DNA from: Halorussus ruber
GTDB taxonomy: Archaea; Halobacteriota; Halobacteria; Halobacteriales; Haladaptataceae
Assembly: GCF_004765785.1 (NCBI RefSeq)
Contig: NZ_SBIT01000002.1
Location: 372,001 to 436,000, forward strand
Length of the DNA: 64,000 bases
Reading direction: 5' to 3'
Below the pieces are notes generated by a model. That model ran no database searches. It saw nothing but the letters and a program-made list of their open reading frames with translations, and was not told where the DNA came from. The position numbers and the translations under genes are program-made. Below, in pieces: positions 1 through 64,000 of the stretch. The stretch's first letter is position 1, and each line of letters starts with the position of its first letter.

Positions 1-381
1 GGCGGCGACGTGGACATCAGCGAGGCGGACTTCATCGTCTCCATCGGCCGCGGTATCGAGGAGGAGGAGAATCTCGACCTCATCCGCGACCTCGTGGATG
101 CGACCGACGCGACGCTGGCCTCGTCTCGACCCATCGTGGACAACGGTTGGCTCCCGAAGAACCGGCAGGTCGGCCAATCCGGCAAGGTCGTCACGCCGAC
201 GGTCTACCTCGCCATCGGAATTTCGGGCGCGGTCCAGCACGTCGCTGGCATGAAGGGCGCTGACAACATCATCGCCATCAACACCGACCCGAACGCGCCC
301 ATCTTCGACATCGCCGACTACGGTATCGTCGGCGACCTGTTCGAGGTCGTTCCGGAACTCATCGAGCAGTTCGAAGGGTAG
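1..381 (+). CDS. etfA: Electron transfer flavoprotein alpha subunit, C-terminal part
   Basis: The reading frame is open from base 1, so the gene starts upstream of the window and only its last 126 codons are present. The visible part is the FAD-binding C-terminal domain of the ETF alpha subunit: a stretch with SRPIVDNGWLP, then GQSGKVV, then the conserved GISGAVQH and INTDPNAPIF segments that contact FAD. ETF alpha pairs with ETF beta and passes electrons from acyl-CoA and other dehydrogenases to the quinone pool through an ETF:quinone oxidoreductase. Its partner should lie just upstream, outside the window. The next gene begins 25 bases after the stop but looks unrelated. Confidence 0.93.
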   Translation, partial: GGDVDISEADFIVSIGRGIEEEENLDLIRDLVDATDATLASSRPIVDNGWLPKNRQVGQSGKVVTPTVYLAIGISGAVQHVAGMKGADNIIAINTDPNAPIFDIADYGIVGDLFEVVPELIEQFEG

Positions 382-406
382 AGACGAACAACACCGGTTC
401 TTTTTA

Positions 407-1210
407 ATGCGCGTTCCATATCACGTTCGGCGCGACGACCGATATTACTCGTACAGTTACCTCCACGATACCCGGACGGAGGCCGAGAAGGACTGCGAAC
501 AGCGTTCAGAATTAACCATCGTTTATCCCATCAAACTCGATCAGCAGTATTTCGGTGTGTACACCACCGAGAAGGAGGTTTCGAGGGTTCCGCTGGAAGT
601 GAATCTACCCGAGTACGGCGATAGGACTCATAAATTAGTCAAAACCGTGCGCGACCTATTCGAGTACATCGACGAAGAACAATCGTTGGATTGGTACAAA
701 AAGCCGGAGTTATCAGGGGTTGCCGACGCGATAAATCGGGTTCAGTGGCGACAGTCGGTACCCGAAGTCGGCGGTGAGCTTCTTTCTCGTCTCATCCTTC
801 GTCACGGACTACCGAACGCGAATCACCGAACCGCTATCGCGTTCCTCCAGACGTACCTCGAAACATTGAAACCCGGAATCGGGGTCCCACAAACTAACGT
901 CGGTGACGAATGGAGTGACTGGACAAACGAGTTCATCGTTGACTCCAAAAAGTTGCTTACAGTTCGGCGCAACGCAGGTGGATTTCAGCATTTAGCGGAG
1001 CGCGGAGCGACGATCTTGGAGCGAAAAGGTGGTGTGGAAATACATCTCGACGAGTATGAAATCACCACGGACAATCCGTGGAAGCATTTCCGACGAAAAC
1101 ACGAAGAGCGAAGTGTCGAATTCGTGGTCAAGTACGTAAGACGGGCTGGCGGGGACGAGTTACTCGAAGAAATCGATGATGGAAAGCGAGCATTCGCTGA
1201 TCGTTTATGA
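407..1210 (+). CDS. Hypothetical protein with a Fic/Doc-like motif
   Basis: A 267-residue protein I cannot assign to a named family as a whole. Residues 133-143 read HGLPNANHRTA and are followed by a hydrophobic helix. This resembles the Fic/Doc active-site loop and is closest to the Doc form (HxFxDANKRTA), with His in place of the usual Lys or Gly-Arg position. The surrounding region is helical, as expected of a Fic fold. The 140-residue N-terminal part and the C-terminal part are unrelated to Doc. Codon use is AT-richer than in the neighbours, suggesting an acquired gene. The ATG lies within a T-rich box (about 399-409), so transcription from the etfA side is possible. The Fic assignment is inference from one motif. 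Confidence 0.6.
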   Translation: MRVPYHVRRDDRYYSYSYLHDTRTEAEKDCEQRSELTIVYPIKLDQQYFGVYTTEKEVSRVPLEVNLPEYGDRTHKLVKTVRDLFEYIDEEQSLDWYKKPELSGVADAINRVQWRQSVPEVGGELLSRLILRHGLPNANHRTAIAFLQTYLETLKPGIGVPQTNVGDEWSDWTNEFIVDSKKLLTVRRNAGGFQHLAERGATILERKGGVEIHLDEYEITTDNPWKHFRRKHEERSVEFVVKYVRRAGGDELLEEIDDGKRAFADRL

Positions 1211-1509
1211 GGGGTACGATGCAGTATACTACAATCCTTTTTCACTCACGCAGTATGCTGCACAACACTTTTGAGTAGTGGCGCTCTATCTTGAAGTAGA
1301 ACGATGCAAGACAACTGTGCTCGAAATATGAGCGAAGAGCGCCTCCGAGAAATTGCTCTGTCGGTCGCTCACCTTCGAGACGATTAAGTCGTTTTTGGGA
1401 GTTACTACTCCAAGAACCCTTCTGATTTAGTAGCTACACGAGATTTCCACCGCCGCCAAACGCCATTGTATCGTCACCTACTTTTTCGGTCGGTCCTGAG
1501 TAGTGGCCG
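1211..1509. other. Intergenic stretch with one tiny ORF
   Basis: About 300 bases without a recognisable gene. The only open frame of note is 1304-1387 (+), which would encode 27 residues beginning MQDNCARNMSEERLRE. It has a short helical look but no family match I know, and could be a remnant. The rest is AT-richer than the flanks, and no hairpin terminator or RNA gene is apparent. Confidence 0.3.
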
Positions 1510-2352
1510 ATGGATTATCCCGAGTCCCGAAGGGCGCTGGTCGAGGAGCGCCTCGAGACGGTCCTCGACCGCGTCGAACCGTCGGAACTCGCCGACGAGG
1601 TCCGCCACGTCGCGCTGTCGGGGGGCAAGCGCGTCCGGCCGACCGTCACCGTGCTGTCCTGCGAGGCCGCCGGGGGTGAGGCCGACGACGCCGTGGACTT
1701 CGCGGTCGGCGTCGAACTCGTCCACGACGCCTCGCTGGTCGTGGACGACATCATCGACGATTCGGACACCCGTAGGGGGAGCGCCAGCGCGTGGGCCGAG
1801 TTCGGCTACGCGCCCGCCATCGTGGCGAGTGACGGCCTCATCGGCGAAGCCTTCGAACTCTTCTCGCCGGACCCCCGCGCGATGGAGGCGGTCGCCGACG
1901 CGATGGTCGAACTCGGCGAGGGCGAGGCGACCGAACTCGTCGCCCGCCCGACCGACCGCGAGGGGTACATGGAACTGGCCCGCCGCAAGACCGGGGCGCT
2001 GTTCCGGGCCGCCGCCGAGTTGGGCGCGATTGCCGCGGACGCCGACCACGCGACCGTCGAGGCGTTCGGCGAGTACGCCGAGAAGGTCGGCGTCGCCTTC
2101 CAGATTCGAGACGACGTGCTGGACGCGACCGCCGACGCCGACGACCTCGGCAAGCCCACCGGCCACGACGCCGAGATGGGCCGACCCTCTATCGTCCGCG
2201 TGACCGACCTAACCGCCGAGGAGGCCGACGAGTTGGCCCACGAGAAGTCGGACGCCGCGCTGGCCGCGCTCGACCGGGCGGAGACGCCGGACCTGACCGC
2301 GACCGACTACCTGCGGGACTTGGCGGCGTTCGTCGTGACCCGCGAACACTGA
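1510..2352 (+). CDS. Polyprenyl (isoprenoid) diphosphate synthase family protein
   Basis: A trans-prenyltransferase that condenses isopentenyl diphosphate with an allylic diphosphate. The motifs run in order: GGKRVRP at 38-44, the first aspartate-rich motif DDIIDDSD at 79-86, and the second aspartate-rich region QIRDDVLD ending at 205. These supply the magnesium-bound diphosphate sites. At 280 residues it is clearly shorter than typical archaeal GGPP synthases of about 320-360 residues, with shortening in the middle and C-terminal helices, so it may be a paralogue rather than the main lipid-chain synthase. Product chain length cannot be read from the sequence. It converges on the DUF373 gene, with only 23 bases between the stop codons. 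Confidence 0.85.
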   Translation: MDYPESRRALVEERLETVLDRVEPSELADEVRHVALSGGKRVRPTVTVLSCEAAGGEADDAVDFAVGVELVHDASLVVDDIIDDSDTRRGSASAWAEFGYAPAIVASDGLIGEAFELFSPDPRAMEAVADAMVELGEGEATELVARPTDREGYMELARRKTGALFRAAAELGAIAADADHATVEAFGEYAEKVGVAFQIRDDVLDATADADDLGKPTGHDAEMGRPSIVRVTDLTAEEADELAHEKSDAALAALDRAETPDLTATDYLRDLAAFVVTREH

Positions 2353-2375
2353 CTCGGCGAGATTCTTTTCACGAA

Positions 2376-3482
2376 TCAGCTTACTTGCTCCGCCCGTCTC
2401 GACTGGCGAGACTCGGCGATAGCGAACGCCAGCGTACTCGTGAGTCCGAGCAGCGTCCCGGCCGTCAGCATCATCGCCAGATAGGTCAACCGGGGGAGCG
2501 TGAGCGGGACGCGATGGAGGAAGTACGCGCTGAGAGCGTGGAGAACCACCGCGATGGCGAGGACGTAGAACGGCGCGTTGAGGTAGCGCCACCGGAAGCG
2601 ACCGGCCAGATACTCGTCGGTAATCTGGCCGAGGCTGGTGGTGATTCCTGCGGCGGTGAACCACGTCACAGCGCCGTAGACCAGCGCCGCGAGGACGCGC
2701 AGCGGCCCCATCGAACCGTCGGCCCCGCCCGTGACCGTGTCAAGCATCTCGACGCCCCGGACCCCGCCGATGACCAGCAGGGCGGCCGCGACGACGTAGG
2801 TGATGAGCGTGACCCGACCGGCGTAGAGGCTGTTTCTGGCCTTGTCGGCGGCGCGGTCCAGAAGGCGCTCGACGCCGAGGCCCCGACCGAGGACGTAGAG
2901 ACCGAGGAGGCCGGAGGTGACGCCGAACACCGCCGCGCCGGGGAGGCCCAGCGAGTCCGAGATAATCGAGAGCGGATAGATGAGCAACAAGATTCCGAGG
3001 GGGACGAGGATGGTCCCGCGGGTCTCGGGGTCGTCCAAGACCTGCTTGATGGTGTAGTACATCGATTCGAGGTCCTGCGCCTGCCGGACGACGACCCGGC
3101 GCACGCCGTCGATGGGGACTCTGGAGCGAATCACCGGGATGACGCTCTCGTCCTGCGCGCCGTCGGTGACGATGACCGCCTGTACCTCCTCGCTGGTCGA
3201 GAGACTTGCGAGTACCTCGTCGACCTCGTCGCCGACCGCCCGGTTCGCGGCGATGTCGCCGCCCTCTGTGCCCGTGACGACCGCGACCTCGACGGTCTCG
3301 TCCTCGATTCGGTCCGCGAGGTGGACGCCCTCGAACATGACGTTCACGTCGCTGTCCTCGGGGTCAGCCGTGGCTAACGAGACCGCGGCGGCCTCGACGT
3401 TGTCGCGGCCGATGACGGGGGTATCGAAGTCGGTCTTGCGACCGAGGTCGTCGTCGAGGTCCACGCACAGGACCAACAGCAT
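2376..3482 (-). CDS. DUF373 family integral membrane protein
   Basis: A 368-residue protein of the archaeal DUF373 family, whose function is unknown. The N-terminal half (1-150) is soluble and looks alpha/beta, starting with a buried strand MLLVLCVDLDDDLG followed by acidic loops. The C-terminal half carries five to six hydrophobic segments, for example GTILVPLGILLLIYPLS and VTLITYVVAAALLVIGGV. The beginning of the protein is characteristic: a hydrophobic strand followed by Asp-rich residues and RKTDFDTPVIGR. It is convergent with the prenyl synthase gene and divergent from the GAF-like gene downstream. Confidence 0.82.
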   Translation of the reverse strand: MLLVLCVDLDDDLGRKTDFDTPVIGRDNVEAAAVSLATADPEDSDVNVMFEGVHLADRIEDETVEVAVVTGTEGGDIAANRAVGDEVDEVLASLSTSEEVQAVIVTDGAQDESVIPVIRSRVPIDGVRRVVVRQAQDLESMYYTIKQVLDDPETRGTILVPLGILLLIYPLSIISDSLGLPGAAVFGVTSGLLGLYVLGRGLGVERLLDRAADKARNSLYAGRVTLITYVVAAALLVIGGVRGVEMLDTVTGGADGSMGPLRVLAALVYGAVTWFTAAGITTSLGQITDEYLAGRFRWRYLNAPFYVLAIAVVLHALSAYFLHRVPLTLPRLTYLAMMLTAGTLLGLTSTLAFAIAESRQSRRAEQVS

Positions 3483-3544
3483 TACTCGGGGCTATGCGTC
3501 CGGGGTTTAACTTCTTTCGGGGACTAGAATTGGTTTGCGTAATC

Positions 3545-3554
3545 CATTTATATC
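3545..3554 (+). promoter_or_regulatory. TATA box of the GAF-like gene
   Basis: An A/T-only tract (atttatat) centred about 28 bases before the ATG at 3578. This spacing predicts a leaderless or nearly leaderless transcript and supports that start codon. Confidence 0.55.
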
Positions 3555-3577
3555 CCTCGACGTCCAACATCAATTAG

Positions 3578-4327
3578 ATGACAGCAGGAGCATCGACCAA
3601 CCGAAGCAGGAGATTCGTCGCTTCGGTTTTGATTTCGTGGGTCGGTGTCCTCGTCGCAATCGGACTCGCATACCTAACTTCGAAAATATCCGCCGGTCTC
3701 GCAGTCGTCTTTGGCGTCGTGTCAATATTCTTGATAGCGCTTGGCGAATTCTTTCTCACGTACCAGCCACTATTAAGATACAAAGAAAGACAACTTACTA
3801 CGTTCTTCACCAATCACCTACGGATGATAGAAAATGATATAGAATCGGTCGCCGCGGGAGACGTTACTCTCCGCGCAAATATTATGCGACCGACCTCGGA
3901 CGGTTGGTTCGAAGACCCGTCGTTCAAGATCGCCTACACACATACTGAAGATGAATACGAAGACGAGGAATTGACACTCGAATTCGAATCCGGGCAAGGG
4001 TGTGTCGGGAACGTGTATCGTGAAGCAGAGCAAAAAGTAGCGATATCACCGGATCACGTCGAAGCGTGGGACTCGGGATGGAACACGACCGAACAGCACG
4101 ACAGAGTCACCAGCCACCTCAACACGATTATCGGAACGCCGATATACAGACCGACTGATACCGACCAGAGCGAACCGATTGCAGTTCTAATCGTCGATAG
4201 CGAACAGCACTTTGAGGACTTCGTAAACTTGGATGAAGAAACGTCTCTCTCGAAAATAGAATTCAAGGAGACGGCAGTAGCGGAACGTGCAGTCGAACAT
4301 GCACGCGATTTGGGCATATTGTTATAG
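3578..4327 (+). CDS. Membrane-anchored GAF-like sensor protein
   Basis: A 249-residue protein with two transmembrane helices close together at the N terminus (about 14-33 and 38-61). A short amphipathic linker follows, then a cytoplasmic domain of about 170 residues. That domain has a GAF-like pattern: GQGCVGNVYREAE, then a segment with HLNTIIGTPIYRP, then PIAVLIVDSEQHFE. GAF domains bind small molecules or chromophores, but no output domain such as a kinase or cyclase follows. It may act through the 55-residue acidic protein encoded just downstream. The gene is AT-richer than the flanking core genes. Membrane topology is clear; the GAF call is inference from pattern. Confidence 0.65.
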   Translation: MTAGASTNRSRRFVASVLISWVGVLVAIGLAYLTSKISAGLAVVFGVVSIFLIALGEFFLTYQPLLRYKERQLTTFFTNHLRMIENDIESVAAGDVTLRANIMRPTSDGWFEDPSFKIAYTHTEDEYEDEELTLEFESGQGCVGNVYREAEQKVAISPDHVEAWDSGWNTTEQHDRVTSHLNTIIGTPIYRPTDTDQSEPIAVLIVDSEQHFEDFVNLDEETSLSKIEFKETAVAERAVEHARDLGILL

Positions 4328-4338
4328 AATAGTTGCCC

Positions 4339-4415
4339 ACTAGTAATCAGCGGACCATCCGTACTAGTATTGTGCAAAGTGGCATACTTTTATAACCGCA
4401 AAGGACACTACTAGT
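4339..4415. promoter_or_regulatory. Three ACTAGT palindromes before a small gene
   Basis: The hexamer ACTAGT occurs at 4339-4344, 4363-4368 and 4410-4415. The last two bracket a TATA-like tttataa at about 4389-4395. Three copies of an AT-rich palindrome in 77 bases of a GC-rich genome suggest an operator for the gene starting at 4420. No regulator is identified. Confidence 0.35.
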
Positions 4416-4419
4416 TAGT

Positions 4420-4587
4420 ATGAGTACGGATTCGGTAGGGGATGAGCGTCTTGACGAGAGTGAAGAAGGGATGATACTCATCTCTGCAGGTCGTTCGGAG
4501 GAAGAAAAACGCGAGGCATACTCCGTCGAATGGCGGGAACCTGCCAACGCACCGAGTCTTGCCGACCGTATTCGAAGTCTCTTTTGA
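4420..4587 (+). CDS. Small acidic protein, 55 residues
   Basis: A short frame not overlapped by any other credible gene. It begins MSTDSVGDERLDE and ends SLADRIRSLF. It is rich in Asp/Glu in the first half and has an amphipathic C-terminal end (PSLADRIRSLF). A TATA-like tttataa lies about 27 bases upstream of the start, consistent with its own leaderless transcript. It follows the membrane GAF-like gene by 92 bases on the same strand and could be its partner, but there is no direct evidence. No family recognised. Confidence 0.5.
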   Translation: MSTDSVGDERLDESEEGMILISAGRSEEEKREAYSVEWREPANAPSLADRIRSLF

Positions 4588-4686
4588 AATTCTACGCTGT
4601 CTCTACAAGTCGGGGCTGCTCGTCGGAACGCATACTGGTAATTCGCACGCTTTTTCAGCGTCGGACGAATAAATCACCACTAACGA

Positions 4687-5679
4687 ATGATTTCGAAGGG
4701 TTGCGAACAGTGCGCCGAAGGGGGGAAGATGGTCCTGTTCGTCTACGGCTACTGCGACCAGCGGGACTGCTTCTACTGCCCGCTCGGCGAGAACCGCAAG
4801 AACGTGACCGACGTGTACGCCAACGAGCGGAAAGTCGAGTCCGACGAGGACGTCATCGCCGAGGCCAAGCGCATGGACGCGCTCGGCACGTCAATCACGG
4901 GCGGGGAGCCCCAAGAGGCGATGGAGAAGACCTGTCGGTACCTCTCGCTGCTGAAAGACGAGTTCGGCGAGGACCACCACACGCACCTCTACACCGGCAT
5001 CACCGGCGGGCGCGAGAACATGCGTCGCCTCTCGGAGGCCGGACTGGACGAGATTCGGTTCCACCCGCCGCTCGACCTGTGGGGCGAGATGCACGGTACC
5101 GAGTGGGAGGAAATCCTCTACATCGCCCGCGAGGAGGGCCTGACTCCGGCGTTCGAGATTCCGGGCATCCGGGCCGAAGAGGAGTTCCTCGAATTCCTAG
5201 ACGAGGGCGCGGCCGACTTCTGCAACGTCAACGAGTTCGAGATGAGCGACGGCAACTTCCGCCGGATGCAGGAGGAGGGCTACGAACTGCAGGACGGCCA
5301 CATGAGCGCCGTCGAAGGCTCCAAAGAAATTCTTGACGTGATGGGCGACCACGAGCGCGTCTACTTCTGCACCTCCGTCTTCAAGGACGCCGCCCAGCAC
5401 CGAAACCGGATGAAGCGCATGGCGCGGAACATCCGCCGGGAGTTCGACGAGGTCACCGACGACGGGACGCTGGTCTACGGCAAGACGTGGGAACCCGAGC
5501 GCCGACTCCGCGAACTCGGCGTGCCCGAGGAGTTCTACACCGTCAAATCGGACCACATCGAACTTGCGTGGTGGCTACTGGAGGAGATGATAGAGGAGGG
5601 CGACGTGGAGAAGGGCGAAATCGTCGAGCAGTACCCGACCGTCGATGGGCAGGTGGTCGAGCGGACGCCGCTGGCGTAG
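4687..5679 (+). CDS. Radical SAM protein, COG2108-like
   Basis: A 330-residue protein related to the archaeal group described as similar to pyruvate formate-lyase activating enzyme. The presumed iron-sulfur cysteines are C23, C28 and C31 in GYCDQRDCFYCPLGE. The spacing is CX4CX2C, not the canonical CX3CX2C. A further pair, C6 and C9, lies at the N terminus. ITGGEP at about 76-81 matches the SAM-binding GGE motif. The rest fits a partial TIM barrel. The substrate is unknown. It stands alone, with convergent AT-rich DNA and an IS element downstream. Confidence 0.78.
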   Translation: MISKGCEQCAEGGKMVLFVYGYCDQRDCFYCPLGENRKNVTDVYANERKVESDEDVIAEAKRMDALGTSITGGEPQEAMEKTCRYLSLLKDEFGEDHHTHLYTGITGGRENMRRLSEAGLDEIRFHPPLDLWGEMHGTEWEEILYIAREEGLTPAFEIPGIRAEEEFLEFLDEGAADFCNVNEFEMSDGNFRRMQEEGYELQDGHMSAVEGSKEILDVMGDHERVYFCTSVFKDAAQHRNRMKRMARNIRREFDEVTDDGTLVYGKTWEPERRLRELGVPEEFYTVKSDHIELAWWLLEEMIEEGDVEKGEIVEQYPTVDGQVVERTPLA

Positions 5680-5705
5680 GATTCCCCGAACCCCTTCGAG
5701 GACAA

Positions 5706-6062
5706 CTAATTATTTGTTTTAGAAATATCCTCGTTTCTCTGAGAAACAAATTTATTACTTTTGGCCGATGCGTTCGCCGCTCGCTCGACAGGCGGCCTCC
5801 GACGCTCGACGTCCAGCCCCACGGTCCCGGTCACGTTCGACCACCCGTCCTGCGGGCCGCGGAACCCGGTCGAGACGCTGTCCCGATACGAATCGTAGTT
5901 CCACCCGAACACCCACCACGCGTTCTGGCCCTCGACGCGAGTGATGACGTCGACTCGCGCAGAGTCGTCGGTCTCGTAGGACGCGTAGACTTTCGAATCG
6001 TACTCGTAGCAGACGAGCCAGTCGGCGGCCGGGAAGTCGCAGGTCCCGGGACGGCGGTCCGA
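5706..6062 (-). pseudogene. Truncated gene fragment at the IS edge
   Basis: About 90 codons read on the minus strand with codon use typical of this genome (strong GC at third positions). They encode a protein-like stretch including DWLVCYEYDSKVYASYE, ITRVEGQNAWWVFGW and GPQDGWSNVTGTVGLDV. No start codon with a plausible upstream region exists. The 5' side runs directly into the terminal hairpin of the IS element, and the last 20 codons are AT-rich and unlike the rest. I read this as a gene whose front part was lost when the element arrived or through a later deletion. No matching front part is visible on the far side of the element. Function unknown. Confidence 0.5.
5733..5747. terminator. 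Short palindrome between convergent coding stretches
   Basis: GTTTCTC-t-GAGAAAC is a perfect 7-base inverted repeat in an AT-rich stretch, 54 bases after the radical SAM stop codon. It may end the radical SAM transcript. No T-run is attached, so this is tentative. Confidence 0.3.
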
Positions 6063-6076
6063 CCGCGGGGTAAATC

Positions 6077-6099
6077 GCCTCGGGGTCAAGCCCCGAGGC
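6077..6099 (-). repeat. Right-end hairpin of the IS element, probable omega-RNA 3' end
   Basis: A perfect 9-base stem with loop TCAAG, starting about 20 bases downstream of the tnpB stop codon. In this family the guide (omega) RNA is transcribed from the tnpB 3' end through the element's right end, so the hairpin probably belongs to that RNA. The guide would then be the sequence just beyond about 6060. Confidence 0.55.
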
Positions 6100-6118
6100 T
6101 TTCGCGTGGACTCCCGTT

Positions 6119-7336
6119 CTATGCCTCACCCGAGGCAGGGGGAACGTACTCCCCGCTCACGTTCAGCGTCCCGCGATTCAAGCGCACATCTACGGGTGCG
6201 CCTCCGTCGTCTGCGTTTTGCCGACGACGGAGATACTGCAAACCGAGGTTTTTCGCGGCGTTGTAGTCGGCGTGGTTCTCGTACCCGCACTGCTGACACT
6301 CGAACGACTCGCCTGACCGATTGTCGTCGTGGGTAAACCCACACGTCGAGCAACGCTTCGACGTATTTCGAGGGTCAACCTGTACGGCTTCGATGTCGTG
6401 TTCTTCGGCTTTGTATTCGACGTACTCGGAGAGGCGTCGGAACGCCCAGACGTGTTGCCACCTCGCCTCGGGAATGTTCTCCCGAATGTGGGTCAAATCC
6501 TCGAACACGATGTGCGAACAGTCGTTCTCGACGGCCTCCTCGATAAGTTCGTTCGCCACCGTGTGCAGGTGTATCTCGAAACGCCCGTACTCTTTCTGTC
6601 CGACGCTCTCAATGTTCTCGTGGGCGTGTCTCGATCCACACTGCTGGAGCGACCCGCGACGCTTCTCGTACTCCCGACGCCAGTGGTTGAACTCGTCCGC
6701 CGACCAGAATCGCCCCGTCGAAGCGACGGCGAGGTTGTTGACGCCCAAATCCACACCAAGGACTGTTCTGTGCTTGGACTCGGATTCAGACGATTCCTCG
6801 TCTGCTTCGACTTTCCGCATTGAGGCGTGGAGATACCAGTCTCCATCACGATACTGCAAGTGTGCCATCCGAAACTCGAAGTCCTGGTCGGAGACGTATT
6901 TGGTCGGCGGTGTCTCCGAGTCGTCGGGAAGGATGTACTCGCACTCAATGCGCCCATCTACTGTGGACAGCGATACGTGGTCGCGGTGGAACGTCGCGCT
7001 TCGCTTGTCGTACACCGCGCTATCGGCAGAAAAGTGCGGTTGTGACGTGTTCTCACCACGTTCGAGACGCGAGACGCCGCTTTTGACGGCCTCGACCGCC
7101 CTGCGAATCCCTTTCTGGACGAGATTCGCGGTCAGGTCGGTTTCGTCGCGGAGTCGGTCGTAGAGGGCGCGTTCTGCTTTCGCTTTGGAAGTGACATGGT
7201 AGCCGTCGTCGCCGTGCCAGCACCATTCGCTCGCGGTATTGGCGCAGTATTTGAACTGCTCGACGGTCTCTCGAAGCGAATCGTCGGCTCCTTCGGGAGT
7301 GTCGAGTTTGATGACGGCGGTACGACGGTATTCCAC
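6119..7336 (-). CDS. tnpB: TnpB RNA-guided DNA endonuclease (IS1341-type OrfB)
   Basis: A 405-residue TnpB, the ancestor family of Cas12. The RuvC catalytic residues are all present: D196 in GVDLGVNNLA, E279 in HIVFEDLTHIRE and D357 in NHADYNAAKNL. The zinc ribbon is intact, with C329/C332 and C347/C350. The start is taken at the GTG at 7336, giving VEYRRTAVIKLDTP, because homologues begin at this point. The frame stays open 121 codons further upstream, but that sequence is not TnpB-like and crosses the left hairpin. The gene has no frameshift, so the nuclease may be functional. Its role is cutting DNA next to a target-adjacent motif at sites matching the omega RNA, which favours retention of the element. 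Confidence 0.92.
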   Translation of the reverse strand: MEYRRTAVIKLDTPEGADDSLRETVEQFKYCANTASEWCWHGDDGYHVTSKAKAERALYDRLRDETDLTANLVQKGIRRAVEAVKSGVSRLERGENTSQPHFSADSAVYDKRSATFHRDHVSLSTVDGRIECEYILPDDSETPPTKYVSDQDFEFRMAHLQYRDGDWYLHASMRKVEADEESSESESKHRTVLGVDLGVNNLAVASTGRFWSADEFNHWRREYEKRRGSLQQCGSRHAHENIESVGQKEYGRFEIHLHTVANELIEEAVENDCSHIVFEDLTHIRENIPEARWQHVWAFRRLSEYVEYKAEEHDIEAVQVDPRNTSKRCSTCGFTHDDNRSGESFECQQCGYENHADYNAAKNLGLQYLRRRQNADDGGAPVDVRLNRGTLNVSGEYVPPASGEA

Positions 7337-7429
7337 TATATTTTCACATATACAGGTGATGTTACTTACACGTTTGGGAGTCGGCCTTGCTATCGTAGCG
7401 GGGTTTGTGTCATCGAGTGTCGGCTTCCT

Positions 7430-7450
7430 CCCCGACCTCAAGGGTCGGGG
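7430..7450. repeat. Left-end hairpin of the IS element
   Basis: A perfect 8-base stem with loop TCAAG, 94 bases upstream of the tnpB start. It matches the position of the left-end palindrome in IS200/IS605 elements and marks the approximate element boundary. Confidence 0.5.
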
Positions 7451-7493
7451 CATCCGCCTCGTTCCGCCTGTGAAACTCCGGCAACGGTTAGAG

Positions 7494-7628
7494 ATGTCGA
7501 GCAAAGACGCTCGGACCGACGACGAGTCGGAACCGGCTACGAAGACTAGTCGGTACCTGCGAATAGCAAACCTCGTCGTCCGGTTCATCACGAACGTCGT
7601 CAAGTTGCTGATCATGCTAACGTCGTAG
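7494..7628 (+). CDS. Small protein with hydrophobic C-terminal helix, 44 residues
   Basis: Begins MSSKDARTDDESE and ends in a hydrophobic, weakly basic helix (YLRIANLVVRFITNVVKLL). Codon use is GC-rich at third positions, unlike the opposite strand in the same place. The same frame is open further upstream, but that part crosses the IS hairpin, so the ATG at 7494 is preferred. A peripheral or single-pass membrane protein is likely. No family recognised. Confidence 0.4.
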   Translation: MSSKDARTDDESEPATKTSRYLRIANLVVRFITNVVKLLIMLTS

Positions 7629-7917
7629 TTGGCCGACTGACCTCGAGTTGAAACACGGACGGCTACCGGAGAGGGATACATCCCTCGATGAAGGTTCAAT
7701 AAAGCTGGCGCTCGATAATTTAAAACGATGGCGAGACGAGCATCCAGAGGAGCAGCATGGAGAGGCCAGTTTTGCGGCTTGCTACGCTTCTTGGCCCGTC
7801 AGAGGCTTTTCCTCTAGAGGGTCGACCGCTGGTACCACTTTCGACTATTTCGACCAATCATATTAAATCTGTCGCCAAGAACCGGTAGAGGAGTTTCCGC
7901 AGAAAGACTAAGGGAGA

Positions 7918-9159
7918 TTAGACCCCGGTAGAGTACCGCAGAATCCCCGCAACGCCGCCGAAGGCGGACTGCAACTGCTCGCCCTTCTCGAAGTCGGTCG
8001 AGATGAACTTCGTCTCGGTACCGCGCTGGTCAGCGATGTTCATCAGGAACTCGATGGCGTCCTCGCGCTCGTCGGCCTCGACTTCGGTGCCGTCCTCGCA
8101 GGTGTGAGTCGGCGTGTCCTGTCGCTGGTCGATGAACTCGTACTCCTCTTTGTCGCCGCACTCGTAGACCACCACGTCCTTTCGGAGGTCCTCGGAGAGG
8201 AGCAGTCGGTCCACCGACCCCATGACGAGGTTCTGGCGAGTCGGCTCGAACCCGTAGGTGGCCTTGTCGCCGTCGTGGAGTTGCTTGAAGAACTCCTCCA
8301 TCTCCTTCTTGTCCTTCATCACCTCGGCGTCGGCGAGCGCGTCCTCCGCGTTGTCCACGAGGTCGTAGAGGCCCGACTCGTCGGTGTAGGCAACGTCGAA
8401 CTTGCCCAGCACCTTCTGCTGAATCTCGTGGTGGAGGTAGTCGCCGTCGAGGAACTCGTCTTTGGTCGGGGAGGGACCGCCGACGAGGATGCCGTCTAGC
8501 TCCTCGCGCTCGGGGACGAACAGGTCGTTTGCCATCTCGGCGACTTCCTGATAGAAGTTGTCGATGGCTTCGAGGCGCAGGCGGGCGAAACGCTGGGCGG
8601 ACTGACCACCTTTGCGCTGTTTGCCCGGTACCAGCGAGGAGGCGGACTTGACCGGTTCGACGCGCTTGCCCCGCAGCCAACCGACGTTGGCCTCGCGCCG
8701 GTCGAGGACGATGAGACCGTAGAGGCCCTTGTCGGCCAGCATGTGTTCCAGCGGTTCGGTCAGGAACTCCGAGTCGCAGTGATAGCGGAACGACTGGATG
8801 GGGTCCGGCGGGTCCTCCAGAACCTTCGTGACCATCTCGGTCCGACCGCCGCCGCTGTCGATTGCGCCGCTGAAGATGACGATGCCGTTGTCCGGCGGGT
8901 AGGTGTCGTAGTAGCGCAGACGGTCCTTGATGGACGTGAGCGCGTCTTGGACGTTGGTCCGGGTCTGCTTGGACTTGATGTTGCTGGCTTCGCTGTGCTC
9001 TTGGGTGACGTGCGCGACCACGTCGCTGATTTGCTTGTCCGGCGGAATGTAGATGGTAACGAGCTGAGTCCCCGAGCCCTCGAAGTCTCTGAGGTCTTCG
9101 ATGACCTTCTGGAACTCGTACTTCTTCCTGTCGGACTGCTCGCCTTCCTGCTCGCTCAT
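7918..9159 (-). CDS. prf1: Peptide chain release factor aRF1
   Basis: Archaeal/eukaryotic-type class 1 release factor that recognises all three stop codons and triggers peptide release. Length 413 matches the archaeal family. Domain 1 carries the codon-recognition NIKS motif at 60-63 (EASNIKSKQTR). The GGQ motif that enters the peptidyl-transferase centre is at 184-186, followed by SAQRFARLR. The C-terminal domain contains the extended acidic segment usual in haloarchaea. The start ATG at 9159 gives a short acidic lead-in (MSEQEGEQSDRKK) common in relatives. It is divergent from the MinD-like gene. Confidence 0.96.
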   Translation of the reverse strand: MSEQEGEQSDRKKYEFQKVIEDLRDFEGSGTQLVTIYIPPDKQISDVVAHVTQEHSEASNIKSKQTRTNVQDALTSIKDRLRYYDTYPPDNGIVIFSGAIDSGGGRTEMVTKVLEDPPDPIQSFRYHCDSEFLTEPLEHMLADKGLYGLIVLDRREANVGWLRGKRVEPVKSASSLVPGKQRKGGQSAQRFARLRLEAIDNFYQEVAEMANDLFVPEREELDGILVGGPSPTKDEFLDGDYLHHEIQQKVLGKFDVAYTDESGLYDLVDNAEDALADAEVMKDKKEMEEFFKQLHDGDKATYGFEPTRQNLVMGSVDRLLLSEDLRKDVVVYECGDKEEYEFIDQRQDTPTHTCEDGTEVEADEREDAIEFLMNIADQRGTETKFISTDFEKGEQLQSAFGGVAGILRYSTGV

Positions 9160-9310
9160 TACTACGTTCTAGCCCGTCCAGAGGGTAAGTAACCTTTGAC
9201 CTTACAGTCGCGGGGTCGAACGCTGACGGAGCCGCGGCGTCATACGTGCGGCAGACGATTTCGGCGGTCGTCCCGCGAACGCACCGAATATGTCGCCTCC
9301 GACGGACTAA

Positions 9311-9320
9311 CTTTATATGC
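9311..9320 (+). promoter_or_regulatory. TATA box of the MinD-like gene
   Basis: tttatat is centred about 36 bases before the ATG at 9352. This predicts a leader of roughly eight bases and argues against the upstream in-frame start at 9196. Confidence 0.5.
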
Positions 9321-9351
9321 GTGTCACGGTTCGGTTGGGACAACGAGTATC

Positions 9352-11301
9352 ATGTCCGACACGGTATATGCGATAGCGAGCGGCAAAGGAGGTGTCGGGA
9401 AGACGACGACCGCCATCAACCTCGGCGCGATGCTGGCCGACCGAGGGCACTCGGTGGTCGTCGTCGACACCGACCTCGGGATGGCGAACCTCGCGGACTT
9501 CCTCGATTTCGAAATCGAGACGCCGACGCTCCACGAGGTACTGGCGGGCGACGCGAGTCCCGAGAAGGCAATCTATCGAGCGCCGGGCGACATCGACGTG
9601 CTGCCGAGCGCGACCGACATCGAGGCGTTCGTCAAGTCCGACCCCGCGAACCTGCAAGACGTGGTCGCGGACCTCCGCGAGGAGTACGACTACGTCCTGC
9701 TCGACACCGGGGCGGGCGTCAGCTACGACACCCTCGTCCCGCTGGCGCTGGCCGACGGCGTCCTGCTAGTGGCGACGCCCGACGTGGCCTCGGTCAGAGA
9801 CACCGCCAAGACCGGCGAACTCGCCGAGCGCGTCGAGACCAACGTCCGGGGCGCGGTCCTGACCCAGCGAAGTAGCGACATCCTCAACGCCGACGACGTA
9901 GAGGAGACCCTCGGCACCGACGTTCTCGCGGTGATTCCCCAAGACGAGGCCGTCCCGATGGGCATCGACGCCGGGCGACCGCTGGCCTCGTTCGCCCCGA
10001 ACGCGCCCGCCGGGCAGGCCTACCGAGACCTCGCCGCGGTGCTGACCGGCGAGGCCGACCCCGACCCGGCGCTCGACTCGGTCGCCGAGAGCGGAGACGA
10101 GTCGGCCGCCGCGAGCGCGGAACCCGCGGCCGCCGTGGAGGCCGGATTCGAGATGTCCGACGCGGAACCGGACGAAGCCCAGTCGCCGGACGCCGACACG
10201 TCCGAGACCGACGCGTCTGACTCGGAACCGGGCGAATCCGAGTCCGTCGAGGCCGACGCCGTCGAGGACAAACCAGACGACGCGGGAACCGCGGACGACC
10301 CGCTCAGCGCCGACGCGGCCCAGAACGTCCGCGACGCCATCGGCGACGACGCGGGTGGTGACGTGGATTCGCTGTTTGCGAACCAGTCCGCGGACGGAGC
10401 CTCTGACTCGGCGGAAGGGGCGCTCGACGCCGACGAGGAGCCACTCAGCGCCGACGGAGAAACCGCCGACGCGGATGTCGCCAGCGAGAGTGCAACCGAC
10501 GAAAGCGAGACTAGCGAAAGCGCGACCAGCGAGGACGCGGGCGGAGTAGACGACACAGCGGACTCCTCGGCCGGTCTGGGCGGCGCAAGCGCCCGGAGCG
10601 TGGACGACCTCATCAACGAACACATCAGCGACGAGCGACTCAGAGGCGACTCCGCCAGCGACGGCGACGACCCGCTGGCCGAGATGGGCGAGGAGTTCTC
10701 CGGCGAGCGCGAGGACGCCGAGGAATCGCTCAGCACCGAGGACCCCTTCGCCGAGGAGACAGACGAGAGCGAGTCCTCCGACGACGCCAGCGCCCAGTCC
10801 GACGAACCGGACGCCGAGGACGACGAGACTGACGAGTGGGGCGAAGACGAGGCGGAGGACAGCGTGCCGGACTCGGGAATCCCCTTCGACAACGGCGGGC
10901 GCGGTTCCCAGTCGAACCGCGGCCAGAGCGCCGTCGGTCCCGCGGGCGACTCCTCGGCCGAAGACCCCCTAGCCAGCCCCGACGAGGGCGACGCGCTGGC
11001 CGGTTCCGACGAGGGCGACGCGCTGGCCGGTTCCGACGAGGGCGACGCGCTGGCCGGTTCCGACGAGGGCGACGCGCTGGCCGGTTCCGACGGGGGCGAC
11101 GGTGAGACGGCCAACGGCGCGACGGGCGGCGATTACGCGACTGGCGGCGACCACGCAACCGGCGACGACTTCGCGGCGGACGAAGCGACCGAGAGCGACG
11201 AAGAATCGCTTGACAGCAGTTTAGAGGATGACAACTCCGAAGACGAGAAATCGGGCGAAGACGGCGGCGTTCTCGGGCGTCTCGGGTCCATCTTCAAGTG
11301 A
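9352..11301 (+). CDS. MinD/ParA-family ATPase with long acidic C-terminal tail
   Basis: The first 250 residues are a MinD-like ATPase with deviant Walker A GKGGVGKTT at 11-19, a VVVVDTDLGMAN switch region and a LLDTGAGVS Walker B segment. The remaining 400 residues are low-complexity and extremely rich in Asp, Glu, Ser and Ala. They contain four perfect copies of DEGDALAGS (10981-11088) and end in an amphipathic helix, GGVLGRLGSIFK, that could be a membrane-targeting sequence. In Haloferax, one MinD homologue with a long extra domain (MinD4) helps place archaella and chemosensory arrays at the poles; whether this is its orthologue is inference. The start at 9352 is chosen for its TATA spacing and because MSDTVYAIASGKGG is the normal N terminus. 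Confidence 0.88.
   Translation: MSDTVYAIASGKGGVGKTTTAINLGAMLADRGHSVVVVDTDLGMANLADFLDFEIETPTLHEVLAGDASPEKAIYRAPGDIDVLPSATDIEAFVKSDPANLQDVVADLREEYDYVLLDTGAGVSYDTLVPLALADGVLLVATPDVASVRDTAKTGELAERVETNVRGAVLTQRSSDILNADDVEETLGTDVLAVIPQDEAVPMGIDAGRPLASFAPNAPAGQAYRDLAAVLTGEADPDPALDSVAESGDESAAASAEPAAAVEAGFEMSDAEPDEAQSPDADTSETDASDSEPGESESVEADAVEDKPDDAGTADDPLSADAAQNVRDAIGDDAGGDVDSLFANQSADGASDSAEGALDADEEPLSADGETADADVASESATDESETSESATSEDAGGVDDTADSSAGLGGASARSVDDLINEHISDERLRGDSASDGDDPLAEMGEEFSGEREDAEESLSTEDPFAEETDESESSDDASAQSDEPDAEDDETDEWGEDEAEDSVPDSGIPFDNGGRGSQSNRGQSAVGPAGDSSAEDPLASPDEGDALAGSDEGDALAGSDEGDALAGSDEGDALAGSDGGDGETANGATGGDYATGGDHATGDDFAADEATESDEESLDSSLEDDNSEDEKSGEDGGVLGRLGSIFK
10981..11100 (+). 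repeat. Four perfect 27-bp tandem repeats inside the MinD-like gene
   Basis: Units start at 10981, 11008, 11035 and 11062, each encoding DEGDALAGS, with a partial fifth copy after 11089. The copies are identical at DNA level, which indicates recent slippage expansion or contraction rather than selection on the protein alone. Confidence 0.9.
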
Positions 11302-11343
11302 AACCGCCAACCTCTAAGTTCCTTCGCGGCCGCACCTATCACC

Positions 11344-11478
11344 ATGGCAGACGATAATTCGGTTTCGATCTGGTGGATACTGCTGTTCGTGTTGCTCACA
11401 CTGGCGGCCGCCGCGGGCGCGGTCCTGTTCGTCGGCGGCAACCTGATTGCGTCGTCCGCGTTCCTACTTCCGGTCTGA
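11344..11478 (+). CDS. Small membrane protein, 44 residues
   Basis: Begins MADDNSVSIWWILLFVLL and continues as one long hydrophobic stretch (about residues 9-32) with a Gly/Ala-rich centre, ending SSAFLLPV. It is probably a single-pass or hairpin membrane protein. It starts 42 bases after the MinD-like gene on the same strand, so it may be co-transcribed. No family recognised. Confidence 0.55.
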   Translation: MADDNSVSIWWILLFVLLTLAAAAGAVLFVGGNLIASSAFLLPV

Positions 11479-11522
11479 AGGCGGCGACGGCTATTTACGG
11501 CTTCCCGCAGAACGTGTATCCA

Positions 11523-11843
11523 ATGAGTGACATCATCTCGACCGAGGACGTACTCTCCGGCGCGCCTCGAATCGAGGGGACCCGAATCGGCGTGCATCAC
11601 GTCGCGCGGCGAGTGATAGACGGCGACGAGGAGCCAGCCGTCGTGGCGAGTGACTACGACCTCGCCCTCGCCGACGTTCACCGTGCCCTGACCTACTACT
11701 ACGACCATCCTGAGGAAATGCGTCAGATTCGGAGCGAGCGAAAGGGCGGACTCCCCGGAGCGAAGGAGTTGATGCCGGAAGACGTCGGACTCTACAAACC
11801 CGACGGCCGTAAGCAGTTCGAGAAGTCGGAGGAGTCGGCGTGA
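11523..11843 (+). CDS. DUF433 antitoxin-like protein
   Basis: A 106-residue protein of the DUF433 family. It opens with IISTEDVLSGAPRIEGTRIGVHHVARRVIDG, the HTH-like pattern of this family, followed by a region with a YDLALADVHRALTYYYDHPEEM segment. DUF433 proteins are proposed antitoxins of PIN-like DUF5615 toxins. The stop codon overlaps the GTG start of the next gene by four bases, which implies translational coupling. The C-terminal third, rich in Lys and Glu, probably wraps the toxin. Confidence 0.85.
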   Translation: MSDIISTEDVLSGAPRIEGTRIGVHHVARRVIDGDEEPAVVASDYDLALADVHRALTYYYDHPEEMRQIRSERKGGLPGAKELMPEDVGLYKPDGRKQFEKSEESA

Positions 11844-12169
11844 GGATACTCGCGGACGAACACATTCCAAACCGTTACGTTACAGCGCTTCAGTCCGAGG
11901 GTTTCGAGGTAGTTCGGTCCAAAGATGCGCTATACGAAGGTGCCCCCGATTCAGAAGTCCTCGATTACGCCGGAGAGCGGAACTTCGTAGTACTAAGTGA
12001 GGACAGGGATTTCGGGGGTGTCGAGACGAGAGACGAAGACCACGCAGGAGTCATCGCGTGCGACATCCGAGCGAAGACCGGAGATGTGGTGACGGCCATC
12101 CGGACGATAGACGAGTACGCCGACGATTTGAGCGGAAGCGTCGTCCGCGTTCCCGGCAAGTGGGTCTAA
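11840..12169 (+). CDS. DUF5615 PIN-like toxin
   Basis: A 109-residue protein of the DUF5615 PIN-like family, predicted RNases. Acidic residues expected at the active site are present: D6 in ILADEHIP, D37 in EGAPDSEVLDYA and D55/D57 in VVLSEDRDFGG. Translation starts at GTG 11840, overlapping the antitoxin stop. Together with the DUF433 gene it forms a type II toxin-antitoxin module of the VapBC-like kind. The gene ends in GSVVRVPGKWV, a normal family end, so it appears intact. Confidence 0.85.
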   Translation: MRILADEHIPNRYVTALQSEGFEVVRSKDALYEGAPDSEVLDYAGERNFVVLSEDRDFGGVETRDEDHAGVIACDIRAKTGDVVTAIRTIDEYADDLSGSVVRVPGKWV

Positions 12170-12343
12170 CCGACCGCGGCACGCAATTTCTAGCTTCCGA
12201 CAAGTTCTCCTCCGAATCACAACAACGCGTAGCGACAATAGCTTGAACCGACGATAGAGACACAATTTCAATTCTTTCGTAATTGTATATATTCTCTTAA
12301 GAAATAGAAATAATTCTTTCTGGCGGCCTGAAAACCGAGACGA

Positions 12344-14119
12344 TTACATCGAGCGCGGCGCGGCGACGCCCAGCACTTGCAGGGCGTTACCCACGGCGTG
12401 CTTCGAGGCCGCGACCAGCGCGAGGCGGGCGTCGCGCAGGTCCTCGTCCACGTCGTCGGCGAGGACGGGGCACTCGCGGTAGAACGTGTTGAACGTCTCG
12501 GCGATTTCGCGGGTGTACGTGGCGACGACGTGGGGTTCGAGGTCCTCGGCGGCCTCCTCGATGACGGCGGGGAAGCGCGCGACGACCTCCAGCAGTTCGC
12601 GCTCGGCCTCGGTCTCCAGCAGGGAGGCGTCGAAGTCCCCGGCGAGGTCGCTCGACCCGTCGGGGGTGATGCCTGCTTCTTCGAGAATCCCGCAACAGCG
12701 GGCGTGGACGTACTGGACGTAGGGCGCGCTCTGGGCCTCGAAGTCGAGCGCGCGGTCCCACTCGAAGGTGATGGCCTTGGTCGGCTGTTTGGAGACGATG
12801 TCGTAGCGGACCGCGCCGATGCCGACCTGCTCGGCGATGCGCTCTACGTCCTCGTCGGTCAGGTCGTCGTCGCGGATGCGGTCGTCCAGACGGGTCTCGA
12901 CCTCCTCGCGGGCGCGGTCGATGGCCTCGTCCAGCAGGTCGTCTAAGTCGATTCCCGTGCCCGCGCGGGTGGACATCTTCCCCTCGGGGAGGTTGACGTA
13001 GGAGTAGATGACCTGCCTGAGCTGGTCGGTGTCGTTGCCCAGCAGGTCGAGGCTGGCGTTCATCTGGCGGGCCTGTAGCTTGTGGTCCTCGCCGAGGACG
13101 GTCACGGCGCGGTCGTAGTTGTCGAACTTCCACTCGTGGTGGGCCAAGTCGCGGGTCGCGTACAGGGTGGTGCCGTCAGAGCGCAGGAAGACGAAGTTCT
13201 TCTCGATGCCGTACTCGTCCAAGTCGAGTTGCCACGCGTCCTCCTCGTAGACGGCCTCGTCCAGTTCCTTCAGCCGGGTTACGACGTCGTCGGCCGACCC
13301 GTCGCGGAGGAAGCGCGTCTCCTTGACGAACTCGTCGAACTCGGCGGGCAGGCGGTCTAAGCTCTCGCGCATCCCGCCGAGGACGGTGTCCACGACCTCT
13401 TGGACGCGCTGGTAGGTCTCCTCGTCGCCCTCTTCGAGGCCCTGCATGATGGCCTGAATCTCGTCCTCGGCCTCTTCGACCTCGTCTGGGTCGGCGTTTT
13501 CGAGGAAGTCGTTGCCCTTGCGGTAGTAGCGCACGAGGTCGTAGTCGGCCTTGTCGCGCTCGGGTTCCGAGTCGAGGTCCGCCTCGTCGAAGGTCTCGTA
13601 GGCCCACGTGAAGACGGCCATCTGGCGGCCCGCGTCGTTGACGTAGTAGTGCGTATCGACGTCGTGGCCCGCGAACGAGAGGACTCGCGCCACGGCGTCG
13701 CCGACGATGGGGTTGCGAGCGCGACCGACGTGGACCGGACCGGTCGGGTTCGCCGAGGTGTGTTCCACGACGACTTCCTCGCCGGTCGGTTCGAGGTGGC
13801 CGAAGTCGGCGCGCTGGGCCTCCTCGGCGGTCTCCTCGTAGTAGGCGTCGCTCGGCACGAAGTTGACGTAAGGGCCTTGGGCCGAGGCCGCCTCGACGAG
13901 TTCGTACGCTCCGGCGTCGATTTCGTCGGCGATTTGCCCGGCGACCTGCGGCGGCGGCGCGCCGACCTCGCCCGCGAGTCGGAAGGCCGCGCTGGAGGCC
14001 AGCACGGCGTCTACGCCCTCGGGCGGGTCCTCAACGCCGAGGTCGTCTGTCGGGAGGTCGAGTGCTTCGAGTGCGGAGGTCAAGGCGTCCTCCACGTCGT
14101 CCCGGAACTGAAGATACAT
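12344..14119 (-). CDS. argS: Arginyl-tRNA synthetase
   Basis: Class I synthetase charging tRNA-Arg. The N-terminal additional domain that contacts the tRNA D-loop covers about 1-110. The HIGH-like signature is HVGRARN at 130-136, preceded by [15 protein letters not shown], which is diagnostic for ArgRS. The KMSK-like loop is GKMSTRAG. The anticodon-binding DALR domain forms the last 130 residues and ends in [11 protein letters not shown], the usual ArgRS C terminus. Length 591 is normal. It stands alone between the toxin-antitoxin pair and the transglutaminase-like gene. Confidence 0.96.
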
Positions 14120-14167
14120 GTTACCCGTTGGTTTTCGACCGGCGGGTAAATGGGTTTCTGAACCGTG

Positions 14168-17110
14168 TTACTCGTTCCGATCGCGCTGTCCGCCGGACTT
14201 CCCGCCGCCGTTTCCGCCCCTGTCTCCCCCTTTGCCTCTCCGTCCGCCGACGACCCGGACCGAATCGCTCCCCTCGAAGGTCACGTCACCGACCTCGCCG
14301 GAGACGACGAGTTCCGCCGACGCCTCGCCACCAGCGTCGAGCGTCTCGGCGACCGCCTCCCGCGGGAACTTGACGGCGAGTTCGGGGAAGCCGTCGCCGT
14401 CGCGGTCCTCGATTGGCGGGTTCTTCACGAAGCCGTATTTTCGGTCCGTGACCGCCGGGACACCGTTCATCGTCACCGTGTCGAGTGCAATGTCTGCGAC
14501 CTCGACCCCGAGGCTGTTGTCGCCGAGTTCGACGTAGGCGGTGAGCCACTTGCCCCCGCCCTCGCTCTTCGTCCCGCCCTTCGCCGCCGGATTGATGGCG
14601 TCCGGGTCCACGTCGATGGAGGCCGGTATCTTCCGGATTTCGAAGCCGCCGGAACCGCCCGAATCGCTTCCGTCGTCTCCGCCGCCCGATGAGCGTTCGA
14701 CTTCAAGGTTCTGGGTCTCGCCCTCGGCGACCTCCAGCGTGAGTTCGGTCTCGGACTCGACCCGCAACTCGCCGTCGTCGCCGCTCCGGACCTGCGCGAG
14801 GACAGTGGTGTACTCGCCGTCGTCGGTGCCCTCGTAGTCGAGCGAGAGGAGTTCCGAGTCGGCGTCGTCGGGCACGAACAGGCCCTCTCGGAGGTCGTAG
14901 GTGCTGTCGGGGTCCGCGGCGTCGGTGAACCCGGTCGCGCCCTTCGGGACGCGGACCGACCCCGGAATGTCGCTGTCGGGGTCGGTCTCGGTGACCTCGG
15001 TTCCCGGTCCCTCGGTGAGGGTGGCGTCGACGCCCCGGCCCCGCTCGTCGGTCACGTCGGTCCGGACCGGCGAGTAGTTCGTGACCAGCAGGCCCGACTG
15101 GCGCACCGAGCGGTTGAACTCCCACTGGCTCGGGGTTCGGGGGTCGCCCTCGTAGTCGATGCCGAAGTCGTGGCCCCAGCGCGTCGTGCCGTCGGGCATC
15201 GTGGTCTCCTCGGCGCGGTAGTTGGTCTCCCAGAGCTTGTAACCGGTGTAGCCGTCGAGGTAGCGGTCGGGGTCCCGCGCTCCCTCGCCGAAGATGTAGC
15301 TGTCGTAGAAGTGCCACTCGCCCTCGTAGAACACCTGCGCGGCCGACTCCTGATACCATGTGGTGTAACTGTCGTAGCCGTAGCCACCGCCGGGCGCGGC
15401 GAGGCCGACCGTCATCTCGCGGGTCGGCAGGCCGACGGTCCGGGCGAACGACGAGAGCAGGTAGGTGTGTTCGATGCAGATGTGGCCGTTCTGTCGGGAG
15501 TAGACCGACAGCGGGAGGTACGACCGGTCCGGCCCGAGGAGCTTCTTGTCTATCCAGCGCGCGAGGTTGATGTCGCGGGTGAACTCGTCGGGTTCGCCGT
15601 CGGGCGACAGCGAGATTTTGACGAAGCGCCACACTCGATTCGCGGCTTCTCGGGGGTCTCGGGGGAGTGGGAGGTCGCTGGCGCGACTGGTGTCCTCGCC
15701 GTTGGCCGCCGCGCGGAGCGCCCACTCCCGGACCAGCAGCGACTGGTCGTTGTGGTAGTAGTCGTCGCCGTCGAGGTAGAACCGGTCGCGCCCGCCGGTC
15801 GGAATCCCCGTCTGGCGGCTGAAGTCGGGGTACTCGACGTGGTTCGGGCCGCCGAGGTTGTTGACCGAGAGGTCGAAGGTGTCGAGCTCGGTGCTGGAGC
15901 TGTCGTAGGCGGTGACGGTGACGGTGAGAGGGCCGTCGGTCGGAAGTCGGCCCGCGCCCTCGGGGTCGATGATGTCGGCGCGAATCCGGTCGTGGTCGGG
16001 TCCGGCGATGTCGAGTCGATTGATGACGGTCTCGGCGTCGGGGCTGACGGTCTTCGAGTCGTGGAGGAGGCTGGCGTAGTCGTCCGGGTTCTGGAATTCG
16101 AGGGTCACGTCGTCCGAGATGCCGGAGATGGAGAGCGGGAACTCCAGCGGGAGGTCGTCGAGGGGCCGGAGTTGGGGCTGGTCCACTGTCGGGTCGCCGA
16201 GTTCGACGCCCTGCGTGGTGCCCGTGTTGCCGATGAGGTCCGCGAGCGCCTTCCGGGAGTCCGCGGCACCGAACTGGACCGAGAAACTGGTGGTTTCGTC
16301 GGGAGCCAGCGACCCGAGCGACCAGCGCGCGGCCACCACCACGTCGTCGCCGCCGCTGTCGGGGTAGACGCTCTCGTTGTTGAGCGAGGAGTCAAGCACC
16401 GCGTCGTAGCCGAAAATGGGTCGGGTGAGCGGGTTGTAGTAGGCGCTCAGGTGGTGGCCGTCGGGGGATTTCTCCCCGGCGAATCCGGTGTAGAGGCCCA
16501 GCCCGTCGCCGGTGTCCCGAACGTAGGGCATGTCGGCGTCGGCGTGGTAGCGGGCTTGGTCGGTCAGCGACCGCGCCACGTCGTAGTCGCAGTACTGGTA
16601 GAGTCGGAGGTCCCCGACCGACGAGGAGCCGACGTTGGTCGCCTCGTAGGTGACGGTGAACGTGGTCTCCTCGGGGTCGAGACTGACCGTTCGGACGACT
16701 TCGAGCGTCGTGGCCCCGACGGAGTACTCCATCGTCGCCGAGTAGGTGGTTCCGGGGTCGCCCGTCTCGGGGAAGTAGTCAACGACCGCGTCGGGGTTGT
16801 ACGAGGGCGTGACGCTCCCGCTCCCGTCCTGCAGCGCGAAGAACTCGTGGTAGAGGGTGCGGTTCTCGCCGACGAACCAGTCTCTCGTGCCGGTCTCGGT
16901 CTCGCCGAGTTCGATGCGGTACGAGCCGTTGTCGATGGCGATGCTGTTGTCGCCGTCGGCCCCCGGCGGCAGGGTCTTCTCGCGCTCGCTGGCGGACGCC
17001 TCGCCGACCGCGGCCGCCCCGGTAATCGCGCCGGTTCCGGCGTATTTGAGGAACCGACGCCGCCCCGCGTCGATTCCGGTCCCGTCGGATTCGTTTCCGT
17101 TTCCGGTCAT
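14168..17110 (-). CDS. Tat-exported transglutaminase-like surface protein
   Basis: A 980-residue exported protein. The N terminus has a twin-arginine signal (GRRRFLKYAGTGAITGAAA), with export by Tat likely. The middle contains a glucodextranase/glucoamylase-N-like beta region, then a transglutaminase-like domain with C545 in NGHICIEHTYLL. Where the catalytic His is expected, about 43 residues later, there is E588 (QESAAQVFYEGEWHFYDS), with H600 and D603 following, so the triad looks altered. After a Gly/Ser/Asp linker, the last 130 residues contain an EF-hand-like calcium loop (DRDGDGFPEL) in a module common on haloarchaeal exported proteins. The tail is Gly/Lys/Arg-rich. Confidence 0.8.
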   Translation of the reverse strand: MTGNGNESDGTGIDAGRRRFLKYAGTGAITGAAAVGEASASEREKTLPPGADGDNSIAIDNGSYRIELGETETGTRDWFVGENRTLYHEFFALQDGSGSVTPSYNPDAVVDYFPETGDPGTTYSATMEYSVGATTLEVVRTVSLDPEETTFTVTYEATNVGSSSVGDLRLYQYCDYDVARSLTDQARYHADADMPYVRDTGDGLGLYTGFAGEKSPDGHHLSAYYNPLTRPIFGYDAVLDSSLNNESVYPDSGGDDVVVAARWSLGSLAPDETTSFSVQFGAADSRKALADLIGNTGTTQGVELGDPTVDQPQLRPLDDLPLEFPLSISGISDDVTLEFQNPDDYASLLHDSKTVSPDAETVINRLDIAGPDHDRIRADIIDPEGAGRLPTDGPLTVTVTAYDSSSTELDTFDLSVNNLGGPNHVEYPDFSRQTGIPTGGRDRFYLDGDDYYHNDQSLLVREWALRAAANGEDTSRASDLPLPRDPREAANRVWRFVKISLSPDGEPDEFTRDINLARWIDKKLLGPDRSYLPLSVYSRQNGHICIEHTYLLSSFARTVGLPTREMTVGLAAPGGGYGYDSYTTWYQESAAQVFYEGEWHFYDSYIFGEGARDPDRYLDGYTGYKLWETNYRAEETTMPDGTTRWGHDFGIDYEGDPRTPSQWEFNRSVRQSGLLVTNYSPVRTDVTDERGRGVDATLTEGPGTEVTETDPDSDIPGSVRVPKGATGFTDAADPDSTYDLREGLFVPDDADSELLSLDYEGTDDGEYTTVLAQVRSGDDGELRVESETELTLEVAEGETQNLEVERSSGGGDDGSDSGGSGGFEIRKIPASIDVDPDAINPAAKGGTKSEGGGKWLTAYVELGDNSLGVEVADIALDTVTMNGVPAVTDRKYGFVKNPPIEDRDGDGFPELAVKFPREAVAETLDAGGEASAELVVSGEVGDVTFEGSDSVRVVGGRRGKGGDRGGNGGGKSGGQRDRNE

Positions 17111-17261
17111 ATTTTCACAGACATATAGCTGTGGGATAAGTGTTTGGCAGACGCTCGCCGGGGCGATTTACCGACGAGAGAAATGTTTTTATTTTCTAAG
17201 AAATAGATCGCTATTGTAGAGAAATGTTTTGAGTTCTCTATCGGGATTGTCTCCGGAGCGC

Positions 17262-18824
17262 TCAGTCCGCGTCCGACCCGAAAACCCGCGGCATCGTGAC
17301 CGTGGTGTGTTCGGAGAGACCGTAGGCGGCCCCGCCCAGTACCGGGACGCCGACGGCCAGCAGCACGAGCGGCGAGACGCCGTAGCCGCTGGCGAGGAAC
17401 AGCCCCGTGGCGACGGTCCCGCAGAGGACCGCGTAGGGAATCTGGGTGTTCACGTGGTCCACGTGGTCCGCCCCGGCGAACATCGACGAGAGGACCGTCG
17501 TGTCGCTGATGGGCGAGCAGTGGTCGCCGAACAGCGACCCGGTGAGGATGGCACCGATAGCGCCCGGTAGGGGTGCCCCGAGGTTGAACGCCAGCGGCAC
17601 GGCGACCGGGAACATGATGCCCATCGTCCCCCACGAGGTCCCGATGCTGAACGAGATGATGGCCGCCGCGAGGAAGACGACCGCGGGCAGGAGTTCAGGC
17701 GTGATGATGCCCTCAGCGACCGAGACGACGTAGGGACCGACGCCCAGCGCCTCGCTGACCGACCCGATGGTCCACGCCAGCGAGAGGACCGCGACCGGGA
17801 ACATGACCATCTTGAACCCCTCGAAGATGGAGTCGCTGATGTCCTCCAACTCGACTCGCGCGTGGCCGACCAGAATCGCCAGCAGCAGACCGCAGGCCGA
17901 GAAGACGCCCCAGAGAATCGCGTCGGCGGTCGCCGCGCCCTTCAGCGCCTCGACCGGAGCCTTGCTGGGCCACCCGCCGGAGGTCAGCAGGCCGAGGCCC
18001 GTGACCGCCACGAGGACGACGATAGGCGCGGCGAAGTACCACCAGCGCGAATCGACGTGGTCGGGCGTGACGATGTCCTCTTCACGAGTCTCCAGCAGGG
18101 GGTCGGCGTCGTCCCGCAGAACCTTGCCCGTCTCCTTGGCGCGCTTCTCGGCGCGCTTCATCGGGCCGAAGTTCCACCCCGTGGCGATGATGATGAAGAC
18201 CAGCACCACCGCCAGCAGGCTGTAGAACCGGAAGGGGATGCTTTCGAGGAACACCACGAACGCGCTCCGGTCGATGCCCAGCGCGTTGAACTGCTCTTTG
18301 ATGAGTCCGACCTCGAAGCCGACCCACGTCGAGACCACCGCCACGCTGACGACCGGCGACGTGGTTGAGTCCAGCAGGTACGCGAGTTTCTCCCGACTGA
18401 TGTCGAACTGGTCGGTAATCGGTCGCATCACCGACCCGGTAATCATCGTACTCGCGTACGAATCCACGAAGATGAGCATCCCGAGGATGCCCGTGCCGAG
18501 TTCGGCCTGTCGGCGCGTCCGGACGCGAGAGATGATGCGCTGTGCGAGCGCGTTCATCCCGCCCGAGAGGAATATCATCCCCAGCATCGCCCCAGAGAGG
18601 AAGGTGAACAACAGCAGTTTGCTGTTGAACGACCCCGTGATATTGTCGATGACCAACTGAAGGGAGTGGGCCGCCCCGACGACTGGATTCCAACCCATCA
18701 AGATGGTCGCGCCTATCCAGATGCCCGCGAATAACGATAGTAGCACCTGTCTGCTCACCAGCGTCAGCACGATTGCGAAGAGTGCTGGTAACAGACTGAT
18801 GACACCATATGTTTCAGGAGCCAT
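17262..18824 (-). CDS. nhaC: Na+/H+ antiporter, NhaC family
   Basis: A 520-residue polytopic membrane protein of the NhaC antiporter family, predicted to exchange sodium for protons. About a dozen hydrophobic segments are visible, with family-typical stretches LTLVSRQVLLSLFAGIWIGA near the N terminus and FSIGTSWGTMGIMFPVAVPLA plus GSLFGDHCSPISDTTVLSS in the C-terminal half. A hydrophilic loop (residues about 215-250) is cytoplasmic. I use the ATG at 18824 rather than an upstream in-frame start at 18848, because an AT box (18851-18860) sits at leaderless distance from 18824. Confidence 0.92.
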   Translation of the reverse strand: MAPETYGVISLLPALFAIVLTLVSRQVLLSLFAGIWIGATILMGWNPVVGAAHSLQLVIDNITGSFNSKLLLFTFLSGAMLGMIFLSGGMNALAQRIISRVRTRRQAELGTGILGMLIFVDSYASTMITGSVMRPITDQFDISREKLAYLLDSTTSPVVSVAVVSTWVGFEVGLIKEQFNALGIDRSAFVVFLESIPFRFYSLLAVVLVFIIIATGWNFGPMKRAEKRAKETGKVLRDDADPLLETREEDIVTPDHVDSRWWYFAAPIVVLVAVTGLGLLTSGGWPSKAPVEALKGAATADAILWGVFSACGLLLAILVGHARVELEDISDSIFEGFKMVMFPVAVLSLAWTIGSVSEALGVGPYVVSVAEGIITPELLPAVVFLAAAIISFSIGTSWGTMGIMFPVAVPLAFNLGAPLPGAIGAILTGSLFGDHCSPISDTTVLSSMFAGADHVDHVNTQIPYAVLCGTVATGLFLASGYGVSPLVLLAVGVPVLGGAAYGLSEHTTVTMPRVFGSDAD

Positions 18825-18850
18825 TACGTGGTTACCATTCACACCCACAA

Positions 18851-18860
18851 TTTTAAATCC
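18851..18860 (-). promoter_or_regulatory. TATA box of nhaC
   Basis: On the minus strand the tract tttaaaatt lies about 30 bases before the ATG at 18824 and supports a leaderless transcript from that start. Confidence 0.5.
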
Positions 18861-18956
18861 TGCCCAATTGACTCAATAGAATCGTAATCAGTGGTAGCTA
18901 TTGATGTTCATTTCTAAATATAAGGTTATTTTTGGATGTTTCGGTTATTCTCGTAG

Positions 18957-19025
18957 ATCGTTCTCGACTTCGTGGAGTACGCCGAGAAACCCGAGGACGT
19001 TATTGCTGAAGTCAAGGAGTACTGA
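18957..19025 (+). pseudogene. Possible gene remnant, 22 codons
   Basis: An open stretch without a start codon encodes IVLDFVEYAEKPEDVIAEVKEY before a TGA. Codon use is GC-rich at third positions in otherwise AT-rich DNA, and the residues form a plausible amphipathic helix. It looks like the 3' end of a lost gene. Family unknown. Confidence 0.3.
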
Positions 19026-19137
19026 GTCGGGTGACACCGAGGATGGACGACTGGGGCGAAGATGGACGATTAGGGCGTGGTACAAACGAGGTCCGAGAAG
19101 AAAGAACGTTTTAGCCTTGGACCACATCCATCCCACA

Positions 19138-20115
19138 ATGAGCGAATCGGACGGCCCCAAACAGGTGGACTCCCCGGCCTACCACCACGAGAACCACACC
19201 GCCGCCCAGACCTGCGGCTGGACCGCCAACGCCCTTCGGGGAGAGGGCAAGTGCTACAAAAATATCTTCTACGGCATCGAGTCCCACAGATGCATCCAGA
19301 TGACGCCGGTCGTCAAGTGCAACGAGCGGTGCGTCTTCTGCTGGCGCGACCACGCCGGTCACGCCTACGAACTGGGCGACGTCGAGTGGGACGACCCAGA
19401 AGCGGTCGTGGACGCCAGCATCGAACTCCAGAAGAAGCTCCTCTCGGGCTTCGGCGGCAACGACGAGGTGCCCCGCGAGGTGTTCGAGGAGTCGATGGAA
19501 CCGCGCCACGTCGCCATCAGCCTCGACGGGGAACCGACGCTCTACCCCTATCTGCCCGAACTCATCGAGGCCTTCCACGACCGGGACATCACCACCTTCC
19601 TCGTGAGCAACGGGACTCGGCCCGAGGTCATTCGGGAGTGCGACCCGACGCAACTCTACGTCAGCGTGGACGCTCCCGAGCGTCACACCTTCGACGAGGT
19701 TGTGAAGGCGATGGAGGACGACGCGTGGGAGAAGTTGGTCGAGACGATGGACGTGCTGGCGGAGAAGGACGAGACCCGGACGGTCCTCCGGACCACGCTC
19801 GTCGGCGGCGAGAACGTCCACCATCCGGAGTGGTACGCCGGGTTCTACCAGCGCGCGGACCCCGACTTCGTGGAACTCAAGTCCTACATGCACGTCGGCG
19901 AGTCCCGCGACCGAGTCGCCCGCGATTCGATGCTCGACCACGAGGAGGTCGTGGCGTTCACCGAGCAGATTCAGGAGCATATGCCCGAACACGAGTACCT
20001 GAAGGAGGTGCCGGTATCGCGGGTAGCCCTGCTGTCGAAGACCGACGACACGTGGGTCCCGAAGTTGAACAAGGACAGCGAGTTCTGGGCGCGGGACCCT
20101 GTTACTGGGGACTGA
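19138..20115 (+). CDS. taw1: tRNA 4-demethylwyosine synthase (TYW1)
   Basis: Radical SAM enzyme that condenses N1-methylguanosine 37 of tRNA-Phe with pyruvate carbons to make the tricyclic wyosine core. Length 325 fits archaeal TYW1. The radical SAM cysteines are C61, C65 and C68 (CNERCVFCWRDH). The second cluster ligands C26, C39 and C52 are also present, with spacing like that of the Methanocaldococcus enzyme. ISLDGEPTLYP supplies the GEP motif. The ATG at 19138 is chosen because it starts just before the conserved region; the frame extends 79 codons upstream without similarity. It ends directly against the stop codon of the convergent regulator gene. Confidence 0.95.
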   Translation: MSESDGPKQVDSPAYHHENHTAAQTCGWTANALRGEGKCYKNIFYGIESHRCIQMTPVVKCNERCVFCWRDHAGHAYELGDVEWDDPEAVVDASIELQKKLLSGFGGNDEVPREVFEESMEPRHVAISLDGEPTLYPYLPELIEAFHDRDITTFLVSNGTRPEVIRECDPTQLYVSVDAPERHTFDEVVKAMEDDAWEKLVETMDVLAEKDETRTVLRTTLVGGENVHHPEWYAGFYQRADPDFVELKSYMHVGESRDRVARDSMLDHEEVVAFTEQIQEHMPEHEYLKEVPVSRVALLSKTDDTWVPKLNKDSEFWARDPVTGD

Positions 20116-21195
20116 TTAGGTTTCGGCGAGTTCGACTGCTTTTTCGGTCAGGCGGTATCTATTGGGAGGGCGAACGTAGTTTATTTTCCCGTATTCGTCG
20201 CCTTTCGTAGTCCATTCGCTGTTCTCGATAGCTTCGACTGCGGCGTTCAATTTAGTAAGCTTATCCCCGGCTCGAAGATGAGATTCGACATCTTCGGGAA
20301 GCACGTCGAACTCCTTTGCGAGGAGACTTCGAATGGTTTCGCCAGCCCCATCTGCTGCAGCAGGAGGTGAACCGGATTGAAGGTCTTCCGTGCTACTAAC
20401 ACGAAGTTGGCCGTCCATGTGGTTGATGAGTTCTTCCAGATTGCGTTCGACCTCTTCCTCAACTCGCCCATTGATAACCTCGTTTATTCGCTCACTGACG
20501 AGGAGCATTTCGGGGCCAGAAGGCTGAATTTCCTCAACAAGACCGACCTCCACCAAATGCATCAGCAAGTTCCGAACAGTATACTCCGAGTCGGTAGTTA
20601 GTTTCTTCTGCACGTCACGTTCTGAGAGGCCATCGTGTTCTGGACCAATACCTTCCTCGGCGAACGAGTTCGCTAGTTCTACTTGTTCGTCAATAGTCGG
20701 TAGTCGTTCGTTCCTATCACGGATGAACGAATCCAGTTGGGATTCAGTCGTCTGTTCGTCCGACGAAAACGCCTTTCTCACTTTCTCCGGGAGTTCAGGT
20801 CGTGGGGCGTTTTCATGACGCTCTATTTTCTCTGATTTTCGAGCGTTGTCGTAGAGTGCGCGAGCCACCGGCACACCGCGAAGATATTTGTACTCGTAGA
20901 GGATATCTATTCCTCGTTCCGTCGGTCCGTAGAATTTCGATGGTAAATCTCGTTTATTTTCACTATCTTCGTAGGTGTAGAGAGATAGAATTCCGGCCTC
21001 TACGAGTGTGTCAACTTGATCGTTAATTGCCGCCTTGCTTTTCGGGATTGCGTAAGCAAGTTCGTCAAGGGACATGAGATGCTCTGGATGGCCCAGAATG
21101 AATTGGATAATGAGGTGGCGAGTTTCCTGCGAGAGAAGTTTAAAGATGTGCCGTTGCTCCTCGAACGGCCCAGAGTCCGTAACGGAATCGTTCAT
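20116..21195 (-). CDS. Winged-helix transcriptional regulator, unknown target
   Basis: A 359-residue protein. Residues about 10-95 form an ArsR/MarR-like winged helix (IFKLLSQETRHLIIQFILGHPEHLMSLDELA, then a DNA-recognition helix with SKAAINDQVDTLVEAGILS). A second helical section at about 170-235 has another HTH-like pattern (LSERDVQKKL, EYTVRNLLMHLVEVGLVEE). The last 60 residues contain KINYVRPPNRYRLTEKAVELA, typical of a wing or a third wHTH. I use the ATG at 21195; an in-frame TTG at 21216 is less likely. The gene is low in GC, divergent from the unknown gene at 21309, and probably controls the shared 113-base promoter. Confidence 0.7.
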   Translation of the reverse strand: MNDSVTDSGPFEEQRHIFKLLSQETRHLIIQFILGHPEHLMSLDELAYAIPKSKAAINDQVDTLVEAGILSLYTYEDSENKRDLPSKFYGPTERGIDILYEYKYLRGVPVARALYDNARKSEKIERHENAPRPELPEKVRKAFSSDEQTTESQLDSFIRDRNERLPTIDEQVELANSFAEEGIGPEHDGLSERDVQKKLTTDSEYTVRNLLMHLVEVGLVEEIQPSGPEMLLVSERINEVINGRVEEEVERNLEELINHMDGQLRVSSTEDLQSGSPPAAADGAGETIRSLLAKEFDVLPEDVESHLRAGDKLTKLNAAVEAIENSEWTTKGDEYGKINYVRPPNRYRLTEKAVELAET

Positions 21196-21276
21196 ACACG
21201 TACTTTGAGAAGACAAGGAATAATACTTTGGGTCAACCGATTCGGTCTAATAGAGAAAACCCAAATCGATTGGAAA

Positions 21277-21285
21277 ACCATAAAT
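21277..21285 (+). promoter_or_regulatory. TATA-like box in the divergent promoter
   Basis: An AT tract (cataaat) about 28 bases before the ATG at 21309, consistent with a leaderless transcript of the rightward gene. Confidence 0.4.
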
Positions 21286-21308
21286 GACGAAAGTGGGATA
21301 ATAAACTA

Positions 21309-22091
21309 ATGCCTGAGTCGTCAGTTCCACCTGATGCGGACGAGATTAAAGCTGTAGTCGATGAAGCTCTACATGGTCTCGAATTGGATTTCGACGAAGT
21401 CGCTAAAGTTTTGAATTTTGCCGACAGCGAACTCAGCCAATTACAGACACCCGAAACCACGTACTACGTCCTCGGGAGCTATCGGGACCCCTACATCCGC
21501 CGACTCAGAACTGTCGAAAACGAACTGAATAAGCGACTCAGTGCCTACGCTTTCGTCATGGGCGACCTCCAAGAAATCGGACTCGACCGACTTCCTGAGT
21601 TCAGAGTTCGGTTTCATCTCTTGGCGGCGTACGCAGATTACCTCGTTGGGGTGTACGAGCAGGACGGCGGCGGAGAGATCACAGAATTGGGGAAAATTAG
21701 TGAAACTCCGTACTTCGACAAATCATACGTCCTGCCACGCGATTACTGCTGGATGACTGGGAAGAATTTCGACGGGAAAGCAGATGTCGTCGGTGCTGCG
21801 ATGGCTATCTACTGTAACGACGACCTGAGCGACGACGAGAAAACGGATAAACTTGAATCGTTGGCGGCGGAAGCGCAAGAGAGCGGAATTGAGGTCTCGG
21901 AAGAAGCACTCATCGACGCAGTAGACGAGCGCGAGGAAGATGACACAGTATCCTACAGTTGGGTCCACCTCAACGAGTTCCGACTCTTCGAGTTGCACGA
22001 CCGCTGTCAACCGTGGGTCGAAGAATCAGAACTCCGCGGCTCGGTGGACATCGTACCTACCCCTAGTCGTCACCCTGATTGGGAGGAGTAA
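21309..22091 (+). CDS. Unknown protein with deoxyribosyltransferase/TIR-like pattern
   Basis: A 260-residue protein that I do not recognise as a named family. After a helical N-terminal 50 residues comes a Rossmann-like pattern: strand YYVLGSYRD (52-60), helix, strand AFVMGDL (81-87), then a long helix entering AAYADYLVGVYE (106-117) and GGEITELG (121-128). This order (GSY strand, D/E strand, aD-lvgV strand, ElG helix) is how nucleoside 2-deoxyribosyltransferase-like and some TIR-like NAD-cleaving folds read, with E126 in the place of the catalytic Glu. The C-terminal half has KSYVLPRDYCWMTGK and a WVHLNEFRLFELHDRC segment. It may be an NAD or nucleotide-processing enzyme; this is inference. 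Confidence 0.55.
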   Translation: MPESSVPPDADEIKAVVDEALHGLELDFDEVAKVLNFADSELSQLQTPETTYYVLGSYRDPYIRRLRTVENELNKRLSAYAFVMGDLQEIGLDRLPEFRVRFHLLAAYADYLVGVYEQDGGGEITELGKISETPYFDKSYVLPRDYCWMTGKNFDGKADVVGAAMAIYCNDDLSDDEKTDKLESLAAEAQESGIEVSEEALIDAVDEREEDDTVSYSWVHLNEFRLFELHDRCQPWVEESELRGSVDIVPTPSRHPDWEE

Positions 22092-22112
22092 TAGACTGCC
22101 ACCTATTGATTC

Positions 22113-22520
22113 TCAGAGTCGCTCCAACTTCTCGGTCTCCTCGCTCTCGACGTTCCCCGTGTTCTTCGTCTCTGTCGGCTCGAACAGCAGGACTTCGGCC
22201 TCGCCCTCGTCGGCGACCGGGCGGTGTTCGACGCCCGCGGGGACGACCAGCATCTCGCCCTCGTCCAGCGTCACCTCCTCACTCGGTGCCGCGTCTGCGC
22301 TCGGTGCCACATTCTCGTCGGTCTCCTCGTCTCGGAACTCGATGCGGAGTCGGCCCTTTCTGACCAGAAAGAGTTCGTCGGCGTCGTCGTGGTGGTGCCA
22401 GACGAACTCGCCTTCGAGTTTGGCGAGCTTTACGGCCTGTCCGTTGAGTTCGGCCGCGAGACGCGGCGACCATTGCTCGTCGAACGAATCGAAACCGGCG
22501 TCGAGGTTCACTTTCTCCAT
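22113..22520 (-). CDS. Cupin domain protein
   Basis: A 135-residue single-domain cupin. The first cupin motif reads FVWHHHDDADELFLVRKGRLRIEF, with metal-binding His residues and Glu. The second reads GEMLVVPAGVEHRPVADEGEAEVLLF, with the last His. These four ligands usually bind Fe, Mn or Zn. Substrate unknown; relatives include small metal-dependent isomerases, dioxygenases and binding proteins. The ATG at 22520 begins MEKVNLDAGFDSFDEQWSPR, the normal start of this group; the frame runs upstream without similarity. It is divergent from ribK. Confidence 0.85.
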   Translation of the reverse strand: MEKVNLDAGFDSFDEQWSPRLAAELNGQAVKLAKLEGEFVWHHHDDADELFLVRKGRLRIEFRDEETDENVAPSADAAPSEEVTLDEGEMLVVPAGVEHRPVADEGEAEVLLFEPTETKNTGNVESEETEKLERL

Positions 22521-22704
22521 GCCCGAGGAGTCGCGGGCGTCGGGGATAGGTCTGTGGCCGCGAGTCGAACGAAAGGAATAGGTGCCGGGAATCCCCATTT
22601 CGATTCCTGACCGACTGCCGTGCGCCGCCACACCACCCCGTTCCACTTCTGAGAACCGTACCGCATCCGTTATGCTTAAACCGCGAGCGGCCGGAGTGTC
22701 AACT

Positions 22705-23412
22705 ATGTCAGCGACACGGCCGCGCGCGGTCGGCTACGACGAACTCGCCGCGCTCAAACTCCTCGCGCTCGACGGCGGGTTAGACGGCGAGGTCAAAGTC
22801 TCCTGCTCGGGCCTCGCCGAGCGCCTCGACGCCTCCAACCAGACCGCCTCCCGGCGACTCCAGCGCCTCGACGACGCCGGACTCGTAGAGCGCGACATGG
22901 TCAGCGACGGCCAGTGGGTCTCGATTACGGAGGACGGCGAGTGGTCCCTGAAACGGGAGTACGAGGACTACCGTCGCATCTTCGAGACGCCCGCCGGGGT
23001 GGACCTGACCGGCACCGTCACCAGCGGGATGGGCGAGGGCCGCCACTACATCTCCCTGCCGGGATACATGGAGCAGTTCGAGGAGCGACTGGGCTACGAG
23101 CCGTTCCTCGGCACGCTCAACGTCGAGTTGACCGACGAGAGCATCCGCGCTCGCTCGGCGATGGAGGCGCTGGACCCCGTCCCCATCGACGGGTGGGAAG
23201 ACGAGGACCGGACCTATGGCCCCGCGGTCTGCTACCCCGCAGTCGTAGAAACGCAGGACGGCGAAGTCTACGAGCAGGCCCACACCATCGCGCCGGAGCG
23301 CACCCACCACGACGAGGACCAGTTGGAGGTCATCGCGCCGGAGAAACTCCGCGAGGAGTTGGAACTGGAGGACGGCGACCACGTGACGGTCCACGTCGAG
23401 GAGAACGCATGA
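22705..23412 (+). CDS. ribK: CTP-dependent riboflavin kinase with N-terminal HTH
   Basis: Converts riboflavin to FMN using CTP, the archaeal alternative to bacterial RibF. The N-terminal 95 residues are a winged helix ([33 protein letters not shown]) and the C-terminal 135 residues the kinase domain, with [19 protein letters not shown] and LGTLNVEL typical of RibK. The HTH suggests that the enzyme also represses or activates its own operon in response to flavin. The ATG at 22705 is preceded at about 30 bases by a TATA-like cttaaa. The stop overlaps the ribB start by four bases (ATGA). Confidence 0.93.
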
Positions 23413-24065
23413 GTCAGGCCGCCGGAAGCGTCGAGGCCGCAATCGAGGCCTTCCGCGAGGGGTCGCCGGTCCTCGTCCACGACGCCGCCGACCGCGAGGG
23501 CGAGACCGACCTCATCTACCCCGCCGGAGCGGTCACGCCGGAGGCCGTCTCGCGCCTGCGCAACGACGCCGGAGGGCTGATCTGCGTCGCGCTCGCCGAC
23601 GAGGTGGCCGACGAGTTCGGCCTGCCGTTCTTGGAGGACGCGCTCGACCACCCCGCCAGCGCGGCCCACGACCTCGGCTACGACGAGCGCTCGTCGTTCT
23701 CGCTCCCGGTCAACCACCGGGACACCTACACCGGCATCACCGACGAGGACCGCGCGAAGACGATTACCGAACTCGCCAGCGCGGCCGAGAACCCGGACGA
23801 GGTAGACTTCGCCGACGAGTTCCGCGCGCCGGGCCACGTCCACGTCCTCCGGGCCGCGCCGGACCTGCTCGGCGACCGCGAGGGCCACACCGAACTCGGC
23901 ATCGCGCTGGCTGAGGCCGCTGGCCGCGAGCCTGCGGTCGTCGTCTGCGAGATGCTGGACGACGAGACCGGCGAGGCGCTCTCGCCCGACGACGCCAAGG
24001 CCTACGCCGAGCGCCACGGCTTCCCGTATCTGGAAGGCTCGGCGGTCATCGAGCGACTGGGGTAA
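23409..24065 (+). CDS. ribB: 3,4-Dihydroxy-2-butanone 4-phosphate synthase
   Basis: Makes the four-carbon precursor of riboflavin from ribulose 5-phosphate. The catalytic and metal-binding motif is [16 protein letters not shown] near residue 30, with the conserved Asp/Glu set. [27 protein letters not shown] and [13 protein letters not shown] are diagnostic. Length 218 matches the archaeal monofunctional form without the GTP cyclohydrolase II domain. It is translationally coupled to ribK, so FMN formation and riboflavin synthesis are controlled together. Confidence 0.95.
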
Positions 24066-24337
24066 AATTGGACTACCCGCTACTAGTTTAATTTCCACCC
24101 CCGATTTAAACCCCATATTTCCCTCATTAATGAAACGAGAATATTTATCCAGAAAAGACCATATTCCCCACTAATACATGGAAAGCTGTAGAAAAAGGGA
24201 ACCAACCAATGGATTTCTTATGGAATTTCTAATAGTTCGAAGGGTGGACTTTGTGCAACACCTGTGAAGAAATCAAAAACCGGCTATAGAGACGTTAAGA
24301 GTGTTTAAAACCCTCTTTTTTCCGACCATCGTAACCT

Positions 24338-24502
24338 TTAGGGTCTAAAAGAGAGTAAGATAAGATGGACTAGGTATGCCACTACCACCGAGTCCATGAT
24401 CAACGTCAATTCACTGGCGTAATTGATCTCAGCCGCTTCACTATCGGCTGACCGGCCAGTGGCGGTCGCCTTACCAACGGCCGCGATGACGTTGGAAATC
24501 AT
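24338..24502 (-). CDS. Tiny membrane protein A, 54 residues
   Basis: Begins MISNVIAAVGKATATG, has a polar middle (RSADSEAAEINYASE) and ends with a hydrophobic helix (LIMDSVVVAYLVHLILLSF). The start is chosen by comparison with the related gene at 24611-24817: both have a conserved CGGGAAGA-like sequence just before ATG and the same opening M-I/V-S-N-V. An adjacent ATG at 24505 is equally possible. It lies in a low-GC block without core genes. No family recognised. Confidence 0.5.
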   Translation of the reverse strand: MISNVIAAVGKATATGRSADSEAAEINYASELTLIMDSVVVAYLVHLILLSFRP

Positions 24503-24610
24503 CATCTTCCCGATTTCTATACCTGCTAGAGGTATTACTGCGGAGAAAAGCACTCAAAAGAGTTGTAAGTTCTTGGAGCGAGATTAGCCGCCTATGAAGG
24601 CGGTGCCGTT

Positions 24611-24817
24611 TTACCTAATTCGGTTCTCACCTTTGTCAGGGTTCGGCTTATTTTGGCGGGGCCGCGCTACTGCGTAGCCGAGTATCAGACTCGACCCGCA
24701 GATAATCACGCCTGCAGTAGCGACCGGAAGGGTACCACTGAGAAGGCCCGTTCTTATCATCTCTGCGCCAGCCAGAACCCCCATACCAAGGGGGCCGAGA
24801 GTAACGTTGGAAACCAT
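24611..24817 (-). CDS. Tiny membrane protein B, 68 residues
   Basis: Begins MVSNVTLGPLGMGVLAGAEM, contains two short hydrophobic stretches (LGPLGMGVLAG; LPVATAGVIICGSSLILGYAV) and ends in a basic, Asn/Pro-rich tail (RPRQNKPNPDKGENRIR). The DNA around its start (cgatggtttccaacgtt) matches that of the gene at 24502, so the two are probably products of an old tandem duplication that has since diverged strongly. No family recognised. Confidence 0.5.
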   Translation of the reverse strand: MVSNVTLGPLGMGVLAGAEMIRTGLLSGTLPVATAGVIICGSSLILGYAVARPRQNKPNPDKGENRIR

Positions 24818-25064
24818 CGTCTTCCCGAGTAGACACAGAGGGAACTACCCTCCATGCGCCCTCGTTGTTAAAGGACTCGCGTACCGATAACTTCGTCAAA
24901 CGTCTTTCTCGTCGAAGAGACGTGCCAAGACTTCTTCTCATAAACGCTAACACTAAATTCTGTCCTGAAGGTTAAAAGTGTTCGTCAATCCAACCATCTC
25001 ATTATTTTACCGTATATTTGAAGATACTAAGGTAGTATCCCGATCTAGTTAACATAGCATAGAA
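24818..25064. other. Low-GC spacer
   Basis: About 250 bases of AT-rich DNA upstream of the small membrane genes. It carries no credible ORF and no clear hairpin. It may hold the promoter of the small-protein pair, but I cannot single out a box. Confidence 0.4.
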
Positions 25065-26420
25065 TTATACTCCCATTAGGACTTCGTCGGCGTCGTCCAG
25101 ATATTCATCCAAATCCGCCTCCCCGTGAGCAAGCGAAAGGTGATGGCGCTTGTACGGATTCGGCGTGAAGAAGTGGCCCCGGTCGCGCATCCCCTGCGCG
25201 AAGTCCCGAAATCGCTCCTCGTCCAGTCCGACCACGTCCTCGTAGTCGCGCGGTTCGCCAGTCACCCCGAACTGGAGACTGAAAATACTCCGGAGGCCCA
25301 CCACGCGACCCTCGACGCCGTGGTCCTCCAGTAAGTCACGCAGACCCGCCCGATACCGGTCACCGAGGTCCGCGAGTTGTTCGGGCACCTCCTCGGAGTC
25401 CACGATGTCCAGCGTCTCCCTCGCCGCCGCGAGGCCGACCGGATGGCCCGAGTAGGTCCCGCTGATGACGACGCCGGACTCGTGGTCGCCCCCGGCCTGT
25501 TCGAGGAGGTCCCGCCGCCCGCCGACCGCCGCGACCGGGTAGCCGTTGCCCATCGCCTTCGCCACGCAGGTCAGGTCCGGGTCGGCGTCGAGTTCCGACT
25601 GCATCCCGCCCGCGGAGTGGCGGAAGGCCGTGATGACCTCGTCGAAGATGAGCGGCACGTCGCGCTCGCTGGTCTCGGCGTCGAGGGTCGCCACGAACTC
25701 GTCGGTCGGGCGCAGGCAGCCGACCGAGTGGGGCACCGGTTCGAGAATCACGCCCGCCAACTCGTCGCCGTGAGTCGCCATCGCCTCGCGGAAGGCCGCG
25801 GGGTCGTTGAAGGGGACGACGACGGTGTTCTCGACCGCGGCCGAGAGCATCCCGTCGGACTCGGGGTAGGGCCTTCGTTCGGGACCTCCGTCTACGTCGC
25901 CGAGTTCCGCCGCCGGGGGATAGACGCTCACGTCCACGTAGTCGTGCCAGCCGTGGTAACATCCCTCGAACTTCAGGATTTTCTCGTTGCCGGTGTGCGC
26001 TCTGGCGAGTCGAATCGCGTGGTAGGTGGCCTCGCTCCCGCTGTTGGCGAAGTTGACCATCTCGACGCTCGGGAGGAGGTCGGTCAGTCGCTCGGCCACC
26101 TCGACTTCGAGTTCGGTGGTTCCGGTCCCGTAGAGGACTCCTCGGTCGATTGCTTCTTTGACAGCAGAATCGACTCGGGGGTGGCCGTGGCCGAGGACGA
26201 TGGGTCCAAACGCCAGATGGTAGTCGGTTAGCTCCTCGCCAGCGACGGTGGTGAGGGTCGCGTCCTCGGCGGCGTCGAAGGCCACGTCGCCGCAGTCGTA
26301 GGCCTGCGCCCTGAGTCCGGTCTGCGCGCCGCCGGGGACGACCTCCTTGGCACGCGAGACGACGTCGGTGTTGGATAGGTTACTCGCCGAAATCTCCTCG
26401 TCGGTTTGTTGGTTCGTCAT
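25065..26420 (-). CDS. Class III aminotransferase (glutamate-1-semialdehyde mutase-like)
   Basis: PLP enzyme of 451 residues in the class III aminotransferase group. The phosphate-binding region NFANSGSEATYHAIRLARAHTG and the FEGCYHGWHDY motif are those of glutamate-1-semialdehyde aminomutase and its relatives. IFDEVITAFR supplies the Asp that contacts the PLP ring nitrogen, and CVAKAMGNGYPVAAVGG supplies the PLP lysine. The N-terminal 30 residues and the C-terminal end differ from the usual HemL pattern, so I read this as a paralogue with an unknown amine substrate and do not name it hemL. It is divergent from ilvE. Confidence 0.85.
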   Translation of the reverse strand: MTNQQTDEEISASNLSNTDVVSRAKEVVPGGAQTGLRAQAYDCGDVAFDAAEDATLTTVAGEELTDYHLAFGPIVLGHGHPRVDSAVKEAIDRGVLYGTGTTELEVEVAERLTDLLPSVEMVNFANSGSEATYHAIRLARAHTGNEKILKFEGCYHGWHDYVDVSVYPPAAELGDVDGGPERRPYPESDGMLSAAVENTVVVPFNDPAAFREAMATHGDELAGVILEPVPHSVGCLRPTDEFVATLDAETSERDVPLIFDEVITAFRHSAGGMQSELDADPDLTCVAKAMGNGYPVAAVGGRRDLLEQAGGDHESGVVISGTYSGHPVGLAAARETLDIVDSEEVPEQLADLGDRYRAGLRDLLEDHGVEGRVVGLRSIFSLQFGVTGEPRDYEDVVGLDEERFRDFAQGMRDRGHFFTPNPYKRHHLSLAHGEADLDEYLDDADEVLMGV

Positions 26421-26607
26421 GCTCGTCCACTCCCGCGGGTCGGGTTTCGCTCACCCACGGGACCGAGCGTGATAGTCGTTTGCACAGTAGCAAGTCCTGG
26501 CACCTGTGGATTTCCGGCAAGGAGTTCCGGCAGTCGCCAGCGACTCCGGTAATCGTCCGTGACGAACCGTGAAGACTCTTAAAGGAGGCCTCCGTTCGTT
26601 CGCACGT

Positions 26608-27543
26608 ATGAGCTTCGACGAGATGGACGTGGACACGATCTGGATGGACGGCGAGTTCGTCGACTGGGACGAGGCGCAAATCCACGTCCTCACTCACGGC
26701 CTGCACTACGGGAGCGGCGTCTTCGAGGGCGTGCGCTGTTACGACACCGAGAACGGACCGGCTATCTTCCGGTGGGACGAACACGTAGAGCGGTTCTACG
26801 ACTCCTGCAAGCCCTACGACCTCGAAATCGACCACGAACCCGAGGAGATCACCGAGGCGACCAAGACGCTCATCCGCGAGCAGGACTTGGCCTCGTGTTA
26901 CGTCCGACCCATCGCGTTCTACGGCTACGAGAGCCTCGGCGTGAGTCCGGGCGACTGCCCGACCCGCACCGCCATCGCGGCGTGGCCGTGGGGCGCGTAT
27001 CTGGGCGACGAGGCGCTCGAAAACGGCGTCGAGGTCATGGTCTCCTCGTGGCGCAAGCACGCCTCCAGCCAGATTCCGACCAACGCCAAGACCACTGGTC
27101 TGTACGTCAACAGCATGCTCGCTGGCGAGGAGGCCCGCCGGAACGGCTTCGCCGAGGCGCTGGTCCTGAACAAGGAGGGCAACGTCGCGGAAGGGCCGGG
27201 CGAGAACCTCTTCATGGTCAAGGACGGCGAACTCTTCACGCCCGGACTGGCCGAGAGCATCCTCGACGGCATCACCCGCGACGCGGTCATCACCATCGCC
27301 GAGGAGATGGGCTACGAGGTCCACGACCAGGCTACCATCTCCCGGGGCGAACTCAACACCGCCGACGAACTGTTCTTCACCGGGTCGGCCGCGGAGGTCA
27401 CGCCCATCCGGAAGGTGGACAACGTCGAAATCGGAAACGGCGGCCGCGGCCCCGTCACCGAGGAGATTCAGAGCCGCTTCTTCGACATCGTCAACCGGCG
27501 CACCGACGACTACGAAGAGTGGTTCGAGTACGTCGAAAAGTAA
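26608..27543 (+). CDS. ilvE: Branched-chain amino acid aminotransferase
   Basis: Class IV PLP aminotransferase for the last step of valine, leucine and isoleucine synthesis and for their breakdown. MDGEFVDWDEAQIHVLTHGLHYGSGVFEGVRCY is the standard N-terminal pattern. The PLP lysine is K161 in PTNAKTTGLYVNS. EALVLNKEGNVAEGPGENLFMV and the final GRGPVTEEIQSRFFDIVNRR are typical. Length 311 is normal. The ATG at 26608 begins MSFDEMDVDTIWMDG. Its 3' end meets the convergent DUF502 gene across a triplicated hairpin. Confidence 0.95.
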   Translation: MSFDEMDVDTIWMDGEFVDWDEAQIHVLTHGLHYGSGVFEGVRCYDTENGPAIFRWDEHVERFYDSCKPYDLEIDHEPEEITEATKTLIREQDLASCYVRPIAFYGYESLGVSPGDCPTRTAIAAWPWGAYLGDEALENGVEVMVSSWRKHASSQIPTNAKTTGLYVNSMLAGEEARRNGFAEALVLNKEGNVAEGPGENLFMVKDGELFTPGLAESILDGITRDAVITIAEEMGYEVHDQATISRGELNTADELFFTGSAAEVTPIRKVDNVEIGNGGRGPVTEEIQSRFFDIVNRRTDDYEEWFEYVEK

Positions 27544-27573
27544 GGTAGCAAAAAGCGCGAAAACGACCGATTG

Positions 27574-27650
27574 AACCGCCTACTGGGGCGGTGCTTCTGG
27601 CAACCGCCTTACTGGGGCGGTGCTTCTAGCAACCGCCTTACTGGGGCGGT
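27574..27650. repeat. Three tandem hairpin repeats between convergent genes
   Basis: Units begin at 27574, 27602 and 27631 with a period of 28-29 bases. Each contains ACCGCC...GGCGGT, a perfect 6-base inverted repeat around TACTGG. The third unit overlaps the last codons and the stop of the DUF502 gene, so the first two are copies of that gene's 3' end. The position between two stop codons suggests an amplified bidirectional terminator. Confidence 0.75.
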
Positions 27651-28246
27651 GGCGACTGTGTTTCTTTTTCGTCTCGCACGTCGATGGGGATGCCCGACTC
27701 GTTGGTCTCGCCGAATCCGGCGCTGAGGATGCGGGTCAGCGCGTCCTCGACGCTCTCGTCGGTCTCCTCGAAGTCGGCGGGGTCGACTTCCACGACGAAC
27801 CCGGTGGTGATGTTCGGTGCGGTCGGCAGAAAGAGGAGTTCGCGGCCGTCCTCGGTCGTCTTGCCGGTCTTGAACGCGGTCATCCGCATGCCGGACCAGA
27901 CCTCGACCTTGACGGGAGCCTGCAAGTCGGTCGAGTCCGAGAGGGCCGTCTCGGCCGCCATCTTCGAGGCGTTGTAGACGACGCGGAGGCCGGGGACTCG
28001 GTTCATCACGCCGTCGATGGCCCCCTCCACGAGTGACCCGACCGCGGTCCGCATCATGTAGCCGACGCTCAGGACGAGCATCGAGAAGACGACGAGGACC
28101 GTCAGCACGCGGAGTGGTGGTTTGATGTCTTGGAGGACTGGAACCCCGGCGATGGCCATATACAGGTACGCGATGATGTACGCCGAGACGAGGATTGGCA
28201 GGATGACGATGAGGCCGCTTGCGATGTCGCGCTTCCACGAGGACAT
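27638..28246 (-). CDS. DUF502 family membrane protein
   Basis: A 202-residue protein of the DUF502 family, function unknown. Two transmembrane helices occupy the N-terminal third (ASGLIVILPILVSAYIIAYLYM and LRVLTVLVVFSMLVLSVGYM). They are followed by a conserved soluble domain with RVPGLRVVYNASKMA, the family hallmark, and a strand-rich part with LLFLPTAPNITTGFVVEV. The acidic C-terminal tail ends in SPPPQ, encoded by one unit of the adjacent triple repeat. Plant and bacterial relatives sit in membranes and have been linked to trafficking or stress, which tells little about this protein. Confidence 0.88.
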   Translation of the reverse strand: MSSWKRDIASGLIVILPILVSAYIIAYLYMAIAGVPVLQDIKPPLRVLTVLVVFSMLVLSVGYMMRTAVGSLVEGAIDGVMNRVPGLRVVYNASKMAAETALSDSTDLQAPVKVEVWSGMRMTAFKTGKTTEDGRELLFLPTAPNITTGFVVEVDPADFEETDESVEDALTRILSAGFGETNESGIPIDVRDEKETQSPPPQ

Positions 28247-28365
28247 TTGTCGGAGGTATCCGAGCGCAGGTCCATAAACTAGATGTTATCCGGCGAAGAC
28301 AGGAACTGACGAATTATGATGGAAGACGAGAAATGTCTTCCCCTACGAGAGGGTGAGCGCGATGC

Positions 28366-28671
28366 TTACCCGTGAACTTTGAGGTGTTCTTCGGCGTACG
28401 ACCTCCACTCGTCAGTAAGTTTCTCCACGGCTTCCCACATCCCAAGGTCAAGTTCACGCTTGGGTTCGTCCCTCCGATAGAGGCAGTCCATGTGAGTGAA
28501 ACCGTCGGAGTTATCAATGCGGACGACTTCAACGTGGTCGCCTGTTCTCGGGTTAACGAAGAGGACGACTACAGCAAAGTCGTCGGGTTCTGTCAGCGTC
28601 GGGTCGCCTCGATACCGGAGTTGGTACTGGCGACCGCGATAAGAACCAAGGTCAATTGATTGACAGCTCAT
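28366..28671 (-). CDS. Small TumE/DUF6516-like protein, possible toxin
   Basis: A 101-residue protein starting MSCQSIDLGSYRGRQYQL. It has a beta-strand-rich first half (YQLRYRGDP, DDFAVVVLFVNP, DHVEVVRIDNSDGFTHMDCLYRRDEP) and a helical end (MWEAVEKLTDEWRSYAEEHLK). The VVRIDN...H sequence resembles the core of TumE-type and related small haloarchaeal proteins, some of which are toxins paired with winged-helix antitoxins. A winged-helix gene lies divergently 349 bases away. The start at 28671 is preferred over an in-frame ATG at 28722, because the TATA-like box (about 28728-28736) would place the transcript start inside the longer form. The assignment is tentative. Confidence 0.5.
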   Translation of the reverse strand: MSCQSIDLGSYRGRQYQLRYRGDPTLTEPDDFAVVVLFVNPRTGDHVEVVRIDNSDGFTHMDCLYRRDEPKRELDLGMWEAVEKLTDEWRSYAEEHLKVHG

Positions 28672-29019
28672 CGCTACTTTGGTCCGGCACGCTTGGAGCG
28701 CGCCGGTAACGAGGGCTTGCATCCAAAGCTATTTAACTGTTTACCTCTAAAGTAAACACGAGCCATGACAGACGATGGTGGCACGTTCCGAGGATATAAT
28801 ACAGTAGACCCTCCGAGATAGTGCCTCAATACGACTGGTGAATCGTCGTCTGGGTCGCCCCAAAGACCCAGGCGAGTCAATGCAACCCTAGCGGGGCATC
28901 GCAGTACCCAGCGTTGGGTCGGCTTTAGGGTCGGGTCGATCCACGTTAAATAAAACAATGACTGTCTCATTGCCCAAGACAGTACCCACCCCTGATAGGG
29001 AGGAAGGGACCCTAACAAA
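28672..29019. other. Structured spacer between divergent genes
   Basis: 348 bases with no credible CDS but several strong inverted repeats. There is a palindrome TGTTTAC...GTAAACA at 28738-28758 (7-base arms, 7-base loop). A hairpin CTGGGTC...GACCCAG lies at about 28849-28871. A nested structure follows, with outer arms ACCCTA/TAGGGT around an inner ACCCA-gcgt-TGGGT hairpin (about 28886-28932). A TATA-like ttaaataaaa at 28944-28955 precedes the rightward gene. The first palindrome may be an operator; the rest could be a non-coding RNA. Confidence 0.4.
28738..28758. promoter_or_regulatory. Palindromic operator candidate
   Basis: TGTTTAC, seven bases, GTAAACA: perfect 7-base arms directly upstream of the TATA-like box of the leftward small gene. 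This fits a binding site for the winged-helix protein encoded at 29020. Confidence 0.4.
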
Positions 29020-29397
29020 ATGGAAGCCCAACGAAAAACAGACTCAAACACGGACAACCTCGTCCAATACCTAAAAGGAATTCACAGAGCTGGATTCGAA
29101 GACGTTCACACGCTACGGCGAGATACCGCCGAAGAAATCCTCACAGAAGCTCGTAATGAGCTTATCGAGGAAATCGCCACAGGCAATGTTGAGTCCGTCC
29201 GTGATCTCGCAAGACGGACGGACCGAAATGTGAGTATTGTCAGCCGGGACGTTAAGAAGTTGGTTGAGGCAGGGATTGTCGAGTACGAACATAATGGGTC
29301 AAAGAAACGTCCAGTGCTAGCGCATAAGAATATCTTTGTGAAACCTGTGGTGTTCAAAGGAAGTATGTTGGCAGACGACGACTTGGAAAACTCGTAA
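29020..29397 (+). CDS. Winged-helix DNA-binding protein (HVO_A0114-like)
   Basis: A 125-residue protein with a single HTH: GNVESVRDLARRTDRNVSIVSRDVKKLVEAGIVEYEHNGSKKRPVL, where the SIVSRDVKKLVEAGI helix is the recognition helix and NGSKKRP the wing. The N-terminal 60 residues are helical and probably dimerise. This is the pattern of the HVO_A0114-type group, which often accompanies TumE-like toxins as antitoxin or repressor. A purine-rich gggaggaagg lies about 12-20 bases before the ATG. It is divergent from the TumE-like gene across a structured spacer. Confidence 0.7.
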   Translation: MEAQRKTDSNTDNLVQYLKGIHRAGFEDVHTLRRDTAEEILTEARNELIEEIATGNVESVRDLARRTDRNVSIVSRDVKKLVEAGIVEYEHNGSKKRPVLAHKNIFVKPVVFKGSMLADDDLENS

Positions 29398-29501
29398 TTC
29401 TTTATTTCTTTTCGGCTTTCGGCCGCAGTATCAAAATTCTAGATTATTAGTACACGTATTACATAGGAGAGATATATCGTTAAGGGTCCATCAATTCCTT
29501 G

Positions 29502-30338
29502 TCAACGCCCGATGACCGCCCGGACCGCGAACAGCAGGTTCTCCTTGCGCTCCATCGCGCGCCGGTAGAAGTACGACATCCACTTGTCGCCGTAGGGGAC
29601 GTACTGCCACATCTCGTACTCGTCGGCGAGGTCCGTCTGGGCGTCCTCGCGCACGCCCATCAGCATCTGAATCTCGAAGTCGGTGCCGTACTCGTCGTGG
29701 AGGTCCTTGGCGAAGTCTATCATCTCGGGGTCGTGACTCCCGACCGCGATGCCGCCGTCGAACTCCTCGAACATGTACTCGAGGTACTCCTTGTAGGCGT
29801 CGTTGACCTTCGACTTCTCCTTGAGCGCGAGTTCGGCGGGCGGGTCGTAGGCACCCTTGACGAGTCGGACCTTGCCGGGGAGGTCGGCGAGGCGCTTCAA
29901 GTCGTCTTCGGTGCGCTTGAGATTGGCCTGCACGCAGACGCCGACCCCGCCCTCGTGCTTCCGGGTGAGCTTCTCGAAGCTGTCGAGGGTCGCGTCGGTG
30001 GTGTCGTGGTCCTCCATGTCGATCCAGACGAACACGTCGCGCTCAGCGGCGTAGTCCGCGATGCGCTCGACGTTCTCGCGGAAGACCTCCTCGCCCACGT
30101 CGAGGCCGACCTGCGAGGGCTTGACCGAGATGCAGGCGTCGGCCTCGCTCGTCTCGATGTCCTCCAGCAAGCGGAGGTAGGCCTCGGCGTCCTCGTCGGC
30201 GGGACCTCGCTCGTGGTAGTGTTCGCCGAGGAGGTTCAGGATGGCCTTCACGTTCCGGTCGTTGAGGTCTCGGGTGTGTTCGAGCGCCTCGGCCGGGGAC
30301 TCTCCGGCGACGAACTTGCTGGCGATGGGCGGTATCAT
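29502..30338 (-). CDS. Proline dehydrogenase
   Basis: FAD-dependent oxidation of proline to pyrroline-5-carboxylate, feeding electrons to the membrane quinone pool. A 278-residue monofunctional form of the barrel. The signature near the C terminus is YVPYGDKWMSYFYRRAMERKENLLF, whose Tyr, two Arg and Glu bind proline and FAD. Earlier barrel strands include ISVKPSQVGLDV, FVWIDMEDHDTT and KVRLVKGAYDPP. A TATA-like tract (30362-30371) lies about 27 bases upstream of the ATG. No pyrroline-5-carboxylate dehydrogenase is adjacent. Confidence 0.93.
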   Translation of the reverse strand: MIPPIASKFVAGESPAEALEHTRDLNDRNVKAILNLLGEHYHERGPADEDAEAYLRLLEDIETSEADACISVKPSQVGLDVGEEVFRENVERIADYAAERDVFVWIDMEDHDTTDATLDSFEKLTRKHEGGVGVCVQANLKRTEDDLKRLADLPGKVRLVKGAYDPPAELALKEKSKVNDAYKEYLEYMFEEFDGGIAVGSHDPEMIDFAKDLHDEYGTDFEIQMLMGVREDAQTDLADEYEMWQYVPYGDKWMSYFYRRAMERKENLLFAVRAVIGR

Positions 30339-30749
30339 TGGTCGGGGCTTTCGACCGATGGGTCTTTAACGTGGGCGATTCGCGCCCGACAGTTCCCGAC
30401 GACCGCGACTCTCGACCAGACTACCGCGAAAGCTACCCCGACCAAACCACCGTGGGTGGGATGAAGGGGCCGGTCGGTCGCGTTTACGTGGTCGTCTGAG
30501 CGACCTCTATCGGCGCGGGTGTTGCTGAGAGCGCCGATATGTCGCTCAGCGACCGCGACCGGCCGGGGCTTCAAAAAGACACCACCACAAATCAATTTCC
30601 TGCGGTCACATCGAGACAAAGCAACCGAACAGGAGCATTCCAGACCACCACCTCAACCCCTCCACGACGAAGAGCGAAGTATTTCCAGAAACAAAACCGT
30701 CCTCCCAGAACCACCCGCATTAAAACCCCGCGTCCGGTTAGTGAATCAT
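30339..30749. other. Divergent promoter region of proline dehydrogenase and carS
   Basis: 411 bases without a credible gene. The minus-strand TATA-like tract at 30362-30371 serves proline dehydrogenase and the plus-strand cattaaaac at 30717-30726 serves carS. A weak inverted repeat GGGCG/CGCCC lies near 30375-30392. The middle (about 30570-30720) is A/C-rich and may be decayed sequence. I see no RNA gene. Confidence 0.45.
30717..30726 (+). promoter_or_regulatory. TATA box of carS
   Basis: attaaaac is centred about 28 bases upstream of the carS ATG at 30750 and fixes that start, predicting a leaderless transcript. Confidence 0.5.
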
Positions 30750-31295
30750 ATGGGTGTCTTCGAGACTGTCGTAATCGCGCTGTGGGCGATGTTGCCCGCG
30801 TACGTCCCGAACAACGCCGCGGTGCTGGCCGGCGGCGGCCGGCCCATCGACGGCGGGCGGACGTGGAACGGCGACCGCTTGCTGGGCGACGGGAAGACGT
30901 GGCGCGGGACCGCGATGGGGGTTCTGGCCGGCGCGGCGCTCGCGCTGGTCCTCAACGCGGTTCGGGGGGCCTCCTCGGACCTCCTCGGGGTCGGCCTGCC
31001 GGAGTTCCCGCTGGCGGTCGTGTTCGCGCTCCCGACCGGGGCGATGCTCGGCGACATCGCGGCGTCGTTCCTCAAGCGCCGGACCGGCCGCCAGCGCGGC
31101 GCGGCCTTCCCCGGCGTGGACCAACTCGACTTCGTGGTGTTCGCGCTCCTGCTTTCGTTTCTGGCCGCTCCCGACTGGTTCGGCGAAGTGTTCACGATTC
31201 CGGTGCTGGTCGTCGTGGTCGTGGTCACGCCGCTGCTCCACCTCTCGACCAACGCCATTGCCTACGCGCTCGGACTGAAAGACGAGCCATACTAA
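30750..31295 (+). CDS. carS: CDP-archaeol synthase
   Basis: Integral membrane enzyme that activates unsaturated archaetidic acid with CTP to CDP-archaeol, the branch point of archaeal polar lipids. At 181 residues it matches the archaeal CarS family. The conserved N-terminal part reads AMLPAYVPNNAAVLAGGGRPIDGGRTWNG, followed by LLGDGKTWRGTAMG. The C-terminal region has PTGAMLGDIAASFLKRRTGRQRGAAFPGVDQLDFV, the family signature with catalytic Asp residues. Five hydrophobic segments are visible. The frame extends 77 codons upstream without similarity; the ATG at 30750 starts MGVFETVVIALWAML, the normal beginning. Confidence 0.94.
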   Translation: MGVFETVVIALWAMLPAYVPNNAAVLAGGGRPIDGGRTWNGDRLLGDGKTWRGTAMGVLAGAALALVLNAVRGASSDLLGVGLPEFPLAVVFALPTGAMLGDIAASFLKRRTGRQRGAAFPGVDQLDFVVFALLLSFLAAPDWFGEVFTIPVLVVVVVVTPLLHLSTNAIAYALGLKDEPY

Positions 31296-31308
31296 ACGAC
31301 GCTACGAC

Positions 31309-31357
31309 CTTTTTATTGCGAGCGCAGTCGCCGCTGGCGACTGCTCTCGATAAAAAG
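31309..31357. terminator. Long hairpin after carS
   Basis: Two arms of about 22-24 bases surround a 3-base loop (GCT at 31333-31335). The inner ten bases match perfectly (GCAGTCGCC/GGCGACTGC) and the outer ends form CTTTTTAT/ATAAAAAG. It starts 14 bases after the carS stop codon, fitting a bidirectional transcription terminator. Confidence 0.6.
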
Positions 31358-31726
31358 CTCGACCAAAAACACGGCGTCACCCCCTCAAGCGCGCCTCCGG
31401 CGCGCTTTCGAGGGATTCCTTGGTCCGCTCGCTCACGTTCGTTCGCTCGCGGTGAGTGACTGGTGTGAACCGCGACTGCACCGCAACCGCAGACCGCAGG
31501 CCGCACCGCAAACCGCAACCGGCACCGCAAGCGCGCCCACCGTGGCGATTGTCGATATATCCCGGATTGGGGCACCTTTTGGATTGTTTTATACAGGAAT
31601 GTAATTATTTAGTAATTGAATAGGTTTCTCTGAGCCTCCGCACAGGGTCGCCCGCAAGCGGCCGACCTGCGCATGCTCCTGACTCCCGGTGCTGAATTTC
31701 CAACAGTAGCTTTCACTTTGTTACCT

Positions 31727-31742
31727 GCTTCGGAACCGAAGC
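31727..31742. promoter_or_regulatory. Palindrome upstream of the HxlR gene
   Basis: GCTTCGG-AA-CCGAAGC is a perfect 16-base palindrome 58 bases before the ATG at 31800. Similar half sites (CTACTTCGAA, CCTACTTGC) follow closely. HxlR regulators usually bind such dyads and repress themselves, so this is the likely operator. Confidence 0.45.
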
Positions 31743-31799
31743 TACTTCGAAACAGAACCTACTTGCAGTTTCGGGAATAAGAGACGAACAGCGACAACC

Positions 31800-32174
31800 A
31801 TGCCCTCCACTCAATCCCGAAGCGACACGTCCGAGGAGAAAAACGCCGACGCCTGCCCCGTGGTAGAAGCCATCGAGCAGATCGGCTCTCGGTGGCGGCT
31901 CGTCGTCCTCCACGACCTCCACGGGACCGAGAAGCGATTCAACGAACTCGAACGCTCGACCGGCGCGAGTTCCCGGACCCTCTCGCGCGTGCTGGACGAC
32001 TTGGAGGAGACCGACCTCGTGAACCGGCGCGTCGAGGACAAGCCCATCGCCACCTACTACAGCCTGACCGACAAGAGCCGGGAACTCTGCTCGGTGTTCG
32101 AGGAACTCGAAGCGTGGGCCGACGAGTGGGTCGAGATGGGGTCGGCCGAAAGCGAAGCTGTGGGAGACGACTGA
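31800..32174 (+). CDS. HxlR-family transcriptional regulator
   Basis: A 124-residue winged-helix protein of the HxlR/MarR-like group. C19 in [25 protein letters not shown] is the conserved N-terminal cysteine, used for redox or electrophile sensing in some members. The recognition helix is [21 protein letters not shown] and the wing [14 protein letters not shown]. The acidic C-terminal helix is typical of haloarchaea. No obvious target enzyme is adjacent; pyrE, 77 bases downstream on the same strand, has its own start. A palindrome at 31727 suggests autoregulation. Confidence 0.9.
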
Positions 32175-32251
32175 ACCGCGCTCGGCCGACGCGCCGCGGC
32201 CTCGCGCCAAACGAAACGGCTTATCACTCCCGCCGCCCGGACTGTTGGGTA

Positions 32252-32773
32252 ATGACGAACGAGGAACTCATCGCGGCGCTTCGAGACGCAGACGCGGTCA
32301 AGTACGGCGAGTTCGAACTCTCCCACGGCGGCACCAGCGACTACTACGTGGACAAGTACCTCTTCGAGACGAATCCCGAGTGTCTCGAACTCATCGCCGA
32401 GGCCTTCGCGGAGCGAGTCGGCGACACCAAACTCGCGGGCGTCGCGCTCGGCGGCGTCCCCCTCGTGGCGGTCACGAGCGTCGAGACGGGCAATCCCTAC
32501 GTCATCGCTCGCAAACAGCAGAAAGAGTACGGCACGGCCAATCTCATCGAGGGCCGCTTGGAGGAGGGCGAGGAGGTCGTCGTCCTCGAAGACATCGCCA
32601 CCACCGGCCAGAGCGCCGCCGACGCCGTCGAGGCCCTGCGCGAGGCGGGCGCGACCGTCAACCGCGTCCTCGTCGTGGTAGACCGCGAGGAGGGCGCGAC
32701 CGAGAATCTGGCCGACTACGACGTGGAACTCGAATCGCTGCTGACCGCGACGGAACTCCTCGACGCGGAGTAG
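32252..32773 (+). CDS. pyrE: Orotate phosphoribosyltransferase
   Basis: Adds ribose phosphate from PRPP to orotate, giving OMP in pyrimidine synthesis. A 173-residue protein with the archaeal short PyrE form. [24 protein letters not shown] is the orotate-binding N-terminal part, [16 protein letters not shown] the flexible loop, and [21 protein letters not shown] the PRPP-binding motif. The ATG at 32252 begins [21 protein letters not shown] as in relatives; the frame extends upstream only as a shadow of the HxlR gene. Confidence 0.95.
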
Positions 32774-33168
32774 CGTGTTTTGAAAGTTCTCGGAACGAAA
32801 AGCGGGATTCTCGAAAGCATTCACACTCGAAACCGTAGAGTAGACGCGACAGCAACGTCCTCGAAAGCCCTCGCGCGGCTTCCGGTAAACGAAAGCCACG
32901 CTCGCCCTTTCAGTCCGCTGGAAGACAAACCGCGTCTTCCAAGCCTGCGTTCGCTTCGCTCACGCAGACGCCGAGGAAGTCGGCTGGTCGGCCGGGCGCG
33001 GCGGTCGGCTGGTCGGCCGGGCGCGGCGGTCGGCTGGTCGGCCAAGCGCAGTCGGTGGTCAGTCGCGCTTCTCGAAATCCGACTACACCCACGATTACGT
33101 AGTTCTGCTGAAATTCTGTCCTCCGTGGACCGGGATGTTCAAGTTCGTGGAATACATCCGACGCGGGT
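32774..33168. other. Intergenic region with dispersed element and tandem repeat
   Basis: 395 bases without a credible CDS. Bases 32863-32920 carry the sequence pair GAAAGCCCTCGC ... GCTCGCCCTTTCAGTCCG, which is also found at 44074-44199. A hairpin GCGTTCGCTTCGCTCACGC follows at about 32947-32965. Then come 2.6 copies of a 25-bp GC-rich unit from 32981 to 33052. The rest is unremarkable. Confidence 0.5.
32981..33052. repeat. 25-bp GC-rich tandem repeat, 2.6 copies
   Basis: Identical units start at 32981 and 33006, with a third partial unit from 33031. Each contains GGCTGGTCGGCC. No coding frame is supported here. Confidence 0.8.
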
Positions 33169-33885
33169 ATGAACCGCGCAGAGAAGGCGACCCTCCAGTT
33201 GCAGGCGGTCGCCGTCCTCCGGATGCTGAAGGAGACCCGGACCTACGACGAGTTGGCCGAGGTGACCGGTCTCCCGGCAGGCGATTTGAATCGCTACGTC
33301 AACGGGCACGTCCTGCCGAGCGTGGACCGAGCGGAAGACATCGTCGGCGGCGTCGGCCGCGACGAACTCGCCACCGAACTGGAGTCGCGGATTCGAGTGG
33401 ACGACGAGGGCTACGTGGACAACTCCAGCGTCGTCTTCGACCAGTCCTTCCTCGACCTCGTGGCCCCGGTCGCCGCCGAGACGCTGGGCTTCGACCGCCC
33501 GGACGTGGTGCTGACCGCCGCGACGGACGGCATCACCCTCGGGTCCGCGATGGCCCGGAACTTCGACGCTCGCGTCGCCTACGCCAAGAAGTCCAAGGAG
33601 ACCGCAGTCGAGGAGTTCATCGAGTCGCGCCAGCGCCTCCAGTCGGGCATCGAACTCACCTACTACCTGCCCTCGTCGGCCATCGACGCCGGGGAATCGG
33701 TGCTGGTCGTGGACGACCTGATTCGCTCGGGCGAGACACAGGAGCTCCTGCTCGACATCGTGGACCGCGCCGACGCGCAGGTCTGCGGCGTCTTCGCGCT
33801 CATCGCGGCCGGAGACGAAGGATTGGAGCGCGCGAAGGGCCGGACCGACGCCCCGGTCGGCGCGCTGACGACGTTCGAGGAGTAA
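33169..33885 (+). CDS. gfcR: Transcriptional regulator GfcR (PRTase-like)
   Basis: A 238-residue haloarchaeal regulator that combines an N-terminal HTH (TYDELAEVTGLPAGDLNRYVNGHVLPS) with a phosphoribosyltransferase-like domain. VLTAATDGITLGSAMARNFDARVAYAKKSKE and the PRPP loop SVLVVDDLIRSGETQELL are present. In Haloferax the orthologous protein activates genes of glucose and fructose catabolism, apparently using a sugar-phosphate intermediate as signal, rather than acting as an enzyme. It has often been annotated as PyrE-like, so the nearby true pyrE (32252) helps to separate the two. Confidence 0.88.
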   Translation: MNRAEKATLQLQAVAVLRMLKETRTYDELAEVTGLPAGDLNRYVNGHVLPSVDRAEDIVGGVGRDELATELESRIRVDDEGYVDNSSVVFDQSFLDLVAPVAAETLGFDRPDVVLTAATDGITLGSAMARNFDARVAYAKKSKETAVEEFIESRQRLQSGIELTYYLPSSAIDAGESVLVVDDLIRSGETQELLLDIVDRADAQVCGVFALIAAGDEGLERAKGRTDAPVGALTTFEE

Positions 33886-34061
33886 GCGGACCGCGGCGTC
33901 GAGAGTACCCGGCTGACCGCCGAGTTGAGTAGGCACGTCCGTGCAGGGTTTTCGATTTTCTCACGGGTTTCTCCGAAGATTCGATACATGTTTGTGCATA
34001 TTTGCTGGGATTCGATGAGAACCCTTAAGTACGCTTTCGGGAGTATGCCTACTCGTCCAAC

Positions 34062-35483
34062 ATGGGGATCGAAGAAACAAGCGACTCCCGCTCCGAATCG
34101 GAGTCCGCCGGTGCGCTCGCGTCGTATTTCGGCTTCGACGAGCACGGGACGGACCTCCGGACCGAGATGGTGGCGGGCCTGACCACCTTCCTGACGATGA
34201 GTTACATCGTCGTGGTCAACCCGCAGATTCTGGCACAGGCAATCCAACTACAGGGCTACTCCACGAGTCAGACCCAGTCGATGCTCGCGGTCGTGACCCT
34301 CATCTCGGCCGCGGTGGCGACGCTGGTGATGGCGTTCTACGCGAACAGACCGTTCGCGCAAGCGCCGGGACTCGGCCTGAACGCCTTCTTCGCGTTCACC
34401 GTCGTCCTCGGAATGGGCGTCTCGTGGCAGACGGCCTTGGCGGCCGTCGTGGTCGAGGGCATCGTCTTCATCGCGCTCACCGCGGTCGGGGCGCGCGAGT
34501 ACGTCATCCGAATCTTCCCGGAACCCGTGAAACTCGCGGTCGGCACGGGTATCGGACTCTTCCTCGCAATCATCGGCCTCGAAGCGATGGGAATCATCAC
34601 CGGCGACGCCGGAACCATCGTGGCGCTGGCCCAAATCGGCCAGAGTCCGGTCGCAATCGTCTCCATCGTCGGCCTGTTCGTCACTTTCGCTCTCTACGCC
34701 CGCGGGGTTCCGGGGTCGATCATCCTCGGCATCCTGTTCACGTCCGCACTCGGCTACGGCGCGGAGTGGGCCGGTCTCGTGGCTGGCGGCACGCTGACCC
34801 CCGGTTCGACGCAGGCGACGTACAACATCGCGCCCCTCGCGGGAGCCTTCCTCACTGGCCTCGGCGACATCGAGGCCTTCTCGTTCGCGCTCGTCGTCTT
34901 CACCTTCTTCTTCGTGGACTTCTTCGACACCGCGGGCACCCTCACGGGCGTCTCGCAGATCGCTGGCTTCCTCGACGAGAACGGCGACCTCCCCGACATC
35001 GACCGACCGCTGATGGCCGACGCCATCGGGACCACGGTCGGCGGGATGCTCGGCACCTCGACGGTCACGACCTACATCGAGTCGGCCTCGGGCGTCGAGG
35101 AGGGCGGCCGGACCGGCATGACCGCGCTGACCGTCGCAATCCTGTTCCTGCTGGCGCTGGCGTTCATCCCCATCGCGGCGGCGGTTCCGATGTACGCTTC
35201 CCACATCGCGCTGGTCGTCATCGGCGTCGTGATGTTCCAGAACGTGGTGGACATCGACTGGAGCGACATCACCAACGTCGTCCCGGCGGGCATGACCATT
35301 CTGCTGATGCCGTTCTCGTTCTCCATCGCCTACGGCATCGCCGCGGGCATCGTCTCCTACCCCATCGTCAAACTCGCCGCGGGCGAGGTCGAGGACACCC
35401 GGCCCGGCCACTGGGCGCTGGCGGCCGCGTTCGTCGTCTACTTCTTCGTCCGGACCAGCGGGATGTTGCAGGGTAACGTCTGA
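34062..35483 (+). CDS. Purine (guanine/hypoxanthine) permease, AzgA/NCS2 type
   Basis: A 473-residue membrane protein with about 12-14 hydrophobic segments, importing purine bases with protons. The N-terminal SYFGFDEHGTDLRTEMVAGLTTFLTMSYIVVVNPQIL and NRPFAQAPGLGLNAFFAFTVVL are diagnostic of the AzgA/PbuG branch. FFFVDFFDTAGTLTGVSQ and GTSTVTTYIESASGVEEGGRTGMTA, the substrate-site segments, are intact. It lies 176 bases downstream of gfcR, so it may have its own promoter; a TATA-like ttaagta at 34025 is visible. Confidence 0.93.
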   Translation: MGIEETSDSRSESESAGALASYFGFDEHGTDLRTEMVAGLTTFLTMSYIVVVNPQILAQAIQLQGYSTSQTQSMLAVVTLISAAVATLVMAFYANRPFAQAPGLGLNAFFAFTVVLGMGVSWQTALAAVVVEGIVFIALTAVGAREYVIRIFPEPVKLAVGTGIGLFLAIIGLEAMGIITGDAGTIVALAQIGQSPVAIVSIVGLFVTFALYARGVPGSIILGILFTSALGYGAEWAGLVAGGTLTPGSTQATYNIAPLAGAFLTGLGDIEAFSFALVVFTFFFVDFFDTAGTLTGVSQIAGFLDENGDLPDIDRPLMADAIGTTVGGMLGTSTVTTYIESASGVEEGGRTGMTALTVAILFLLALAFIPIAAAVPMYASHIALVVIGVVMFQNVVDIDWSDITNVVPAGMTILLMPFSFSIAYGIAAGIVSYPIVKLAAGEVEDTRPGHWALAAAFVVYFFVRTSGMLQGNV

Positions 35484-35641
35484 GGTCGCCGCCTCTCTCC
35501 TCACCCTTCGCTCGGTCTCGATTCGCTCCTGTCCCCCTCCTTTCGCTTCCACTTCGGTTCGCTCCTCCCCGTTTTTCTCGTGCGAGTCACTCCCCGCCGC
35601 GGAAACGCTCATGTCGTTAGCTGTCGATATAGATTTCGACA

Positions 35642-35988
35642 ATGAGCGAATACGACGAACCCGACGCGACGGCGGACCCGATAGCGAAAATCTACTACGC
35701 CGACGAGGAGGCCACGCAGGTAGACGCCGCGTTCATCATCGAGGGGTGAAACTGGTGGTCTGGTTCAACCAAGTCGCCACCGACGAGTACGACTACGTCT
35801 CCATCCCGGCGGACAAGGTCATCGGCGTCAAGTCGCCGAAGTACGACTCCTTTTCGCTCAACGGTCGCCGCGTGACGGCCTACGGCGTCACCGACAAGTC
35901 GAGTCGTTCTCCGACCGATTGGCGGTTTAGTCGAAGGCGCGGGAAAGCATTGTTTTGTCGTGCTAAAAATAGGTTTTTGTTTTTTTAA
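35642..35988 (+). pseudogene. Small haloarchaeal gene broken by a one-base frameshift
   Basis: A normal start gives MSEYDEPDATADPIAKIYYADEE and runs into TGA at 35747 (35 codons). The protein then continues in the next frame as KLVVWFNQVATDEYDYVSIP, ADKVIGVKSPKYDSFSLNG and RRVTAYGVTDKS. Adding a single G to the GGGG run at 35743-35746 joins the halves as ...FIIEGVKLVVWF. The C-terminal end (RSPTDWRFSRRRGK onwards) is basic and atypical, suggesting further decay. It could be a pseudogene, an assembly error at the G run, or slippage during expression. Family unnamed to me. Confidence 0.6.
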
Positions 35989-36204
35989 ACACGGCTATAG
36001 ATAGTCGAAATTCGCTTGGCGGGGCCGTCGCGCTGGCGCGACTGGCCCCGCAACGGTGAGAGCCACGGCACGACCGGCGGCACTCAGTAAGGGCCTTCGA
36101 GGACGTCGCTGTCCAATCTATTCCCGTCACTCCGTGCGCGAGAACTTTCCGTGCCGCACCGCGCTCACCTCCGCATATCCTCTAACTGACTCGACACTAC
36201 CCCA

Positions 36205-36213
36205 GTTTTAATC
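36205..36213 (+). promoter_or_regulatory. TATA box of the sulfotransferase-like gene
   Basis: gttttaatc is centred 28 bases before the ATG at 36237 and favours this start over an in-frame GTG at 36225. Confidence 0.5.
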
Positions 36214-36236
36214 GCAATGCGTTCGTGGTCGGTGAC

Positions 36237-37652
36237 ATGAATCTCCCCAGTCGCCCGATTCCCCGCAGGTGGGTAGTCCGGGGCGCGGTCGCGCTCCTCG
36301 TCCTCGCGCTGGTCGCGCCCGCTGGCATCTCCGGGGCGTCGTACTTCGCAACCGCCGAGGACCCCGGGAACCTCCGCGCGTCGGTGGACGACCCAGCGAA
36401 CGGAATCACGATCATCTCGATTCAGGGCTTTCACTTCAAGGGGATGGCCAACGCCAACAAGCCCGCGAGGCTCGTCGCGGTCGGCCCGCGCGGAAACGTC
36501 GAGTGGGTCCACAACGGGTCCGGATTCGACGCCCGGTGGTTCTACGACGTGGACCCGCTGGAGAACCGCAACCTGCTCGTGACCGCGACGACGCCGAACG
36601 CCACGCTGGTCTACGAGTTGAACCCCGAGACCCAAGAGCGGGTCTGGACCGAGCGCCTGCCCATCCACGACACCCACGACGTGGACCTCATCAACGGCGA
36701 CCAGTTGCTCGTGGCGAACATGCGCGAACCGAGATACGACGACCGCATCTTCGTCTACAACACGACGACCGACGAGCGCGTCTGGGAGTGGGAGTTCCGC
36801 GACCACGGCTACCCCGAGGAGGGCGGCGGCGGGCCGAAGGACTGGACCCACGTCAACGACATCGACAAGATCGGGGAGGGCGAGTATCTGGTCTCGCCGC
36901 GCAACTTCGACCAAGTCATCGTGGTGAATCGCTCGACCGGCAACGTCACGATGCAGTTGGGGAGCGACGGCGAGCATTCGACCCTCTACGAACAGCACAA
37001 CCCGACCTACCTCGAAAGCGAGAACGGGACGCCGACGGTGCTGGTGGCCGACAGCGAGAACGACCGAGTGGTCGAGTACGAGAGAACCGGCGGCCCGGCG
37101 GGCAACGGGAGTTGGACGAAAACGTGGAGCATCGGCACGCGCGGCCTCAACTGGCCGCGGGACGCCGACCGCCTGCCCAACGGCAACACGCTCGTCGTGG
37201 ACACGATGCACCACCGCGTCTTCGAGGTGACCCCGACCGGCGAAGTCGTCTGGGAGTTCCACGCGCCGTGGGCACCCTACGACGTCGAACGCATCGCCTA
37301 CGGCGACGAACCCGACGGCCCGACCATGCGCGACCTCGGGAAGTCCGGCGACTACGACCTCAGCGGGAGCGGCCTGAAGGTCTCCGGCAAGGACACAAAG
37401 ACGGTCTCGTTCTGGCTGGTCGAGACGTTCGAGGAGACCCCGGTCGCCGCGCAGGCCGAGGAGTTCGCCCGCTTCTGGGCGCACGTCACGCCGTGGATTC
37501 GGCCCATCTGGATGACGAGTTGGGAGTTCCTCGCCGCGTTACTGGCCAGCGGCGTCCTGCTGGCGTGGGGCCTCGGCGAAGTGGTCTACCAGCGCAGGCG
37601 GATTCGAGGCGGCGTCGCTCGATTGCGGAGGCGACTAACAGAAAGAACGTGA
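36237..37652 (+). CDS. Arylsulfotransferase (ASST)-like beta-propeller membrane protein
   Basis: A 471-residue protein with a signal-anchor helix at the N terminus (VVRGAVALLVLALVAPAG), a large extracellular domain and a C-terminal transmembrane helix (SWEFLAALLASGVLLAWGLG) before a basic tail. The outer domain shows propeller-blade repeats with the pattern YELNPETQERVWTERL, NTTTDERVWEWEF, VNRSTGNVTMQLG and VFEVTPTGEVVWEF. H-D/H-N motifs such as DTHDVDLINGDQLLVAN and THVNDIDKIG match arylsulfotransferase-type propellers. The true acceptor is unknown, and haloarchaeal members may not be sulfotransferases. Confidence 0.8.
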   Translation: MNLPSRPIPRRWVVRGAVALLVLALVAPAGISGASYFATAEDPGNLRASVDDPANGITIISIQGFHFKGMANANKPARLVAVGPRGNVEWVHNGSGFDARWFYDVDPLENRNLLVTATTPNATLVYELNPETQERVWTERLPIHDTHDVDLINGDQLLVANMREPRYDDRIFVYNTTTDERVWEWEFRDHGYPEEGGGGPKDWTHVNDIDKIGEGEYLVSPRNFDQVIVVNRSTGNVTMQLGSDGEHSTLYEQHNPTYLESENGTPTVLVADSENDRVVEYERTGGPAGNGSWTKTWSIGTRGLNWPRDADRLPNGNTLVVDTMHHRVFEVTPTGEVVWEFHAPWAPYDVERIAYGDEPDGPTMRDLGKSGDYDLSGSGLKVSGKDTKTVSFWLVETFEETPVAAQAEEFARFWAHVTPWIRPIWMTSWEFLAALLASGVLLAWGLGEVVYQRRRIRGGVARLRRRLTERT

Positions 37653-37714
37653 GTCAGGAAAGGCGAGAGTCAGGAAAGGCGAGAGTCAGGAAAAGCGGGA
37701 GTCAGGAAAGGCGG
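37651..37714. repeat. 16-bp tandem repeat, four copies
   Basis: Units start at 37651, 37667, 37683 and 37699, each GAGTCAGGAAAGGCGA or a one- to two-base variant. The first unit overlaps the stop codon of the sulfotransferase-like gene. No hairpin, no coding frame. Confidence 0.85.
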
Positions 37715-37750
37715 GAAACGAGAGTCGATGGACGGAGTCGGCGAGAAACC

Positions 37751-38428
37751 TTACGCGTCTTCGAGGCAGAACCACCAATCCTTGCAGTCGTAGTCCTCGT
37801 CTTCGGCCGCTTCGAGTCGGGCCTCAACGCCCTCGGCGTCACTCGGCGGCGAGAGCAGAACCTTGTCGCCGAACTTCTGGTTGTCGGGCCAATCGCCGGG
37901 GACCGCGACGTCCTCGTCGTCCGAGAGCTGGAGCGCCTTCAGCGACCGGAGAATCTCGTCGATGTTTCGGCCGATTTCCATCGGGTAGTAGAGGATGAGT
38001 CGCAGAACGCCGTCGGGGTCTACGAGGAATACGGACCGGACCGTCGCAGTCCCGGCACCGGGATGAAGCATGCCGAGTTTCTCGGCGACTCGACCGCGCT
38101 CGTCGGCGATGATGGGGAACTCGATGTCTACGTCGAGTTCCTCGTCGATCCACTCGGTCCACTTGAGGTGCGAGTGGACGCGGTCTACCGAGAGACCGAC
38201 GAGATTCGCGTCGAGGTCCGCAAACTCGTCGCTACGCTGCTGGAAGGCGACGAACTCGCTCGTACAGACCGGCGTGAAGTCGCCGGGGTGGCTGAACAGG
38301 ACGAACCACTCGTCCTCGTAGTCGTCGGGAAGCGACAGCGTCCCGTGAGTCGTCTCGGCTTCGATTTCGGGGAACTGGTCGCCGATGAGCGGCATACCGT
38401 CTCGGGCAGTTTCGGTTTCGTCTGACAT
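37751..38428 (-). CDS. Peroxiredoxin (1-Cys/Prx6 type)
   Basis: Reduces hydrogen peroxide and organic peroxides. The peroxidatic cysteine is C55 in SHPGDFTPVCTSEFVAF, with the Thr and Arg partners of the family. VDRVHSHLKWTEWI and the long C-terminal domain with YYPMEIGRNIDEILRSLKALQ are typical of Prx6-like archaeal enzymes. The end YDCKDWWFCLEDA adds a C-X6-C pair that may serve as resolving cysteines. The ATG at 38428 begins MSDETETARDGMPLIGDQFPE; the 30-codon upstream extension is not conserved. It lies next to the sulfide cluster on the same strand, separated by 293 bases. Confidence 0.92.
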   Translation of the reverse strand: MSDETETARDGMPLIGDQFPEIEAETTHGTLSLPDDYEDEWFVLFSHPGDFTPVCTSEFVAFQQRSDEFADLDANLVGLSVDRVHSHLKWTEWIDEELDVDIEFPIIADERGRVAEKLGMLHPGAGTATVRSVFLVDPDGVLRLILYYPMEIGRNIDEILRSLKALQLSDDEDVAVPGDWPDNQKFGDKVLLSPPSDAEGVEARLEAAEDEDYDCKDWWFCLEDA

Positions 38429-38721
38429 CGCAATTGGTCGTAGAACCCCCAAAAATATACCCGCATCCAAAGGGGAAGTTATTACTTCCAAAACTAGCTT
38501 AGAGGAATCATAAAACATATTTTCGGGATTCGAAATCAGATAGCACGCTACGGTTCGGCCGAGTCGCGTTCGAGAAATTGCCCGGAGGAGTTGATTCCTT
38601 CGATGACACAGAAAGTTGCCACGTACACAAGTCTGCCTTTCCTACCGACAGCTAACGGATAGCTGTCGAAAAAGAAGTACGTGAATATGCCCCGTGAGTA
38701 TCGGGGGCTAGGCCGACTTCG

Positions 38722-39558
38722 CTACTTCTTCTGCAGGGCGGTTCCCATCCGGCGGAGCGCCTCGACCAGCGTGCCGAGCGCGCGCTTCACGTCCGAATCC
38801 CGAAGCGCCGAGAACAGGCCCAGCGGGCCGACCTTCTTCGGTTCCGTGTCGTCGGTGAACGCGGTCATCCCGGCCTGTAGCGCCTCGGCGATTTCCGGTT
38901 GGGCGGCCGTCTCGCCGACCGCGACCAGATTCTCCAAGTTCTGACCCAACTCGTACATGTCGGGCGTCTCGCGCTCGGACCGAGCATCGGCGAAACCGGC
39001 GACCAGCATCCGGAGTTCGGCGATGGGTTTGCGGTTCTCCCGCGCGAGGTCGATGCCCTCGGGCACGAGGTCGTCCGCGAGGTCTTTCGTCACTTCGAGC
39101 AGTTCGACGTGTTCGAGGAGGACGTCGGTGTTCTGCCCGAGGCGTTCGAGCAGCAGTATCGTCTCCTCTTTCTCGAACGCGTACCGGAGGCGTTCGACGG
39201 TCTCCCGGTTCTCGCGGGCAACCACGATGAGTTCCGGAAGCAGGTCCTCGACCAGTCCCTGCGAGACCTCCAGCAGGTCCAGCAGTTCGACCAGTTGCTC
39301 GGAGCTCTCGCCGACGCGCTGGAGCAGGACCAGCGTCTCTTCCTTCTCGAAGGCCATCCGTAGCTCTTCGATTGGTTCGCGGTTCTCGCGGGTGACCTCC
39401 ACGAGTTCGGGCACCAACTCCTCGGCCAGTCCCTGCGTCGCGTCGAGCAGGTCCAACAGTTCCGCGAGGTCGTCGGCGTTCGCTTCTATCTTGGCGACGA
39501 GTTCGTCGAGGTCTCGCTCCTCGACGTCTGTCGCCGCCTGTGTTTGAGTGTCTGACAT
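38722..39558 (-). CDS. DUF1641 protein with internal repeats, partner of Sqr
   Basis: A 278-residue, highly helical acidic protein of the DUF1641 family. It contains three copies of a roughly 50-residue unit: L-E-LLDLLxxxxGLxxxLVPELxxVxRENRExxExLRxxFEKEE, seen near residues 35-80, 85-130 and 135-180. The last 70 residues hold the family's PEIAEALQAGMTAF region and GLFSALRDSDVKRALGTLVEALRRMG. It starts nine bases after the stop of the sulfide:quinone oxidoreductase gene, so the two are an operon. The family often accompanies Sqr-like flavoproteins, where it may act as a membrane or electron-transfer partner; that role is not proven. Confidence 0.87.
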   Translation of the reverse strand: MSDTQTQAATDVEERDLDELVAKIEANADDLAELLDLLDATQGLAEELVPELVEVTRENREPIEELRMAFEKEETLVLLQRVGESSEQLVELLDLLEVSQGLVEDLLPELIVVARENRETVERLRYAFEKEETILLLERLGQNTDVLLEHVELLEVTKDLADDLVPEGIDLARENRKPIAELRMLVAGFADARSERETPDMYELGQNLENLVAVGETAAQPEIAEALQAGMTAFTDDTEPKKVGPLGLFSALRDSDVKRALGTLVEALRRMGTALQKK

Positions 39559-39567
39559 TGTGACCAC

Positions 39568-40740
39568 CTACGGGAGCGGGTCGTAGCCCCGGAGCCAGAG
39601 GTTCCAGTAGACGCTGGGCAGGACGTTCACGTCGAGAATCCAGTTGAGTTTGCTCTCGACGGGCGCGGAGATGCTGTCTTCGTAGTCGAACTCCGCCATC
39701 ATCGCCTTGCCCTTCTGGGTCAGGAGCGGGCACGCCGCGTAGCCGTCGTACTCCGCTTTCATCGGCTTGTCTTCCATGAGCGACGCGATATTCTTTGCGA
39801 CCACGTGGGCCTCCTTCCGGGCGGCGGCCGCCGTCTTGGAGTGGGGTGCGTTCTCACAGTCGCCCAGCGCGAACACGTCGTCGTACTCGGTGTGCTGGAG
39901 CGAGTGCTGGTCGATGGTCACGTACTCGCCGTCCTCGCTCCCGTCGGCCAGCGGGGAGTTCTCCGTGATGGCTTTCTGGCCGTACTGGGGCGTGACCGGC
40001 GCGAGGAAGTCGTATTCGAGTTCCCGACCGTCGGCGCTGTGGACGACCTGAGCGTCGGGGTCGATTTCCTCGACCGAGAAGTTCGCCTCGAACGTGATGT
40101 CGCGCTCGTCCCAGAGGTCGTAGAGTTTCTCGCGGTAGGGCTGGACGCCGAAGTGATGGTCGGCGTTCCGGGTCATGACGACCTCGGACTCCTCGCGGAT
40201 GCCCTTCCGCCGGAGGTAGTCGTCGGCGAGCATCGTCATCTTCAGCGGCGCGCCGGGGCACTTGATGGGGGTGTCCGGCTGGGTGACGACGAAGGTGCCG
40301 CCGTCGAAGTCCTCGAGGGCTTCCTGCATCTCCATCGCGGCCTCGTAGTGGTAGAAGGGGAAGACGGAGTCGGTCTCCTGCCAGCCTTCGAGCAGGCCGG
40401 GGGTGGCCTCGGGGTCGAGGCGGTGGCCGGTCGCCACGACGAGGTAGTCGTAGTCGAGATTCCCGTCGCCCAGTTCGACCGTCTTCTCGTCGGGATTCAC
40501 GCCGACGACTTCGTCGTTGACGAACTCGATACCGTTGTCGAATAGCTCCGTCACGTCCCGGGCCTGCTCCTCGGCGTCGAGGTAGCCGAACGGGAGGAGA
40601 TAGAAGGACGGCTGGTAGAGGTGTTTCGTGCTCTTGTCTACGACGGTGATGTCCGCCTCGTCTCGGTCTAGCTTTCGCCGGAGGATGTTCGCGGTCATCG
40701 CACCGCCGGTGCCAGCGCCGAGAACGGCAATTTTTGTCAT
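39568..40740 (-). CDS. sqr: Sulfide:quinone oxidoreductase-like flavoprotein
   Basis: A 390-residue FAD enzyme oxidising sulfide to protein-bound persulfide or polysulfide and reducing quinone. The N terminus MTKIAVLGAGTGGAMTANIL is the FAD dinucleotide fold. VVATGHRLDPEATPGL and DDVFALGDCENAPHSKTAAAARKEA are the other FAD contacts. The two redox cysteines expected for Sqr are present: C161 in TPIKCPGAPLKMTM and C337 in YAACPLLTQKGKAM. The start at 40740 is preferred over the ATG at 40764, because the TATA-like tattaat (about 40771-40778) is at leaderless distance from the former. It heads the sqr-DUF1641 operon. Confidence 0.9.
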   Translation of the reverse strand: MTKIAVLGAGTGGAMTANILRRKLDRDEADITVVDKSTKHLYQPSFYLLPFGYLDAEEQARDVTELFDNGIEFVNDEVVGVNPDEKTVELGDGNLDYDYLVVATGHRLDPEATPGLLEGWQETDSVFPFYHYEAAMEMQEALEDFDGGTFVVTQPDTPIKCPGAPLKMTMLADDYLRRKGIREESEVVMTRNADHHFGVQPYREKLYDLWDERDITFEANFSVEEIDPDAQVVHSADGRELEYDFLAPVTPQYGQKAITENSPLADGSEDGEYVTIDQHSLQHTEYDDVFALGDCENAPHSKTAAAARKEAHVVAKNIASLMEDKPMKAEYDGYAACPLLTQKGKAMMAEFDYEDSISAPVESKLNWILDVNVLPSVYWNLWLRGYDPLP

Positions 40741-40769
40741 ACCGACTGTTTCTTGGGACTCCATACCGA

Positions 40770-40779
40770 TTAATAGAGA
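40770..40779 (-). promoter_or_regulatory. TATA box of the sqr operon
   Basis: On the minus strand, ctattaatcg lies about 30 bases before the ATG at 40740. It separates the sqr operon's own transcript from that of the upstream rhodanese fusion gene. Confidence 0.45.
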
Positions 40780-40850
40780 GATAGCAACAATAATCTTGTG
40801 TACCGTCCCCAAAACCGTAGACAGAGGAAATTCTAACCGGAGTTCGACTG

Positions 40851-41948
40851 CTACTCGTCGGTCTCGACCGGGGCGTCCACGAGGTTGGCCCACTCGGTCC
40901 ACGACCCGTCGTAGTTGCGCACGTCGTCGTAGCCCAGCAGTTCCGAGAGGACGAACCAGACGACGGCCGAGCGCTCGCCGAGGTGGCAGTAGACGATGAC
41001 CTCGTCGTTCGGGAAGATGCCCTCCTCCTCGAACAGCCGCCGGAGTTCCGACTCGCTCTTGAATCGCCCGTCGTCGTCGTCGACCACTTCCGACCACGGC
41101 AAGTGAACCGACCCGGGGACGTGACCGCCGACCATCGTCTCGGGGGCGTCGGCGTCGGGCGGCGAGCGCCTATCGCCGGAGAACTCGGCGGCGCTCCGAA
41201 CGTCGAGGAGTTTCGTGTCCTGGACCAGCGCGGCCTCGACGTCGTCCCGCCTCGCGCGAAGGTGTTCGAAGGGACCGCGCGCCTCGTAGGTCTGGGTCGA
41301 GAAGGCCGGGACCTCGGTCGTGGTCTGATAGCCGAGTTCCAGCCAGTAGTTCCGCCCGCCGTTCAACAGCGAGACGCTCTCGTGGCCGAAGTACTTGAAC
41401 AGCCAGTAGGCGTAGGCCGCGAACCAGTTCGACTGGTCGCCGTAGAGGACGACGGTGCTGTCGTCGGTAATGCCGTGTTCGCCTAGCAGGTCCTCGAACT
41501 GTTCTTTCGGAGCAATACCACGGCCGTTCTCGCCGGTCAGGTCGGTCTGCCAGTCGAGGCGAATCGCGCCGGGAATGTGAGACTCCTCGTAGGACCCGGT
41601 CGTATCCACCTCCACGAGTCGGAAGGCCGGGTCGTCGCTCCGGAACCGGTCGAGTCGGTCCCGTACCCACTCGGCCTCGACCAGCACGTCGTTGGCGTAC
41701 TCGTGCCCGCCGCCGACGGTCAGTTCGTAACACGTCTGGCGCGCGTCGTGCAGGGCGGGCATCGACTCGACCAGTCCGGCCTCCTCCAGTTTCTCGATGC
41801 CGTATCGGGTGGTCCGGGCCGACAGCATCGTCTCCTCGATGAGGGTCTTCTGGGTGGCACGCCCGTGGCGTTCGAGCGTCTTGAAGATGAACTTGGAACT
41901 GGGCGGGAGGTCCTCGAGTTTCTCTCGAACGTCGTCGGAAATCGCCAT
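40851..41948 (-). CDS. Winged-helix/tandem-rhodanese fusion (sulfurtransferase)
   Basis: A 365-residue protein made of a DNA-binding domain and a thiosulfate/3-mercaptopyruvate sulfurtransferase. Residues about 15-75 form a winged helix (KFIFKTLERHGRATQKTLIEETMLSARTTRYGIEKLEEAGLVES). Rhodanese domain 1 (about 95-225) lacks the active cysteine (VVLYGDQSNWFA). Domain 2 has C321 in VIVYCHLGERSAVVW, the persulfide-carrying residue. It could regulate the sulfide genes according to its persulfide state, or simply be a tethered enzyme; this is inference. The ATG at 41948 has a TATA-like acataac about 30 bases upstream on the minus strand. It is divergent from the rhodanese/MBL gene. Confidence 0.88.
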   Translation of the reverse strand: MAISDDVREKLEDLPPSSKFIFKTLERHGRATQKTLIEETMLSARTTRYGIEKLEEAGLVESMPALHDARQTCYELTVGGGHEYANDVLVEAEWVRDRLDRFRSDDPAFRLVEVDTTGSYEESHIPGAIRLDWQTDLTGENGRGIAPKEQFEDLLGEHGITDDSTVVLYGDQSNWFAAYAYWLFKYFGHESVSLLNGGRNYWLELGYQTTTEVPAFSTQTYEARGPFEHLRARRDDVEAALVQDTKLLDVRSAAEFSGDRRSPPDADAPETMVGGHVPGSVHLPWSEVVDDDDGRFKSESELRRLFEEEGIFPNDEVIVYCHLGERSAVVWFVLSELLGYDDVRNYDGSWTEWANLVDAPVETDE

Positions 41949-42173
41949 CGGTATTTGAGACCTAGTACCCGCCGACCGGTTATGTGATTGACGGTCCGTC
42001 TGGACCAGTTGTTCAATCGCGCGCACATCTACGCCGGTCGTTCGAGGCCGGAAGTCAGGGAAGCGGAAATAATGTTGCTTACCTCCGTCGGTGCGGCAGT
42101 ATTTGCGAGAGAAGCGGAAACAAGAGAGTTCTGACCAACCCTTAATATTGTACGGTGAATACAAGATACTGTA
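41949..42173. promoter_or_regulatory. Divergent promoter region of the sulfur cluster
   Basis: 225 bases between the winged-helix/rhodanese gene and the rhodanese/MBL gene. The plus-strand TATA box cttaatat (42141-42148) lies 29 bases before the ATG at 42174. The minus-strand acataac (about 41978-41985) serves the other gene. A small dyad GGTCC-gtct-GGACC lies at about 41993-42006. A regulator of the cluster would be expected to bind here. Confidence 0.5.
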
Positions 42174-43352
42174 ATGGTTCAGGAGATCACCGTCGAACGG
42201 CTTCGAGACAAGATCGACGCGGACGACGACTTCACGCTCTTCGACACGCGAGCGCCGGAGGACTACGACGACTGGCACATCGCCGAGGCAGTAAACGTCG
42301 AGTACTCCGGCTCGAACGACGAACTGGTCGGCGACTTCGATTCGTTCCGCGAGGAGCTATCGAAGGACGACGAGATTATCACCATCTGTGCGACCGGGAA
42401 CTCGGCGAGTTCGTTCGCCGAGTGGCTCGAAGCGGAGGGCTTCGAGAACGTCAAGACCGTCGAGGGCGGCATGGAGGCCTGGAGCATGGTCTACGACGTG
42501 GTTCCCATCTCGACCAAGGACGACGACGTGGAAATCCTCCAGCTTCAGCGGCGCTCGAAGGGCTGTCTCGGCTACCTCGTCGGTGACAAGCGCACCGGCA
42601 AGGCCGCGGCAATCGACGTGACGCGCGCCACCCAGACGTTCAAAGAGGCCGCCGCGGAGCGCGGCTTCGACATCGCGCGGGTCTTCGACACCCACGTCCA
42701 CGCCGACCACATCTCCGGCGGTCGGGAACTCGCCGACGAACTCGGCGTCCCGTACCACCTCGGTCAGCCCGCCGAGACGCGCGACCCGACCTACGACTTC
42801 GACGGCATCGACCCCAACGACAGCGTCGATGTGGGCGAAGTCAGCATCAAGTCGGTCCACACGCCCGGCCACACCACGGGCATGACCTCGTGGCTGGTCG
42901 AGGACGAGGCCCTGCTCACGGGCGACACGCTGTTCGTTGAGTCCATCGGTCGGACCGAACTCCAGTTCGCCGACGCCGACGCCCGCGACGGTGCCCGCGT
43001 CCAGTACGAGACGCTCCACAAGGTCATCATGTCCCTGCCCGACGACGTGAAAATCCTGCCGGGACACTTCTCGGTCACGGACGACGGCGAGTACGTCGAC
43101 GTGACGCCGGGCCTGCCCATGATGTCCACGGTCGGCGAAATCTGGGAGTCCAACGAGATTCTCCGCCTCGACGAGGACGAGTTCGTCGAACACATGTTCG
43201 AGAACCTCCCGTCGAAGCCCCCGAACTACGAGACGGTCATCGCCACCAACGAGGGGAGCTACACGCCCGAGGACGAGGACGAGGAGAACGAACTCGAACT
43301 CGGCCCGAACCGGTGTGCCGCCACGGAGGAGAGCGTCGTCGCGGACGACTAA
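42174..43352 (+). CDS. Rhodanese/metallo-beta-lactamase protein (persulfide dioxygenase-like)
   Basis: A 392-residue two-domain protein. The N-terminal rhodanese (1-108) has C72 in TICATGNSASSFAEWL. The C-terminal MBL domain has the metal motif THVHADH at 173-179, HTPGHTTGM and TGDTLFVESIGR, the ETHE1-like persulfide dioxygenase pattern. It probably oxidises persulfide to sulfite, and the rhodanese moves the sulfur on. The order is rhodanese first, the reverse of the best-known bacterial fusions. The acidic C-terminal 40 residues are a haloarchaeal extension. It is divergent from the winged-helix/rhodanese gene, and a TATA box 29 bases upstream predicts a leaderless transcript. Confidence 0.9.
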   Translation: MVQEITVERLRDKIDADDDFTLFDTRAPEDYDDWHIAEAVNVEYSGSNDELVGDFDSFREELSKDDEIITICATGNSASSFAEWLEAEGFENVKTVEGGMEAWSMVYDVVPISTKDDDVEILQLQRRSKGCLGYLVGDKRTGKAAAIDVTRATQTFKEAAAERGFDIARVFDTHVHADHISGGRELADELGVPYHLGQPAETRDPTYDFDGIDPNDSVDVGEVSIKSVHTPGHTTGMTSWLVEDEALLTGDTLFVESIGRTELQFADADARDGARVQYETLHKVIMSLPDDVKILPGHFSVTDDGEYVDVTPGLPMMSTVGEIWESNEILRLDEDEFVEHMFENLPSKPPNYETVIATNEGSYTPEDEDEENELELGPNRCAATEESVVADD

Positions 43353-43688
43353 ACCGAACCGGCGTCCCAGCCTGACCGCGGTTCCGAACACCCGGACCGC
43401 GGATTCAATCCGGGCCGAGATTCCAACCCTGACCTCGGCACTAACCTAGACCTCGATTCCGGCCCGGACCTCGATTCCAGCGTCCACACTCCGTAGCGAC
43501 GTTCCCATTCGCTTCCCATTCCAGTTTCTGGGTCGCCCGACCCCGAGGTAGGTCGGGCGCTCTCGCTATCGACCGAGCCGCGGCTTCGCTCTCGCCGACG
43601 ACGAGCCGCGACCGCGCTCGCGTCGTCGATTCCGACACGCGCTACCGACACCATCACGCTCTTGTCTCCGAGACGACTATCCCGCGAT
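43353..43688. other. Intergenic region with degenerate 18-bp repeats
   Basis: 336 bases without a credible CDS. Bases about 43375-43485 carry an imperfect repeat of roughly 18 bases built on GACCTCGATTCC(G/A)G. On the other strand a frame is open, but its product is only a repeating Arg-Ser-Gly string. After that comes GC-rich sequence without structure I can name. Confidence 0.45.
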
Positions 43689-43946
43689 ATGTCGAACATC
43701 GTGCTGTACGACCTGCCGGGATGCCCGTTCTGCGCCAAGGTCAAGAACAAGTTGGACGAGTTGGGCCTCGACTACGACGTTATCGAGGTCCCGCGCTCGC
43801 ACGCCCAGCGAACCGAAGTCGAGGAGGTCAGCGGCCAGACCGGCGTCCCCGTCATCGTGGACGAGGACCACGGCGTCGAGGGCATGCCCGAGAGCAGCGA
43901 CATCGTGGAGTATCTGGAAGAGACCTACGGCAACGGCGCGGCCTGA
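43689..43946 (+). CDS. Glutaredoxin-like protein
   Basis: An 85-residue thioredoxin-fold protein with the redox pair C12-P-F-C15 in LPGCPFCAKVKNKLDEL. TGVPVIVDE supplies the cis-proline, and EGMPESSDIVEYLEETYG the last helix with the conserved S/D pair. Haloarchaea use gamma-glutamylcysteine instead of glutathione, so the reductant is probably that thiol or a thioredoxin reductase. It sits near the persulfide cluster but is separated by 336 bases. Confidence 0.92.
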   Translation: MSNIVLYDLPGCPFCAKVKNKLDELGLDYDVIEVPRSHAQRTEVEEVSGQTGVPVIVDEDHGVEGMPESSDIVEYLEETYGNGAA

Positions 43947-44309
43947 AGCGGTTTTTCTGGCGAGTGGGAGTCGGTTTCAGAGGGACGGCGTAACCAACTC
44001 TAGGATTGTTTAACAATTGTTCTTCATTCTTTCCCGGATATATGGCAGTCTTTGTGTAATACGCGACGACGAAGAAAGCCCTCGCAGGCCTCGCGGTCGC
44101 TCAGCAGGATATTCGCCGCGCGCAGAACTGCGCGCGGCGAATAGTGCCTGTCTGAGACGACCACGCCGGACGCGAGGCCTGCTCGCCCTTTCAGTCCGCC
44201 AGGGGTCGGTTGTACCGCCAAGCGACGCGGCTAAAGGACAACACGAATCGAGCCACTGCGTCCCACGGGACCGCACGCTTTTTTGAGGCCGTCTCCGAAC
44301 CTCCTCGAC
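43947..44309. other. Intergenic region with a nested inverted-repeat element
   Basis: 363 bases without a credible CDS. The element runs from GAAAGCCCTCGCAGGCCTCGCG (starting about 44074) to CGCGAGGCCTGCTCGCCCTTTCAGTCCG (ending about 44199). It has inverted outer arms (GCAGGCCTCGCG/CGCGAGGCCTGC) and a perfect 16-base inner palindrome at 44110-44143. Its border sequences recur at 32863-32920. It resembles a small non-autonomous element or a structured RNA. Confidence 0.5.
44110..44143. repeat. Perfect 16-bp inverted repeat
   Basis: TATTCGCCGCGCGCAG, two bases (AA), CTGCGCGCGGCGAATA. It is the core of a larger nested inverted repeat. There is no T-run and no nearby stop codon on the plus strand, so it is not a simple terminator. 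Confidence 0.8.
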
Positions 44310-46592
44310 ATGTCACCGACTTCAGAGGAGTCGTCCGACCCGCCGGAGACCCGGCGCGAGGCCGTCACCGAGGAGGTCCGCGGGACCGAGGTTGCCGACC
44401 CCTATCGCTGGCTGGAGGGCGACGGCGAGGCGGTCCGGGCGTGGACCGCGGCGCAGAACGAGTACGCCGACGCGCATCTCGACACGCCGACCAGAGAGCG
44501 TCTGCGCTCGAAGCTGGCCGACCTCGCAGACGTCGCCGAGTACGGTCCCGTCGAGGTCGCTGGCGGTCGGTACTTCCAGACGGTCAGACGCCCCGGCGAC
44601 GACCACGCGCGACTGGTCGTCCGCGAGTCGCCAGAGGGCGAGGAGACTCTCCTCGTGGACCCGAACCGGTGGCCGGGCAACGGCGGAGACGGTAACTCCG
44701 AGGACGCGCCCCCGAAGTCGATGCCGTGGTTCCTGCCGTCTCACGACGGCGAGTTCGTCGCCTACGGCGTCACCGAGGGCGGCGACGAGCAAGTCGATAT
44801 TCGCGTCGCCAGCGTGCCCGGCGGCGAGAAGACGGTCGGACAGGAAGAAGACGTGCAGGAGGTCGCTGTGCGAGCGGACTGCGGGCGCGTCAGCCGCGGA
44901 TTCGTCGGCTTCGATGCGGTCAGCCCCGGCATGGTTGCGTGGGACGGCGAGAGTCGAGGCCTCTACTACGTCGCCACCGGGTGCGCGAGCGACGGCGGCG
45001 GTGAGGGTGAAGCCGAGGAGACGGAAGGGACCGCGGACTCGCAGGCCGACAAGGAGATTCGCTACTGGCGATTCGACGGGACCGAGGCGGTCCTCCTCGA
45101 ACACGACGACTCGCAAGTCTGGCCGCTGGTTCGGACCGACCCCGAGTCGGGGACGCTGGCGGTCGCGCTCCACGACGTGAGCGGCACCGACTGGTACGTC
45201 CGCGTCGAAGATGACATTGAAAGCGAACTCCGGCCCGTCATCGAGGACAGCGACGCCGAGACGTTCGCGGTGTTCCACGACGGGACCGTCCTCCTCCAGA
45301 CCGACCACGAGGCCCCGCGAAAGCGAGTCCTCGCCTGCTCGCTCGACCGATTCCGGGCGGGCGACCTCTCGCTGGCCGAGTGCGAGACGGTGCTTCCCGA
45401 GCGCGAGGGCGTCCTGCAATCGTTCGCCGTCACGCCCGACCACGTCGTCGCGCACTACCTCGAAGACGCCCACTCGCGGCTGGCGGTCTACGAGCGCGGC
45501 CACAGCGAAAATTCCTACTGCCGCGACATCACGCTCCCCGACTACGCCTCGGTGTCGGGCCTGCGGAGCAACGACGCCGCCGAGGAGATTTTCTATCGGG
45601 TCGAGTCCTTCCACCACCCGCCGACGCTGGTCCGGGCGAATCCCAGCGTAGACGACCGGAACCCCGCCGCAGGGAATCGGCAGGAGTTAGAGCGAATCGA
45701 CGTGGACGTGCCGGAGAATCTGGTCGTCCGCCAGACGTTCGCCGAGTCGGCCGACGGAACCGAGGTTCCGGTGTTCGTCTGCCACCGCGAGGACGCGACC
45801 CTCGACGGCGACAACCCGGCGGTCCTCTACGGTTACGGCGGATTCCGGTCGAGCAGACCGCCGAGCTTCGACCGCTATCGCGTCCCCTTCCTCGCCGACG
45901 GCGGCGTCTACGCTCAGGTCTGCGCTCGCGGCGGACAGGAGTACGGCGAGGAGTGGCACGAGGCGGGGATGCTAGCGGACAAACAGCGCACCTTCGAGGA
46001 CTTTCTGGCGGCCGGGGAACTCCTCTGCGAGGAGGGCTACACCAATCCCGACCGACTCGCGGTCTCGGGGCGCTCGAACGGCGGCCTCTCGGTCGGCGCG
46101 GTCGTGACCCAGCGTCCCGACCGCTGGGCCGCGGCGCGGTGCGCGGTGCCCCTGCTCGACATGCTCCGGTTCCACCGCCTCGGGATGGGCGCGTCGTGGA
46201 CCGGCGAGTACGGAAATCCCGAGGAGAGCGAAGCGTTCGAGTATCTCCGGGACTACTCGCCCTACCACAACGTCGAGGCCGGGGTCGAGTACCCGCCGGT
46301 CCTGTTCACCACCGCGATGGACGACACTCGCGTCCACCCGGCCCACGCCCGGAAGATGGCCGCCCAGATGCAGGCCGAGGGCGAAGGCGGGCCGTTCCTC
46401 CTGCGGACCGAGACCGACACCGGGCACGGGGTCGGTCGGACGGCCTCCTCGGCGGTTGTCGAGGAAGTCGAGAAGTGGACGTTCTTCTACGAGTGTCTCG
46501 GGATGGGTGAGGCGAGGAAAACATCGAGCGATAACGAGAGGGAGAAAGGTCAAGACCGCTGTGGAGAGAATGACCATGAAGATTTTTGTTGA
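44310..46592 (+). CDS. Prolyl oligopeptidase (S9A family)
   Basis: A serine peptidase of 760 residues cleaving short peptides after proline or related sites. The N-terminal segment TEEVRGTEVADPYRWLE is diagnostic, followed by a seven-bladed propeller (about 75-430). The alpha/beta-hydrolase domain starts near VPVFVCHREDATLDGDNPAVLYGYGGF. The nucleophile is S589 in VSGRSNGG, the Asp lies in AMDDTRVHP and the His in TDTGHGVGRTASS. The C-terminal 30 residues after YECLGMG are low-complexity and not family-like. There is no signal peptide, so it is cytoplasmic. A small zinc-ribbon gene follows 17 bases later. Confidence 0.92.
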   Translation: MSPTSEESSDPPETRREAVTEEVRGTEVADPYRWLEGDGEAVRAWTAAQNEYADAHLDTPTRERLRSKLADLADVAEYGPVEVAGGRYFQTVRRPGDDHARLVVRESPEGEETLLVDPNRWPGNGGDGNSEDAPPKSMPWFLPSHDGEFVAYGVTEGGDEQVDIRVASVPGGEKTVGQEEDVQEVAVRADCGRVSRGFVGFDAVSPGMVAWDGESRGLYYVATGCASDGGGEGEAEETEGTADSQADKEIRYWRFDGTEAVLLEHDDSQVWPLVRTDPESGTLAVALHDVSGTDWYVRVEDDIESELRPVIEDSDAETFAVFHDGTVLLQTDHEAPRKRVLACSLDRFRAGDLSLAECETVLPEREGVLQSFAVTPDHVVAHYLEDAHSRLAVYERGHSENSYCRDITLPDYASVSGLRSNDAAEEIFYRVESFHHPPTLVRANPSVDDRNPAAGNRQELERIDVDVPENLVVRQTFAESADGTEVPVFVCHREDATLDGDNPAVLYGYGGFRSSRPPSFDRYRVPFLADGGVYAQVCARGGQEYGEEWHEAGMLADKQRTFEDFLAAGELLCEEGYTNPDRLAVSGRSNGGLSVGAVVTQRPDRWAAARCAVPLLDMLRFHRLGMGASWTGEYGNPEESEAFEYLRDYSPYHNVEAGVEYPPVLFTTAMDDTRVHPAHARKMAAQMQAEGEGGPFLLRTETDTGHGVGRTASSAVVEEVEKWTFFYECLGMGEARKTSSDNEREKGQDRCGENDHEDFC

Positions 46593-46609
46593 GGGGGTCA
46601 AATTATAGG

Positions 46610-46924
46610 ATGATGAGTAGTAAACCGGCGGCGTCGGACACGAAGCTATGTCCCGCCTGTCGCGGAAACGGCCACGTTCAGACGGAGGGCAGGACGGAAA
46701 CGTGTCCTGTCTGTAGTGGAAGTGGCCGCGTAGATAAGCAGTTCCACGAGCGGATGTCGAAAGGTGAGCGGCAGGCGATGGGCGGTGCTGGCGGTGCCCT
46801 GTTCGGCGCTGCCGTCGGCGGTCCCGTCGGTGCTGTCGTCGGAGGTGTTCTCGGTGCGGCATTTGCCAGTTCGACTGACGGAGATGATAACGATTTTGAG
46901 AGGAGAGTCAAAAATGACGAATAA
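46610..46924 (+). CDS. Zinc-ribbon protein with glycine-zipper membrane segment
   Basis: A 104-residue protein with two DnaJ-type knuckles, CPACRGNG and CPVCSGSG. These together would bind one zinc ion and often bind unfolded protein. A short charged linker (HERMSKGERQAM) follows, then a Gly/Ala-rich hydrophobic stretch with GxxxG-like spacing (GALFGAAVGGPVGAVVGGVLGAAF), a glycine zipper able to oligomerise in membranes. The acidic tail ends in RRVKNDE. ATG codons at 46610 and 46613 are both possible. It directly abuts the next gene (stop at 46924, start at 46925), so the two are an operon. Function unknown. Confidence 0.65.
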   Translation: MMSSKPAASDTKLCPACRGNGHVQTEGRTETCPVCSGSGRVDKQFHERMSKGERQAMGGAGGALFGAAVGGPVGAVVGGVLGAAFASSTDGDDNDFERRVKNDE

Positions 46925-47371
46925 ATGGACGGCATCTCGTTTCTAAAGACTCTTCTCCCTATTCCTTTCGCTGTCCTCGCGTTGCTCGTGACGTTCCGAT
47001 ACAAGACGTACGACGAGACCCTCACCTATTGTACGGATATAGAGGATTTCGTCACGGCATCTGTCGAACAGACCACAGATGTTTCGCCGGAAGACGTGCA
47101 TCGGTGGGCGTGGAGTCTCCGGGCAGTTTGGCTCTACAGAAAGTGTTGCCGAGCAACGATATATCTGGGGTTCGGTAGTATCGTAAGCTGGTTCTTGGCC
47201 GTTGGACTCTCGAAAGTAGACCCATTTCAGTTAGGGAGCTGGCGCGTCCCGTTTTTAGGTCTAAAAACCGCGGTAATGGCTCAGAATTTCGCTATCGCAC
47301 TATTAGTCGGGATGTTCCTACTCGTAGCGTGGCTCTTCTACATGGACCATAAACGCAAGGACAGGGACTGA
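46925..47371 (+). CDS. Membrane protein of unknown function
   Basis: A 148-residue protein with three hydrophobic helices: an N-terminal one (LLPIPFAVLALLVTF), a middle one (TIYLGFGSIVSWFLAVGL) and a C-terminal one (MAQNFAIALLVGMFLLVAWLFYM). The soluble loop between the first two contains YDETLTYCTDIEDFV and DVHRWAWSLRAVWLYRKCC. GC content is lower than in the flanks. The zero-base spacing to the zinc-ribbon gene implies co-expression. No family recognised. Confidence 0.6.
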   Translation: MDGISFLKTLLPIPFAVLALLVTFRYKTYDETLTYCTDIEDFVTASVEQTTDVSPEDVHRWAWSLRAVWLYRKCCRATIYLGFGSIVSWFLAVGLSKVDPFQLGSWRVPFLGLKTAVMAQNFAIALLVGMFLLVAWLFYMDHKRKDRD

Positions 47372-47387
47372 CATCAGAAAAACAGAC

Positions 47388-48347
47388 TCAGGCCGGTTTC
47401 TCGCCGCGCTCTCGAATCAGGTCTCGCAGTTCGTCGGGGTCGTCGATGGACTCCAACTCCTCGCGCTCGACCAGTCCGGTGCCATCGACGCTCTCGCGCT
47501 TGGCCTCGTCCACGAAGTAGACCGAGCGCGTCCGGGCGACCTGCCCGATGGAGGACATGATTCGGGCGCGCTTCTCGGCGGCTTTGGTGAACGCCGAGTG
47601 GCCCGTCAGGACGTTCTGCTCGCTGTCGTTGTCCTCGCTGACCGTCTTGAAGGGCGCTCGGACCGTCGGGTGAACCTCGAACCCGGCGCGGGTGAGGACG
47701 GTGACGATGCGCTCGTCGTCGTCCTCGGGTTCGGGGTCCTCGGGCGTGGGGTCGCCCTCGCGGACCTCGTCGGCCCCGTCGAGGACGTCCACGGGGCTGG
47801 TGAGGTCGCCCTCGAACATGTCTTCGAGTTCGAGCGCGACCTCGACGCTGGCGTTCATGCCGTCCTCGTACTTCGAGACGGTGCGCCGCGAGACGCCCAA
47901 CTCGTTGGCGAGTCTGCCGAGGCTCCAGTCGCGGTCCTCGCGCTCGTCGCGGAGTACGTCGCCGTCGATGTTGACGTAGAGGCCGCCGGGCGCGGCGTAG
48001 ACCAGCGGGGCCATGCCTTCAACGAACAGTTCCATCGCGGTGTCGGGACTCAGGACCGGAACGCCGTGTCGGAAGTAGACGACTCCCGGCTCTAACTCCT
48101 CGTCGCGGGTCCGAAGTCCGACGACGATCGGGGTCGCGCTGAGATACTCGCCGAGGCGGCGCATCTCCAGCCCCGTCGCGTCGTCGAATGCATCTACGTT
48201 TGCCAAAACCTTCAGCAAGAGCAGGTCTGGGCCGCGTCGTGCGGCCACGTCGAAGCTCTTGGGTCGAATTGCGCACCGGTCGCTAACGACGAATCCCGCA
48301 TCTTCGAGCATTGCGGTCACGTTCCCGACCAGTGCAGACCGGGACAT
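47388..48347 (-). CDS. COG1395-type transcriptional regulator (XRE-like HTH)
   Basis: A 319-residue archaeal regulator. The N-terminal 125 residues resemble a nuclease-like or Mrr-like fold without obvious catalytic residues ([43 protein letters not shown]). The XRE-type HTH is at 141-163 ([23 protein letters not shown]). The C-terminal half has a predicted ligand or dimer domain with [24 protein letters not shown] and [21 protein letters not shown]. The family is conserved in archaea but its targets are not known. A TATA-like tatatag (about 48370-48376, minus strand) lies about 26 bases upstream of the start. Confidence 0.85.
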
Positions 48348-48467
48348 ATCCGCATGTAAGTGATTCCCCTATATATGCATTGTGCTGGCTGTACCCCCGA
48401 GACTGCTTGCGATTCGGCCCGAGAGGAGCGATAGCTTGATAATGATAGACGGGTGCGCTCCGAAAGT

Positions 48468-48475
48468 AGTTAACC
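48468..48475 (+). promoter_or_regulatory. TATA box of tiaS
   Basis: agttaacc is centred 27 bases before the GTG at 48498, supporting this unusual start codon and a leaderless transcript. Confidence 0.5.
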
Positions 48476-48497
48476 CGACACGCGCCAAGCGAGGACC

Positions 48498-49808
48498 GTG
48501 ACGGTCATCGGCGTGGACGACACCGACTCCCGAGATCGCGGGATGTGTACCACCTATCTGGCGGCCAGAATCGCCGAGCGCGCGGCCGAAGTCGCCAGCG
48601 TCGAGCGACTGCTTCTGGTTCGGCTCAATCCCGCGGTCGAACACAAGACCCGCGGGAACGCCGCGCTCGCGGTCCACACCGACGCAGATTCCGAGACGGC
48701 CTTCGAAATCGCCCGCGAGGAGGTCGCGGCAGTCGCCGAAACCGACGACCCCCGGACCAATCCCGGCCTCGTCGTCGCGCCGGGGACTCCCGAGGCGGTT
48801 CCCGAATCGGTCGCCGAGTTCGCCGAGAAAGCGGTCCGAGACCTCCACGAAGTCGAGGACGCCGAGCAAATCGTCGAGGACGCTGGCTACCGGAGCGCGG
48901 GGTGGAAGATGGGCCGCGGAAAAATCGGCGCGCTGGCCGCGGTCGGCGCGTGGCGTGCCTTCGGCGAAGACGGGGCGGTCGGCGGCACGAAGACGGGGGT
49001 CGGCGGGGCCGACTGGACCTACGAGTGCATCTCCTACCGCGAACCCGAGCGCGTCGGCACGCCCCGCGAGGTTGACGCCGACTCGGTCTTCGAGGCCGCG
49101 AACGCGGCCTACCCCGCGGCGTGGGACACCGTGGACCGCGAGACCGGCGAGTTGGTCTGCGTCCCGCACACGCCCGGCCCGATTCTCCACGGGATTCGGG
49201 GCGACGACCCCGAGACCGTCCGCGAGGTCGCCGAGGCAATCGAGAGCGAACCGGTCGAGCGCCGGGTCCTCTTCGTGACGAATCAGGGTACCGACGCCCA
49301 CCTCCGAGACGGGTCCCTCTCGGAAGTCGAGGACGGCCGAGCCTACTGCGTGACGGGCACAGTCGCCGAGGAGCCGGAAAACCGGCGCGGCGGGCACGTC
49401 TTCTTCTCGCTCGAAGAGGAAACTGAAGCGTTGCGGTGCGCCGCCTTCGAACCCACCAAGCGATTCCGCGACCGAGTTCGTGACCTCCGGCCCGGCGACC
49501 GCATCACGGCCTGCGGCGAGGTCGCAGACGGGACCCTGAAGCTCGAAAAGTTCGCCGTCAGAGAACTGAACTCGACCGAACTCGTCACGCCCGACTGCCC
49601 CGATTGCGGCCGGTCGATGAAGAGCGCCGGAGCAGGTCAAGGCTACCGGTGTCGGGACTGCGAGACGAGTGCGCCGGGGAAGGTCGAGCGCGAGGTGGGC
49701 CGGGAGTTAGAGAAGGGATGGTACGAGGTGCCGCCGGAAGCTCGTCGGCACATCGCCAAGCCGTTGATTCGGGGCGGATTCGACGCGCCGATTCACCCGG
49801 AGAAGTAA
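48498..49808 (+). CDS. tiaS: tRNA(Ile2) 2-agmatinylcytidine synthetase
   Basis: Modifies C34 of the tRNA-Ile2 anticodon with agmatine so that it reads AUA, an essential archaeal function. Length 436 is normal. TVIGVDDTDSRDRGMCTTYL opens the protein, as in all TiaS; the Asp pair is catalytic. RGKIGALAAVGAW and GGTKTGVGGADWTYECISYREPE are family hallmarks. An OB-like domain occupies about 280-355, and a zinc ribbon follows with CPDC and CRDC. Translation starts at GTG 48498, which is the first codon before the conserved VIGVDDTD. Confidence 0.95.
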   Translation: MTVIGVDDTDSRDRGMCTTYLAARIAERAAEVASVERLLLVRLNPAVEHKTRGNAALAVHTDADSETAFEIAREEVAAVAETDDPRTNPGLVVAPGTPEAVPESVAEFAEKAVRDLHEVEDAEQIVEDAGYRSAGWKMGRGKIGALAAVGAWRAFGEDGAVGGTKTGVGGADWTYECISYREPERVGTPREVDADSVFEAANAAYPAAWDTVDRETGELVCVPHTPGPILHGIRGDDPETVREVAEAIESEPVERRVLFVTNQGTDAHLRDGSLSEVEDGRAYCVTGTVAEEPENRRGGHVFFSLEEETEALRCAAFEPTKRFRDRVRDLRPGDRITACGEVADGTLKLEKFAVRELNSTELVTPDCPDCGRSMKSAGAGQGYRCRDCETSAPGKVEREVGRELEKGWYEVPPEARRHIAKPLIRGGFDAPIHPEK

Positions 49809-49886
49809 TACAGCATTCTTATTATTTCTTTTATAATTGTTTTGGTGTCCGAGAGACACCTATAGATTTGTTTCGGCCGGCGAAGC

Positions 49887-51038
49887 TCACGACTTCAGTC
49901 CACTCCCCGTCAGGGGGACCACCACGTCGTCGCCCGAATCCAGCACCCCGCGCTCGCGGAACTCCGCGAGCGCGGCGGGTGCGACCGCCGAGGTCGGTTC
50001 GACGTAGAATCCGCCGCGGTGGAGGCGGTCGAGCGCCTCGGCGACCGGGTCCGAATCGAGCGCGACGGCGTCGCCGTCGGTCTCCGCGACGGCGTCGAGA
50101 ATCTGGTCTTTCCGGGCGGGGTCGAGAATCTGGATGCCGTCGGCGACCGAGTTCTCACCCGAAGCGGAGCCGTGCAACTCCTCCGCAATCGGTGCGTATC
50201 CGGCGGCCTGCGCGCCCAGCAAGCGGGGCATCCGGTCGGTCCACCCGGCCTCCTTCAGGGCGCGGAAGCCCCGGTAGGCACCGAGGAAGAGCGTGCCGTG
50301 GCCGAGGGGCGTCACCACGGCGTCGGGGACCTGCCAGTCGCGCTGGGCCGCGACTTCGAAGGCGAAGGTCGCGGTGCCAGCGAAGAAGGCGGGATTCCAG
50401 GCGTGGCTTGCGTACCAGCCAGCCTCGGAATCGGATTCGACTGCTTCGATACAGGCGTCGGTCACGTCCTGCCGGGTGCCCTCGACGCGAATCGGATTCG
50501 CGCCGACGCGCTCGATGGCCGCCAGCTTCGAGTCCTTGGCGTCGGCCGGGACGTAGATGTCGGCGTCGATTCCGGCGCGGGCGGCGTACTGGGCGATGGC
50601 CGCGCCAGCGTTGCCCGACGAGTCCTCGACCACCTTCTCGACGCCCAACTCGGCGGCCCGCGAGAGGGTCGCGGTCGCGCCGCGGTCCTTGAAACTCCCC
50701 GAGGGGAAGACGTATTCGAGTTTGAACTGGACGTTCTCCCCCCAGTTGTCCGAGTCAGTCGCCTGCAGGGGCGTGAACCCCTCGCCGAGCGTGACCTCTG
50801 GGGAGATGGGCAGGAACTCCTCGAAAGCCCACAGGCCAGCGCGAGTGTCGAGGTCCGCGAAGTCGGGTGCGGGGGAGTCGGACGCGGGGGAGTCGGACGC
50901 GGTAGAGTCAGGCAGGGGCCGGTCGGCAAATTCGAGGGGATGACCACAGTCACAGCGCCACGGTTCGTCCGTACCGGCGTCGTAGGTCCGACCGCAATCC
51001 GGGCAGGTCAGGTCCGAAGGAGAAGTTTCCGCGGGCAT
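49887..51038 (-). CDS. Threonine synthase-like PLP enzyme
   Basis: A 383-residue fold type II PLP enzyme. The N-terminal zinc ribbon (CPDCGRTYD, CDCGHP) and the lysine K117 in FPSGSFKDRGATATLSRA mark the archaeal threonine synthase group. VEDSSGNAGAAIAQYAARAGI and VPLTGSGLKS contact the PLP phosphate. A Ser/Asp/Pro-rich linker follows the zinc ribbon. Because haloarchaea often have several such paralogues, it may have another beta-elimination or replacement substrate. The deacylase gene lies four bases upstream on the same strand, so the two are an operon; this pairing argues for a role in amino-acid derivative metabolism. Confidence 0.82.
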   Translation of the reverse strand: MPAETSPSDLTCPDCGRTYDAGTDEPWRCDCGHPLEFADRPLPDSTASDSPASDSPAPDFADLDTRAGLWAFEEFLPISPEVTLGEGFTPLQATDSDNWGENVQFKLEYVFPSGSFKDRGATATLSRAAELGVEKVVEDSSGNAGAAIAQYAARAGIDADIYVPADAKDSKLAAIERVGANPIRVEGTRQDVTDACIEAVESDSEAGWYASHAWNPAFFAGTATFAFEVAAQRDWQVPDAVVTPLGHGTLFLGAYRGFRALKEAGWTDRMPRLLGAQAAGYAPIAEELHGSASGENSVADGIQILDPARKDQILDAVAETDGDAVALDSDPVAEALDRLHRGGFYVEPTSAVAPAALAEFRERGVLDSGDDVVVPLTGSGLKS

Positions 51039-51041
51039 CGC

Positions 51042-51998
51042 TCAGAACTCGTCCACATCGGTTCCGACCGAGCAGACGTACTCGCCGGTCGCCACTTGGG
51101 GCAGTCTCCGCGAGCGCCAGAAGACGCCGCGGTCGTCGGCGGTGACCTCGGCTTTCAACTGGCCGAAAGGATTCGTCACCTCGAAGAGAACGTCGCCCGC
51201 CTCGACCACGTCGCCGAGGTCCTTGCGGAACCGGACGATGCCGCCCGAGGGCGACCCGTAGCGGTCGAATCCGGTCGCGCGAATCTGAGAGTCGGGGGAG
51301 ACGTCGCCGTCGAGGAAGCCGTAGTAGCGCAGGACGTTGAACAGGCCCGAGACGCCGTACTGGATGCTCTCCTCGTCCCACCCGACGCACCCGCCGAGTT
51401 CGGGGTCGATGGTCGGGATGCCCTCGTCCGGCCCGGCGCGGGCGAGTTGGCCGTCCGGCCCCTTCTGGTCTAAGACGTGACCGCAGCCGAACACCTTGGC
51501 GAGTTCCAGACACTCGTCGTGGAGTCGATGGCGCTGGCCGCATCGAACCCGGACCTCGTTGAGCATCCGACTCGTCGAGCCCTGATGGAGGTCCAGAATC
51601 AGGTCGGCCCGCGAGGCCGCCTCGAAGGTGGCCGCCGCGATGCGCTCGCTGGAGGTCCCCGACTCGTCGCCGGGGTAGGTTCGATTCATCTTGGTGTCGT
51701 CGATGGGGTTGCGGTGTTCGGCCACCTGAAACGCGTGGTAGTTGACGATGCCGACCACGAGAATCGTGCCGGAGAGTCGCTGGGGGTCGATTTGGGGGAT
51801 GGCACGCTGGAGGACCCCGAGGCCGTTCAGTTCGTCGCCGTCGCTGACCGCCTGCACGTACAGCGTCGGACCGTCGTCCGCTCCGTTGATGACCGCGACC
51901 GGCAGACCGAACTCGCCGCCGTCGCGCGTTTCGCCGACCTGCAACCGCCCGGTATCCATCTCGCCGGGGGCCGCACTCGCCGTTCCGAGCGTCTTCAT
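51042..51998 (-). CDS. Succinylglutamate desuccinylase/aspartoacylase-family deacylase
   Basis: A 318-residue zinc hydrolase of the M14-like AstE/AspA family, removing an acyl group from an N-acyl amino acid or related amide. The metal motif is altered: SDGDELNG at 52-59 has Asp (D53) where the family usually has His before G-x-E, while E56 and the later H138 in ILDLHQGSTSR are kept. DTKMNRTYPGDESG contacts the substrate carboxylate. The C-terminal domain (from about 235) is a beta-barrel that caps the site. It is the first gene of a two-gene operon with the threonine-synthase-like enzyme. Confidence 0.83.
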   Translation of the reverse strand: MKTLGTASAAPGEMDTGRLQVGETRDGGEFGLPVAVINGADDGPTLYVQAVSDGDELNGLGVLQRAIPQIDPQRLSGTILVVGIVNYHAFQVAEHRNPIDDTKMNRTYPGDESGTSSERIAAATFEAASRADLILDLHQGSTSRMLNEVRVRCGQRHRLHDECLELAKVFGCGHVLDQKGPDGQLARAGPDEGIPTIDPELGGCVGWDEESIQYGVSGLFNVLRYYGFLDGDVSPDSQIRATGFDRYGSPSGGIVRFRKDLGDVVEAGDVLFEVTNPFGQLKAEVTADDRGVFWRSRRLPQVATGEYVCSVGTDVDEF

Positions 51999-52074
51999 TA
52001 CCCATAACGGACGCCTACACGCCCTTTAGCGGTTCGGTCTCGGCGAAGTAGGCGATCTGTGCTCGTTGGAGGAG

Positions 52075-53280
52075 TCATCCTCCGCCGAGAGCCACCGTCA
52101 ACACGTGATACAGCGCGAAGCTAACGGCGGCAGCGCCCGCCATCGACCCGACCCACGCGGCGACCGTGTATCCGGTTTTCGCGCCCGAGACCGATCCCGA
52201 CCCCTCGATCCATCCGCTCCCGACGATGCTCGACACCATCACCTTGTTGAACGAAATCGGGATGCCGAGCGTGATGGCGACCTGCGCGACGAGGAAGGCC
52301 GGGACGAGTGCCGCTATCGAGCGGTACGGACCCATCGCGGCGTACTCGTTCGAGACGGCCTGAATCAGTCGAGGTGCGCCGGTCCACGCGCCGAGGAGGA
52401 TTCCGAATCCGCCGAGACCGAGCAGCGCGAGCCCCGGCACGCCGAACTCCGAGGTCGCCACCGTCTCCAGCGGTCCCGTGGCGAGGCCGACCTGACTCCC
52501 GCCGCTCGTGAACGTGACCAACAGTCCGAGTCCGACAAGGAACTGCCGGATTCCCCGGGTTTCGGACCCGGAAACCATGACGTAGACGAGACCGCCAGCG
52601 ATGGCCGCGAACACCACGCTCACTGCGAGCGTTCCGACCGTGAAAGTGCCGAGGAGGGACCGCACCGGGAGCGATACCGACTCGGCGATGGTCCGGGCGA
52701 GCGTGGCGGGTCCGCCGTCGGGCGACGGAAGGAGCGTCAATCGAACGTTCGCAACGACGAACCCGACCACGGCCGCGAGTCCGGGGACGGTCACCGCGTC
52801 GGGAACGTCGGTTCGGACCAGCAGGTAGGCGGTGGCGAACGCGAGTCCGCCCTCGACTATCGGAATCGAGAACCAGAACGCGAGAATCCGGCCGTAGGTG
52901 ACGAGCGCCAGCGACCCGCCGAGCGCGAGTCCCACGCCGATTACCGCTCCGGTCACGGTGAACGCCGCGGGAATCGGATAGCCGGTTCTGACGCCGACCG
53001 CGATGAAAGAGGCGGCCGTCAGCAACGCCGCGGCGGCCGCCGTCGTCGTGATGTGGGTACCGTCGATGAGGCCGGTCCCGATAGTGTGCGAGATACTGCC
53101 ACCCTGCGCGACAGCGCCGAGGCTGGCGACGATGCCGACCAGCAACGCGCCCCGGAGAACGCTGAGCGCGTTGGCACCGACCGCCGGGGCGATGGGCGCG
53201 GAGTTGCTGTTGGCTCCGACAGACCACGACATGAACAGACTGGCGACCAGTGCGACGCTGAGGAGGAGAAGTGGGTCCAC
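52075..53280 (-). CDS. Inorganic phosphate transporter, PiT family
   Basis: A 401-residue membrane protein with about ten hydrophobic segments, importing phosphate with sodium or protons. The duplicated PiT signature is visible as SWSVGANSNSAPIAPAVGANAL near the N terminus and, in weaker form, as PISFNKVMVSSIVGSGW near the C terminus. The frame is open 119 codons further upstream, but that part is basic and not membrane-like. I therefore take the GTG at 53280 (VDPLLLLSVALVASLFM), which has a TATA-like gttaaca about 32 bases upstream on the minus strand. No PhoU-type regulator is adjacent. Confidence 0.88.
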   Translation of the reverse strand: MDPLLLLSVALVASLFMSWSVGANSNSAPIAPAVGANALSVLRGALLVGIVASLGAVAQGGSISHTIGTGLIDGTHITTTAAAAALLTAASFIAVGVRTGYPIPAAFTVTGAVIGVGLALGGSLALVTYGRILAFWFSIPIVEGGLAFATAYLLVRTDVPDAVTVPGLAAVVGFVVANVRLTLLPSPDGGPATLARTIAESVSLPVRSLLGTFTVGTLAVSVVFAAIAGGLVYVMVSGSETRGIRQFLVGLGLLVTFTSGGSQVGLATGPLETVATSEFGVPGLALLGLGGFGILLGAWTGAPRLIQAVSNEYAAMGPYRSIAALVPAFLVAQVAITLGIPISFNKVMVSSIVGSGWIEGSGSVSGAKTGYTVAAWVGSMAGAAAVSFALYHVLTVALGGG

Positions 53281-53374
53281 CAAGGCTATCGAGAGGCTTG
53301 GAAACGTCTCGGTGTTAACCGCTACGGTTTCGATAGCCTCGCCGCGCGTTCGAGCGGCGGCGCGACCGTCGTAA

Positions 53375-53382
53375 CTTTTACC
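53375..53382 (+). promoter_or_regulatory. TATA box of the 57-residue gene
   Basis: cttttacc is centred 29 bases before the GTG at 53407 and supports this small gene as a separate leaderless unit. Confidence 0.4.
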
Positions 53383-53406
53383 GGGTGACACGATTCTAGT
53401 CCTCGC

Positions 53407-53580
53407 GTGGTCAACGACGACTACTGGGGAGTGACGGAGGAGACGTCTCCCACAGACCGTCTCGTCGTCAAGGAGACTGTCGCACCGGACCTGCACCCCG
53501 AATCGGAGCAACTCTCGGTCTACTCCACGGTCACCTCGGGAATCTCCACCGCGAAATCGCTCCTCCCGACCGAACGCTGA
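53407..53580 (+). CDS. Small acidic soluble protein, 57 residues
   Basis: Starts at GTG and reads VNDDYWGVTEETSPTDRLVVKETVAPDLHP..., ending TSGISTAKSLLPTER. Third codon positions are GC-rich, as in real genes here, and a TATA box sits at leaderless distance. No membrane segment and no cysteine. It is divergent from the phosphate transporter and precedes an MFS gene by 57 bases. No family recognised. Confidence 0.55.
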   Translation: MVNDDYWGVTEETSPTDRLVVKETVAPDLHPESEQLSVYSTVTSGISTAKSLLPTER

Positions 53581-53637
53581 CGATTCGTCCTTAGTCCTCG
53601 AACTTTTTATCGGGGCGCCCCCACCAATCACTCGCAC

Positions 53638-54966
53638 ATGGCGACCGACCGAGAGCAGGCGGACCCCCTCTCAGCCTTCCGGCAGTTTCTCGCCCTAGAA
53701 CGCGACGTGCTCGTCCTCTCGCTGGCGATGTTCGCGTTCAGCCTCGGCTTCCAGATGACCGGGCGGTACATGGGTCGGTACCTCGAGTTTCTCGGCGCGG
53801 GAAGCCTCGTCATCGGTCTCTACGGGAGTCTGGGCAACCTCATCGGCGCGGTCTACCCCTACCCCGGCGGAGCCATCTCGGACCGGGTCGGGTCGCGGAC
53901 CGCGCTGACCGCGTTCGGACTGGCCTCGACGCTCGGCTTTCTGCTGTGGTTTCTCGCGCCCGAGTTCGAATTCCTCCCGGTTCCGACGTGGGCGTGGATT
54001 TTCGCGGGGCTCCTGCTTGCCCAAGCGTGGAAGTCGTTCGGCCTCGGCGCGACGTTCGCCATCGTCAAGCAGAGCGTCCCGCCCGAGGAGTTAGCGACGG
54101 GATTCGCCAGCACCGAGACCTTCCGCCGGACCGCGTTCCTCCTCGGTCCCCTCCTCGCGGCGGGCCTGCTGGCGGTCTACGAGTTCGGCGTCGGCTTCCG
54201 GTACGTGCTGGCGGTCGCGGCCGGGTTCGGTCTGGTGGCGACCGTGGCCCAGCACCTCCTCTACGACGCCAGCGAGGACTCGTTGGGCAAGTCCTTCGAG
54301 GGCGTCGAGCAGGTGCTGTCGGACCTCCGAGGGATGCCCGCGGTCCTGCGACCCCTACTGGTCGGCGACACGCTGGTCAGGTTTGCGAACGGGATGATTT
54401 ACGTCTTCGTCGTCCTCGTGGTGACGAACGTCTTGGAGGTCAGCGCGACGCTCCCCGTGGTCGGCTACCTCGGCCCGGACGCCTTCTTCGGGGTCCTGCT
54501 GGCGGTCGAGATGGCGGTCGCGCTGGTGGTGATGATTCCCGTCTCGAAGGCGGCCCGCCGGTTCGGCCTCAAGCCGGTCGTCGCACTCGGATTCGTCGTC
54601 TACGCCGTCTTCCCGGCTTTGCTGGTCAACGCGCCCGAGGGCGGCCTGACCGTCGCCGGTATTCCGCTCTCGGAGACCGCGCTCGTCACGCTCCTGTTCG
54701 GGGTTTCCGGGCTTCGATTCGCCGGTCTGCCAGCGCACAAGGCGCTCATCGTCGGCCCGGCCGAGGAGAACGCAGGGGGTCGGGTCGTCGGGTCGTACTA
54801 CCTCGCGCGGAACGCGGTGGTCATCCCGAGCGCGGCCATCGGCGGGTGGCTCTACGGCCTCTCGCCGGGCGGGCCGCAGTTGGCGTTCGGGCTTGCGACC
54901 GCGATTGGACTGGTCGGGACGGGGTACTTTCTCGCGTTCGGGAAGGAGCTACCGGCCTATCAGTGA
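53638..54966 (+). CDS. MFS transporter
   Basis: A 442-residue major facilitator with 12 predicted helices. The loop 2-3 signature appears as GGAISDRVGSRTAL, and the equivalent loop of the second half as SKAARRFGLKP. Early residues GRYMGRYLEFLGAGSLVIGLYGSLGNLIGAVYPYPGG are conserved in a haloarchaeal MFS group. The substrate is unknown. A TATA-like ctttttatc lies about 30 bases before the ATG. Its 3' end overlaps a tiny membrane gene read from the other strand. Confidence 0.9.
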   Translation: MATDREQADPLSAFRQFLALERDVLVLSLAMFAFSLGFQMTGRYMGRYLEFLGAGSLVIGLYGSLGNLIGAVYPYPGGAISDRVGSRTALTAFGLASTLGFLLWFLAPEFEFLPVPTWAWIFAGLLLAQAWKSFGLGATFAIVKQSVPPEELATGFASTETFRRTAFLLGPLLAAGLLAVYEFGVGFRYVLAVAAGFGLVATVAQHLLYDASEDSLGKSFEGVEQVLSDLRGMPAVLRPLLVGDTLVRFANGMIYVFVVLVVTNVLEVSATLPVVGYLGPDAFFGVLLAVEMAVALVVMIPVSKAARRFGLKPVVALGFVVYAVFPALLVNAPEGGLTVAGIPLSETALVTLLFGVSGLRFAGLPAHKALIVGPAEENAGGRVVGSYYLARNAVVIPSAAIGGWLYGLSPGGPQLAFGLATAIGLVGTGYFLAFGKELPAYQ

Positions 54967-55097
54967 CGGCGACGTGACTGCTCGGAGACGCGCTCGCGCT
55001 GTCGGCCCGCGTACAACAGCGACCAAACGAGAAACAGTGTGCCGAACCACCCGACCGCGACGAAGACGAGCGTGCCTGGCGGAATAGAGACGACCAT
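54960..55097 (-). CDS. Tiny membrane protein, 45 residues
   Basis: Begins MVVSIPPGTLVFVAVGWFGTLF and has one transmembrane helix (LVFVAVGWFGTLFLVWSLLYA), followed by a basic tail (RQRERVSEQSRRRH), placing the C terminus in the cytoplasm. Its 3' end overlaps the last bases of the MFS gene on the opposite strand. The frame has good codon use. No family recognised. Confidence 0.55.
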   Translation of the reverse strand: MVVSIPPGTLVFVAVGWFGTLFLVWSLLYAGRQRERVSEQSRRRH

Positions 55098-55544
55098 GCG
55101 TCAACCGAGAGCGCAGAGAGACTTTCCTATGCGCCGGGTAATTCGAGAATCGGCGTCACAAACTTGCCGAGCTCGGCGTCTCGATCTGTGCTGTTCCCGA
55201 CAGCCTCAGTTCCGCCACGGCGAGTGACTGGCCGAAGGAACACTGACCGTCGTACTTTCTCGCGTCTGGGAAAGAACCGCCTGCATATTCGTAGCGTCGT
55301 CATTCGGTACTGAGCGGTCAGAACGGAAAGGAAGTATGTTCCCTGACTCAGACTCCCCACTGGCATCGCCAGTGAGTCGCCCCTGCCAGATGTGACGACG
55401 TCCGAGATTACCGTGTGACCGAACATAATAGTAACGGTTAGATGGAGGCGTATCGGAGATATTTTTGTTATCGACTATATAGCTACGCCTGCCGGGATGG
55501 TAGCCCCTGTCGAATCGTGGCGAAACCCCGGTCGAAGAGGAAGT
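55098..55544. other. Intergenic region with a duplicated start-like sequence
   Basis: 447 bases without a clear gene. At 55331-55350 lies GGAAGTATGTTCCCTGAC, nearly the same as the start of the small gene at 55545 (GGAAGTATGTTCCCGGAC). The upstream copy opens only a 19-codon frame. A hairpin CACTGGC-atc-GCCAGTG lies at about 55359-55375. A tatatag tract lies at about 55474-55480. The upstream copy may be a decayed duplicate of the small gene. Confidence 0.4.
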
Positions 55545-55673
55545 ATGTTCCCGGACGACAACGAAGACGACCAGGCAGTACCCGAACGGCTTCTCAAGTG
55601 GGTTCGCGTAGTGGCTTACGCCCTCATGGCGGCCTACTACGGAGGGCGAGTGATTTTCCTCCAAGCCGAGTAA
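55545..55673 (+). CDS. Tiny membrane protein, 42 residues
   Basis: Begins MFPDDNEDDQAVPERLL, then has a single hydrophobic helix (WVRVVAYALMAAYYGGRVIFL) and ends QAE. The acidic start and amphipathic entry are typical of haloarchaeal single-pass small proteins. It lies 118 bases before an MFS gene on the same strand. No family recognised. Confidence 0.5.
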   Translation: MFPDDNEDDQAVPERLLKWVRVVAYALMAAYYGGRVIFLQAE

Positions 55674-55791
55674 GGAAACCGAACCCGGTTCTTTCTTTCT
55701 CGCGTGTCGTCCGGTAAACACAGTAAAACGGCTTGCAAGCCTGGAAGCGTTCCCGAACTCCTTTCACCGACCCGAGAATACCGACCGACAG

Positions 55792-57066
55792 ATGTCCTTC
55801 CGCGCCTCCTTCGCCGACCTCCGAGAGTTCGACCGGGCCGTCTTCGTCGTGGCCGCGGCGCGGTTCGTCAACGTTCTCGGGTCGGGCATCGTCTATCCCT
55901 TCGCCACGCTCTACTTCTACGGCGAGGTCGGCATCGCGTTCACGCTGGTCGGTACCGGCCTGTTCGCCAACAGCGTGGCCACCGCGGGCGGGAACGTCGT
56001 CGGCGGGTACCTCGCGGACCGCTGGGGTCGCAAGCCCGTGATGGTGACGAGTATGGCGCTGTCGGCCCCGACGCTGGCGGCCTACGCGCTGGTGACGACT
56101 GCACCTGGATTCATCGCGGCGGCGACCGCGGCGGGCCTCGCGGCCGGACTGTTCGCACCGGCGAGTCAGGCGATGGTCGCGGATCTGACCCCGGACGCCG
56201 ACCGCGAACAGGCCTACGGACTCCTGAAGGTCGCCAGCAACGCCGGGTTCGGGTCGGGATTCGTCGTCGGCGGCGTCCTCTACGGCATCGCCCAGACCGC
56301 CGTGTTCGTCGCCGACGGCCTGACCAGCGGCGTGGTCGCAATCCTGCTCGCGGTCGCACTTCCGAGGGTCGCGGCGGCGGGCGAAGAGACCCCGGCGGGC
56401 GCTGAGAGTTCGCTCGCCGCGACCCTCCGAGAGTGGAGTCGCGCGGTCACCCAGCCCACGATTCTGGCGCTCGCGGTGCTGAACGTCGGGTTCGCAATCG
56501 CCTACGCTCAGATGCAGAGTACGGTGCCCGTCTTCGCCGAGGAGACCTTCGGCCTGACCAGCGAGCAGTTGGGCACCCTCTACGTCCTGAACCCGCTGGT
56601 CATCGTCGTCTTCCAGATGCCCGCCGTCGCGTGGGTCAAGGCGTGGCGGCGGACCCGCGGCCTCGCGCTCTCGGCGGGGTTCTGGGCCGCGAGTTTCGTC
56701 GCCATCGTGCTGGCCCAAGGCGCGCCCTTCCTCCTCGGGGTCGGACTCGTCGGCGCGTTTCTGGTCCTCCGGACCGTCGGCGAGATTCTGCACGCGCCGC
56801 TCATCACCGCGCTGGCGAGCGACGCGGGCACGGTCGAGGAGCGCGGGTCGCAACTCTCGGTGCTGGAGGTCGCCAAGCGACTCGGGTTCGGCATCGGCCC
56901 GGTGGTCGGCGGCGCGTTTTTCGACTACGGCGTCGAGGGACTGCTCTGGCCCGCGCTGGTCGGGATGAGCCTCCTGCTTGGGGTCGGCGTGCTGTCGCTG
57001 GAGCGGCGGGTTCCTCCGTCTGCGAACGGTCGGGGTGAGGCGGCGGACCGAGGACTCGATGGCTGA
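55792..57066 (+). CDS. MFS transporter
   Basis: A 424-residue major facilitator with 12 predicted helices. The diagnostic loop is GGYLADRWGRKPVMV between helices 2 and 3, with APASQAMVADLTPDADREQAYGLLKVASNAGFGSGFVVGG in helices 4-5, the pattern of multidrug-exporter-type members. The second half has VKAWRRTRGLAL. The substrate is unknown; export is inferred from the loop pattern only. It is not closely related to the MFS protein at 53638. Confidence 0.9.
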   Translation: MSFRASFADLREFDRAVFVVAAARFVNVLGSGIVYPFATLYFYGEVGIAFTLVGTGLFANSVATAGGNVVGGYLADRWGRKPVMVTSMALSAPTLAAYALVTTAPGFIAAATAAGLAAGLFAPASQAMVADLTPDADREQAYGLLKVASNAGFGSGFVVGGVLYGIAQTAVFVADGLTSGVVAILLAVALPRVAAAGEETPAGAESSLAATLREWSRAVTQPTILALAVLNVGFAIAYAQMQSTVPVFAEETFGLTSEQLGTLYVLNPLVIVVFQMPAVAWVKAWRRTRGLALSAGFWAASFVAIVLAQGAPFLLGVGLVGAFLVLRTVGEILHAPLITALASDAGTVEERGSQLSVLEVAKRLGFGIGPVVGGAFFDYGVEGLLWPALVGMSLLLGVGVLSLERRVPPSANGRGEAADRGLDG

Positions 57067-57408
57067 TATTCCTCACCACTCCGGCGCGCGCGAGCAACGT
57101 GCGCGAGGTCTTCGTGAGCGGAGCGAACGAAGGCTCGGCAGAGCGTGTCTCTGCCGGCGGACGAGTGACGATTCGGAAGACGAGCGAAGCGAGTCTTCCG
57201 GAGCGAACGAGGAGGCTGGGGAGGACGAGGTGCGGGGCGGTGCTGTGCGGTCGCGGTGATTCCTGTGTTCGAGCCCGAAGCTAGTTACCTCGACTCTGAG
57301 AATCATATATCGGTGTTAAACATATATGAATACATGTGAAAGACAATAAAACAATTCTTAGTGCCAAAAACCGACGCGCCTTTCATCCGGCGCTCCTAAC
57401 CTCCGAGC
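57067..57408. other. Intergenic region with short repeats and a palindrome
   Basis: 342 bases without a credible CDS. The first 180 bases are GC-rich and contain several GAGCGAACGA/GAGCGGAGCG-like repeats. These read on the other strand like the CGTTCGCT-type sequence at 32950 and 31430. At 57304-57328 there is an AT-rich inverted repeat, CATATAT, eleven bases, ATATATG, which may be an operator or promoter for the gene at 57409. Confidence 0.45.
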
Positions 57409-57702
57409 GTGTCAGAGAGCGTCCCCGACCGGCCGCGAGCCAACTTCGCGGCGGCGCTAAACGTCCGCCAGAACGCGGTTCGCGGGTTCGCGTTCGCCCT
57501 GCTCATGACCGCGACGGTCCTCGCGCTGTTCGTCTTCCTGCCGGGGACGCGCCAGCCGACGCCCTACTATCTGGGACTGGGATTCGTCCTGCTCACGACG
57601 CTGGGCGCGCTGGCGACGACGGTGCTGACGCTCGTGTCGGCGTATCGGCTGGCGAAGGAGGAGGGACTACAGGACGGACCGCGACTGGACGAGCGCCAGT
57701 AG
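57409..57702 (+). CDS. Small two-helix membrane protein
   Basis: A 97-residue protein starting at GTG 57409 (MSESVPDRPRANFAAALNVRQNAVRGF). Two transmembrane helices follow: AFALLMTATVLALFVFLPG and YYLGLGFVLLTTLGALATTVLTLVSAY. The acidic, cytoplasmic C terminus is AKEEGLQDGPRLDERQ. The pattern is common in haloarchaeal small membrane proteins, but I cannot name the family. An AT-rich inverted repeat lies about 80 bases upstream. Confidence 0.65.
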   Translation: MSESVPDRPRANFAAALNVRQNAVRGFAFALLMTATVLALFVFLPGTRQPTPYYLGLGFVLLTTLGALATTVLTLVSAYRLAKEEGLQDGPRLDERQ

Positions 57703-57807
57703 GAACCTCCTCGGCGCGATTCCGTCGATACAAAGTCCAGACGCGGATACGTTCGCCACTATATTCAGAAAGTAAACATTAACTCGGTCCCGGAAGTCGT
57801 GTCGGCT

Positions 57808-58146
57808 ATGCGAGAGTACCTGTATCTGGGCGCGGCTATCGCCGCCGAGGTTACCGGCACGACCGCGCTCAAATTCTCGGACGGGTTCGAGAACGTTCTC
57901 CCGACGCTCGTGGTCGTGGTCGGCTACGTCGGGTCGTTCTACCTCCTGAGTCTCACCCTCCAAGAACTCCCGATAGGCCTCGTGTACGCGACGTGGTCCG
58001 CGGTGGGTATCGTGGCCGCCGCGCTCGTCGGCGTCGCGTTCTTCGAGGAGTCCATCGACCTCGCCGGAGTCGTCGGCATGGCGCTCATCGTCGGCGGCGT
58101 CCTCGTCCTGAACCTCCTCTCGGAGTCGTACTCGCCAGCGCACTAG
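57808..58146 (+). CDS. Small multidrug resistance (SMR) family transporter
   Basis: A 112-residue, four-helix membrane protein of the EmrE/Sug group. The conserved proton- and drug-binding Glu is present in YLYLGAAIAAEVTGTTALKFSDGF. GSFYLLSLTLQELPIGLVYATWSAVGIVAAALVGVAFF and the last helix GMALIVGGVLVLNL are typical. It exports cationic compounds or guanidinium as an antiparallel dimer. The ATG at 57808 is preferred over the GTG at 57799, because SMR proteins start one residue or so before the first helix. Confidence 0.93.
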   Translation: MREYLYLGAAIAAEVTGTTALKFSDGFENVLPTLVVVVGYVGSFYLLSLTLQELPIGLVYATWSAVGIVAAALVGVAFFEESIDLAGVVGMALIVGGVLVLNLLSESYSPAH

Positions 58147-58173
58147 CGGGAAGAAACTGCGAAGCCGACCGCT

Positions 58174-59391
58174 CTACTCCGCCGAGTACTCCGACCCCGT
58201 CAACTCCGCCAACCGCTCCGCGCCCGACCGGGTTCCCTTGGCGATGAACACGTCACCTGCGCGGAGTTCCGTCTCGGGGCCGGGCTGAATCACCCAGTCG
58301 CGCTCGCCGTCGGCCGACCGCCGGACCGCGATGACGCCCATTCCGGTCTCGGTCTTGACCGCGCGGTCGCCCAGCGTCACGCGGTCGAACTCGCTGTCGG
58401 GCGCGACCGTCAGGCGGACGATGACCTCGTCGCTCTCCTTGACGGCCTGCTCGACGACCGGGTGGGTGCCGAGACCCCGGAGGACGCCCTCGCTGATTTC
58501 GACCGCGGCGTCGCTGATGACCTCGGTGGCGTTGGCCAGATGGACCAGTCCACGGAGCGAGACCGGGTCCTCGACGCGCGCCGCAGCGCGGAGCGTCCAC
58601 GCCTCGAAGCGCGACTGGAGGGCGTCGACCTCGGCTTCGAGTTCGACCACCTCCTCGGCCACCTCCTTGCTGTCGAAGAGGACGCTCCCGTAGGCCAAGT
58701 CCACCGCGAGTTCGCTGATGTTCTTCATCAGGACGATGGAGTCCACGGCGCGCTCCAAGTCCTGAATGCCGGGTTCCGGCGGATCCGGCGGGTCGTACTC
58801 CTCGCCGGTCGCGCGCCGGTAGAGGTCCGCGATGCCCTCCTCGGGGCCGCGGAGGAGGAGCGTGTCCTCGGCGCGAAGGTCGGTATCGCGGTCGGGGTTG
58901 GTGAGCCAGTCGTCCCCGCGACGGATGGCGATGACGCGCACGCCGGTCTCGGTCTCGACGTTCAGGTCGCCGAGGGTTCGGTCCGCGAGGTCCGAGGTAT
59001 CTGTGACCTCCGTGCGGACCAGCGTCTCGACCGCCTCGGGGAGCGCGGCCCGCATCGCCTCGGGCAGGCCGATGTCCTCCAAGACGACCTTGGCGATGTC
59101 GCCCGCGGCGTCGCTTATCTTCTCGGCCGCGCCGACCACGCCCAGCACGGGAGCCAACTGCTCGGCGTCCTCCGGGCTTCTGGCGGCCATCAAGAGGCTC
59201 ATCCGGGCCTGCATCTGCAGCACGTCCATCCGGGCTTCGAGGTCCAGCACCTCGCGGGCCACGTCGTCGCTCCCGTTGAGGACCGCGGAAAACGAGAGGT
59301 CGATGAGGAGTTCGGCGGTGTCTTTCATCTCCGCCAGCACTTCCTTGACGCTGACGGGCTCGTACTCGACTTCGCCGCCGGACGGGTCCAT
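58174..59391 (-). CDS. PhoU/TrkA_C tandem-domain protein (COG3273 type)
   Basis: A 405-residue protein with an internal duplication. Each half has a helical PhoU-like domain (about 10-120 and 215-325), then a TrkA_C (RCK_C) domain (about 130-205 and 330-400). The RCK_C parts read TLGDLNVETETGVRVIAIRRGDDWLTNPDRDTDLRAEDTLLLRG and TLGDRAVKTETGMGVIAVRRSADGERDWVIQPGPETELRAGDVFIAKG. RCK_C domains bind nucleotides or c-di-AMP and control cation channels or transporters. There is no membrane segment, so it is a cytoplasmic regulator. Its partner is not next to it. Confidence 0.9.
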   Translation of the reverse strand: MDPSGGEVEYEPVSVKEVLAEMKDTAELLIDLSFSAVLNGSDDVAREVLDLEARMDVLQMQARMSLLMAARSPEDAEQLAPVLGVVGAAEKISDAAGDIAKVVLEDIGLPEAMRAALPEAVETLVRTEVTDTSDLADRTLGDLNVETETGVRVIAIRRGDDWLTNPDRDTDLRAEDTLLLRGPEEGIADLYRRATGEEYDPPDPPEPGIQDLERAVDSIVLMKNISELAVDLAYGSVLFDSKEVAEEVVELEAEVDALQSRFEAWTLRAAARVEDPVSLRGLVHLANATEVISDAAVEISEGVLRGLGTHPVVEQAVKESDEVIVRLTVAPDSEFDRVTLGDRAVKTETGMGVIAVRRSADGERDWVIQPGPETELRAGDVFIAKGTRSGAERLAELTGSEYSAE

Positions 59392-59504
59392 GTCGGAACG
59401 TTGTACGTCTCCCGATAAAAACGTTCGTAGATGGTTGAATGGCGGGCGTTCGTAAGAGGAAAGAAAGATAATGCTTTTCCGGTCTTGCCGAGAAGTATCA
59501 GGGT

Positions 59505-60644
59505 ATGTCAGAAGAGGTCAAGAAAGGGTTGGAGGGCGTCGTCGTCGCAGAATCAGCACTCAGCTTCATCAATGGCGACGAGGGTCGTCTGATTTACCGC
59601 GGCTACGAGATCGAAGACCTCGCGCAGAAGGCGAGCTACGAGGAAGTGCTGTATCTGCTCTGGCACGGCGAACTCCCCACCGAGGACGAGCTCGCCGACT
59701 TCTCCGAGTCGATGGCCGCCGAGCGCCAACTCGACGAGGACGTTCTCGACACGGTCCGGAAACTCGCCGAGGCCGACGAGGAGCCGATGGCCGCGCTCCG
59801 GACCGCGGTGTCGATGCTCTCGGCCTACGACGCCGACGACTCGTCGTCCGAGCCGACCGACCGCGAGGTCAACCTCCGGAAGGGCCAGCGCATCACCGCG
59901 AAGATCCCGACCATCGTCGCGGCGTTCAAGCGCATCCGGAACGGGAACGACCCGGTCGAACCCCGCGAGGACCTCGGCCACGCCGAGAACTTCCTCTACA
60001 TGCTCAACGACGAGCAACCCGACGAAGTGCTGGCCGAGACGTTCGACATGGCGCTGGTCCTCCACGCCGACCACGGCCTGAACGCCTCGACGTTCTCCTC
60101 GATGGTGACCTCCTCGACGCTCTCGGACCTCCACAGCGCCATCACGAGCGCGGTCGGCACCCTCGCCGGACCGCTCCACGGCGGCGCGAACGCCAACGTG
60201 ATGAAGATGCTCAAGGAACTCGACGAGAGCGGCAAGGACGCCAAGACGTGGGTCGACGACGCCCTCGACCGCGGCGAGCGCATCATGGGCTTCGGCCACC
60301 GCGTCTACAACGTCAAGGACCCCCGCGCGAAGATTCTCGGCGAGAAGAGTGAGGAACTCGGCGAGGCCGCGGGCGACACCAAGTGGTACGAGATGTCGGT
60401 CGAAATCGAGGAGTACATGAAAAACGAGAAGGGGCTGGCCCCGAACGTGGACTTCTACTCCGCCTCGACCTACTACCAGATGGGCATCCCCATCGACCTC
60501 TACACTCCCATCTTCGCCATGTCCCGCGTCGGCGGGTGGATCGGCCACGTCCTCGAGCAGTACGAGGACAACCGCCTGATTCGGCCGCGCGCGAAGTACA
60601 CCGGGTCGAAGCAGGAGAACTGGGTCCCCATCGAAGAGCGGTAA
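59505..60644 (+). CDS. gltA: Citrate synthase
   Basis: Condenses oxaloacetate and acetyl-CoA to citrate. A 379-residue archaeal-type enzyme. The N-terminal segment GLEGVVVAESALSFINGDEGRLIYRGYEIEDLA is standard. The catalytic His residues lie in LHADHGLNASTFSS and GPLHGGANANVM, and in MGFGHRVYNVKDPRA with the oxaloacetate Arg. The catalytic Asp lies in NVDFYSASTYYQMGIP. No gene of the cycle is adjacent. A TATA-like gataatgc lies about 33 bases before the ATG. Confidence 0.96.
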   Translation: MSEEVKKGLEGVVVAESALSFINGDEGRLIYRGYEIEDLAQKASYEEVLYLLWHGELPTEDELADFSESMAAERQLDEDVLDTVRKLAEADEEPMAALRTAVSMLSAYDADDSSSEPTDREVNLRKGQRITAKIPTIVAAFKRIRNGNDPVEPREDLGHAENFLYMLNDEQPDEVLAETFDMALVLHADHGLNASTFSSMVTSSTLSDLHSAITSAVGTLAGPLHGGANANVMKMLKELDESGKDAKTWVDDALDRGERIMGFGHRVYNVKDPRAKILGEKSEELGEAAGDTKWYEMSVEIEEYMKNEKGLAPNVDFYSASTYYQMGIPIDLYTPIFAMSRVGGWIGHVLEQYEDNRLIRPRAKYTGSKQENWVPIEER

Positions 60645-60895
60645 ATAGAACGCCTGTTTTCGATTCTCTTTTGCTTAGTCGTTCAGCTCTGAGTACCCGT
60701 CAACTGATTCTCAGCAATACTGTTCCGACTCCTCCGGGAATCCGTGGAAGAGTACTTTCATCGATTCAGAAAGACGATTCCGCTGGCTTTCGGGGAGCCA
60801 GCACCCCACTACACCAACTGCATTCGTGACTATATCGCCTACAAATGTAAATTGTCGGGTAGAGAAATGAGAAACGTCTCTATCGCTACGAATAG

Positions 60896-60982
60896 CTACT
60901 CCGAGTCGTCGTCATCCGACTTCCGTTTTTCCACGAAGTTGATTTCGTATCCTTCGTCGGAGTCCTCTTCTTCATCAGCCAT
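60896..60982 (-). CDS. Tiny acidic protein, 28 residues
   Basis: Reads MADEEEDSDEGYEINFVEKRKSDDDDSE: an acidic run, then EINFVEKRK, then a second acidic run. It begins nine bases after the stop codon of the four-TM gene upstream on the same strand, so the two would be on one transcript. It is below usual annotation limits. The EINFVEKRK core flanked by acidic runs could be a protein-interaction peptide. Confidence rests on spacing and residue pattern only. Confidence 0.4.
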   Translation of the reverse strand: MADEEEDSDEGYEINFVEKRKSDDDDSE

Positions 60983-60991
60983 GTTCACATT

Positions 60992-61567
60992 TCAGTCGTC
61001 GTTATACAAGTATCTTCCGTAGGATAGAGAAACTACGACCAGTAAAACAATCACGTAGTCCAACGACGGCGGGAAGTTCCGAATTATCGTCCGCGGAACG
61101 AGCGCGGCAAAGAGAAGAATTGCCGCCGCGGAAGACCATAATGCGTTTCGGAAGTGCTTGACCTCAGTATCGTACGAAGACTTAGAATACTCGACCATTT
61201 TCTGGAAGGCAATCATGAGATTGCGATAATGCTCGACTCGGCCTCCCTCTTCTTCCACAAGCCGGTCGATTTGGTCTGCCGCTCCCGAACCGATACCATT
61301 CGTGAACTTGCGGGGGCGATATACTTGGAGACAACAGCCAAGGGAAAGTAGTAGTGCCCCAGTTCCGGCAAGTACTAACGGAACACCGGTTATTTGCTGC
61401 GAGAGACTTGTCGCTGAAACCACGATACTAACCGCAAGAATGTCGATTTTGGCTAGGTCTATCGCTCGTTGATTGAGTTGGTGTTGGTCCGACAGCTGGT
61501 TCTCAACTGTGTTCTGAAGTTCCTCGTACCCGGTTCGATAGATTTCCGATTTCTCGTCGTCGTTCAT
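60992..61567 (-). CDS. Four-TM protein with 2TM + cytosolic + 2TM layout
   Basis: A 191-residue protein. The N-terminal amphipathic part (YEELQNTVENQLSDQHQLNQRAIDLAKIDILAV) leads into helix 1 (ILAVSIVVSATSL) and helix 2 (VPLVLAGTGALLLSLGCCL). A cytosolic loop of about 60 residues follows (RPRKFTNGIGSGAADQIDRLVEEEGGRVEHYRNLMIAFQKMVEYSKSSYD), then helix 3 (ALWSSAAAILLFAALV) and helix 4 (LDYVIVLLVVVSLSYG). The layout and the D-x-x-K-I-D at the entry of helix 1 resemble SLATT and Pycsar-type membrane effectors of defence systems, but no cyclase or nucleotide sensor is adjacent. Low GC. A tiny acidic gene follows nine bases later. Confidence 0.55.
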   Translation of the reverse strand: MNDDEKSEIYRTGYEELQNTVENQLSDQHQLNQRAIDLAKIDILAVSIVVSATSLSQQITGVPLVLAGTGALLLSLGCCLQVYRPRKFTNGIGSGAADQIDRLVEEEGGRVEHYRNLMIAFQKMVEYSKSSYDTEVKHFRNALWSSAAAILLFAALVPRTIIRNFPPSLDYVIVLLVVVSLSYGRYLYNDD

Positions 61568-61659
61568 CCGTAGTAGTCTCTGAACACGACATGCTTCGTT
61601 GCTGAACGCACTAACCCGATATTTGATAAATCTGCATCAGTATAGTTAAAATTGACTAT

Positions 61660-63108
61660 TTATGCATCCTCCACACTCCCCCGCTCCTCCATCATCTCGG
61701 CCGCCTTGTCGGCCCATCCACCCCACCGGAACCCCGCTGCGACCACCAGCAACGCCCACGCGAAGTACAACACGATGCCCGCGTAGACCGCCTCGACGCC
61801 CCATCCGAGGCGCACGCCGAGGAGCCACGGAAACCCGACCATGAAACCGAACATCCCGGTGGTCCGGGCGACGAAGGGCGTCCGGGTGTCGCTTCCGCCC
61901 TGCAAAGCCCCCGAGAGGACGACGTAGAGGACGAGGAGGGGCGAGGCCAGACCGTAGACCCGAGCGAAGTCCACGGCGTAGTCGAGGGTCGCGGGGTCGT
62001 CGGTGAACAGGCGAACGAACCACTCCGCGCCGAAGAAGAGCGCGAGGCCGATGGTGCCGACCGTTACGAGGCCGAGTGCCGAACTCGCCCAGCCGTCGAA
62101 CCGGGCGCGGTCCGGGTCGCCTTCGCCGAGCGCCTGCCCGACGACGACGCTGGCGGCGACGTGGTAGCCCCGCGAGAGGGGACTCGTGACCTGCTGGTGC
62201 ATCCGGCGACCGATTTGGTAGGCGGCGTTGACCTCGGTGCCGAACGCGAGTAGGATGGAGTTGAAGGGGAACTCGGCGATGGTCGCCGCGAGGCCCTCGG
62301 CGATTCGAGGCGCGCTGACCGACAGCAGTTGCTTGGCGATGGTGGGGCTGGTCGGCCGGGCGAAGGAGGCGTCGGCCCATGGTCCGTGAATAGCCGCCAG
62401 CAGTGCGACCGCGGTGAACAGGTTGCCGAACGCGGTGGCGACGCCGATGCCGACGATTTCCCACCGCGGGAAGGGACCGACGCCGAGGCCGAGCGCAATC
62501 GTCCCACCGATGTTGAGGAGGTTCGAGACGACGTTGACGTACATCGGCGTCCGGGTGTCGCCGGTTCCCTGAAGCGAGCGGGCGGCGATGAGTGCGACGT
62601 GTCTGGCAGGCGCGGTAGCGAAGATGACCGCGAGGTAGGTGCCACCCATCTCGGCGACGTTTTCTGGTGCGCCGAGGAGGGCGATGGCGTCCGTGCCAGC
62701 GAGAAAGCCGAACAGGACGAACGGAATCCCCGCCAGAGTCCCGACGAGGAGGGCCTGCGTGATGGCCTCGTCGCGGTTCGCGGTGGCCTTGGTTCCTGTG
62801 TCGTCGGCGTCTCCTCGGGCCTGCTCCGACGCGCCGGTGTCCTGACTCGACAGGGCGATGGCTCCGCTTCCGAGGCCGAGACCGATGCGGAGCGGGAGGC
62901 GGGCGAACAGGTCGGCGAGGCCGATGGCCGCGACCGCGGCGGGCGAGAACAGGCCGGTCACCACGATGTCGGTGGTCCGCATCAGCGTGCGGAGGACCTG
63001 CTCGGCCATCACGGGCCACGACAGCGAGAGGACGCGCCGCCAGACCGCGAACAGGCGAGTACGGACGGACTCGGCCCGGCTAGTCTCGCCTCGGCTGGAC
63101 TCGGCCAT
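61660..63108 (-). CDS. MATE-family efflux transporter
   Basis: A 482-residue membrane protein of 12 helices, a drug/sodium or drug/proton exporter. LSWPVMAEQVLRTLMRTTDIVVTGLFSPAAVAAIGLADLFARL is the N-terminal lobe entry. AARSLQGTGDTRTPMYVNVVSNLLNIGGTIAL and LSGALQGGSDTRTPFVARTTGMFGFMV are the paired helix-5/helix-11 signatures of the two lobes. A hydrophilic insertion (about 90-115, DTGASEQARGDADDTGTKATANRDEA) sits in a loop. The start ATG at 63108 gives a Ser/Arg-rich cytoplasmic tail. Confidence 0.93.
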   Translation of the reverse strand: MAESSRGETSRAESVRTRLFAVWRRVLSLSWPVMAEQVLRTLMRTTDIVVTGLFSPAAVAAIGLADLFARLPLRIGLGLGSGAIALSSQDTGASEQARGDADDTGTKATANRDEAITQALLVGTLAGIPFVLFGFLAGTDAIALLGAPENVAEMGGTYLAVIFATAPARHVALIAARSLQGTGDTRTPMYVNVVSNLLNIGGTIALGLGVGPFPRWEIVGIGVATAFGNLFTAVALLAAIHGPWADASFARPTSPTIAKQLLSVSAPRIAEGLAATIAEFPFNSILLAFGTEVNAAYQIGRRMHQQVTSPLSRGYHVAASVVVGQALGEGDPDRARFDGWASSALGLVTVGTIGLALFFGAEWFVRLFTDDPATLDYAVDFARVYGLASPLLVLYVVLSGALQGGSDTRTPFVARTTGMFGFMVGFPWLLGVRLGWGVEAVYAGIVLYFAWALLVVAAGFRWGGWADKAAEMMEERGSVEDA

Positions 63109-63435
63109 GCGTGGTTCGCTCGTGCGACGGAATCGGGTTTAGTGTATCGGAAATCGTGAGTGGATCGGCCGTCAGCTTTACGTCAGACATCTCCGTGTGC
63201 CATCCGTCAGACATCGGTCCGACCCCGACGCATTCCTGCGGTTCTACTTTCACTCCGTCCACGGTGGCTTTAAGTGTCTGCCGTGACAGCGTCTAAGTGC
63301 GCGTCACACGCTTCGCGCCCACTTCCCCCTTTCCCCCTGTTCCAACTTCGGTAGCGACGGCTATCGCCTGTGGCAGTCGTGGTCGTCACGACTGTTTGGT
63401 AAACTGTTAATGAGGCACCGCGATTAGTTCGAGCC
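63109..63435. other. Intergenic region before ilvA
   Basis: 327 bases between divergent genes, without a credible CDS. A plus-strand frame at 63111-63296 (61 residues) has atypical composition and is probably chance. The TATA-like tgttaatg at 63405-63412 lies 28 bases before the ilvA start. No RNA gene seen. Confidence 0.45.
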
Positions 63436-64000
63436 ATGATAGAACTCTCGGACGTTCTCGACGCTCGGGTGCGAGTCGAGGAGACGGCCCGGCGGACGCC
63501 GCTGGACTACACCCACACGTTCTCGGACATGACAGGGGCAGAGATGCACCTGAAGCTGGAGACCTTCCAGCGCACCGGGTCGTTCAAGATTCGGGGCGCG
63601 ACGAACCGCGTCAAGACGCTTTCGGACGACGAGAAATCTGCGGGCGTCGTCACGGCGAGTGCGGGCAACCACGCGCAGGGCGTGGCGCTGGCGGCGACCA
63701 AGAGCGGCGTGGACTCGAAAATCGTGATGCCGGAGAACGCGCCCATCTCGAAAATCAAGGCGACCCGCGACTACGGCGCGACGGTGGTCCTCCACGGCGA
63801 CGACTACGACGAGGCCGCCGAGAAGGCCCACGAACTCGAAGCCGAGGAGGGCCGGACCTACGTCCACGCCTTCGACGACGACATGGTGATGGCCGGGCAG
63901 GGCACCATCGGGCTGGAAATCATCGAGGACCTTCCGGAGGTCGAGACGGTCGTGGTCCCCATCGGCGGGGGCGGCCTCATCGCTGGCGTCGCCACCGCCA
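63436..64000 (+). CDS. ilvA: Threonine ammonia-lyase (threonine dehydratase), N-terminal part
   Basis: PLP enzyme that converts threonine to 2-oxobutanoate, the first step of isoleucine synthesis or threonine breakdown. The gene runs off the end of the window after 188 codons. The PLP lysine is K51 in ETFQRTGSFKIRGATNRV. SAGNHAQGVALAA binds the PLP phosphate region, and VVPIGGGGLIAGVATA is the glycine-rich loop. The start MIELSDVLDARVRVEETARRTPL is typical, and a TATA box lies 28 bases upstream. Whether a C-terminal ACT domain is present cannot be seen. Confidence 0.94.
   Translation, partial: MIELSDVLDARVRVEETARRTPLDYTHTFSDMTGAEMHLKLETFQRTGSFKIRGATNRVKTLSDDEKSAGVVTASAGNHAQGVALAATKSGVDSKIVMPENAPISKIKATRDYGATVVLHGDDYDEAAEKAHELEAEEGRTYVHAFDDDMVMAGQGTIGLEIIEDLPEVETVVVPIGGGGLIAGVATA

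Follow-up and report, generated by a model that had tools for sequence, protein, structure and literature searches.

The window analysed here, a stretch of 64,000 nucleotides of haloarchaeal DNA, contains a sulfide/persulfide locus at positions 38722-43352. It is made up of genes for a DUF1641 protein, a sulfide:quinone oxidoreductase (SQR), a fusion of a winged helix with a tandem rhodanese, and a divergently transcribed rhodanese/MBL protein. A preliminary description had placed these four genes in one locus, and their coordinates together with profile and structure matches confirmed each of them (Table 1). The conserved module nevertheless reaches further than had been proposed, to a peroxiredoxin (PRX) gene, and in place of the two promoter regions that had been assumed there are three that matter, since a separate upstream region of 110 bp belongs to SQR. 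The SQR has the FAD fold and retains two catalytic-type cysteines, in 'TPIKCPGAP' and 'YDGYAACPLLT'; when aligned with human SQOR (6mp5), KCAGAP/KCPGAP and TSCPL/AACPL line up. DUF1641 adjoins SQR at every fusion locus where both were found, and the MBL part of the rhodanese/MBL protein matches 3tp9, BpPRF (5ve3) and ETHE1 (4chl).

Table 1. Genes, cysteine codons and candidate operators of the locus (positions in the window)
Feature	Position	Strand	Remarks
Peroxiredoxin (PRX)	37751..38428	-	NCBIfam NF009668, E 1e-98; conserved module member
Weak operator candidate GTAATAACTTC	38475..38485	.	-57 of PRX; 5.6 bits
Operator candidate GAAAATATGTT	38514..38524	.	-96 of PRX; 7.7 bits, under the 8-bit threshold
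DUF1641 protein	38722..39558	-	PF07849, E 7e-11; directly 3' of SQR
SQR	39568..40740	-	human SQOR 6mp5, E 2e-64
Operator candidate AAGATTATTGT	40787..40797	.	proximal register, -57 of SQR; 8.8 bits
Winged-helix/tandem-rhodanese fusion	40851..41948	-	365 aa; profile matches and 38 aligned homologous fusions
C321 codon, rhodanese catalytic cysteine	40986..40988	-	in 'YCHLGERS'; 36/36 covered fusions
C73 codon, wing strand of winged helix	41730..41732	-	fusion-specific conserved cysteine
Operator candidate GAAATAATGTT	42066..42076	.	distal register, -108 of rhodanese/MBL; 9.0 bits
Operator candidate GCAGTATTTGC	42096..42106	.	-78 of rhodanese/MBL; 11.4 bits
Rhodanese/MBL protein, persulfide-dioxygenase-like	42174..43352	+	Rhodanese 8e-20, Lactamase_B 2e-11; divergent

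The fusion consists of a winged helix (residues ~14-80), a flexible linker (79-82) and two rhodanese domains (87-362). Residues 22-80 match Pfam HTH_27 above its curated cut-off, HTH_24 also scores above its own, and the MarR profiles fall just under theirs. No ArsR profile (HTH_5/ArsR) was listed in the Pfam search, where HTH_20 reached E 0.016, below its cut-off. The two conserved cysteines that SqrR and BigR carry inside their ArsR domain are absent as a pair, the winged helix holding C73 only, and the fusion does not have the all-helical DUF156 fold of CsoR and CstR. The remainder of the protein matches Pfam Rhodanese in two stretches (E 5e-34) and aligns over the full length of the tandem rhodaneses 1uar/3hwi (E ~1e-75), with a catalytic cysteine, C321, in the six-residue loop of the C-terminal domain and no cysteine at the catalytic position of the N-terminal one. 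This is the architecture of a tandem thiosulfate sulfurtransferase, and sulfurtransferase activity is predicted. A structure model built from the alignment shows the winged helix with confidence, wing strands included, joined to the rhodanese domains by a linker of low confidence. When the winged helix was modelled alone and without an alignment, the wing came out as a helix; this model gave weak PDB matches, all informative ones being regulators.

Among the genomes retrieved, 38 copies of the fusion were found, from about 30 haloarchaeal genomes. SQR-DUF1641 lies beside it in 31 of the 38 loci, PRX recurs next to it in most, and the rhodanese/MBL gene is usually nearby. This recurrence with mostly the same gene set, together with a second copy in the genome studied here, is far beyond what chance would give. 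Among 155 genomes, 15 encode this SQR and 14 of these also encode the fusion, which occurs in none of the genomes lacking this SQR (Fisher 5e-19, a p-value that ignores shared ancestry). All 37 fused rhodaneses placed in a tree fall into one clade (support 0.997): the fused rhodanese has a single origin. Among 197 genomes sampled across the phylum outside the haloarchaeal class, no fusion was found; a match in Anaerolinea that seemed to extend into the winged helix was rejected, its upstream sequence containing no winged helix. The contig scan covered its best 80 loci, and rare cases elsewhere may exist. Where the copies are annotated, they carry only the name 'rhodanese-like domain-containing protein', and any regulatory role has therefore been overlooked.

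The promoters of this module share a candidate operator. An unseeded motif finder recovered the palindrome GMAATWATTKC separately in the promoter sets of SQR, rhodanese/MBL and fusion genes (log-likelihood 132, versus 17 for shuffled SQR promoters), and matrix scoring detected it upstream of PRX as well. Its registers are fixed relative to the start codon, at about -97 or -109, and at -57. Using a matrix trained on SQR promoters alone and a threshold of 8 bits, sites were found in 31/33 SQR, 17/34 rhodanese/MBL, 24/38 fusion and 16/26 PRX promoters, compared with 2/184 control promoters and 0/33 regions preceding DUF1641, a gene internal to its operon. Column information in the promoters peaks solely at -96..-88, -54..-47 and -33..-29, the last being the TATA box. 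In eight held-out loci, five of whose promoters are at most 59% identical (ungapped) to any training promoter, the palindrome stands at -97/-98 in every case. The shuffles, the control promoters, the DUF1641 regions and the held-out loci rule out a chance motif. Matches to the exact pattern number 0 to 5 per genome, and stand-alone relatives whose recognition helix is almost identical have the palindrome in just 1/23 of their own promoters.

Sites vary in quality between loci; those of Natronorubrum bangense are perfect. In the window, the SQR promoter has the proximal site only, its distal register being degenerate, and the sites of its two closest relatives are likewise weak; one group of loci (L099-L101) has no good site in its rhodanese/MBL and fusion promoters. 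Beside the rhodanese/MBL start of the window, an inverted repeat TTGTA-N7-TACAA can be seen by eye; the element given by the motif finder is a different, conserved one.

Two cysteines are characteristic of the fusions. C73 occurs in 45 of 47 fusions (36/38 in the first aligned set and 9/9 further ones), and the corresponding position in 23 stand-alone relatives is never cysteine, being L, I or V in all of them. C321 is kept in all 36 fusions that cover the position and in 9/9 further ones, and both cysteines are present in the eight held-out loci. One fusion that retains C321 without C73 (L102) is not at an SQR locus, and the only SQR-linked fusion without C73 (L103) has a cysteine two residues away (C71). 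Fusions of the L099-L101 group carry CGVGARS as their active-site loop.

The winged helix in all copies, the association with SQR, the common candidate operator and the absence of any other regulator gene recurring in at least six of the fusion loci indicate that the fusion is very probably a transcriptional regulator of sulfide genes. The promoter signals common to these genes suggest a sulfur sensor that turns their expression on or off. The protein joins a DNA-binding domain with conserved cysteines of reactive type, and a conserved candidate operator lies in the promoters of sulfide-oxidation genes, as would be expected of a one-component sensor; most likely it is a sulfane-sulfur-responsive one-component regulator that uses two thiols, C73 and C321. 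The preliminary description had proposed that the persulfide state of C321 controls transcription. The conservation of C321 agrees with a part for this residue, but C321 as the sole switch is not supported, and C73 had been missed. Since the conservation of C73 nearly equals that of C321 and none of the 23 stand-alone relatives has it, sensing by two thiols is more likely than sensing by C321 alone.

We propose that the fusion is the dedicated regulator of a haloarchaeal regulon comprising SQR-DUF1641, rhodanese/MBL, PRX and the fusion itself. Its winged helix would bind GMAATWATTKC, usually at two tandem sites that share one face of the helix and directly precede the BRE/TATA box. Sulfane sulfur produced by SQR would be taken up by the rhodanese, leaving C321 persulfidated in the cell, and would pass to its presumed partner, the wing cysteine C73, directly or through a C321-Sn-C73 link; its arrival there would alter DNA binding. 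We consider this model as a whole to be probable, if by no wide measure. Counting against it are the weak sites of the SQR promoter in the window and of its two closest relatives, the deviating L099-L101 group, the near absence of the palindrome from promoters of stand-alone relatives, and the low-confidence linker between the domains. Activation of the regulon seems somewhat likelier than repression, given that the proximal site immediately precedes the BRE/TATA box and does not overlap it. More tentatively, the fusion may be a trigger enzyme, a full-length thiosulfate sulfurtransferase that hands its C321 persulfide to its own wing cysteine, so that its sulfur flux sets transcription of the regulon at a new operator in Archaea, a proposal that we hold to be possible and somewhat doubtful.

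It is unlikely, in our view, that the fusion regulates with C73 alone sensing polysulfide directly, perhaps between the wings of a dimer, with the rhodanese confined to an enzymatic part, the delivery or withdrawal of sulfur. The restriction of C73 to fusions would fit such a scheme, as would the known sensors SqrR, BigR and CstR, which use one thiol pair and no rhodanese (PMC9774590). However, C321 is conserved at least as well as C73 and the monophyletic fused rhodanese was never lost, which together suggest that the linkage of the domains matters. We find it very unlikely that C321 alone is the switch, its persulfidation rearranging the domains and thereby altering DNA binding, with C73 merely structural: C321 is invariant where covered and L102 has it without C73, but C73 is found only in fusions, L102 lies away from SQR, and L103 has its nearby C71. 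Equally improbable is a fusion acting solely as a sulfurtransferase, with the winged helix a scaffold or relic and the palindrome serving a regulator encoded elsewhere; although the fusion's own promoter has a site in just 24 of 38 cases, winged helix and recognition helix are kept in 38/38 copies, no second regulator gene turns up repeatedly at the loci, and the palindrome is rare without the fusion (it precedes 1/17 rhodanese/MBL homologues located apart from a fusion, and is missing before the SQR of the fusion-less genome G040).

If the two-thiol model is true, haloarchaea gain a dedicated sulfide/persulfide regulator with a predicted operator and regulon, and enzyme and transcription factor are compacted into one chain whose signal is a covalent intermediate of its catalysis. 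Direct testing of this idea is within reach with two point mutants (C73A, C321A) and a single DNA palindrome. The literature searched contained nothing on haloarchaeal winged-helix/rhodanese fusions, no description of this architecture, of the GMAATWATTKC operator or of the wing cysteine, and no example of an archaeal dedicated sulfide/persulfide regulator. The suggestion that a one-component sulfur switch is new thus applies to the particular architecture and not to the principle, as the one-component persulfide sensors CstR, SqrR, BigR and FisR have been described (PMC9774590) and rhodanese-like domains are mentioned in regulators, namely ArsR types and ChrB (PMC3817168).

Several known systems resemble parts of the locus. 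The persulfide dioxygenase-rhodanese fusions BpPRF (5ve3), 3tp9 and Blh have the same two domain types as the rhodanese/MBL protein, in which the rhodanese comes first and the MBL second, whereas the solved entries have their MBL match near the N terminus; against the Blh profile the protein scores 48, with a cut-off of 625. The tandem rhodaneses 1uar of Thermus thermophilus and CysA2/CysA3/SseA of Mycobacterium tuberculosis share with residues 87-362 of the fusion ~45% identity (E ~1e-75), the same fold and the loop C-R/H-x-G/A-E-R-S, but have no N-terminal winged helix. The ArsR types and ChrB are likewise DNA-binding regulators bearing a rhodanese-like domain (PMC3817168); the fusion differs in having a full two-domain rhodanese of thiosulfate-sulfurtransferase type with an intact catalytic loop, set in a sulfide-oxidation module, whereas the target of ChrB is chromate resistance. 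CstR of Staphylococcus aureus, a member of the CsoR family, is a dithiol sensor controlling sulfide/persulfide detoxification genes that include rhodanese-type enzymes (PMC9774590), but is all-helical, with neither winged helix nor rhodanese. SqrR, BigR and YgaV, ArsR-type sensors of sulfide and sulfane sulfur (PMC9774590, PMC9774250), are winged-helix one-component regulators that have two conserved cysteines and control sqr or rhodanese/persulfide-dioxygenase genes, and in E. coli ygaV-ygaP regulator and rhodanese share one operon; in the fusion, by contrast, Pfam does not assign the winged helix to ArsR, the second cysteine is part of the fused tandem rhodanese, and the protein is archaeal.

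The locus carries all the genes the preliminary description had placed in one cluster (38722−43352): sulfide:quinone oxidoreductase (SQR), DUF1641, the winged-helix/tandem-rhodanese fusion and the divergent rhodanese/metallo-beta-lactamase (MBL) gene, with a peroxiredoxin gene alongside. The window is haloarchaeal in origin.

Genes of the sulfide locus and its neighbours (window positions)
Feature	Coordinates	Strand	Remark
ASST (arylsulfotransferase-like)	36225-37652		adjoins module; predicted C-terminal membrane segment
Peroxiredoxin	37751-38428	minus	
DUF1641	38722-39558	minus	
SQR	39568-40740	minus	
Fusion	40851-41948	minus	
Rhodanese/MBL	42174-43352	plus	divergent from minus-strand set
Glutaredoxin	43662-43946		directly 3' of rhodanese/MBL

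Aligned to human SQOR, the SQR keeps both cysteines required for its chemistry. The MBL domain is, by its best matches, of the persulfide-dioxygenase type, with the domain order reversed. The glutaredoxin gene, also on the plus strand and conserved in G010 (locus L067), possibly encodes a reductant for persulfides.

The fusion starts with a winged helix (HTH_27 and HTH_24 above the Pfam cut-off) and continues as a tandem rhodanese that matches the solved 1uar and 3hwi at E about 1e-75 and is as long as they are. Its AlphaFold model (pLDDT 87) shows helices at 5−12, 16−28, 33−40 and 44−56, wing strands at 60−64 and 72−76, a low-confidence linker at 79−82 and then the rhodanese pair; Foldseek matched it to tandem rhodaneses at E 1e-28. 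Only two cysteine columns are near-universal among 38 aligned fusions, C73 (36/38), which the model places in its second wing strand, and the catalytic-loop C321 (36 of the 36 covering it); both occur in 9/9 further fusions. C73 is missing from L103, with a cysteine two residues earlier, and from L102, not at an SQR locus. The fused winged helix is 41−59% identical to small haloarchaeal stand-alone winged-helix proteins, a widespread family of about 90−130 aa (PPSAKLVFKVLEYNG...SARTVRYALERLEE; L104-L123, L005, L007, L008) that is its closest relative. Position 73 is L, I or V in 23/23 of these relatives, so C73 was acquired, or became fixed, along with the fusion. One subgroup of fusions (L099, L100, L101) has an altered catalytic loop, CGVGARS.

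With matches from residue 4−11 through 138−149 counted as fusions, a search of 391 genomes across the class by the first 150 residues found about 29 genomes with the fusion, and a family search added one; none was seen outside the class in a phylum sample. In 31 of 38 compared 17-kb loci, the window's included, SQR-DUF1641 adjoins the fusion. Another three run off a contig end or have only some of the genes; L095 and L102 are extra copies that lack SQR, their genomes having another SQR locus, and G037 has its SQR elsewhere on the same replicon. Conversely, SQR (E<1e-110) occurs in 15/155 genomes, 14 of which have the fusion; the exception, G040, pairs SQR-DUF1641 with a stand-alone tandem rhodanese. 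About half of the loci have rhodanese/MBL running divergently from the fusion; in most others the gene is found downstream of peroxiredoxin. In a tree with 110 stand-alone rhodaneses the fused ones form a single clade (37/37, support 0.997), which points to one fusion event, followed by spread over five or more families of the class.

The fusion occurs twice in the window genome. The second complete module there (L096, G000:C9:59000-76000) comprises fusion, SQR, DUF1641 and peroxiredoxin with a perfect candidate operator, GAAATAATTTC, and its rhodanese/MBL gene is shrunk to a single 114-aa rhodanese. TauE/SafE sulfite exporter (17), cytochrome bd oxidase (14) and thioredoxin-reductase-like (10) genes recur at the loci; the first two adjoin the module in other haloarchaea (L081, L085, L091, L094, L097 and others), not in the window. 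TauE fits sulfite export, and bd oxidase fits sulfide-resistant respiration.

Run unseeded and separately on each promoter set, a motif finder recovered the same palindrome, GMAATWATTKC, from SQR, rhodanese/MBL and fusion promoters (likelihood at width 11 for SQR, 132 versus 17 shuffled; all sets far above shuffled). A matrix trained on SQR promoters only found sites of at least 8 bits in 31/33 SQR and 16/26 peroxiredoxin promoters, and in 17/34 rhodanese/MBL and 24/38 fusion promoters, two counts that are not independent since one intergenic region often serves both. Control promoters had 2/184, and the region upstream of DUF1641, inside the SQR operon, 0/33. All statistics here count related genomes as separate observations. 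The safest evidence is the held-out promoters and the conservation of register in otherwise diverged sequence: the distal SQR site was found in 8/8 held-out loci at -97 or -98, and although part of this held-out set closely resembles training promoters, five members share at most 59% identity with any of them. Information in SQR promoters is limited to -96..-88, -54..-47 and the TATA region (-33..-29). Paired sites are separated by about 40 bp (near four DNA turns) in SQR promoters and by 51−52 bp (near five) in rhodanese/MBL promoters.

Exact palindromes are scarce, 0−5 per genome. The site is rare without a linked fusion (1/17 rhodanese/MBL homologues), and neither SQR in G040 nor the second SQR in G090 is preceded by it; the unlinked SQR of G037, a fusion genome, has a weak one (6.5 bits) in the right register. 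Among the stand-alone winged-helix genes, 1/23 promoters carries the palindrome. L099-L101 have a perfect candidate before SQR and lack good sites before rhodanese/MBL and fusion. The window's own sites are weaker: 11.4 and 9.0 bits for rhodanese/MBL, 8.8 for SQR (proximal register only), and 7.7 (-96 register) and 5.6 (-57 register) for peroxiredoxin.

The most economical reading is that sulfide oxidation is under the control of the fusion as a one-component regulator. SQR would produce sulfane sulfur, which the rhodanese would take at C321; C73 would be the natural partner for sulfur transfer or a polysulfide link, either of which may alter DNA binding. Within the putative regulon, SQR would oxidise sulfide and rhodanese/MBL then persulfide, with peroxiredoxin protecting. 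Judged from archaeal promoter generalities, an activator fits slightly better than a repressor, because the candidate site lies directly upstream of BRE/TATA.

Copies of the fusion are named 'rhodanese-like domain-containing protein' at NCBI. In Mycobacterium tuberculosis, Rv0324 carries the annotation ArsR plus rhodanese, for which the searches gave no confirmation. ArsR and ChrB regulators with rhodanese-like domains have been mentioned (PMC3817168), and ygaV-ygaP is a separate regulator and rhodanese pair (PMC9774250). The preliminary description knew of no account of such a one-component sulfur switch. Persulfide sensing by regulators is described for CstR, SqrR, BigR and FisR (PMC9774590); the archaeal architecture, a winged helix with full tandem rhodanese, wing cysteine and candidate operator, was not found in the literature searched. 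The fusion may work like SqrR, but by its winged-helix profile and by the place of its second cysteine it falls outside the ArsR/SqrR family.
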